Shown here one piece after another: positions 1-32,207 of a stretch of DNA of 32,207 bases. The notes beneath the pieces are model-generated. The model did no database searches and was not told where the DNA came from. It worked only from the letters and a program-made list of their open reading frames with translations. Position 1 is the first letter of the stretch, and every line of letters begins with the position of its first letter. Location: positions 1-32,207 of the forward strand of contig CANBVO010000007.1 in NCBI GenBank assembly GCA_947372915.1, written 5' to 3'. The position numbers and the translations under genes were made by a program. Origin of the DNA: Actinomycetota bacterium (GTDB lineage Bacteria; Actinomycetota; Actinomycetes; Nanopelagicales; Nanopelagicaceae).

Positions 1-1
1 C

Positions 2-562
2 AAGCCAATCTCACTTCGCCGGGTAATTGCTGCGGTAATAACAGTTCTTGCAGTTCTGATTTCAGTGCTGGACCGACTCTCGGTTTCACACTTTCAAATC
101 CTCGCCGTCGCTTTAGGAATCTTGGCTGGTGTAATAATTGGTATCCAACGCTCGCTCAATGGCTCTATCAATGTCTATTCCAAAGCTAGCTATGCCACTT
201 CACTTCTCAATTTCATTATGGGATCGAGCTTTCTAGCCCTCTTTACCCTTGCTCTGCTTATCTTTCGGGGCGACCACATCAACCCGCTGCCATCTGGTCC
301 GTGGTGGATTTATACCGGTGGAGTCGTAGGCGTTATTTATATTGCGATGTCATCATTGATTGTGCAGCACCTCGGAGTCCTAACTTTCACACTCTTTAGC
401 GTCGGCGGACAACTGTTGGGTTCATTGCTCTTTGACATTATTACGCCAACACATGGAGCGCACGTCACTAGCTACCTGATTGCAGGAATTGTGATGACTT
501 ACGTCGGAGTGCTGGTGGGCGGAGAATCGCGGTTATTTAAGCCGAGCTCTTCACAGCGTTAG
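2..562 (+). CDS. DMT-family transporter, YdcZ/DUF606-like (5'-truncated by window edge)
   Basis: Frame is open from position 2 through the ORF at 65..562; hydrophobic TM repeats and a GIQRSLNG...SYATSLLNFIMGS-type motif of the DUF606 family. Confidence 0.75.
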   Translation, partial: KPISLRRVIAAVITVLAVLISVLDRLSVSHFQILAVALGILAGVIIGIQRSLNGSINVYSKASYATSLLNFIMGSSFLALFTLALLIFRGDHINPLPSGPWWIYTGGVVGVIYIAMSSLIVQHLGVLTFTLFSVGGQLLGSLLFDIITPTHGAHVTSYLIAGIVMTYVGVLVGGESRLFKPSSSQR

Positions 563-1913
563 CAACAGCAGTCACCACGCGAGCATCAAAGACGCTGGGC
601 ACAATGAAGTTAGCGTTGAGCTGATCTGCGGAAACGCAATCAGCAATTGCTTTAGCTGCTGCAATCAACATCCGCTTTCTGATCTTGGTAATTCCGGCAT
701 CAAGTAGACCGCGGAAGATGCCAGGGAATGCGAGAACGTTATTGATTTGGTTAGGTTGGTCGCTGCGGCCAGTCGCCACAACTGCTGCATATTTGCGAGC
801 AATCAATGGATCAATTTCAGGATCTGGATTGGCAAGAGCGAAGACAACTGAACCAGCGGCCATGGATGCAACATCGGCTTCGGTGAGAACATTCGGTGCG
901 CTGACGCCGATAAATACATCTGCGCCCTGCATTGCGGCAGAGATATCGCCACGGAATTCACCTGGGTTGCAATTATCGACGAACCATTTACGCAAAATAT
1001 CGTCGCCCTCTTTGTGTTCGCAGACCAGACCATCTTTATCAAAACCAATGACATTGGTCGCGCCGGCTTCAACGAGAAGCTGTGCAATAGCAGTACCAGC
1101 AGCACCAGCACCGGACATCACGATTTTGACGGCTGAAAGATCCTTCTTTACGAACTTAAGTGCATTGGTGAGTGCCGCGAGCACGACAATCGCAGTTCCG
1201 TGTTGATCATCATGAAAGACCGGAATATCCAGGAGTTCACGTAAACGACGTTCAACTTCAAAGCAACGTGGCGCTGAAATATCTTCGAGGTTAATGCCGC
1301 CATAGACCGGCGCAATGATTTGAACAGTACGAACGATCTCATCGACATCTTGGGTGTCGAGGCAGACGGGCCAAGCATCAACATCGGCAAAGCGCTTAAA
1401 TAACGCTGCTTTTCCCTCCATCACCGGAAGAGCCGCTTCAGGGCCAATATTTCCAAGGCCTAAGACCGCAGAACCATCGGTAACTACTGCAACAGTATTT
1501 CTCTTGATCGTAAGGCGGCGTGCATCAGATTTATCTTTAGCTATCGCCTGCGAAATACGGGCTACGCCAGGTGTGTAAGCACGAGACAAATCATCACGAG
1601 TTTTTAGTGGAACTTTGGATTGAATCTCAATTTTGCCACCCAGGTGAAGCAAGAAGGTGCGATCGCTGACCTTTCGAACATTAAGGCCAGGATGTGCAGC
1701 AATCGCCGCAGTAATTTGTTCAGCATGATCGGCATCAATAGCGTCGCAGGTAACGTCGATAACAATAGTTTCGAGTTGAGATTCCACAACGTCAAGTGCG
1801 GTAATGGTTGCACCAGCAGCGATGATTGCATTGGTTACTTCAGCAACTGGTTGAGCAGATGGCGGACCATCGACTCGAATAGTAATTCCGTAGCCAGGAC
1901 TAGTTGATGCCAT
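537..1913 (-). CDS. NAD(P)-dependent malic enzyme with N-terminal ACT-like domain
   Basis: Motifs YTPGVARIS, VTDGSAVLGLGNIGPEAALPVMEGKAALFK, FHDDQHGTAIV; ACT-like N-terminus (GITIRVDGPP..). 3' end overlaps the convergent DMT gene by 26 bp. Confidence 0.93.
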   Translation of the reverse strand: MASTSPGYGITIRVDGPPSAQPVAEVTNAIIAAGATITALDVVESQLETIVIDVTCDAIDADHAEQITAAIAAHPGLNVRKVSDRTFLLHLGGKIEIQSKVPLKTRDDLSRAYTPGVARISQAIAKDKSDARRLTIKRNTVAVVTDGSAVLGLGNIGPEAALPVMEGKAALFKRFADVDAWPVCLDTQDVDEIVRTVQIIAPVYGGINLEDISAPRCFEVERRLRELLDIPVFHDDQHGTAIVVLAALTNALKFVKKDLSAVKIVMSGAGAAGTAIAQLLVEAGATNVIGFDKDGLVCEHKEGDDILRKWFVDNCNPGEFRGDISAAMQGADVFIGVSAPNVLTEADVASMAAGSVVFALANPDPEIDPLIARKYAAVVATGRSDQPNQINNVLAFPGIFRGLLDAGITKIRKRMLIAAAKAIADCVSADQLNANFIVPSVFDARVVTAVANAVKSSA

Positions 1914-1915
1914 TT

Positions 1916-2560
1916 TTACACTACTCCGTATAGTCGATCGCCTGCGTCGCCGAGGCCCGGAACGATGTAACCCTTTTCATTTAACTTCACATCAAGTGCG
2001 CCAGTCACAATAGTGATCGGAACATTGCGTCCTTCAAAAGCTTTTTCTAATGCCGCAATACCTTCTGGTGCAGCCAAGATGGTGATTGCTGTGATGTCCT
2101 TTGCGCCGCGTTCGAGCAAATATTCGATTGCCATAATCAAAGTTCCACCAGTGGCAAGCATGGGATCCAAGATATACACCTGGCGACCAGTGAGATCTTC
2201 TGGCAGGCGATTGGCATAAGTCGATGCTTGCAGTGTCTCTTCGTTACGTACCATTCCTAAGAAACCAACTTCAGCCGTTGGAATCAAACGTGTCATGCCT
2301 TCGAGCATTCCTAGACCAGCGCGAAGAATCGGAACGACAACTGGGCGAGGCTTGGCAAGGACATCACCAGTAAATGGAGCAACCGGAGTCTCAATGCTTT
2401 TAGAAACTGTTATGACTTCACGCGTCGCTTCGTAAGCTAGCAACATCACAAGCTCTTCGGTTAACCCACGAAAAGTTGGCGAATTTGTGTTCTTATCGCG
2501 TAAAACTGTGAGTTTGTGCGCAATGAGCGGGTGATTGGCTACATGAATCTTCACACCCAT
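1916..2560 (-). CDS. upp: Uracil phosphoribosyltransferase
   Basis: PRPP motif [20 protein letters not shown] and C-terminal [11 protein letters not shown]. Confidence 0.95.
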
Positions 2561-2614
2561 ACCTTACTCAATAGAAGGCTTGTTTCACAGCGATATTGGT
2601 GCCACCATGTATTT

Positions 2615-3085
2615 ATGAGTACAGAAATGGCTGACGATTTCGGAGTCATTGCGTGGCACGAAGATGGCCGGTGGACTCTTTCCGAGTTAAGCGATACCCG
2701 TGATTTAGGTCATGTCATGGATCAACTCAAAGCTCAACGCACCAATGGTGGCGCGATCGCACTGATATCTATTGATGAAGAATTTTTTATTGTTGTACGT
2801 TCGCTCGGAACAAAAATGCAGATGATGATTAGCGATGCAACATACGCACTCGAATATGACATTGCAGCAGAACTCGTTGAAATTCTCGATCTTCCCTTTC
2901 CTGAAGAAGGTGACGAATCAGAGCCAGGCGGCGATGTAGATCTGCTTGCTGATTTAGGAATGAGCGCGATGGAACTCGAAATCATCTCCTTCGACACTGA
3001 TCTCTATCCTGACGAACAAATCGATGCAATTGCCGCAAAGCTTGGATTTGGAAATGAATTCAATGAACTTTATGAGATGCCATAA
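2615..3085 (+). CDS. tRNA adenosine deaminase-associated protein
   Basis: Acidic protein immediately upstream of tadA, typical actinobacterial synteny; start chosen at the in-frame ATG 2615 (MSTEMADDFGVIAWHEDGRW). Confidence 0.8.
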   Translation: MSTEMADDFGVIAWHEDGRWTLSELSDTRDLGHVMDQLKAQRTNGGAIALISIDEEFFIVVRSLGTKMQMMISDATYALEYDIAAELVEILDLPFPEEGDESEPGGDVDLLADLGMSAMELEIISFDTDLYPDEQIDAIAAKLGFGNEFNELYEMP

Positions 3086-3087
3086 CC

Positions 3088-3543
3088 TTGAGCGATAAGT
3101 ATGAAGCGGCGATGAAGCGCGCCTTAGAAGTTGCACAAAAAGCGCTTGATACCGGAGATGTTCCCATCGGTGCCATCATTATGGATAGCGATGGAAATAT
3201 TGTTTCCTCTGGATTTAATCGCCGAGAAGCAGATAACGATCCGACCGCACATGCAGAAATTGTGGCGCTTCGCGAAGCATCGGATCTGGCAGGTAACTGG
3301 CGATTAGATAATCACACACTTGTGGTCACCCTCGAACCGTGTGCAATGTGTGCAGGTGCCATTGCACAAGCCCGCATTAAGACGGTGGTATTTGGCGCAT
3401 GGGATGAAAAAGCGGGAGCGGTTGGCTCAGTCTGGGATGTGCTCCGTGACCCACGTTCACCGCATCGAGTTGATGTTGTGTCCGGGGTTCTAGAAGAGGA
3501 ATGCGCCCTCTTATTAAATGAATTCTTTACTGAACTTAGATAA
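3088..3543 (+). CDS. tadA: tRNA-specific adenosine deaminase
   Basis: HAEIVALREA and PCAMCAGAI zinc motifs; TTG start. Confidence 0.93.
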   Translation: MSDKYEAAMKRALEVAQKALDTGDVPIGAIIMDSDGNIVSSGFNRREADNDPTAHAEIVALREASDLAGNWRLDNHTLVVTLEPCAMCAGAIAQARIKTVVFGAWDEKAGAVGSVWDVLRDPRSPHRVDVVSGVLEEECALLLNEFFTELR

Positions 3544-5887
3544 CGAGTTCGTACGAAGGATTCAAAATAATCAGCGCTCCATCTGCTTCACCGACCATGC
3601 CTTCAGCGCAGATAGTTGAACCGACTTCTAGGCCCTTAATTTCGCGACGACCTAAGAATTGAAGGGTAATTCCACCAGTGGAGTCCCAGATTTCAACTTC
3701 GATTCGAGGTGCGCCGCCAGAAGGAGCAGTACGAATAGAGGTGACATTGCCGCGTACATGAGCGCGCTTTCGCCACAGCGCCTTAGCAATCGGCTGAATA
3801 TTTTCATCGTAATGACTGATTGATCCAGTCTCGTAATTTAATGGCTCTACTGGCTTTGCAAGTGGCTTTGGTTCTGCCGCTTTAACAGCCAGAACTTCTT
3901 TCTTTTCATGAACAAGAAGTTCTTCGCCAGAGAGAATCTTTTCGACATCGAACGGAACAATTGTTGCAACGACTCGATCTAATTGCGAAATCGGACGAGC
4001 AATTTCTTCAGCAGTTTGATCGTGCAAGAGACGACCAAGGAAGGCGGAGTAAGAACGACGTGGCAGCAAGAGCGTGAGTTCAACGTCGGGCGATGTTGTC
4101 GCGCGAATGGAATATTCCACCGCAGCATTTGGAATTCGGCGATCTGGGCAATCAATAAGTTCAAGCTGAACATCCGATAGCGCTGCATTTGTCGCCCAAG
4201 CCGCAGAAATATCTTCAGCGCGACGATCATCAATCACAAAGTGAACCGCGCTGAGTTTACGTGGATTCAAACTACGGGCATATCGAATTGCACCGACTGT
4301 CGCGATATCAACGCTATCGATGAGAACAGTGACATCGTGGCGAGCTATCGAAGTAGCGCGTGATTTCTCTTGCGTGACATTGAGCGCTGCTTGCTCTGCA
4401 CGGTATTGGCGGTTAAGTCGAAGCAATGCTACAACCAGAATTGGTGTGATCAGCAAAATAATCCATGCACCTTCAGCAAATTTAACGACTGCAAAGATAA
4501 TAATGATGGCGAAGGAAACAACACCAGAGATTGTGTTGATGACGTAGCTACGTTGCCAACCCTTTTCTTTGCGGGTCTTTGCGCGCTTTGCCATTCCAAA
4601 TCCAACCAGCGAGAAGCCAGTGAAAACGCCGAGGGCATAGAACGCGACCAAGTGTTCGACTGATGCACGAGTGAAAATAACTAAAAGAACGGCTGATCCC
4701 GCGAGCAAAATAATTCCGTTAGAGAAGGCGAGGCGGTGTCCACGCTTGCTGAGCTGACGTGGCAAGAAGCCATCGGTAGCTACAAAATTCACCAGGTATG
4801 GGAAACCGCTATAGGCAGTATTTGCACCGGTAAAGAGAATGAGCATCGTTGCTGCTTGCACGACGAAGAAGAAAATCGAACCGGCAGTACCCGTACCCAG
4901 TACACCCTTAGCAATTTGAGAAATAACGGTCGGCGTTCCCTTTTCGTAAGGGAAGGCATGCATCGCATGGGCAAAGTAAGAGACGCCAAAGACGAGAGTG
5001 CCGAGAATTGCGCTCATAACAACGAGTGTGCGACGAGCATTCACGCCTTCAGGGGCTTTAAATAGTTGCACGCCATCTGAAATTGCTTCCAAACCGGTTA
5101 GCGATGATCCGCCATTAGCGAAGGCGCGGAGCAAGATAAATATTGCAGCAAATGTTAGCAAGCCTTGCGAATGTCCCAGTGGAACTGCGCCAGGAACGGA
5201 AGGGTCAAACTTAGGAAGAGTTCCATTGATGGTGCGAACGATTCCAGTCACAAAGACAACGGCAAGCGTTCCCGCAAAGAGATAAGTAGGCAGTGCAAAT
5301 GCTGCGCCAGCCTCTTTCACACCACGAAGATTTCCAAAAGTCAGAAGCGCAATAACGCCGAGCACTATCCAAATTTTGTATGGATGCAGACTGTTAAAAG
5401 TAGAGACGAGCGCATCGACACCAGCCGATGATTGAATCGCTACCGTCACGATGTAATCCAGCATGAGTGCAACTGCTGCAACTTGGGCAACAACAGGACC
5501 AAAGTTATCTCGCGAAACTACGTACGCTCCACCTGATTTTGTATAGAGCTGCACAACTTCGCGATAAGAAAAAGTAACGATAATTAAGACTGCAAGAACA
5601 ACCACAGTCATCGGCATCAAAATCGAAAATGCCGCTAAACCAAATGCTGGAAGCAGCGCAAGCAGAATCTGTTCACTGCCATAAGCAGATGATGAAATAC
5701 AGTCAGAGGAGAGAATTCCTAAAGCAAACTTCTTGCTCAGGCGTTGGTGCGAAAGCGAGTGGCGGTTGAGCGGATTACCTAAAAAGGCCTTCTTGATTTT
5801 GTAGGAGAGCGGATCTTTCAGGTGCGCATGATCCTGAAGAACCATCGGTTCTGGGGCATCATCAGTCCAGGCTTTAGGCACTGTCAC
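3536..5887 (-). CDS. APC-superfamily amino acid permease with C-terminal OB-fold-like domain
   Basis: 12-TM APC region (SSAYGSEQILLALLPAFGLAAF...), then a cytosolic segment and a C-terminal RGNVTSIRTAPSGGAPRIEVEIWDSTGGITLQFLGRREIKGLEVGSTICAEGMVGEADGALIILNPSYELV stretch with OB-fold character; GTG start. Confidence 0.85.
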   Translation of the reverse strand: MTVPKAWTDDAPEPMVLQDHAHLKDPLSYKIKKAFLGNPLNRHSLSHQRLSKKFALGILSSDCISSSAYGSEQILLALLPAFGLAAFSILMPMTVVVLAVLIIVTFSYREVVQLYTKSGGAYVVSRDNFGPVVAQVAAVALMLDYIVTVAIQSSAGVDALVSTFNSLHPYKIWIVLGVIALLTFGNLRGVKEAGAAFALPTYLFAGTLAVVFVTGIVRTINGTLPKFDPSVPGAVPLGHSQGLLTFAAIFILLRAFANGGSSLTGLEAISDGVQLFKAPEGVNARRTLVVMSAILGTLVFGVSYFAHAMHAFPYEKGTPTVISQIAKGVLGTGTAGSIFFFVVQAATMLILFTGANTAYSGFPYLVNFVATDGFLPRQLSKRGHRLAFSNGIILLAGSAVLLVIFTRASVEHLVAFYALGVFTGFSLVGFGMAKRAKTRKEKGWQRSYVINTISGVVSFAIIIIFAVVKFAEGAWIILLITPILVVALLRLNRQYRAEQAALNVTQEKSRATSIARHDVTVLIDSVDIATVGAIRYARSLNPRKLSAVHFVIDDRRAEDISAAWATNAALSDVQLELIDCPDRRIPNAAVEYSIRATTSPDVELTLLLPRRSYSAFLGRLLHDQTAEEIARPISQLDRVVATIVPFDVEKILSGEELLVHEKKEVLAVKAAEPKPLAKPVEPLNYETGSISHYDENIQPIAKALWRKRAHVRGNVTSIRTAPSGGAPRIEVEIWDSTGGITLQFLGRREIKGLEVGSTICAEGMVGEADGALIILNPSYELVI

Positions 5888-5970
5888 TTCTCTCTTCGAA
5901 TTCGCTCGTAGTTGCCAAGATTACAACTAGGTAGGGATTTTACGCGGGTATCGGAGCGTATGCTTGTCTT

Positions 5971-7395
5971 ATGCAAATCAAAACCGACCTTTATATCGAT
6001 GGCGCATGGGTTAAGGGCGATGGTGCTCTTCCTGTCTATAACCCCAGCACAGGTGAAGTGATTGCAGAGTTTCAGACAGCTGGAGAAGCGCAGTGCGATG
6101 CAGCACTTACTGCTGCACATAACGCCTTCCCTTCATGGGCGAAGACCGCACCTCGTGTTCGATCCGAGATCTTGCGTAAAGCTTTCGAGATTATGACTGC
6201 CGAGGCGGACGAGATTGCCAAGTTAGTATCGATGGAGAACGGAAAAGTTCTTAGCGATGCAAAGGGTGAAGTTCTTTATGCCGCTGAATTCTTCCGTTGG
6301 TTTGCCGAAGAAGCGGTACGTACACCTGGAGATTTCCGCCATTCCCCTTCTGGTGACAAGCGCATTCTTGTTACGCACCAACCTATTGGCGTCTCATTAC
6401 TTATTACACCGTGGAATTTCCCGGCAGCTATGGCGACTCGCAAATTAGGACCTGCGCTCGCAGCCGGTTGCACCGTCATTCTTAAGGCAGCATCCGAAAC
6501 ACCTCTTACGGCAATCTATATCGTTGATATTTTGCATCGCGCCGGAGTTCCTAAGGGCGTAGTCAACTTCATCATGCCATCAAAGACTGGTGCAATGATT
6601 TCTATGATCATGCACGATCCGCGTCTTCGTAATATTTCATTTACCGGTTCGACTGAAGTGGGTCGCACACTCATCAAAGAGTCGGCTGATCTTGTACTGC
6701 GCACATCCATGGAACTCGGTGGTAATGCACCATTCGTCGTTCTTGATGACGCAGATATCGACGAAGCAGTGAAAGGTGCGATGATTGCCAAGATGCGCAA
6801 CGGTGGCGCCGCATGTACTGCGGCCAATCGCTTTATCGTTGCTAAGAAGATTGCAGAAGAGTTCACCACCAAACTAGCCGCGGCAATGTCAGCTCTCAAG
6901 GTCGCAGATGGCTTAACCGAAGGTGCTCAACTAGGAGCAAGTGTCTCTATTAAAGAGCGCAACAAGATTGCCGAGCTCGTTGACGCATCAGTTGCAGCCG
7001 GCGGAATATTGCACGCTGGTGGATCTGTTCCGGCAGGTGAAGGAGCTTTCTATCCTGCAACAGTTATCACTGTTGATAAGAAGAATCCGATTCTTGCTAA
7101 TGAAGTGTTTGGGCCCGTCGCTCCTATCGTCACTTTTGATACTGATGAAGAAGCAATTGCACTCGCCAATGACACCGAATACGGCCTGATTAGCTATATC
7201 TATTCATCCGATTTAAAACGCGCACTGCGCTCCGCCGAAGCTCTGGAATCAGGAATGGTCGCCGTCAATCGTGGCGTTATCTCTGATCCTGCTGCACCAT
7301 TTGGTGGCGTCAAGCAATCCGGCCTCGGCCGCGAAGGTGGCTTCGCTGGAATCCATGAGTTCTTGGAGACTAAGTACATCGGCGTGGAGATTTAA
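5971..7395 (+). CDS. gabD: Succinate-semialdehyde dehydrogenase-like aldehyde dehydrogenase
   Basis: TPWNFPAAMATRKLGPALAAGCT, ELGGNAPFVV, GGAACTAANRF catalytic Cys region, FGGVKQSGLGREGG. A TATGCT -10-like box lies just upstream of the ATG (possibly leaderless). Confidence 0.88.
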   Translation: MQIKTDLYIDGAWVKGDGALPVYNPSTGEVIAEFQTAGEAQCDAALTAAHNAFPSWAKTAPRVRSEILRKAFEIMTAEADEIAKLVSMENGKVLSDAKGEVLYAAEFFRWFAEEAVRTPGDFRHSPSGDKRILVTHQPIGVSLLITPWNFPAAMATRKLGPALAAGCTVILKAASETPLTAIYIVDILHRAGVPKGVVNFIMPSKTGAMISMIMHDPRLRNISFTGSTEVGRTLIKESADLVLRTSMELGGNAPFVVLDDADIDEAVKGAMIAKMRNGGAACTAANRFIVAKKIAEEFTTKLAAAMSALKVADGLTEGAQLGASVSIKERNKIAELVDASVAAGGILHAGGSVPAGEGAFYPATVITVDKKNPILANEVFGPVAPIVTFDTDEEAIALANDTEYGLISYIYSSDLKRALRSAEALESGMVAVNRGVISDPAAPFGGVKQSGLGREGGFAGIHEFLETKYIGVEI

Positions 7396-7413
7396 ATTAA
7401 TGAGCAAATGATG

Positions 7414-7512
7414 GCGGAGGATGTCCGAAGTCGTGACATCCGCATCAGGCACTGGTTCCAGCTGAGCCACTGAATAAGAAAATGAGTGATTCAGCCGGAG
7501 CGAACGAAGTGA
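7414..7512 (-). repeat. 99-bp diverged copy of the tRNA-Ser 3'-flank repeat unit
   Basis: gcggaggatgtccga...ttccagctgagccac...aatgagtgattcagccggagcg...ga; matches the units at 8242 and 8335; lies directly 3' of tRNA-Ser(CGA). Confidence 0.9.
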
Positions 7513-7513
7513 G

Positions 7514-7596
7514 CGGAGGATGAGGGATTTGAACCCTCGAGACTTTCGTCTACGCGTGTTCGAGACGCGCGCACTCGGCCGCTATGCGAATCCTCC
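7514..7596 (-). tRNA. tRNA-Ser (anticodon CGA)
   Basis: GGAGGAT..ATCCTCC acceptor stem, T-arm GAGGGTTCAAATCCCTC, anticodon stem CGCGT-CTCGAAC-ACGCG, long variable arm; no encoded CCA (followed by CTC). Confidence 0.95.
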
Positions 7597-7611
7597 GAGA
7601 GAATATTAGCG

Positions 7612-7998
7612 CTAGTTCTTTTTAGTGGTTTTTCGTATTTCTAGACCAGCGGCGATACCAGGAACATCTAAATCCCCAGTTGCAACTGCGAGTACCAATT
7701 TTTCTGCAGAATCCACATCATTAAAGATGTCGTAGTTATTGAGTAAGCAAAAAGTTCTGGTTGCAGCCCACGCTAACCGCTTATTGCCATCAATCAGCGG
7801 ATGATTTCTTGCTAGCGAATGCATCAAGGATGCCGCTTTTAACTCGAAGCCTTCATAAGCATCATTGCCGTATACCGATGTTTGAGGTCTTGCAGCCGCA
7901 GCCTCAAGCAAACCGATATCCCTGACCCGAAAATCATGGATGAGGGCGGCGCCAATTTCTAAAAGGTCGTGAATGTCGAGGAAGTCGATGGCTGCCAT
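7612..7998 (-). CDS. Fic/Doc-family toxin (short Doc-like)
   Basis: Fic motif HPLIDGNKRLAW, 128 aa, overlaps the stop of an RHH-type antitoxin. Confidence 0.88.
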   Translation of the reverse strand: MAAIDFLDIHDLLEIGAALIHDFRVRDIGLLEAAAARPQTSVYGNDAYEGFELKAASLMHSLARNHPLIDGNKRLAWAATRTFCLLNNYDIFNDVDSAEKLVLAVATGDLDVPGIAAGLEIRKTTKKN

Positions 7999-8195
7999 TA
8001 CTTAGCCAAGCGATCCAGTAATTCCTTATCCTCAACTGCGATTCGGGAGATTGCGTCTTTCAATCGAAGTTGACGCTTAGAGATATATTCATCGATGGCG
8101 GTTAGGGCAATTTCATGCATCGATGCACCTTGCGCCTCAGCAACTTTTTTGAGCCCAGCGCTTTGCTTTTCGGAGAGCCGTAATGTCATAGCCAT
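7998..8195 (-). CDS. Ribbon-helix-helix antitoxin of Fic/Doc module
   Basis: MAMTLRLSEKQSAGLKKVAEAQGASMHEIALTAIDEYI: RHH-like; start trimmed to ATG at 8195 because the longer ORF start runs through a palindromic operator. Confidence 0.82.
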   Translation of the reverse strand: MAMTLRLSEKQSAGLKKVAEAQGASMHEIALTAIDEYISKRQLRLKDAISRIAVEDKELLDRLAK

Positions 8196-8202
8196 GGCGA
8201 AA

Positions 8203-8221
8203 TGATACCACGGTGGTATCA
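8203..8221. promoter_or_regulatory. Perfect 19-bp palindrome, putative TA autoregulatory operator
   Basis: TGATACCAC-G-GTGGTATCA immediately upstream of the antitoxin ATG; minus strand contains TATCAT as -10-like box. Confidence 0.75.
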
Positions 8222-8241
8222 AATTCCAGTGGCGGAGTTTG

Positions 8242-8427
8242 GCGGAGGATGTCCTAGCTTGTGACTTCTACATGGGGCAGGGGTTCCGGCTGAGCCACCT
8301 AGAATGTAAATGAGTGATTCAGCCGGAGCGATGAGCGGAGGATGTCCGAGCTTGTGACTTCTGCATGGGGCAGAGGTTCCAGCTAAGCCACCCAGAATGT
8401 AAATGAGTGATTCAGCCGGAGCGATGA
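8242..8427 (-). repeat. Two tandem 93-bp units (8242-8334, 8335-8427) downstream of tRNA-Ser(GGA)
   Basis: gcggaggatg starts at 8242, 8335 and 8428 (exact 93-bp spacing); the two units differ at 6 of 93 positions by eye. Confidence 0.95.
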
Positions 8428-8428
8428 G

Positions 8429-8513
8429 CGGAGGATGAGGGATTTGAACCCTCGATAGGTTTCCCTATACACGCTTTCCAAGCGTGCGCACTCGGCCGCT
8501 ATGCGAATCCTCC
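8429..8513 (-). tRNA. tRNA-Ser (anticodon GGA)
   Basis: GGAGGAT..ATCCTCC acceptor, anticodon stem CACGC-TTGGAAA-GCGTG, long variable arm TATAGGGAAACCTAT, T-arm GAGGGTTCAAATCCCTC. Confidence 0.95.
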
Positions 8514-8562
8514 AGTGAAGCGAGCTAACCTTACCCGCCTTTTAGCAGCTGGCTAAACCCGC

Positions 8563-9825
8563 TTATAGAGCGAGCCAGAATGGATTTTCAAAGCGCTTAA
8601 CAAAGGCAGCCAGCCATTGGGCGGCTAGCGCGCCATCCACTGCACGATGATCGACTGACATCGTGAAGTTAATAACGGAGCGAACGACAATTTGGCCATC
8701 GAGAACAACTGGCTTCTGCTTTGCCGCGCCCACTGCCAAAATTGCAGATTGCGGTGGATTGAGAATTGCAGAGAATTCATCAGTTCCGTACATACCCAGA
8801 TTAGTAACCGAGAATGTTCCACCCTCAATTTCATTTTGTTTCAGACCACCTGTGCGTGCCCGATCAATGAGTTCGTTAGCAGCCGCATTTAATTGAATAA
8901 GCGACATGTGATTAACTCCGCGGATTACTGGAGTAATTAACCCCTTATCTGTTGCTACCGCAATTGCAACGTCAACGTCGCTAAATTGACGAAGTGCGGT
9001 ATCTGTCCAGATGACATTGGCAGCAGGAACATCTGCGAAAGCAGCAGCAACCGTTTTTACAATGAGGTCAGTAACTGAAACCTTCTTTGGTGCCCACTCA
9101 TTAAAGCTAGTGCGGAATTTCAGCATCTCATCGGCAATTACTGGAGCGTTGAGATAAAAGTGCGGAACCGTTGTTTTGCTCTCAGTTAAGCGACGAGCAA
9201 TTGCTTTGCGCATTCCGGAGTGCGGTATTTCAATGAAGGTACCCGCTGGAATTACCGGAGCAGAAACTGCAGGTGTGCGAGGCGATCCTCCACTAGCAAT
9301 CGCTGCCTGAACGTCGCGGCGAACAATGCGACCATCGGGACCAGTGCCTTGAATAAAAGTTGGATCAATTCCATTCTCTTTAGCTAAACGTCGAGCTAAT
9401 GGGCTTGCAAAAAGTCGTCCGCCAGTATTAGCCGGTGCAGCTGCAACAACTGGTGCGGGCGCAGCAACAACAGGCGCCGCTGGAGGTGGAGTTTGGGCAG
9501 TACCGACAGGTGCCGGTGCAGCAGCCGGCGCAGGAATATCTGCGCCAGCTTCTGTCAGTAACTTATCGATCTCTGCTTGGCCTTCGCCCGCAGCGAGCAA
9601 GATTGCAATGGGCGCACCAACTTGAACATGGGCACCATTTTGAGCCAAGTACTTTCCAAGAATTCCGTCGCTTTCGGCAGGTACTTCGACCAGAGCCTTC
9701 TCTGTCTCCACTTCAGCCATTGGCTGACCAACTGTGAAAGAAGCGCCTTCAGCAATTAACCATTTCGCAATGATTGCCTCGGTCGCATTAGCCAGAACTT
9801 CTGGCATTCTCATGATTGCGGCCAT
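8563..9825 (-). CDS. 2-oxo acid dehydrogenase E2 (dihydrolipoamide acyltransferase), single lipoyl domain
   Basis: Lipoyl motif AEVETEKALVEV, Ala/Pro linker, PSBD RRLAKENGIDPTFIQGTGPDGRIVRRDV, catalytic TMSVDHRAVDGALAAQWL; start placed at ATG 9825 (MAAIMRMPEVLANATEA). Confidence 0.92.
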   Translation of the reverse strand: MAAIMRMPEVLANATEAIIAKWLIAEGASFTVGQPMAEVETEKALVEVPAESDGILGKYLAQNGAHVQVGAPIAILLAAGEGQAEIDKLLTEAGADIPAPAAAPAPVGTAQTPPPAAPVVAAPAPVVAAAPANTGGRLFASPLARRLAKENGIDPTFIQGTGPDGRIVRRDVQAAIASGGSPRTPAVSAPVIPAGTFIEIPHSGMRKAIARRLTESKTTVPHFYLNAPVIADEMLKFRTSFNEWAPKKVSVTDLIVKTVAAAFADVPAANVIWTDTALRQFSDVDVAIAVATDKGLITPVIRGVNHMSLIQLNAAANELIDRARTGGLKQNEIEGGTFSVTNLGMYGTDEFSAILNPPQSAILAVGAAKQKPVVLDGQIVVRSVINFTMSVDHRAVDGALAAQWLAAFVKRFENPFWLAL

Positions 9826-9826
9826 G

Positions 9827-12016
9827 TTAACGAGCACCGCCAAATCCAGCTTGTACTCGGCTGATGCCCGCAACAATCTCTTCTACGCCGGCATATGCTG
9901 CGCGCTCGAGCACCTTAGAAATGCTTGGCGAGGCTTCTCCGCCAGAAACGCGTTGTACTGGTTGATCGAGCCAATCAAAGTAACGACGATGAATCTCATC
10001 AGCAAGCCAACCACCGTATGAAGTACCAAGTGCGCCTTGTTCAACAATCAGAACATTATTGGTCTTCTTGATAGAGGCCTCAATAGTTGTCCAGTCAATC
10101 GATGCACGATCGAGCCAACGTAAATCAATAACCTCAGCGTCAATACCAGTTTGTTCGACAGCGGTAAGTGAATGCTTCACCATAGAAAGATAGGTTAGAA
10201 CAGTTGCATCTTTGCCTTCACGTCGAATATTCGCTTTACCAAATGGGATTTGATATCCGAAATCATTTTCCGGTACATCTCCCAAATCTTGGTAGAGATC
10301 AACGTGCTCAAGGACAAGAACTGGATCTTGAAGGGCGAGCGCTGCATTCATGAGACCGATGTATTCCGCAGGCGTGGATGCGGCAACGATGCGCCAACCA
10401 GGGCTAGTCGCAAAGATTCCTGCAGGATCCATTAAGTGTTGCGAACCATAACCACTGCCGATTGCGACCTTTGTACGGAGAACAAGTGGAACTGGATTCT
10501 GTCCACCAAACATGTGGCGCGCTTTTCCGATCTGGTTAAAAACTTGGTCTGCAGCTACCCACATAAAGTCTGGATACATAAATTCAACAATCGGACGGTA
10601 ACGGCGATCGAGTGCCATTCCACCACCGAGTCCAGCAAATGCATTTTCGCTGATAGGTGTACCTAATACGCGATCGGGATATTTCTTAGAAAGTCCCTTT
10701 GTCGCGCCATTTGTTCCACCATTGAGTCGATGGATATCTTCACCAAGAACAACAACCCGGTTATCACTCTCCATTGCAGCATCAATCACACCAGCAACAG
10801 CATCGACAAACTTCATATTTGTCTTAGGGCCAGAATCTTTCAGTGGCTCTAAGGTGCGTGCGCCATTGAGTTCAGAGGTATCTCCGCGGACGCCGACGTT
10901 AACGAAAGATGCATCAGGCCAGAGTTCTGGCTTAATTCTCCGCTTTCCAGGTGCATCTGGGTTGGCTTCAAGAAGTGCCGCCGCGGCTAAGCGATTAGCA
11001 GCTAGTGCTTGCTCGCGAACCGAGTCCACACCAGCTTGATCCATAAGTCCGAGTGCAATCATTTCGTTCGCAACGCGAAGCAGTGGATCGCGCTCTCGCC
11101 ATTGTGCTTCTTCTTCCTTCGTGCGGTAACCAAATGCGCTGCCAGGGAATGGACCATTCTGGTGGAAGTAGCGATATACATCCGCTTCTATAACGACTGG
11201 ACCTTTTCCTGAACGCATATGAGATTCTGCTTCCTTCATTGCAAGGTGAACGGCAAGCGGATCCATGCCATCTACTTTCCATGATGGAATTCCAAAGCCA
11301 AGTGCACGGCCAGAGAGTCGAGGTTCTGCTGTCACCTCAGAGACGTGAGTAGAAACGGCATACAAGTTATTTTCAATGAAGAAAGCAAGTGGCAATTTCC
11401 AGGCAGCTGCAAGGTTCATAGTTTCTAGAACTGAACCAATATTGACTGCACCATCTCCGAAGTAAGAAACGGTGATGTTCTCAGTTAGCGCCTGGCGTTG
11501 TGCCCAGGCATTACCGGCTGCGAGCGGAACTCCGCCACCAACAATTGCATTTGTTCCTAATGCGCCGGCTTCGAAATATTGAAGGTGCATCGATCCGCCA
11601 CGACCGCTGCAATAACCTTGCGCTAGTCCAAGAATTTCGGCAAGAGTCTTCTGTAATACTTCTTGCAGAGCCGGCGTCACTAAGGCATTGACATCTAATT
11701 TGCCAGCCGAGACATGGTTAATCACCTTAGCGAGAAATTGATGGTGCCCGCGGTGGGAACCGTTAATTGCATCCTGAGTTCCTAGCGAGATGATGGAGCC
11801 AACGGCTCCGCCTTCTTGACCAATCGAAGAGTGTGCTGGTCCGTGGACAAGTCCTTCTCCGGCAAGTTCGAGTACAACTTCTTCAAAGGCGCGAATGAGG
11901 TGTAACTGCCCCAACATATTTTCGAGCAACTGCGGACTGGCATTTCGCCAGTCTTCTGCCGTTGTCCGAAGTTCGATCCAAGGAGCGCGTGCTTCTAAGG
12001 GGGCGCGTTCGGTCAT
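9827..12016 (-). CDS. Fused alpha-beta E1 of a 2-oxo acid dehydrogenase complex (TPP-dependent)
   Basis: Alpha part with TPP motif FGDGAVNIGSVLETMNLAAAWKLPLAFFIENN; beta part VVVLGEDIHRLNGG...PISENAFAGLGGGMAL...; SD GAGGAGATAGAG before ATG. Confidence 0.92.
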   Translation of the reverse strand: MTERAPLEARAPWIELRTTAEDWRNASPQLLENMLGQLHLIRAFEEVVLELAGEGLVHGPAHSSIGQEGGAVGSIISLGTQDAINGSHRGHHQFLAKVINHVSAGKLDVNALVTPALQEVLQKTLAEILGLAQGYCSGRGGSMHLQYFEAGALGTNAIVGGGVPLAAGNAWAQRQALTENITVSYFGDGAVNIGSVLETMNLAAAWKLPLAFFIENNLYAVSTHVSEVTAEPRLSGRALGFGIPSWKVDGMDPLAVHLAMKEAESHMRSGKGPVVIEADVYRYFHQNGPFPGSAFGYRTKEEEAQWRERDPLLRVANEMIALGLMDQAGVDSVREQALAANRLAAAALLEANPDAPGKRRIKPELWPDASFVNVGVRGDTSELNGARTLEPLKDSGPKTNMKFVDAVAGVIDAAMESDNRVVVLGEDIHRLNGGTNGATKGLSKKYPDRVLGTPISENAFAGLGGGMALDRRYRPIVEFMYPDFMWVAADQVFNQIGKARHMFGGQNPVPLVLRTKVAIGSGYGSQHLMDPAGIFATSPGWRIVAASTPAEYIGLMNAALALQDPVLVLEHVDLYQDLGDVPENDFGYQIPFGKANIRREGKDATVLTYLSMVKHSLTAVEQTGIDAEVIDLRWLDRASIDWTTIEASIKKTNNVLIVEQGALGTSYGGWLADEIHRRYFDWLDQPVQRVSGGEASPSISKVLERAAYAGVEEIVAGISRVQAGFGGAR

Positions 12017-12066
12017 CTCTATCTCCTCGGAGTCGGTTCAAAATTAAGTGTGAGAGAACAGTAAAC

Positions 12067-12082
12067 CTAGATTGCATCCAAT
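12067..12082 (+). promoter_or_regulatory. Putative GntR/FCD operator copy 1 (CTAGATTGCATCCAAT)
   Basis: 16-bp near-identical direct repeat of 12129-12144 in the divergent E1/VOC-gntR intergenic region; dyad-like ATTG..CAAT core. Confidence 0.6.
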
Positions 12083-12128
12083 CACAAGGTTTTTACCCCA
12101 ATATCTTCCATTTAAAGGCGAATTGAGG

Positions 12129-12144
12129 CTAGATTGTATCCAAT
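12129..12144 (+). promoter_or_regulatory. Putative GntR/FCD operator copy 2 (CTAGATTGTATCCAAT)
   Basis: See copy 1; start-to-start distance 62 bp. Confidence 0.6.
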
Positions 12145-12184
12145 ACGCTCTAAAGTCGAGCTTTTACCAGAAGAGGAGTCCTTG

Positions 12185-12712
12185 ATGGCCGGAATTCCAG
12201 GCTTACGTGGCACCGAACATATTGGCTTTACTGTTCCAGACCTGGACCAGGCAGAGCGCTTCTTTGTCGATGTCATCGGCTGCGAACGAATTTATGCCTT
12301 GGGGCCTTTCATTAAGGATGATAACTGGCTGGCCGATCACCTCGGAGTTCATCCTCGAACTGTGATGCGAGAGCTTCGATTCTTTCGGTGCAAATTCGGC
12401 CCTAACTTTGAAATCTTTCAGTACGAATCCGCTGATGGCCAAGCACCACAGCCTCGCAATTCAGATATCGGTGGCCATCACTTAGCTTTTTACGTCGATG
12501 ATTTCGATACCGCGCTCGATTATTTAAAGAGCAAGGGCGTAGAAATTATGGCCGAGCCAACTTTAAGTAAGAGTCACAGCGAAGGTCAAAAGTGGGTTTA
12601 CTTCCGAAGTCCATGGGGAATGCAATTTGAACTTGTCTCCTTCCCCAATGGCAAAGCATATGAAGCAACTGCCACAACTAAACTCTGGCACCCGGCAGAT
12701 CCGAGCAACTAA
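12185..12712 (+). CDS. VOC (glyoxalase/dioxygenase superfamily) protein
   Basis: beta-alpha-beta VOC repeats with H..E..H..E pattern (TEHIGFTV, NFEIFQY, GHHLAFYV, QFELVSF). Confidence 0.85.
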   Translation: MAGIPGLRGTEHIGFTVPDLDQAERFFVDVIGCERIYALGPFIKDDNWLADHLGVHPRTVMRELRFFRCKFGPNFEIFQYESADGQAPQPRNSDIGGHHLAFYVDDFDTALDYLKSKGVEIMAEPTLSKSHSEGQKWVYFRSPWGMQFELVSFPNGKAYEATATTKLWHPADPSN

Positions 12713-13371
12713 TGTCAATTATCGAAAGCGATCTTGCACTCAGCCAACAAATTGCCAATTCTCTTAAAGAAGAGATTCTCTCTGGAAAATTCCCACCCGG
12801 TGTTCGAATCCGACAAGAAGATATTGCAGAACAATTTGGCGCATCGCGCTCGCCGGTTCGAGAAGCGTTACGAATTCTGGAAGCTGAAGGGCTGATTAAT
12901 TTAGTCGCTCACACCGGTGCCTGGATCTCGCATTTAAGTTTGGCCGAGTGTGAAGAGATGTATCAACTTCGCGAACGAGTTGAACCCTTACTTCTTCGAT
13001 TAAGCATCGCGCATATTTCCGAAGAAACTATTTTGCATTTGCAAGAATTAGCTAGTGAGATGGAAGCGACGAATGATGTAGAAAAGTTTCTTAAGTTAGA
13101 TCGAGAATTTCATCTCCTCTCATACTCTGGTGCAGAGACTGTGCTGGTCGGAGACATGGTTAACCGGCTATGGAACACAACGCAACATTATCGCCGCGCA
13201 TATTCTCAGATGATGGCCGCAAGTTCTTTCAAGCCCGCACATTATGAGCACCATTTACTTTTATCTGCATTGAAGAAGCGGGATGCAGATGATGCCGAGC
13301 GGATTCTTTATGGACACATCCGGCGTACTAGGCTCGAATTAGCCCAGCACCCGGATGTCTTTAATTCTTAA
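12712..13371 (+). CDS. GntR-family (FadR/FCD) transcriptional regulator
   Basis: N-terminal wHTH EILSGKFPPGVRIRQEDIAEQFGASRSPVREALRILEAEGLI plus FCD-like helical domain; TAATG overlap with the VOC gene. Confidence 0.92.
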   Translation: MSIIESDLALSQQIANSLKEEILSGKFPPGVRIRQEDIAEQFGASRSPVREALRILEAEGLINLVAHTGAWISHLSLAECEEMYQLRERVEPLLLRLSIAHISEETILHLQELASEMEATNDVEKFLKLDREFHLLSYSGAETVLVGDMVNRLWNTTQHYRRAYSQMMAASSFKPAHYEHHLLLSALKKRDADDAERILYGHIRRTRLELAQHPDVFNS

Positions 13372-13372
13372 A

Positions 13373-14443
13373 TTAAGCGCGAGGCGGAATGATTTTCTCT
13401 GCGCGTAATTGATCGAAGAGTTCAAAGAATGAATCTGGAGTTACCTGTACTTCACGGAACCCAGCCTTGCGGCTCTTACCCATGTCAGCAAAAGTTTCTA
13501 CTTGTCGACCGAGGTCAGCATCTGAGTGCCACCATGATGCAATTTCAGAGGCTTTGTGATCGACCAAATTATATTTAGCAACAATCTTCGCCCATTGCTC
13601 ATCTGCACCAGACATCCGTGGCTCAAGTGGTGAGATTTCTGCAGGATAACCGGGATCGGTTACACCAAAGTAATCTGCGAGAAGTCGCCAGAGTTGGCGC
13701 CAACGAAATACATCGCCGTTAACAGTGTTGAAGGCCTCGTTCTTGCCGGCAGGATCAGTTGCAGACCAGACTGCATGACGTGCGAGCAAGCGCGCATCAG
13801 TTACGTCGGTAACGCCGTTGTATTGCTCTTTTGAACCAGGGAAAATAAATGGCGCACCAGTCTCTTTGCAGATAGATGCATATACGGCGAGCGTGACGCC
13901 CATGTTCATTGCATTACCCAACGCCCAACCAATCATGGTGTGAGGGCGATGTACTGACCAAGAGAAACCTTGTTCCTTAGCAGCTTTGAACAGAATATCT
14001 TCTTGGGTGTAATAGAAGTTATCAATCGGAAGGCGAGCTTGGCTCTCCTTGAATGGAGTCTCCATTGGAGTTGCTGCATATGACTCGAATGGTCCGAGGT
14101 AGTGCTTAAGACCTGTTACTAAAACTGTGTGCTCAAGAGTGCGCTTCTGAGCAAAAGCGTCGAGCGTGTTCTGCAACATCGCGCCATTAACAGCGATGTT
14201 CTCCTTCTCGGTATTTTGACGAGACCAGGTACAGAAGAAGAGATGAGTAACAGGAAGATCGGCAACAGCTGCCTTCACGCTCGCTGGATCAAGAACATCG
14301 CCATACACATGCTTTACTCCAGGAACGATAATTCCCGGTTTGCGGGAGAGCCCGTAGACCGTGAAGCCTTTCTTCTGCAGTTCTTGCGCGATGTTGTTAC
14401 CGGTTATTCCAGTAACTCCGATAACCAGGGCGTTCTTACTCAT
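13373..14443 (-). CDS. PRISE-like (progesterone 5-beta-reductase/iridoid synthase-like) SDR reductase
   Basis: ALVIGVTGITGNNIAQELQKKGFTVYGLSRKPG nucleotide motif, THLFFCTWSRQNTEKENIAVNGAMLQNTL, RPHTMIGWALGNAMNMGVTLAVYASICKETG. Confidence 0.82.
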   Translation of the reverse strand: MSKNALVIGVTGITGNNIAQELQKKGFTVYGLSRKPGIIVPGVKHVYGDVLDPASVKAAVADLPVTHLFFCTWSRQNTEKENIAVNGAMLQNTLDAFAQKRTLEHTVLVTGLKHYLGPFESYAATPMETPFKESQARLPIDNFYYTQEDILFKAAKEQGFSWSVHRPHTMIGWALGNAMNMGVTLAVYASICKETGAPFIFPGSKEQYNGVTDVTDARLLARHAVWSATDPAGKNEAFNTVNGDVFRWRQLWRLLADYFGVTDPGYPAEISPLEPRMSGADEQWAKIVAKYNLVDHKASEIASWWHSDADLGRQVETFADMGKSRKAGFREVQVTPDSFFELFDQLRAEKIIPPRA

Positions 14444-14483
14444 AATCCATTTCCATTCTGTGGCTCAGTTCAGGGTCTCGATG

Positions 14484-14503
14484 TTATGTGAGACTACACA
14501 TAA
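14484..14503. promoter_or_regulatory. Palindrome TTATGTG-AGACTA-CACATAA in divergent PRISE/SDR promoter region
   Basis: Perfect 7-bp arms with a 6-nt spacer; lies in the 17-nt spacer of a TTGTCT..TAACAT promoter-like element on the minus strand. Confidence 0.6.
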
Positions 14504-14607
14504 AGACAAGATGAGGGGTCAGGCGTTCTCTGACACTTGACGCTTTGGGCTCACAGTGCCAAACTTTTGGGAGTACCGAACCGACATAAGTGGACATAGG
14601 AGTTCAT

Positions 14608-15390
14608 ATGGGACGCGTTTCTGGAAAATCAATCCTTATCACTGGAGCCGGATCTGGCATCGGGGAAGGTTTTGCACGAATCTTCGGCGCCGAGGGCGCA
14701 AAGGTTGGCGTCTGCGATCTCAATACCGCCGCAGCCGAACGAGTAGTGGCTGTCATCAATGAGAACGGCGGCCAGGCAATCGCTATCACCGCAGATGTTT
14801 CTAAGCGCGATCAGGTGCGCACTGGTTTTAAGAAGTTTGTCGACTGGGCCGGTTCTTTCGATGTCATCTTTAATAACGCTGGTTTTAACAAGCCAATGCA
14901 TCTCATGGAAGTAACTGAAGAGAATTGGAATGCAATCATGAGCGTCAACGGTCTTGGCGTTCTTATCTGCACCCAAGAAGCAGGTAAGTACATGATTGCT
15001 CAGAAGAGCGGCAAGATTATTAATACCGCTTCAATCGCTGGCCGCCAGGGTTATCCAGCTTTCGCTCCTTACTGCGCCAGCAAGTTTGCAGTAAACGCGC
15101 TTACTCAAGCAACAGCTCGCGGTTTAGCAGAGCACAACATCACCTGTAATTCGTTTGCTCCTGGCGTTGTAGACACACCACTGTGGATTGATCTTGATCG
15201 CGATCTCATGGAGATGGGAATGTCAGAACGTCCCGGCCAAGCAACTGAAGAATTCTCTGCCGGTATTTTGCGTGGACGTGCTGCCACCCCAGAAGATCTT
15301 CAGGGAATGGCGCTCTTCTTGGCTTCACAAGATTCTGACTATATGACCGGCCAGACCATCATGATTGATGGCGGAATGGTTCTTATTTAA
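14608..15390 (+). CDS. Short-chain dehydrogenase/reductase
   Basis: TGAGSGIGEGFARIF, NNAG, YCASKFAV, PGVVDTPLW, SDYMTGQTIMIDGG; start at ATG 14608 after AGGAG. Confidence 0.92.
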   Translation: MGRVSGKSILITGAGSGIGEGFARIFGAEGAKVGVCDLNTAAAERVVAVINENGGQAIAITADVSKRDQVRTGFKKFVDWAGSFDVIFNNAGFNKPMHLMEVTEENWNAIMSVNGLGVLICTQEAGKYMIAQKSGKIINTASIAGRQGYPAFAPYCASKFAVNALTQATARGLAEHNITCNSFAPGVVDTPLWIDLDRDLMEMGMSERPGQATEEFSAGILRGRAATPEDLQGMALFLASQDSDYMTGQTIMIDGGMVLI

Positions 15391-15444
15391 GCCTGATTTA
15401 TCGCTTTTGCACCCCTACTACTGAAAACTGAAATGAGGAGAGAA

Positions 15445-16422
15445 ATGAAAGCACTGCAGTTCATGTCCCCGAACGTAATGGCCGTTAATGAAATCGCAAT
15501 CCCCAAGATTGCTGATGACGAAGTTCTCCTTGCAAGCCGTGCGGTTGGAATCTGCCACTCTGATATCGAACTTCTCGAGGGTCGCTACATCATTCCTTTC
15601 CAATATCCAATTATCCCTGGCCATGAATGGGCAGCAGAGGTTATGGAAGTTGGCAGCAAAGTCTCCAAGCTAAAAGTAGGAGACCGCGTTGTAGGCGAGT
15701 GCGTGATTGGTCAAGAGCACTTTGGTTTCTCTATCTCTGGCGCTATGGCTGAGTTCTTTATTGCAAAAGCTGATTGGCTCCATAAGTTGCCCGAAAATGT
15801 TTCCTGGACACAAGGCGCATTAGTCGAACCGTTCTCATGCGGATATTACGCAACCGTTCGCGCAGACAATATGGATGCGAGCGACACCGTTGCAGTCTTT
15901 GGCGCTGGTCCAATTGGTCTTGGCGTTGTTGCTGCTTCTGCAGCAAAGGGTGCTCGCGTTATCGTGATTGAGCCGTCTGCCGAACGCGCAAAGATTGCAC
16001 AAAGTCTCGGCGCTGAAGTCGTCATCGATCCCACCAAACAGAACACGAAAGATGCTGTCATGGATGCAACTAAAGGTGTCGGTGCGACAATCGTCATCGA
16101 TGCAAGTGGTCGCCCAGATGCAATGGCAGCTACCCTCGAAGTTGCTGCATTCCATGGTCGCGTAGTGATCATCGGAATCAGTGTGGGCGGCAAAGCCCCT
16201 ACTGAGATGGGCCTGATTCAATCCAAGGAGCTTCAAGTACGCGGAATCATTGGCTCTCCGGGTGTCTGGCCCGAGACTATTCGCTTCCTCTCTCGCACTA
16301 ACTTGGATCTATCTAAGTTAGTAACCGCAACATTCGATATCTCTGAAGCTGATAAGGCATACCAGAAAGTACTTACTGACAAGAGCCAAGTGAAGGTTCA
16401 CGTCACGAATTCAGGTAAGTAA
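15445..16422 (+). CDS. Zinc-type medium-chain alcohol/polyol dehydrogenase
   Basis: GICHSDIELLEGRYIIPFQYPIIPGHEWAAEV, AVFGAGPIGLGVVAASAAKGA; start at ATG 15445 after GGAGAGAA. Confidence 0.88.
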   Translation: MKALQFMSPNVMAVNEIAIPKIADDEVLLASRAVGICHSDIELLEGRYIIPFQYPIIPGHEWAAEVMEVGSKVSKLKVGDRVVGECVIGQEHFGFSISGAMAEFFIAKADWLHKLPENVSWTQGALVEPFSCGYYATVRADNMDASDTVAVFGAGPIGLGVVAASAAKGARVIVIEPSAERAKIAQSLGAEVVIDPTKQNTKDAVMDATKGVGATIVIDASGRPDAMAATLEVAAFHGRVVIIGISVGGKAPTEMGLIQSKELQVRGIIGSPGVWPETIRFLSRTNLDLSKLVTATFDISEADKAYQKVLTDKSQVKVHVTNSGK

Positions 16423-17486
16423 TGTCATCAACAATGCGCGCTGCAGTACTGCACGACATTAAAGATTTGAGAGTTGAAGATTTTCCTAAACCATCAACTC
16501 TTGGCCCTAATGATGTTCTTGTTCACGTTAAATACAACGGATTATGTGGCACTGACGCATCGGAGTATGCCAAGAGTTCGTTAATGGTTCCGCTCAAGAA
16601 TCCACATCCCAATAGCAAGCATCAAGGTGCAACAATCCTGGGACATGAATTTATTGGAACAGTTGTCGAAGCAGGCACTAGCGCACAAGAGATGTTGGGC
16701 AAGCGAGTAGCGTGCGGAGCAGGTGTCTCATGTGGTCAATGCGCACTGTGCAAAGAAGGTCGCACCAACTTATGCGATCATTATTACACATTAGGTTTGA
16801 GTATCCACGGTGGATTAGCAGAGTATGCAGTTGCACCAAAGAATATTTGCGTGCCGATTCCAGATGGCGTCTCTGACGAGAGTGCGGCACTTGCACAACC
16901 GCTCGCAGTTGGTATCCACGGCGTGCGTCGCGCTGGCGTCAAGAAGGGGAATCAAGTCGTTCTTCTTGGAGTGGGAGCTATCGGTTCCTTTGCCTGCGTT
17001 GCTCTTCAAAGCTATGGCGTAGAAATAATTGCGCTGGATATTGATCAAAAGCGATTAGATGTTGCAACTCAATTAGGTGCGAGTAAAACCATTTTGATTT
17101 CACCGGATATCACTCCCGCTGAAATTAAGGCTTTCATTCCAGCTGGTGCAGATGTGGTCTTTGAGACTTCTGGCGCGCCAGGAGCGGCTGCACGTGGACT
17201 TGCGTTAACAAAACGTGGTGGAACCCTAATGCTGATGGGTCTGAACAAGACGCCACAGGACTTTCCGTTTGCGGACGCTGTCCTACGCGAAGTTGTTCTT
17301 CAAACTACCGTTGCTCATGTCTGTAAAGACGATATGCCAGAGGCGCTACAACTTCTTGCCTCCGGCAAGGTTGCACAACTTCTTACCGACCGAATCTATT
17401 CCTTAGAGAATGTCAACGAAGCCTTTGAAGTTCTTGCCAGCGGAAAAGCGAATGGAAAGATTCTGGTAACTCCTCAAAATGTCTAG
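16422..17486 (+). CDS. Zinc-type alcohol dehydrogenase (2,3-butanediol/sorbitol dehydrogenase-like)
   Basis: LCGTDASEYAKSSLMVPLKNPHPNSKHQGATILGHEFIGTVVEAG, GAGVSCGQCALCKEGRTNLC; start overlaps the previous stop. Confidence 0.88.
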   Translation: MSSTMRAAVLHDIKDLRVEDFPKPSTLGPNDVLVHVKYNGLCGTDASEYAKSSLMVPLKNPHPNSKHQGATILGHEFIGTVVEAGTSAQEMLGKRVACGAGVSCGQCALCKEGRTNLCDHYYTLGLSIHGGLAEYAVAPKNICVPIPDGVSDESAALAQPLAVGIHGVRRAGVKKGNQVVLLGVGAIGSFACVALQSYGVEIIALDIDQKRLDVATQLGASKTILISPDITPAEIKAFIPAGADVVFETSGAPGAAARGLALTKRGGTLMLMGLNKTPQDFPFADAVLREVVLQTTVAHVCKDDMPEALQLLASGKVAQLLTDRIYSLENVNEAFEVLASGKANGKILVTPQNV

Positions 17487-18366
17487 CATCAAGAATGTGG
17501 CAATTTTGGGCGTCGGCAAGATGGGCGCAGCAATGGCAAGAGAGTTAGTTACGGCTGGTTATAAAGTCAAGCTTTGGAATAGAAATCAAAGTACCGCTGA
17601 TCAACTTGCGACAGAACTAGCCTCACCATTGCTCTCGGTTTCTCTCACAACGAAAGCAGCGCTTGCTGACTCTGATCTTGCAATCTGTACTTTTACTAAT
17701 GGCGTAGTTACACAATCAGTCTTGCTCGAGGACTCCAGCGTTCTCGATGGCGTAAAAGAAAATTTGATAGTTGTAGATATGGGAACTAGCGGCGTAGAAA
17801 GTGCACATGCATTAGCGGCTGCACTGAGTGCTAAGAAAATTGCATTTATTGATGCACCAGTATCAGGAAGTGTGGCAACCATTGCCGCACATCAATTGCT
17901 TGTTATGGCAAGTGGTAATAAATCTGACATTAATCAGGCCAGCGTTGTGTTTGCTTCTTTTGCAAAGAAGACTGCATTTCTCGGAGCTGCTGGCGCTGGT
18001 CAGGCGATGAAGCTTGCGGTCAATCTGATTGTTCACACCTTGAGCGCTGCAGTAAGTGAGGGCCTGGCCCTTGCCACCGCTAATGGAATTGAAGCGAGCG
18101 CCGCATATGATGTCTTGGAAGAGAGCGTTATTGCCGCTCCCTTCGTGAAGTACAAGCGAGCAGCATTTCTTGACCCGGCCGCCCCAGTGGCGATGCGGAT
18201 CGATACCGTTCTCAAAGATATGGGCCTGATTCTCGATCTCGGTCAGGCTTCCCAGACCCCTCTGACTGCCGCCGCCGGGGTCCGCGAGCTCTACGCCCAC
18301 GCTGCGAGCGCGGGGTTTGACGCTGCGGATATGGCTGCGCTCTTCCGCTACATCCGCGAATCTTGA
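17479..18366 (+). CDS. Beta-hydroxyacid (3-hydroxyisobutyrate-type) dehydrogenase
   Basis: ILGVGKMGAAMARELVTAGYKVKLWNR, DAPVSGSVATIAAHQLLVMASG, AGAGQAMKLAVNLI. Confidence 0.9.
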   Translation: MSSIKNVAILGVGKMGAAMARELVTAGYKVKLWNRNQSTADQLATELASPLLSVSLTTKAALADSDLAICTFTNGVVTQSVLLEDSSVLDGVKENLIVVDMGTSGVESAHALAAALSAKKIAFIDAPVSGSVATIAAHQLLVMASGNKSDINQASVVFASFAKKTAFLGAAGAGQAMKLAVNLIVHTLSAAVSEGLALATANGIEASAAYDVLEESVIAAPFVKYKRAAFLDPAAPVAMRIDTVLKDMGLILDLGQASQTPLTAAAGVRELYAHAASAGFDAADMAALFRYIRES

Positions 18367-18446
18367 TGAAAACGTTATAGAAAGTCCTTGTTAACGCCGT
18401 CTGCGGCTATGTACAGTGGCACTTTACAGAGAAGTGAAAGGTGACC

Positions 18447-19457
18447 ATGAGTACTGCGCCCGTTCGTGAGTTGAAGCGTTCAGCACGCTTGCAGATTTCA
18501 CGCGGAATGAAGACTGTACTTGGTGCCACCATTCTTCTTTATATTGCAAGTGTCTTCATAGCACCGACAAGCGTCAGCAAGGTCGCCCAAATGGGCATGC
18601 TCCCCTTTGCCGCTTGCTTAGCAATTATTGGCCTTGGACAAACCCTTGTCATTCAACAAGGCGGTATCGATCTCTCGGTCGCAGGCGCTGTCTCCTTAAC
18701 AGTTGTAATTGTTACTTGGGGGCCAGATCGACACGATGATCGCTTACTTCCTGCAGTTGCTGCAGCTTTCGGAGCGGCGATAATCACCGGTTTGATTAAC
18801 GGATTTCTTATTACGAAAACGAAACTCAACTCTATTGTTGCCACTCTTGGCGTAAACGCACTTTTGTATGGCGTAATGATGGCTCTCTCCGGAGGTAGTC
18901 CGCGCCGAACAACTGATCGCCTCTCGCATATTACGAACGATAAAATTCTTGGTTTGCCCCACTCTATATATTTTGGAGTTTTCTTCACCATAGTCGTCAC
19001 TATTTTATTAAAGCGCACCGTTATAGGCCGACGATTTGAAGCTGTGGGCGCTAATCCACGTGCGGCGTATGCAACTGGCCTCAAAGTTGTGCGCTACCAA
19101 TTCGGTGCCTATGTCTCTGCACAGATTTTGTATTGTGCTGCCGGCGTAATTCTTGGCGGTGTTATCTCTCAACCGACTGCATATCAAGGTGATGATTACG
19201 TACTCCCTTCTGTAGCAATCGTTGTGCTTGGTGGAACTTCTCTTCTCGGCGGACGCGGTTTTCCTGCAGCATCGGCTCTTGCCGCACTCTTTATTAAGCA
19301 GCTAGATATGTTTGTTCTTTCGCTCGGCGTTCCCTATGGCGTGCGCACGATTGTGATCTCGGTTTCGCTCATGCTCGGAATTGCCCTCTATGCAGTGAAT
19401 TGGAAATCTACAAATTTCTCATTCAAGAAACGGGATAGGCAACTGCAACCTATCTGA
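18447..19457 (+). CDS. Ribose-type (CUT2) ABC transporter permease
   Basis: GLGQTLVIQQGGIDLSVAGAVSLT, VGANPRAAYATGLKV, VVLGGTSLLGGRG. Confidence 0.93.
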   Translation: MSTAPVRELKRSARLQISRGMKTVLGATILLYIASVFIAPTSVSKVAQMGMLPFAACLAIIGLGQTLVIQQGGIDLSVAGAVSLTVVIVTWGPDRHDDRLLPAVAAAFGAAIITGLINGFLITKTKLNSIVATLGVNALLYGVMMALSGGSPRRTTDRLSHITNDKILGLPHSIYFGVFFTIVVTILLKRTVIGRRFEAVGANPRAAYATGLKVVRYQFGAYVSAQILYCAAGVILGGVISQPTAYQGDDYVLPSVAIVVLGGTSLLGGRGFPAASALAALFIKQLDMFVLSLGVPYGVRTIVISVSLMLGIALYAVNWKSTNFSFKKRDRQLQPI

Positions 19458-19528
19458 CTTAAGTTTCGACCTCGCAAGATCGTCGAAAGTGCGTCAATGG
19501 ATGCCGCACATCTAGGAAAGGAAATCAC

Positions 19529-20617
19529 TTGATACGCTTCAAATCTCGAGCCACTGTAGCTGCCAGCGTTTTCGCTATCGTTGCACTTGCAGCCTCTACA
19601 AGCGTTGTTGCTGTTTCATCAGCAAACGCAGCACTCCCTTCATGGTGCGGACCAAAGAAGATCACAATGGGCTTCACCGATGGATTCGGTGGAAACTCTT
19701 GGCGTCTAGTAACAACCGCCGCTGTCCGTGAAGAAGTTAAGCTCTGCCCTAACGTAACAAAGCTTTATTACGCAGATGGACAAGGCAAGACCGACAAGGC
19801 AATTTCAGATATCAAGGGAATGGTTGCAAAGGGCGTCAAGGCTCTCGTTGTATTCCCAGATGCTGGTGAAGCAATGCTTCCTGCACTTCGTTCAGCTTAC
19901 AAAGCTGGCGTTGTTACAGTTCCTTACCGCGTAGCTCCTGGTGGAACTGCTGGCAAGGATTACAACCTATTTGTTGGATCTGACTTCGTTCTCGCTGGAA
20001 AGCTCTGGGGACAATGGATTAAGAAGAACCTTCCAAACGGTGGAAACATCCTTCGTATCTCTGGTCCAGCTGGTAACAGCCAAGGCGCAGATGAGTCAAA
20101 GGGTCTTGAATCAGTTCTCGGTACAACTGGAAAGTACAAGTTTATCGGAGCCGCACCATTTGAGGTCACCGGCTGGGATCCAGGAAAGACTCAAGAAGTT
20201 TTGACTGCTGCAATCGCTAAGTACCCAAAGATTGATGTGATTACATCTGACTTCGGTCCTTCAATGGTTTCAGCTCTCCAAGCTGCCGTTGATTCAGGTT
20301 GGAAAGTACCTGCAATCGCGACATCAGACGGAAACGTCCTTGGTTGCTTCTACCAGGACAACAAGGCAACACAAGCAGACTTCAAGATGATGACAATCTC
20401 AACACAGAACGATCACTCACGCCTTGCAACACAGTGGGCAGTCGCTCTAGCAACAGGTGGAAAGACACCTAAGGACAAGGCATATCCATCAACCTTGTTC
20501 GAAGATTCAGTATCTGGAAAGCCTTCAGTGGTCCAGTGCCGTAAGGATCTTCCTGGTGACGTTTACCTCTCTGCAAAGATGTCAGGTGACGCACAAGCTA
20601 AGTTGAAGACCAACTAA
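19529..20617 (+). CDS. Ribose-type ABC transporter substrate-binding protein
   Basis: Signal peptide (RATVAASVFAIVALAASTSVVAVSSANA), periplasmic-binding fold with QGKTDKAISDIKGMVAKGVKALVVFPD; TTG start preceded by AGGAAAGGAAA. Confidence 0.92.
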   Translation: MIRFKSRATVAASVFAIVALAASTSVVAVSSANAALPSWCGPKKITMGFTDGFGGNSWRLVTTAAVREEVKLCPNVTKLYYADGQGKTDKAISDIKGMVAKGVKALVVFPDAGEAMLPALRSAYKAGVVTVPYRVAPGGTAGKDYNLFVGSDFVLAGKLWGQWIKKNLPNGGNILRISGPAGNSQGADESKGLESVLGTTGKYKFIGAAPFEVTGWDPGKTQEVLTAAIAKYPKIDVITSDFGPSMVSALQAAVDSGWKVPAIATSDGNVLGCFYQDNKATQADFKMMTISTQNDHSRLATQWAVALATGGKTPKDKAYPSTLFEDSVSGKPSVVQCRKDLPGDVYLSAKMSGDAQAKLKTN

Positions 20618-20650
20618 GCCGAGCAAGAAGTACAGTAAGTTAGGAAAATG

Positions 20651-20685
20651 AATCAGATTGGCTGCGTAAAGTAGCCAATCTGATT
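20651..20685 (+). terminator. Stem-loop terminator/attenuator between SBP and ATPase-permease genes
   Basis: 13-bp perfect stem AATCAGATTGGCT-gcgtaaagt-AGCCAATCTGATT followed by TTCT. Confidence 0.85.
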
Positions 20686-20754
20686 TTCTAATGCCAAAGC
20701 TTGTATAAGTTGTTAGTAAGCGAAAACAGCCAGTAACAGAAAAAAGGTGCACAA

Positions 20755-23223
20755 GTGTCACGCTCTCCATTGGTCTTGTCGAATATCTCTAAGAGCTTCG
20801 CAGGCGTTGCAGCGCTCCAGGATGTTTCCTTGGAAGTTCGCGCGGGAGAGATTCATGCACTTCTTGGCGAAAATGGCGCCGGAAAATCCACGTTGATGAA
20901 TGTTGCTTCCGGCACCCTTCATCCTGATTCCGGAACAATCGAGATTAACGGTGAGGCCCTCACCTCCCTTACCCCTCATCAAGCCACTGAACTAGGTCTA
21001 GCAATAGTTCATCAACATCCAGCTGTGCTTCCCGATCTCTCTATCGAAGAAAACATTAAAATTTCAGTGCCTGAAAAATTCCTACTTTCAGAGGGCACGC
21101 CTGCGGCCACTATGCGCAAGATGCTTGATGACTTTGGATTTACTGTCAGCATCAAGGATCGTGTAGAAAATCTGACTATTGCACAACAGCACTTGCTCGA
21201 CCTTGCTAAAGCATTTGCAGTTAATCCCAAAGTCCTTATTTTGGATGAACCTACTGCGCCCCTAGGCCAAGAATCTGTCGAGATTCTCTTTGACCGAGTT
21301 AAAAAAATAGCTGCTTCTGGAACGTCGGTTGTTTACATTACTCACCGGTTGGCAGAAGTTCGCGAACTCGCAGACCGTGTGACCGTTCTTCGCGACGGAA
21401 AATGGCGTGGCGTAAAAGAGATAGCTGATATTTCCGATGATGAGATTATGACTCTCATCGTTGGTCGCGAGCTTGAATCAACTTTTCCAGCAAAGCACGG
21501 CGGTAAGAGCAGCGATAAGCAATTCTTTAAAGTAGATAATATTTCCGGGACTGAATTTCAAAACGTATCTTTAACGGCCAACAAGGGTGAAATCGTTGGA
21601 ATTGCGGGAGTTGTGGGTAATGGTCAGAGCCAACTTCTTCGTGCAATTGCCGGACTAGATAAATTCTCGGGAACCATCGAAATTAGTGGCGAGCCTACAA
21701 CGGGCAAAGAACTGCTTAATAAAGCGGCATATATGCCTTCGGATCGCCATGGCGAGGGTTTAATGATGACGCTCTCTGTTCGAGAGAACGCTGCGGTTAA
21801 TGCGCTAAATAAGCTTACAAGTGGTCTATTTGTGAGCCGTAAGAAAGAGACCAATACGGTCCACGCCTCACTTCAATCCATTGATGTTAAAGCCCCTTCC
21901 ATGGATGCCGAAGTTTCTGCGCTATCTGGCGGAAACCAACAGAAAATTGTGATGTCGAGGTCTCTATTATCTGATCCGATATTGATTATCGCGGATGAGC
22001 CAACTCAAGGCGTAGATGTGGGTGCTCGCGCTGAAATCTATAAAATTCTCCGCGAGACTGCCGAAAATGGCATTCCGGTGATTGTTAACTCCTCTGATGC
22101 TAAGGAGCTAGAGGGTCTATGCGACCGTGTTTATGTGATGTCTCGCGGGCACATTGTTACAACTCTAGAAGGCGATGACATCACCGAAACAAAGATGGTC
22201 GCGGCAGCAGTAAGTTCAACTAAATTGAAGACTGCCGAAGAGAATGAACTTTCTGAGAAGAGCCTTCGCCGACGCAGAATTCTTCGTTCCGATTTTCTTC
22301 CTCCATCAGTTTTGATGGGCATGATTGCGCTCTTGGGATTGTTTATTTATTCTAAAAATAATTTATATTTTGGTTCTTATAACATTAACGCGGTTCTTGG
22401 TCTGGGAACTGGCTTAGGTTTTATAGCACTTGGTCAAACAATTGTGTTAATGACGGGTGGAATTGATCTCTCAGTTGGTCCCGCATCGGGTGTTTTATTA
22501 GTAGTCGGTTCCTTCTTTATTAATGACCATAAATCCCTTCCGGTAATACTTCTTGGGTTTTTGCTGGTGTTAATAGTGGCGCTGCTGATTGGCCTTATTA
22601 ATGGCTCACTTATTCGTTTTGCGAAATTCACACCTGTTGCAGGCACATTAACGGTTTATATCGGGCTAATTGGTATTGGATTCTTACTACGACCAGCTCC
22701 CGGCGGATATTTCAATGCAACGTTCACTGATCTCCTGCTGACAAAAATAGGTCCAATTCCCTATACATTTATTATTTTGATTGCAGCGGCAATCCTCTTC
22801 GAACTGCTCGTGCGCCGTACAGATTGGGGCGTACGACTTCGTGCTGCGGGTTCAAATGAAGAGTCAGCTCGTCGTCTAGGCGTAAATATCAATCGAACAA
22901 TTATTGGCGCCTATGTTGCGTCCGCACTCTTTGCAGCCGCTGGTGCAGTTATCATCATGGGGCTTATCGGTCTCGGAGATCCAGCACAAGGCAGTTCATA
23001 TACCTTGCAATCAATTACGGCTGTTGTCCTCGGTGGAACGAGCCTGCTTGGAGGGCGTGGCTCCTTTATTGGCAGCCTGCTTGGTTCAATCCTGATGGTT
23101 CAAGTTCTCAACGCTTGTGTATTTCTAGATCTCTCTCAAAGTTGGCAGTATCTCTTTCAAGGACTGCTTATTGTTTTCGCAGCAATCTCATACACACTCA
23201 CCCGATCCGGAGGAAAGAAATGA
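20755..23223 (+). CDS. Fused ABC transporter ATPase (two RbsA-like domains) - RbsC-like permease
   Basis: Walker A GENGAGKSTLMN, DEPTAPLGQE, second-domain LSGGNQQKIVMSRSLLSDPILIIADEPTQGVDVGARAEIYK, then TM permease GQTIVLMTGGIDLSVGPASG...VVLGGTSLLGGRG; 822 aa, GTG start. Confidence 0.93.
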   Translation: MSRSPLVLSNISKSFAGVAALQDVSLEVRAGEIHALLGENGAGKSTLMNVASGTLHPDSGTIEINGEALTSLTPHQATELGLAIVHQHPAVLPDLSIEENIKISVPEKFLLSEGTPAATMRKMLDDFGFTVSIKDRVENLTIAQQHLLDLAKAFAVNPKVLILDEPTAPLGQESVEILFDRVKKIAASGTSVVYITHRLAEVRELADRVTVLRDGKWRGVKEIADISDDEIMTLIVGRELESTFPAKHGGKSSDKQFFKVDNISGTEFQNVSLTANKGEIVGIAGVVGNGQSQLLRAIAGLDKFSGTIEISGEPTTGKELLNKAAYMPSDRHGEGLMMTLSVRENAAVNALNKLTSGLFVSRKKETNTVHASLQSIDVKAPSMDAEVSALSGGNQQKIVMSRSLLSDPILIIADEPTQGVDVGARAEIYKILRETAENGIPVIVNSSDAKELEGLCDRVYVMSRGHIVTTLEGDDITETKMVAAAVSSTKLKTAEENELSEKSLRRRRILRSDFLPPSVLMGMIALLGLFIYSKNNLYFGSYNINAVLGLGTGLGFIALGQTIVLMTGGIDLSVGPASGVLLVVGSFFINDHKSLPVILLGFLLVLIVALLIGLINGSLIRFAKFTPVAGTLTVYIGLIGIGFLLRPAPGGYFNATFTDLLLTKIGPIPYTFIILIAAAILFELLVRRTDWGVRLRAAGSNEESARRLGVNINRTIIGAYVASALFAAAGAVIIMGLIGLGDPAQGSSYTLQSITAVVLGGTSLLGGRGSFIGSLLGSILMVQVLNACVFLDLSQSWQYLFQGLLIVFAAISYTLTRSGGKK

Positions 23224-24284
23224 AGGCAGCACGTTTTCATGGTCAGAAAGATATTCGTATCGAAGAAGTTGCTGCTCCCGGAGCTCCGCTCGCCGATGAA
23301 GTAGCGGTAGAAGTTCTTTACTGCGGTATTTGCGGAACGGATCTACATGAGTATGTGGTCGGCGCAATCGTTACTCCGACAAAACCGCATCCATTGACTG
23401 GCGTGACCAACCCTCAAATTCTTGGCCATGAATTTTCAGCACGCGTCATCGAAATTGGAAAAGATGTTCGTGATGTCAAAGTAGGAGATCGCGTAGCAAT
23501 CATGCCGGCGATTGTCTGCGGTCGATGCATTCCTTGTCGTACCGGTCGTGGCCATCTCTGTGAACTCTTTGCTTGCACAGGTTTGTCAGCACCTACAGGT
23601 GGTCTGGGTGAGATTGCCATCCTTAAGGAGTACCAAGTTGCCAAGCTTCCTGATTCAATGTCAGACCAAGCTGGAGCACTTGTAGAGCCAGCGGCTGTTG
23701 CTGCTTACGGCGTAGACCGTGTGGGGGTTGCTGGTGGAGATATCATTCTTGTCACCGGTGCTGGCCCAATTGGAGCGCTCTCGGCTCTTTATGCCAATGC
23801 AATCGGAGCAGCGCAGGTAATTATTGCGGAGCCAAACCCACACCGAGCAGCGTTTGCGAAAGCTCTCGATCTTGGCCCAGTTCTCAATCCCATGGATGAT
23901 TCATTTGCAGCAGCGATTGCCGATCTCACTGAAGGTCGCGGCGTAGATATGGCCGTTGAAGCATCAGGTAGCACAGGTGGACTCACTGGCTGCATGAATA
24001 GCGTCCGCCGCAGCGGAAAAATTGTTCAGACGGGTTTGCACACAAAGCCAGCGACCATCGATGCAATGAAGTTATCTGAAAAAGATATTTCATACGTCGG
24101 TTCATGGTGCTACTTGCTGACTGACTGGCCACGCGTTATTCGCCTTGCTGCAACAGGCAAGTACCCGATTGAGAAGATGATCTCTAATGTAATCGGTATT
24201 GATGATGTAGTGACCAAGGGCTTTGATGTTCTTATCGATCCTAAGGGCGATCAGATGAAGGTTCTGGTTAAAGTTAAGAAGTAG
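23220..24284 (+). CDS. Zinc-type alcohol dehydrogenase, (R,R)-2,3-butanediol dehydrogenase-like
   Basis: MKAARFHGQKDIRIEEV..CGICGTDLHEYVVGAIVTPTKPHPLTGVTNPQILGHEFSARVIEIG..CGRCIPCRTGRGHLC; ATGA overlap with the upstream fusion gene. Confidence 0.88.
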   Translation: MKAARFHGQKDIRIEEVAAPGAPLADEVAVEVLYCGICGTDLHEYVVGAIVTPTKPHPLTGVTNPQILGHEFSARVIEIGKDVRDVKVGDRVAIMPAIVCGRCIPCRTGRGHLCELFACTGLSAPTGGLGEIAILKEYQVAKLPDSMSDQAGALVEPAAVAAYGVDRVGVAGGDIILVTGAGPIGALSALYANAIGAAQVIIAEPNPHRAAFAKALDLGPVLNPMDDSFAAAIADLTEGRGVDMAVEASGSTGGLTGCMNSVRRSGKIVQTGLHTKPATIDAMKLSEKDISYVGSWCYLLTDWPRVIRLAATGKYPIEKMISNVIGIDDVVTKGFDVLIDPKGDQMKVLVKVKK

Positions 24285-24294
24285 AAAATTCCAT

Positions 24295-24327
24295 GAAAAA
24301 GCCCCCGGATGGTACGGGGGCTTTTTC
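24295..24327. terminator. Bidirectional intrinsic terminator
   Basis: GAAAAAGCCCCC-ggatggtac-GGGGGCTTTTTC between convergent ADH and VOC genes; T-tract on both strands. Confidence 0.95.
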
Positions 24328-24348
24328 TTTGAAGTGGTACGAATCGAT

Positions 24349-24885
24349 TTAGTTGAAGAGTGGCTTAAGTGCACTAAGTGCAGGGCGTACCTTGAGGTAC
24401 TCCTGAGCTGCTGATTCGTGAACCTCTTTGTCGTAGTAATCCCATTGAATGAGTTCGAGCGCAAGACCATCTGGATCACTGAAGTAGCACCAGCGCCAGC
24501 CAGCAAGCGGACCTTCATCAACGACGTTGACGTCGGTGTAGAACTTAACTCCTTTGGATTCAAGTTCTGCCTTAGTGGCTCGAATATCGTCGACGTGGAA
24601 GCAGACGTGAGCCGCTCCAAGGTGATTATTAGGCACTGGCTTTCCATTGGTATCAGCGCGACCTGCATACTCGATAAGTTCAAAGGTGGTCTTATCATCG
24701 ACCCAGAGCGAGACCTGACGAAGCTTGGCGTTTGGAACGTTGACGCCCTTCTCTAGTTCTGGACCTTCAAACCAACCAGTGGGTTCATTTTGAAACTTGA
24801 AGCCCAAAATGTCGTGATAAAAATAGATGGAGCGGTCCAGGTCGCTACACACTAAGCCGACGTGGTGGACGTAGTTCATCTTCAT
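24349..24885 (-). CDS. VOC (glyoxalase-like) protein
   Basis: VHHVGLVCSDLDRSIYFYHDILGF, FELIEY, GAAHVCFHVDDI, YFSDPDGLALELIQW: H-E-H-E pattern. Confidence 0.88.
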   Translation of the reverse strand: MKMNYVHHVGLVCSDLDRSIYFYHDILGFKFQNEPTGWFEGPELEKGVNVPNAKLRQVSLWVDDKTTFELIEYAGRADTNGKPVPNNHLGAAHVCFHVDDIRATKAELESKGVKFYTDVNVVDEGPLAGWRWCYFSDPDGLALELIQWDYYDKEVHESAAQEYLKVRPALSALKPLFN

Positions 24886-24926
24886 ATATAAATCCCCTGT
24901 TCAGTATTGGCAAACAACTGGCGACG

Positions 24927-24978
24927 AATATACGCCCAGAAATTGGGGGTGTACAGCCCCTCTAAACACTTTTATACT
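24927..24978. promoter_or_regulatory. Divergent promoter pair sharing a palindromic TGTACA -35
   Basis: TGTACA at 24950-24955; plus -10 TATACT at 24973-24978 (17-nt spacer); minus -10 TATATT at 24932-24927 (17-nt spacer); GGGG/CCCC arms flank TGTACA. Confidence 0.7.
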
Positions 24979-25078
24979 CGGCAGGTGCCAATAAATGGCC
25001 CTACTCCACGGTAGGTTTACGGCATATTCAGAGCGCCGTGCTCTTACTACCTACCAGAAGAGACCAGAAGAGAAGGTT

Positions 25079-25735
25079 ATGACTGATCCGATTGCCTACC
25101 TTGGACCTCGATTAAAAGAGATCCGAATGAAGACCGGACTCTCGCTTCGCGAGATTGCTCGCCAATTGGATGTTTCACCTTCATTTGTTTCGCAGATTGA
25201 AAACGGAAAGTCCCAACCATCTGTTGCCACCCTGTACGCACTTGCAAAACTTTTAAGTGTTCCTGTCGACGTTCTCTTTGAGAGCGCAGGCGACCCGGTC
25301 GCAGTTCCAACAAAACCTTATGATCTTGAAGTTAATCGAAATAATTTTGATCATCCAACAGATGCCTGGGATAGCTCAAGAGCACGTATCTCAGCGGTAA
25401 ATCCTAATAATCGCAGTGTTATTACGATGGACTCCGGCGTTACTTGGGAACGTCTTGCTGCGACATCAGAAGAGTCGGTCAACTTTATGGAGATCGTTTA
25501 CGAACCTGGCGCTGAAACAAATAAATCTGGCGAAATGATTTTTCATGATGGTTTTGAATATGGGTATGCCCTTGCTGGCGAACTTGAAGTCACCATCGGC
25601 GATCTCGTCCTTCAACTTTCAGCTGGCCATTCCATGGGATTTGATTCCTCCATCCCACACCGTTTTAGAAATACCGGCGGTACGCAGTTCCGTGGTATTT
25701 GGTTTGTCCATGGCTGCAATGTTGCCCACTCCTAA
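25079..25735 (+). CDS. XRE-family HTH regulator with C-terminal cupin domain
   Basis: LKEIRMKTGLSLREIARQLDVSPSFVSQIENGKSQPSVATLYALAKLLSVPVDVLF plus cupin (FEYGYALAGELEVTIGDLVLQLSAGHSMGFDSSIPHRFRNTG). Start at ATG 25079; an alternative in-frame ATG lies at 24995. Confidence 0.92.
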   Translation: MTDPIAYLGPRLKEIRMKTGLSLREIARQLDVSPSFVSQIENGKSQPSVATLYALAKLLSVPVDVLFESAGDPVAVPTKPYDLEVNRNNFDHPTDAWDSSRARISAVNPNNRSVITMDSGVTWERLAATSEESVNFMEIVYEPGAETNKSGEMIFHDGFEYGYALAGELEVTIGDLVLQLSAGHSMGFDSSIPHRFRNTGGTQFRGIWFVHGCNVAHS

Positions 25736-25790
25736 CCAACGCTCACCCCGTTTTTTGCCCTCAGGGAGCGATTAGGGCGCTTAAAATACC

Positions 25791-25819
25791 TTGACACCCC
25801 TGTTTTGCTGGTGTTAACT
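25791..25819 (+). promoter_or_regulatory. Putative promoter of the M24-EboE pair
   Basis: TTGACA - 17 nt - TTAACT upstream of ATG 25873; the -10 match is weak. Confidence 0.5.
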
Positions 25820-25872
25820 AGGAGAGAACATCGAGCCAATTCAGGGCTAGATCTATCCCACAGGAGAGAACA

Positions 25873-27252
25873 ATGGCTATCCCAACGTACGGAACCAATG
25901 CAGTCGATTGGGAAAACCGAGTTGATTACGATCGCTTACGCACGCAGCGTTTAGCGCGTCTTAAAGCGGAGTTAGAGAATTCCAGCTTAGGCGCTCTCCT
26001 TACCTTTGATTTCAACAATATTCGCTACATGACCTCTACTCACATTGGTACATGGGCTATCGACAAGATGATTCGTTTCTCTATCTTGCCTCGCAGCGGA
26101 GAACCTGTCTTGTGGGATTTTGGTTCAGCTGCAAAGCACCACACTCTTCAAACTCCTTGGCTCGATAAGGCACATGCTGATGCAAGTGCAAATGGCCACG
26201 CTCCCCATCACGATGCCGGACCACTCTTGGGATCGCGCGCCGGAATTTCTACTCTTCGCGGCGCAATTCCACCAAGCGCTGGCCAAGCTGAAAAAGTTGC
26301 CGACAAGATTTACGAAGTTCTTAAGATTTATGGCTTAGAGAAAGAGCCACTCGGTATCGATATTGTCGAACCGCCAGTTCTCTTTGCACTGCAAGCTAAG
26401 GGAATTCAAGTTGTCGATGGCCAACAAATATTTCTTGCGGCTCGTCGCATTAAGACCAAAGATGAAATTACGCTACTTACTACTGCTGCATCTATGGTGG
26501 ATAAGGCGTACGAAGATTTGTATGCATTCCTTCGTCCTGGTGTTCGCGAGAACGAAGCAGTTGGCCTGGTCGCAAAGACTCTTTACGATTTAGGTTCCGA
26601 GCTAGTAGAAGGCGTTAATGCAATTTCTGGAGAGCGCTGCTCCCCACACCCACACGTTTTTTCAGATCGCATTATTCGTCCGGGCGATCCGGCCTTCTTT
26701 GACATTCTCCACTCATTCAATGGATATCGCACCTGCTACTACCGCACCTTCGCAGTTGGATCAGCTTCACCCGCGCAGCGCGATGCCTACACAATTTGCC
26801 GTGAATATATGGATAAGGCGATTGCACTTGTTAAGCCAGGTGCCACAACTGCAGATATCGTTGCGGTCTGGCCTAAGGCAGAAGAGTTTGGCTTTGCCAA
26901 CGAAGAGGCTGCGTTTGCTTTGCAATATGGCCACGGAGTTGGTCTCTCTATCTGGGAGCGTCCAATATTTAGCCGCATGATCTCCTTTGATCACCCTGAA
27001 ACCCTTGAAGAAGGCATGGTTTTTGCACTCGAAACCTATTGGCCAGCTAAAGATGGTTGGGGCGCTGCCCGCATTGAGGAAGAAGTTGTTGTTACTGCAA
27101 CTGGCTGTGAAGTAATTACTAAATTCCCGGCTGAAGAGTTATTGGTTGCAGGTCAGCGCTACTTCACCACCGGCGGATATCTCAACACAACACGTGATTC
27201 CCAATCACACCTCAACACTTCAACCTTTAACCACATCGGCAACGGTAAGTAA
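25873..27252 (+). CDS. M24-family (aminopeptidase P/creatinase fold) protein
   Basis: Pita-bread motifs FFDILHSFNGYRTCYYRTFAVG, YGHGVGLSIWERP, MVFALETYWP, ARIEEEVVVTATG; SD AGGAGAGAACA-ATG. Confidence 0.9.
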   Translation: MAIPTYGTNAVDWENRVDYDRLRTQRLARLKAELENSSLGALLTFDFNNIRYMTSTHIGTWAIDKMIRFSILPRSGEPVLWDFGSAAKHHTLQTPWLDKAHADASANGHAPHHDAGPLLGSRAGISTLRGAIPPSAGQAEKVADKIYEVLKIYGLEKEPLGIDIVEPPVLFALQAKGIQVVDGQQIFLAARRIKTKDEITLLTTAASMVDKAYEDLYAFLRPGVRENEAVGLVAKTLYDLGSELVEGVNAISGERCSPHPHVFSDRIIRPGDPAFFDILHSFNGYRTCYYRTFAVGSASPAQRDAYTICREYMDKAIALVKPGATTADIVAVWPKAEEFGFANEEAAFALQYGHGVGLSIWERPIFSRMISFDHPETLEEGMVFALETYWPAKDGWGAARIEEEVVVTATGCEVITKFPAEELLVAGQRYFTTGGYLNTTRDSQSHLNTSTFNHIGNGK

Positions 27253-27254
27253 GG

Positions 27255-28475
27255 GTGGATCTCGGCAGCGGTTACGGCCACCTCACTTATTCCACTCTCG
27301 TTCACCCGGGAGATACCTGGTCTGATATGAAGAACTCGCTGGTCACTTACGTGCCAGAAGTGAAGAAGCGTTTTAGTCCAAGCGCTCCTATGGGCGTTTC
27401 ACTGCGCCTTGCTAATGCATCTGTTGAAGAACTTCTAGCAAAGCCAGAAGAGCGCCAATGGCTCAAGAAATTCTTACTTGATAACCAACTCTATGTATTC
27501 ACCGTTAACGCTTTTCCTTATGGGCCATTCAAGGGCGAGATCGTTAAAGAGAAGGTGTACGAACCTGATTGGACGACCGAAGCTCGCACCCAATACACAA
27601 TGCATATCGCAGATATCTTGGCTGAAGTTACTGATCAATCAGTAGAACCGACTATTCAAACCGCGCCATTGGCATATCGCCCTAAGGCGACCACTCCAGA
27701 ATTCATCGCATCATTTGATGAGAATATTTACCGAGTTATTGCCCACCTCATGAACCTCGAGAAGAAGACCGGCCATCGCGTAAAACTTGCGGTAGAACCC
27801 GAGCCGTACTGCTTTCTAGAGAATATTCCTGAAACTGTTCAGTGGTTTCAAGAGAAGGTGTATTCACTTGCTGCGGCAGAGAAGATTGCCAAGTACTCCG
27901 GCCAACCATTGTCCGAAGTATTTGGCGCGGTCCGTCGCTACCTTGGCGTTGTTCTCGATATCTGCCATCAATCCGTCGCCTTTGAAAGCATCGCCGATGA
28001 CATCGACCAACTCTCTCGTGCAGGTATTCCAATCTTTAAGCTGCAGGAAGCTGCTGCTTTACGTGTAGATAACGTGACTCCAGAGATTGTTGAAGAACTT
28101 AAGAAGTACACCGGCACTATCTATCTCTCACAGACCACTGAACTCCGCAATGGTGTCATCACTCGCTTCCTCAACCTAGAAGATGCAATTGCTGCGTGGG
28201 AACTAGACCCTGGTCCACGCGAATGGCGTACCCACTTCCATGTGCCGGTATTCCTCAAAGATCTTGGGCCATTCCAGACAACTCGTTCAGGCATTGATGA
28301 CGCGCTGCGCGTTCACGCCCGCACGCCACTCTCTAACCATCTAGAGATTGAGACTTACACCTGGGATGTATTGCCAGAACACTTAAAGACTGGCGATATT
28401 ACTGAATACGTCGTTCGCGAACTTGAATATGTCCGCGACGAACTATTTCGCCAAGTTGATGCGTTAAAGAAATAG
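27255..28475 (+). CDS. EboE-like TIM-barrel protein (metabolite traffic protein EboE family)
   Basis: LTYSTLVHPGDTWSDMKNSLVTYVPEVKKRFSP...YVFTVNAFPYGPFKGEIVKEKVYEPDWTTEART..; family recalled from memory; GTG start. Confidence 0.75.
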   Translation: MDLGSGYGHLTYSTLVHPGDTWSDMKNSLVTYVPEVKKRFSPSAPMGVSLRLANASVEELLAKPEERQWLKKFLLDNQLYVFTVNAFPYGPFKGEIVKEKVYEPDWTTEARTQYTMHIADILAEVTDQSVEPTIQTAPLAYRPKATTPEFIASFDENIYRVIAHLMNLEKKTGHRVKLAVEPEPYCFLENIPETVQWFQEKVYSLAAAEKIAKYSGQPLSEVFGAVRRYLGVVLDICHQSVAFESIADDIDQLSRAGIPIFKLQEAAALRVDNVTPEIVEELKKYTGTIYLSQTTELRNGVITRFLNLEDAIAAWELDPGPREWRTHFHVPVFLKDLGPFQTTRSGIDDALRVHARTPLSNHLEIETYTWDVLPEHLKTGDITEYVVRELEYVRDELFRQVDALKK

Positions 28476-28490
28476 TTTTACTTTAACGCA
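28460..28490 (+). terminator. Hairpin spanning the stop codons of convergent EboE-like and PEPCK genes
   Basis: TGCGTTAAAG-aaatagtttta-CTTTAACGCA, 10-bp perfect arms, followed by GTTTTT on the plus strand. Confidence 0.8.
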
Positions 28491-30271
28491 GTTTTTAGCA
28501 ACTCAAATTGCTGCTCAAGCTCGGCAGGCAATTTGTTACCAATCTTGGTAAACCACTCTTGAATCAGCGGTAATTCTGCGCGCCATTCCTCGACATTTAC
28601 TGCCGATACTTCTTTCATATCTTCAGCAGAGGTATCGAGTCCCTTGGTATCGATTGCGCCTGGTGCTGGCACAAAACCAATAGGAGTGGGAACAGATGTA
28701 TTAGCGCCTTCGATCTGTTCGATGGCCCATTTGATGACACGTGAGTTCTCGCCGAATCCTGGCCACAAGAACTTGCCCGTGCTGCTACGACGGAACCAGT
28801 TCACGTAGAAAATCTTTGGCAGTGCAGCTGGGTCATGTTTCTTACCCATCGCTAGCCAGTGCTTGAAGTAATCACCTACGTGATAACCAATGAAGGGAAG
28901 CATCGCCATTGGATCACGACGAACTACGCCGACTTCACCAGTTGCTGCAGCAGTTGTTTCAGAGGAGAGAGTTGCGCCCATAAAGACGCCGTGTTCCCAA
29001 TCGCGTGATTGAACAACCAATGGAATTGTGGTCTTGCGACGTCCACCAAAGAAGATGGCAGAGATCGGAACGCCAGCAGGGTCTTCCCACTCTGGAGCGA
29101 TGATCGGACATTGCGCAGCTGGTGTGCAGAATCGAGAGTTGGGATGTGAGGATAATTCACCGTTTTCAGGCGTCCAATCGCGATTTTTCCAGTCAGTTAA
29201 ATGTGCGGGAGGCACCTCGGTCATACCTTCCCACCAAACATTACCATCGTCAGTCAGCGCAACATTGGTAAACAATGAATTGCCGTGTTCGATAGTGCGC
29301 ATTGCATTCGCGTTAGTGCCCCAGCCAGTACCTGGCGCTACGCCAAAGAAGCCGTATTCAGGATTTACTGCATAGAGTCGACCATCTTCACCAAAACGCA
29401 TCCAAGCAATGTCATCACCAAGTGTCTCTACCTTCCAACCATCCAAAGTTGGCTCGAGCATTGCTAGGTTAGTTTTGCCACATGCTGATGGGAATGCAGC
29501 CGCAAGATAATGTGCCTTACCGGATGGTGGCGTTACTTTAAGAATCAACATATGTTCAGCTAGCCAACCCTCATCACGGCCCATCACAGATGCGATGCGC
29601 AATGAATAACACTTCTTGCCAAGTAGCGCGTTACCACCGTAGCCAGAACCAAAGGACCAGATCATTCGCTCCTCTGGAAATTGCGTAATGTATTTAGTCT
29701 CGTTGCATGGCCACTTCACATCTTTTTCGCCAGCATAGAGCGGTGCTCCTACGGAGTGCATTGCTTTTACATAGTGACGATCAGAGCCCATTGCATCTAA
29801 AACAGAAGTTCCCATTCGCGTCATGATGTGCATAGATGCAACGACATAAGCGCTATCCGTTAGTTGAACACCGAACATCGGATCCTTGGCGGTGAGTGGA
29901 CCCATGCAGAATGGAATGACATACAAAGTGCGACCGCGCATACTTCCGCGATACAAATCAGTCATCAAAGACTTCATCTCGGACGGATCCATCCAGTTAT
30001 TTGTTGGACCAGCATCAGCTTCATTGACAGAGCAGATGTAGGTGCGATCCTCAACGCGAGCCACATCGGTGGGATCAGATGCGCACCAGAATGAATTTGG
30101 CTTCTTCTTTAGGCGGACCAGAGTTCCGGCATCAACGAGCGCAGAAGTTATTTGGTCCCATTCAGCAGTTGTTCCCGTGCACCAGTAAATATCGTCTGGT
30201 TGAGTTAAGTTGGCGACCTGGGTTACCCATTCAATTAAATCTGCATGAGTGGTGGGTGGGGTAGTGGCCAT
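28478..30271 (-). CDS. pckG: Phosphoenolpyruvate carboxykinase (GTP)
   Basis: [18 protein letters not shown] kinase-1a motif, [31 protein letters not shown]; start trimmed to ATG 30271 ([12 protein letters not shown]) after AAAGGAG. Confidence 0.94.
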
Positions 30272-30404
30272 AAATGACTCCTTTGAGGGTAGCAACTCTG
30301 CTTTCGGTAGTGTAAACCAGCACTGAACACGTGAGCCATAGGTGGCGCGAGTGGTTTTGCCCACGCCCGCACTGACGGCCCGCACGCCTAAGATTGGCCC
30401 TAGA

Positions 30405-30500
30405 TCCTCCGTGTGGCATTACCGTACTGAACTCCCCCAGGGCTGGAAGGCAGCAAGGGTAGGTGCGCTCTGATGGGTGCGCGGGGGGTCCCCAATATTG
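30405..30500 (+). ncRNA. ffs: Signal recognition particle RNA (small, 4.5S-type)
   Basis: Domain IV signature CCCCAGG-GCT-GGAA-GGC-AGCA-AGGG; located just upstream of dnaX. Ends approximate. Confidence 0.85.
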
Positions 30501-30537
30501 AGACCGTCAAAACTAGTAATAAGAAAGGTGCGTGCTT

Positions 30538-32207
30538 GTGTCACTAGCTCTCTATCGCAAGTATCGCCCATCTTCATTTGGTGAAGTCATCGGTCAAGAA
30601 CATGTCACTGAACCACTTTCAAATGCGCTGACCTCCGGCAATATTCATCACGCATATTTATTTAGCGGTCCCCGTGGTTGTGGTAAAACTTCGAGCGCTC
30701 GCATTATGGCGCGCAGCCTCAATTGTGAAAAGGGACCCACACCTAATCCATGTGGTGAATGCCAATCCTGTAAAGATTTAGTTGCCAATGGTCCTGGTTC
30801 TATCGATGTCATCGAACTCGATGCCGCGACACATGGCTTAGTTGATGATGCGCGAGATCTGCGTGACAAAGCTTTCTTCGCGCCAGTATCTTCCCGCTAC
30901 AAGATTTACATTATCGATGAGGCACACCAACTCGGACCCGGCGCCGCTAACGCGTTATTAAAAGTTGTGGAAGAACCACCTCCCCACGTTCTCTTTATCT
31001 TTGCTACGACCGAACCAGATAAATTAATTTCTACGATTCGTTCGCGTACTCACCATTATCCATTTCGCTTAGTACCACCCGGCATCTTGGCTGCACATCT
31101 CGAAAAGGTCTGCAATGCCGAAGGCGTCAAAGTCGCTAAAGGCGTATTGCCGCTTGTTGTTCGCGCTTCTGGTGGATCTGTTCGTGACGCGCTTTCTGTA
31201 CTTGGGCAATTGCTTGCCGGTGCTGGCAAAGATGGCGTTACTTATGAAATTGCAATCCAGTTATTGGGCTATACCGATGGTGCGCTGCTCGACGAGGCAA
31301 TCGATGCGCTAGCCGCACGCGATGCCGCCACACTATTTAAGACCGTTGATCGCGTTATTGAATCCGGCCATGATCCGCGCCGCTTCGCACAAGATTTCCT
31401 TGAACGCCTGCGCGATCTCATTATTGTCTCCGCACTCGACGATAACGCCAGCCATATCCTTCGCGAATTCCCTGAAGACCAGCTTCAGCGCATGCGCACT
31501 CAATCCAATTTAATTGGCACCGGCTCTCTTATTCGTGCAGCAGATATCGTCGCTGCCGGATTAACCCAGATGCGCGGTGCGACTGCACCCCGCCTTATCC
31601 TCGAAATCATTTGTGGCCGAGTACTTCTACCGGGTGCGGATGATGCCGGTCTTGTTGCACGAGTAGAACGACTAGAACGCATCGGTTCGGTTGCCAACAA
31701 TCCTGCTCCTGCTGCTTCACCCAAAGCAGAGCCCAAATCAATTGTTGAAGAAGCTGCAACATCTGTCACAAGCAAGATTGCAACAACTCCTGAAGAACCA
31801 GTTGTTGCTAAGACCACGCCGATTCGTCAAGCACCACCTACACCAAATCCCAACAAGCCCACCGGGCCGTTGGATATCTCTGCACTCCGTCGTTTCTGGC
31901 CAGAAGTTATTGAAAATGTTAAGCGACGTCGCAGACTTACCTGGTCACTACTTTCTGCCAGCGCCCAAGTCATTGCCGTCGATGACAAGATCATCACCAT
32001 CGCAATTGTTAACGCCGGTGCACAAGAATCTTTCAAGCGTTCCGAATCTGACGAGATTCTGCGTCAAGCATTTATCGATGTCACCGGCCTTGATCGCAAG
32101 ATTGAATGCATCGTCGATGCCGGACTTAATGCACCAGTGATGACTCGCACCGTTGAAGAAAATACCGATGCTGACCAATTGACTGGACAAGCACTGTTGA
32201 TGCGCGA
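30538..32207 (+). CDS. dnaX: DNA polymerase III subunits gamma/tau (3'-truncated by window end)
   Basis: SLALYRKYRPSSFGEVIGQEHVTEPLSNAL...YLFSGPRGCGKTSSARIMARSLNCEKGPTPNPCGECQSC...IDEAHQLGPGAANALLKVVEEPPPHVLFIFATTEPDKL; GTG start, frame open to the window end. Confidence 0.95.
   Translation, partial: MSLALYRKYRPSSFGEVIGQEHVTEPLSNALTSGNIHHAYLFSGPRGCGKTSSARIMARSLNCEKGPTPNPCGECQSCKDLVANGPGSIDVIELDAATHGLVDDARDLRDKAFFAPVSSRYKIYIIDEAHQLGPGAANALLKVVEEPPPHVLFIFATTEPDKLISTIRSRTHHYPFRLVPPGILAAHLEKVCNAEGVKVAKGVLPLVVRASGGSVRDALSVLGQLLAGAGKDGVTYEIAIQLLGYTDGALLDEAIDALAARDAATLFKTVDRVIESGHDPRRFAQDFLERLRDLIIVSALDDNASHILREFPEDQLQRMRTQSNLIGTGSLIRAADIVAAGLTQMRGATAPRLILEIICGRVLLPGADDAGLVARVERLERIGSVANNPAPAASPKAEPKSIVEEAATSVTSKIATTPEEPVVAKTTPIRQAPPTPNPNKPTGPLDISALRRFWPEVIENVKRRRRLTWSLLSASAQVIAVDDKIITIAIVNAGAQESFKRSESDEILRQAFIDVTGLDRKIECIVDAGLNAPVMTRTVEENTDADQLTGQALLMR

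Follow-up and report, generated by a model that had tools for sequence, protein, structure and literature searches.

At the tyrT locus of Escherichia coli (rtT RNA), 178-bp tandem repeats start in the tRNA gene, and each of them closes with a duplicate of the tRNA 3' terminus; the last unit is partial. Slippage and gene conversion are thought to shape these repeats. Additive flexible islands at tRNA genes have been described in streamlined aquatic bacteria, namely Methylophilaceae (PMC10872708) and Actinomarinales (PMC7771536). In the Methylophilaceae cassettes, the direct repeat corresponds to the last 20 bp of tRNA-Lys (PMC10872708).

The DNA studied here, referred to as the window, is a stretch of 32,207 nt representing contig G000:C7 of the 1.31-Mb draft genome (118 contigs) of a freshwater actinobacterium. 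It harbors two minus-strand tRNA-Ser genes, with anticodons CGA (about 7513-7596) and GGA (about 8428-8513), and a short array of repeat units is located at the 3' end of each gene.

Structure of the two arrays

In both tRNA-Ser(CGA) and tRNA-Ser(GGA), the discriminator G was found to be directly followed by CTC, and encoded CCA was absent; on the minus strand, the end of tRNA-Ser(CGA) reads CCTCATCCTCCG(7514)-CTC(7513-7511). The CGA array consists of one 99-nt unit, and the GGA array consists of two 93-nt units that are 94% identical to each other (Table 1). Each unit begins with CTC right after the discriminator G and finishes with GGACATCCTCCG, the last nine bases of which are a copy of the tRNA 3' end, CATCCTCCG. 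CCA stands after the final unit of each array. The distal end of the CGA locus reads, on the minus strand, GACTTCGGA-CATCCTCCG(7423-7415)-CCA(7414-7412). On the same strand of the GGA locus, CATCCTCCG of the tRNA (8437-8429) and CATCCTCCG at the end of unit 1 (8344-8336) are both followed by CTC, and CATCCTCCG at the end of unit 2 (8251-8243) is followed by CCA (8242-8240).

Table 1. Positions of the tRNA-Ser genes, repeat units and neighboring genes in the window
Feature	Position	Strand	Basis or remark
Aldehyde dehydrogenase, 3' end just past the CGA array	5971..7395	+	Pfam PF00171; empty-site flank marker (G013)
Displaced CCA, distal end of the CGA array	7412..7414	-	Sequence; empty-site ortholog G013
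CGA unit, 99 nt, CTC to terminal CATCCTCCG	7415..7513	-	Sequence
Distal core copy CATCCTCCG, CGA unit	7415..7423	-	Sequence
Box B GGAACCAGTGCC, CGA unit	7448..7459	-	Left-end pattern and family alignment
Box A CGGCTGAATCAC, CGA unit	7486..7497	-	Sequence and family alignment
tRNA-Ser(CGA), target gene	7514..7596	-	Discriminator G at 7514; ARAGORN, Rfam tRNA 49.4 bits, sequence
Core CATCCTCCG within tRNA-Ser(CGA)	7514..7522	-	Sequence
Fic/Doc-family toxin-like ORF, partner of the 7998..8195 ORF	7612..7998	-	Pfam PF02661, 54.3 bits
Antitoxin-like small ORF, directly past the GGA array	7998..8195	-	Empty-site flank marker (G030)
Displaced CCA, distal end of the GGA array	8240..8242	-	Sequence; empty-site ortholog G030
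GGA unit 2, 93 nt	8243..8335	-	Box A 8314-8325, box B 8276-8287, core 8243-8251
GGA unit 1, 93 nt	8336..8428	-	Box A 8407-8418, box B 8369-8380, core 8336-8344
tRNA-Ser(GGA), target gene	8429..8513	-	Without encoded CCA; ARAGORN, Rfam

The first-pass annotation of this DNA, which had described both tRNA-Ser genes as lacking CCA and followed by CTC, with a copy of the tRNA end and CCA at the far end of both arrays (about 7413 and 8241), was confirmed at both loci. Its statement that CCA occurs only at the distal ends holds within the window but not as a rule for the whole family of units, in which CCA-to-CCA and CTC-to-CTC units exist. Likewise, the proposed cargo of about 84 bp fits the GGA units (84 nt beyond the 9-nt core) but not the CGA unit (90 nt beyond the core). 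The absence of an integrase from the element was borne out, as the 93-99-nt units have no coding capacity and are gene-free.

The 9-mer common to every unit end is far beyond chance. The two distal CCAs alone would be expected by chance in approximately 1 of 4,096 cases; comparison with the empty-site orthologs described below makes chance irrelevant for them. The units are tandemly arranged and each closed by a copy of the tRNA 3' end, a property shared with the E. coli tyrT/rtT repeats, and at tRNA-Ser(GGA) two of them are stacked, with the tRNA-end repeat closing each, as cassettes are at a single tRNA. Precise placement at the tRNA 3' end was combined with a direct repeat at the distal border, as in a tRNA-targeted integrative element. 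Because the two GGA units are 94% identical, this pair was probably formed by one insertion and a local tandem duplication.

The body of the window tRNA-Ser(CGA) is that of tRNA-Ser(GGA), with an identical acceptor end and T-arm, and Ser(CGA) genes of relatives are of the GGTGG type. Judging from the sequence, the window tRNA-Ser(CGA) looks like an anticodon-switched duplicate of a GGA-type body.

Empty sites and direction of change

Orthologs lacking the repeat were found for both loci, and these empty sites read ATCCTCCG-CCA directly after the T-arm, as the first-pass annotation had predicted. For the GGA locus, the empty site was found in G030, which belongs to another genus of the same family; here, the antitoxin/Fic operon known from the window directly follows tRNA-Ser(GGA)-CCA without any unit, and the operon DNA is alignable with that of the window from the operator onward. 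For the CGA locus, it was found in G013, a member of the window's genus, in which tRNA-Ser(CGA)-CCA is followed, again without a unit, by the same aldehyde dehydrogenase gene, a neighbor common to the window, G013 and many relatives. In the window, the CCA and the neighbor known from the empty sites begin past the last unit at both loci. Therefore, the units occupy precisely the junction of the tRNA 3' end with its former flank, and the proposal that insertion at the tRNA 3' terminus displaced the CCA gained support from both orthologs. The end of the dehydrogenase gene lies within a few bases of the tRNA in several genomes of g39 (a Planktophila-like genus), and the dehydrogenase flank comes after the distal repeat of a unit in G188 and G251. 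The toxin/antitoxin-like ORFs (7612-8195) lie between both tRNAs in the window, which is not so in G013, and after tRNA-Ser(GGA) in G030.

A single presence/absence pair gives no direction of change; precise deletion between 9-bp direct repeats would also yield empty sites. Among the tRNA-Ser(TGA) loci examined, CCA is encoded in 20/20 at the genus level and in the majority of the others at the family level. The majority of unoccupied GGA loci encode it as well, several loci from outside the family among them. Comparison of these sequences indicates that CCA is likely the ancestral state at these tRNA-Ser genes. In g39, the unit was present at 13 of the 21 CTC loci versus 1 of the 17 CCA loci by hand count (Fisher p = 0.0005, a value that serves as a guide only because the loci are not phylogenetically independent). 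Since CCA appears to be ancestral and CTC is associated with the unit in g39, the evidence favors acquisition of the unit, by which CCA was displaced.

Distribution of the units among relatives

A total of 296 genomes of the bacterial family were surveyed with a left-end pattern, an independent right-end pattern, a model search and partial units. The left-end pattern gave 25 matches in 20/296 genomes and zero matches in reversed controls; all of these matches, except for one at a contig start, were located just past tRNA-Ser(GGA/CGA) or past a repeat of its 3' terminus. The right-end pattern matched the same places and, in addition, one chance location. When the model search and partial units were included, units were found at tRNA-Ser 3' ends in about 33/296 genomes from four genera, with most relatives lacking them. 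The size of the compact cassettes was about 64-112 nt.

The bases following the proximal and distal cores varied. A change from CTC to CCA was found twice in the window and in G005, G029, G033 and G122, whereas CCA was present at both ends in G010, G016, G019, G303 and the first unit of G130. CTC was present at both ends of 14 units, nearly all of which belonged to g39. Distal CCA is thus a frequent outcome but not diagnostic of the family, and the distal end in g39 is usually CTC.

A unit with the same left end was detected at tRNA-Ser(GCT) in G007 (L362:899-1110), and its terminal core, TCTCCGCTC, matches that tRNA and not CATCCTCCG. In G229 (L153/L258), three tRNA-Ser genes (GGA, CGA and CGA) lie about 1.3 kb apart and are accompanied by chimeric units. 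The left-end model also gave matches of 20-33 bits away from tRNA genes, in which the tRNA-specific core was missing (L077 in contig C38 of the window's own genome, about 1719; L092 in contig C84 of the same genome, about 1335; and L358-L361, L363, L366-L372 and L374-L377). They lie for the most part in coding stretches rich in Glu, Val, Pro and Ala, at times in tandem, and represent either low-complexity coding coincidence or a dispersed DNA element. An intergenic left-end-like match in G154/G155 gave no clean empty site in comparison with G153, and none of the matches from other lineages in a wider collection of genome contigs was near a tRNA.

Gene-bearing cassettes and recombinases at the same tRNA end

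The left end of the compact units was also found to close gene-bearing cassettes of 1.24 kb in G211 and 0.85 kb in G246. The distal flank of the G246 cassette recurs on a second contig of that genome, where it follows a compact unit; this pair of contigs may reflect strain variation or assembly. The window units, by contrast with the cassettes of an additive flexible genomic island, carry no genes.

A second, integrase-bearing class of elements (type 2) is hosted by the same tRNA-Ser end. In G188, a unit is preceded by an inserted 2.2-kb gene-bearing segment that is closed by a different left end with a 17-bp core. The left end seen in G188 recurs on a 3.7-kb segment of G163, which is followed by the distal CCA, and several segments are stacked in G281; stacked cassettes are also present in G188 and G211. 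In two genomes, a tyrosine integrase lies behind the type-2 right end: at tRNA-Ser(GGA) of G211, with a Pfam score of 68.5 bits, and at Ser(CGA) of G232, where the ORF is partial and at a contig end. The type-2 integrase was present in 2/206 genomes searched.

No recombinase tied to the compact (type-1) units was found. The window's genome encodes two tyrosine recombinases only, both on contigs other than that of the window, and their size and number suggest that they are XerC/D-like. Thus, the window units do not encode an integrase of their own, as a tRNA-targeted integrative element would. The extra integrases of the window's genus were considered as a source and rejected, as their neighboring tRNAs, where one is seen, are those for Arg, Leu and Val and not Ser. 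Origin from a sampled phage was also rejected, the viral collections containing no copy of the unit ends: in IMG/VR, the left-end pattern matched only unrelated sequence with no tRNA nearby, and both other end patterns gave zero matches in the viral collections. The Ser-targeting integrase had no viral relative in IMG/VR.

Origin of the arrays

We consider it rather likely that the arrays are gene-free cassettes of an additive flexible genomic island growing at the 3' end of tRNA-Ser(GGA/CGA). According to this explanation, a cassette would comprise a right end (CTC...CGGCTGAATCAC), a left end (GGAACCnnTGCC, 17-20 nt, CGGA) and the 9-bp copy of the tRNA terminus, CATCCTCCG. Recombination of this copy with the tRNA would place the cassette between the discriminator base and the encoded CCA. 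The tRNA would be kept intact and its encoded CCA lost, so that CCA would have to be supplied by the CCA-adding enzyme, and the original CCA and flank would be pushed to the far side of the cassette. The insertions would have been carried out by a site-specific recombinase acting in trans. Gene-free units might arise as ends-only cassettes or via loss of cargo between repeated ends, and the GGA pair would be a product of local duplication. The exact position of the units, the empty sites, the shifted CCA and flank, the conserved ends of the family, the gene-bearing cassettes sharing the left end and the integrase-bearing elements at the same tRNA end were all observed; because no recombinase was found for these units, insertion by an integrase can only be inferred. 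A core of 9 bp, which is short for tyrosine integrases, argues against this explanation. A further-reaching possibility, to which we give only tentative credence, is that the units are gene-free cassettes of about 64-112 bp that are mobile by means of their own ends, borrow a tRNA-Ser-targeting recombinase, insert between discriminator base and CCA and are able to switch to Ser(GCT). If so, they would be among the smallest tRNA-integrating elements described.

Local tandem-repeat evolution without any mobile cassette would suppose that a tRNA 3' end and its flank were duplicated once, long ago, and that slippage and gene conversion later added copies, removed copies and carried them from one tRNA-Ser locus to another. 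Tandem arrays do begin in the tRNA, and several finish in a partial unit (L104, L108, L113, L116 and L373); the window GGA units are 94% identical, and units at two loci of one genome share 89% identity in G255 and 94% in G168. Nevertheless, this scenario appears unlikely. The empty-site flanks show no relation to the units, and the local flank was therefore not the source of the spacer; the window CGA unit is as close to units from another genus (G168, 78%) as to its own GGA units (77-78%); and the same left end occurs on gene-bearing segments and, with a matching core, at tRNA-Ser(GCT). On the other hand, incomplete second units where arrays end, together with local copies that are identical (G255, G015 and G304), point to tandem duplication or slippage besides insertion. 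Considering the CTC/CTC units, the partial last units and the 94% identity of the GGA pair, both insertion and tandem duplication appear to act at these loci. The units could also be deletion scars, i.e., remnants of a full integrase-bearing element that lost its interior, with no movement of their own. This view agrees with the additive-island explanation as far as insertion is concerned and competes with it only on the origin of the gene-free units. Integrase-bearing elements do use the same tRNA, and the left end has cargo-bearing versions, but no intact element combining type-1 ends with an integrase was found, and the compact form, with its ends at a near-fixed distance, recurs in four genera. 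Since independent deletions are not expected to give the same 93-100-nt product repeatedly, this origin is possible but doubtful.

The aligned units share box A (CGGCTGAATCAC) and box B (GGAACCnnTGCC), and the distance between box B and the core is near-constant. A functional non-coding RNA or tRNA-processing signal, kept for its transcript like rtT RNA, could be imagined since the units are always directly downstream of the tRNA and are likely co-transcribed with it, and some fold better than shuffled sequences (z down to -2.8). However, no conserved or covarying RNA fold was detected across 20 aligned units, no unit had an Rfam match, RtT included (cmscan up to E = 1), and the units are absent from most relatives. 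The RNA-structure explanation was rejected on the first of these grounds, and a role of the transcript is highly improbable. Because the boxes are conserved at near-constant spacing and no fold is, the conservation appears to lie at the level of DNA sequence, as expected of recombination ends, and boxes A and B are putative protein sites.

Comparison with known systems

Displacement of CCA by a cassette explains why CCA can be missing from some tRNA genes of a genome and be encoded in the orthologs of these genes. The tRNA-end islands of abundant freshwater actinobacteria, the relatives studied here including Planktophila MAGs, comprise cassettes that are little more than ends. In cultivated strains, it thereby becomes possible to test what insertion minimally requires, where the recombinase comes from and what the loss of an encoded CCA costs.

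The arrays resemble the E. coli tyrT repeats in having tandem units that start from the tRNA, copies of the tRNA 3' end and a partial last unit. They differ from them in the tRNA, sequence and length, in the existence of empty sites, of several loci and genera and of gene-bearing versions, and in the lack of an RtT match. As in the tRNA-integrating islands outlined for Islander (PMC4383910) and in tycheposons, in the form in which these are summarized in PMC10872708, insertion at the 3' end left the tRNA intact and displaced its original end. In these accounts, however, both islands and tycheposons span kilobases and as a rule encode a tyrosine recombinase, whereas the present units have none. 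The closest similarity is to additive islands (PMC10872708, PMC7771536), in which cassettes are also stacked at a tRNA 3' end and each of them is marked by a repeat of the tRNA terminus. The published cassettes bear genes and have longer tRNA repeats (PMC10872708, PMC7771536), whereas the compact cassettes described here are gene-free, about 64-112 nt long, and have conserved ends of their own and a 9-bp core. The present arrays are best classed as a gene-free variant of the published additive tRNA islands and a very small version of genomic-island stacking.

Follow-up and report, generated by a model that had tools for sequence, protein, structure and literature searches.

Short gene-less units (~100 bp) at tRNA-Ser 3′ ends of Nanopelagicaceae: a probable non-autonomous integrative mini-element

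In the Escherichia coli tyrT locus (rtT RNA), tandem repeats behind the tRNA re-copy the tRNA 3′ end. The units described here, which stand behind tRNA-Ser genes of a Nanopelagicaceae bacterium, resemble that locus in layout only; the tRNA, the unit length and the organism are different, and no RNA structure or product is supported for them. Repeated tRNA fragments also mark the flexible island of Ca. Actinomarinales, in which gene cassettes sit at tRNA genes (PMC7771536), and the additive flexible island of ‘Ca. Methylopumilus’, in which the last 20 nt of tRNA-Lys are repeated and which spans 330 bp-42 kb with 1 to 63 CDS (PMC10872708). With the former the units share a setting in streamlined planktonic actinobacteria and a repeated tRNA fragment at the cassette end, and with the latter the recurring tRNA 3′-end repeats, which there precede the additive islands. 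Nevertheless, unlike the Actinomarinales gene cassettes, the units are 93-101 bp long and gene-less, possess their own conserved arms and may occur in tandem, while they differ from the Methylopumilus islands in their size (~100 bp), their content (zero CDS), the phylum and the tRNA (tRNA-Ser). A regenerated tRNA together with a displaced 3′ fragment is the standard outcome of integration at a tRNA 3′ end (the Islander principle), and the Islander search additionally tests each tRNA genomic island for an integrase gene (PMC4383910). Regenerated tRNA genes and displaced 3′ fragments in the same orientation (8240-8251 and 7412-7423) are both found at the present locus, whereas the units contain no integrase, both PF00589 proteins being encoded elsewhere in the genome, and the units of the window hold no cargo; a related form in genome G220 has ~0.85 kb of it. 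MITEs and CALIN (integrase-less integron cassette arrays) are likewise non-autonomous, with enzymes supplied in trans (PMC11389934). In the model proposed below, the units resemble them in being non-autonomous and in depending on an enzyme in trans; unlike the transposon-derived MITEs with their terminal inverted repeats and CALIN with their attC sites, they are built on a tRNA 3′ end and have unrelated arms. Cassettes bounded by tRNA repeats are thus already known from streamlined plankton, and the present units are a gene-less extreme of that kind; a limited search of the open-access literature found no description of gene-less ~100-bp units at tRNA-Ser in Nanopelagicaceae.

The window, i.e., the whole stretch of DNA analysed (32,207 nucleotides of contig CANBVO010000007.1), contains two tRNA-Ser genes that are followed by such units, and all features of both loci lie on the minus strand. 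The gene for tRNA-Ser(GGA) (8428..8513; identified by ARAGORN, Rfam RF00005 and the sequence itself) ends in the proximal core CATCCTCCGC at 8428-8437, after which the sequence continues with TCA, such that CCA is no longer fully encoded. Unit 1, including both cores, spans 8335..8437 (proximal core 8428-8437, distal core 8335-8344), with the LEFT arm at ~8402-8427 and the RIGHT arm at ~8345-8382. It shares its distal core with unit 2 (8242..8344; cores 8335-8344 and 8242-8251; LEFT ~8309-8334, RIGHT ~8252-8289), beyond which the displaced original tRNA 3′ end, CATCCTCCGCCA, retains its CCA at 8240..8251. On the plus strand the tRNA 3′ end reads gcggaggatg and starts at 8428, 8335 and 8242, a spacing of exactly 93 bp; TRF reports a period of 93, 2.1 copies, 94% matches and 0 indels. 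The preliminary description of this DNA had given the same starts and spacing, an identity of ~94% between two full units and the regeneration of the tRNA 3′ end by each unit, all of which are borne out (the interiors of units 1 and 2 are 93% identical, with several differing positions). It had correctly counted two units behind tRNA-Ser(GGA) and overlooked a third, located 0.8 kb away behind the second target gene, tRNA-Ser(CGA) (7513..7596, ARAGORN; proximal core 7513-7522). Unit 3 (99 bp) occupies 7414..7522 including both cores, with the LEFT arm at ~7481-7512 and the RIGHT arm at ~7424-7461, and shows 82% identity over 90 bp. The displaced tRNA 3′ end CATCCTCCGCCA recurs beyond it at 7412..7423, where it adjoins the 3′ end of an aldehyde dehydrogenase gene.

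With 83-89 bp between cores, the units of the window are too short for a gene and none was found in them. At the Rfam gathering score no match covers the units, the window yielding only tRNA-Ser(GGA) and an SRP RNA; the latter is a bacterial small SRP RNA gene (RF00169) at 30400-30496. In this genome tRNA-Ser(TGA) and tRNA-Ser(GCT), both of which lack this core, are free of units. The 35 tRNA genes detected besides the two targets were each screened for a second copy of their last 10 bases as far as 350 bp downstream, and tRNA-Tyr alone gave one. This tRNA-Tyr(GTA) locus, outside the window (G000:C40:9345-9564; L260 65-305, L264), is a similar array: behind the tRNA stand three tandem 69-70-bp repeats (98% matches), each of which regenerates the tRNA 3′ half CTGTAAATCCCC...CACCCGCCACCA with a ~20 bp spacer; G002 and G008 have the repeat as a single copy. 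The interval separating the two tRNA-Ser genes of the window contains a Fic/Doc-family gene of 128 aa (7612..7998, minus strand; Pfam PF02661, E=2.6e-14), overlapped at its upstream side by a small ORF of 65 aa (7998..8195, minus strand) whose only Pfam match, DUF6290, is sub-threshold (E=0.0026) and which, from its position, is probably the antitoxin of the Fic gene. A palindrome, GATACCACCGTGGTATC, is present at 8204-8222 just upstream of this ORF and may serve the toxin-antitoxin pair as an autoregulatory operator. Both genes are context or cargo and lie outside the unit.

Read on the tRNA strand, the units of the family follow the order core CATCCTCCGC, LEFT arm (typically TCGTTTCACTCGCTTCGGCTGAATCACNNATT), RIGHT arm (typically CTGGAACCAGTGCCTGATGCAGAAGTCACAAGCTCGGA) and core, the core being 10 bp identical to the tRNA-Ser 3′ end. 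Full units measure 90-101 bp (112 bp in genus g12), and most of them have the same LEFT/RIGHT junction and near-equal length (93-101 bp) across genera g1, g10 and g11; arm motifs such as TGGAACC are conserved. Besides full units, the family includes forms with only the RIGHT arm (64-69 bp), one in which the RIGHT arm is doubled (132 bp) and a remnant of 31 bp. Several units have a loose direct repeat, CACNNATT...CRCNNATT, in their middle, as read from the sequence without statistics. A hairpin of the window units, GGCTGA..TCAGCC, was dropped as a candidate feature since relatives do not keep it.

The pattern of two cores 70 to 100 bases apart (core-N{70,100}-core) matched three times in the genome itself and was positive in 15 of the 298 genomes of the family, in which the reversed-pattern control gave 0 matches. 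A profile built from 19 units found matches in 63/298 family genomes at E<=0.01, a lenient cut-off at which the weak end of the list is uncertain. Strong profile matches are confined to genera g1, g10, g11 and g12, and those with enough contig around them all lie at the 3′ end of tRNA-Ser(GGA)/(CGA) or in an insertion array there. The earlier suggestion of small tRNA-targeting elements is thereby supported by a family at tRNA-Ser 3′ ends in relatives, and absence from the tRNA 3′ ends of all relatives, which had been named as a point against it, is contradicted. Outside the family, a single pattern match was obtained among 297 genomes sampled across the class (G501), and it is unlike the unit; in a pattern scan of all GTDB species, most of the matches listed are not in the tRNA-Ser arrangement. 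An artefact of assembly, the other doubt raised at the outset, was rejected in its simple form of duplication, as units 1 and 2 differ and copies recur in many genomes, several of them well inside long contigs (e.g., G202, G203 and G273). Both paralogous tRNA-Ser genes carry units in the window genome and in G229. The closest relatives of a unit tend to come from the same genome or genus, and much of the distribution could reflect vertical descent rather than recent movement between species.

The rebuilt tRNAs of the window read CATCCTCCGCTCA and the displaced ends CATCCTCCGCCA; rebuilt tRNAs have GCTC, and the displaced cores of the window, G236 and G273 have GCCA. Most unit-free tRNA-Ser genes of the genus encode CCA (CATCCTCCGCCA), the unit-free tRNA-Ser(GGA) of G017 reads CATCCTCCGCCAAT, and in G013, of the same genus, a unit-free tRNA-Ser(CGA) has behind it the aldehyde dehydrogenase end that lies beyond unit 3. 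These comparisons between unit-carrying and unit-free sites are between different species rather than near-identical strains. G021 was rejected as an empty site for unit 3, the alignment there being to a right end of another type (see below) with no tRNA. Judged from these sequences, a displaced distal core, often with the CCA that the rebuilt tRNA has lost, is the footprint expected of site-specific integration. Loss of the encoded CCA appears to be tolerated because several other tRNA genes of the genome lack it too, presumably through a putative CCA-adding enzyme. Compared between genomes, units have a mean pairwise identity of 0.69, against 0.58 just past the distal core, the level of shuffled controls (0.57); the unit thus has sharp boundaries and counts as a discrete element. 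Several distal flanks (e.g., L219, L227 and L034), from several genera, have a DnaA-box-like sequence, TGTGGATAAC, at a distance of 10-45 bp from the displaced end of tRNA-Ser(GGA), and a dnaX-like gene is adjacent in some of those genomes.

Other elements use the same core. A second (“type-2”) right end reads ...CGGGGAATTACCCAGGNTGAAGAGGATAAATCCCT with the core behind it. In G161, G185 and G255 it terminates cassettes of 1-2.4 kb, the genes of which are mostly uncharacterised, and in G221 it stands at the edge of a contig. The left partner of this end, CCTGGGTAATTCCCCAG, repeats the arm in inverted orientation; in G185, G054 and G206 it comes immediately after tRNA-Ser, and a tyrosine integrase gene (PF00589) comes next; this tRNA-Ser integrase was found in 3/298 genomes. 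The integrase elements 3′ of tRNA-Ser have inverted GGGGAATTACCCAGG / CCTGGGTAATTCCCC arms (L272 2932-4660, L291 and L292); they have the core in common with the window units and differ in the arms, and unit-free tRNA-Ser genes are among their targets. Ends closely similar to theirs bound a 2.2-kb cassette in G161 that is without the integrase. The type-2 system points to tRNA-Ser as a functional site of integration and to the presence of integrase-less cassettes there. In G255 (L037 3800-8259) an array at tRNA-Ser(GGA) comprises a unit and then two successive cassettes, both of them closed by a core copy, with genes for large predicted secreted-type proteins, one having a weak peptidase M23 match. 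G221 and G191 have a unit and its distal flank in common, the unit of G221 being preceded by a type-2 right end instead of the tRNA. Lastly, one contig of G220 carries the tRNA and a bare unit, and another carries ~0.85 kb of cargo with the same RIGHT arm and distal flank (L215 and L216); the cargo is flanked by two exact copies of the RIGHT arm and holds a 177-aa ORF with no Pfam match. The two contigs may represent different strains in one metagenome bin.

Taken together, the units are probably a non-autonomous, cargo-less integrative mini-element, essentially attachment-site DNA served by a recombinase in trans. This reading is favoured because of the target specificity, the discrete boundaries and the CCA footprint, the unit-free tRNA-Ser(CGA) with the same aldehyde dehydrogenase end in G013, the insertion of other elements (type-2 cassettes and integrase elements) at the same core, the cargo-bearing and cargo-less versions in G220 and the occurrence of units at two paralogous tRNA genes in each of two genomes (that of the window and G229). 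The main rival to the mini-element takes the units for immobile attL/attR scars, the leftovers of larger tRNA-Ser cassettes from which deletion or recombination removed the cargo. Larger cassettes do sit at the same core, there are truncated forms as well as RIGHT-only (64-69 bp), doubled (132 bp) and 31-bp ones, no cognate integrase is known, and G220 has versions with and without cargo at one site. Random deletions, however, would be expected to leave varied junctions, whereas the LEFT/RIGHT junction and the length are near-constant across g1, g10 and g11 and motifs of the TGGAACC type are kept; this constancy speaks against random scars without proving movement, and the scar reading is judged rather unlikely.

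A host-maintained landing pad beside tRNA-Ser, capturing gene cassettes in a role like that of an integron attachment site, would suit the conserved arm motifs and the cassettes and the cargo insertion found directly at or inside unit cores. It is improbable given the patchy presence of the units (63/298 genomes even at the lenient cut-off) and the use of unit-free tRNA-Ser genes by integrase elements. Least credible is an RNA device, whether a decoy for the tRNA 3′ trailer, a regulator of processing or a source of sRNA, options that had been entertained for the repeats from the start on the model of E. coli tyrT/rtT. Co-transcription with the tRNA is possible, no terminator-like site having been found between tRNA and units, and in an equilibrium fold of the tRNA with its units (a model that ignores co-transcriptional folding and tRNA modification) the tRNA 5′ strand pairs with the distal copy. 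The pairing with downstream copies envisaged earlier is therefore reproduced, the distal copy being preferred, but it is equally strong with shuffled units and so a generic effect of any 3′-end copy in the model. Moreover, RNAalifold on 19 aligned units yields three pairs and no covariation, folding energies equal those of dinucleotide shuffles (mean z of -0.23 and -0.19 on the two strands), and most relatives have no units. A small effect of the units on tRNA maturation is conceivable.

For the mini-element, the following course may be envisaged. A site-specific recombinase supplied in trans, probably a tyrosine integrase, would join the core of an excised copy to CATCCTCCGC at the 3′ end of tRNA-Ser(GGA)/(CGA); the core of the element would rebuild the tRNA end, and the original end with its encoded CCA would be pushed to the far side. 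The tandem pair could have arisen from a second integration at the rebuilt core or from unequal recombination between cores, and the element itself may derive from a larger cassette minus its cargo. Mobility as such is what we infer from the arrangement of the units. No recombinase bearing the LEFT/RIGHT arms was found, the integrase found at tRNA-Ser (3/298 genomes) having other arms. The genome itself (91% complete) encodes only two PF00589 tyrosine recombinases, of a size typical of XerC/XerD and not in units, and no serine recombinase (PF00239). Scans of IMG/VR with patterns of the arms, of the type-2 end and of the tRNA end, together with blastn against phage records, revealed no free or phage-borne copy of the unit, and a search of IMG/VR with the integrase gave nothing relevant; a phage origin was rejected, the matches obtained being unlike the unit or representing tRNA genes on other contigs. 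It is conceivable, as a tentative extension, that the units form an active family reduced to the bare attachment site (~93 bp as a circle) and moving among the tRNA-Ser genes of Nanopelagicaceae with a recombinase in trans; with the same reserve, such a family might be likened to a MITE that targets tRNA genes.

Despite their small genomes, streamlined freshwater actinobacteria maintain variable islands at tRNA genes. The units have the appearance of pared-down relatives of the larger gene cassettes for which these tRNA genes serve as docking sites, and their repetition is the probable reason for the breaks that some assemblies show there. Conserved gene-less elements at such positions are a sign of a dedicated insertion system, whose probable recognition sequences (the core, the LEFT arm and the RIGHT arm) they reveal; this would help to locate the missing recombinase.
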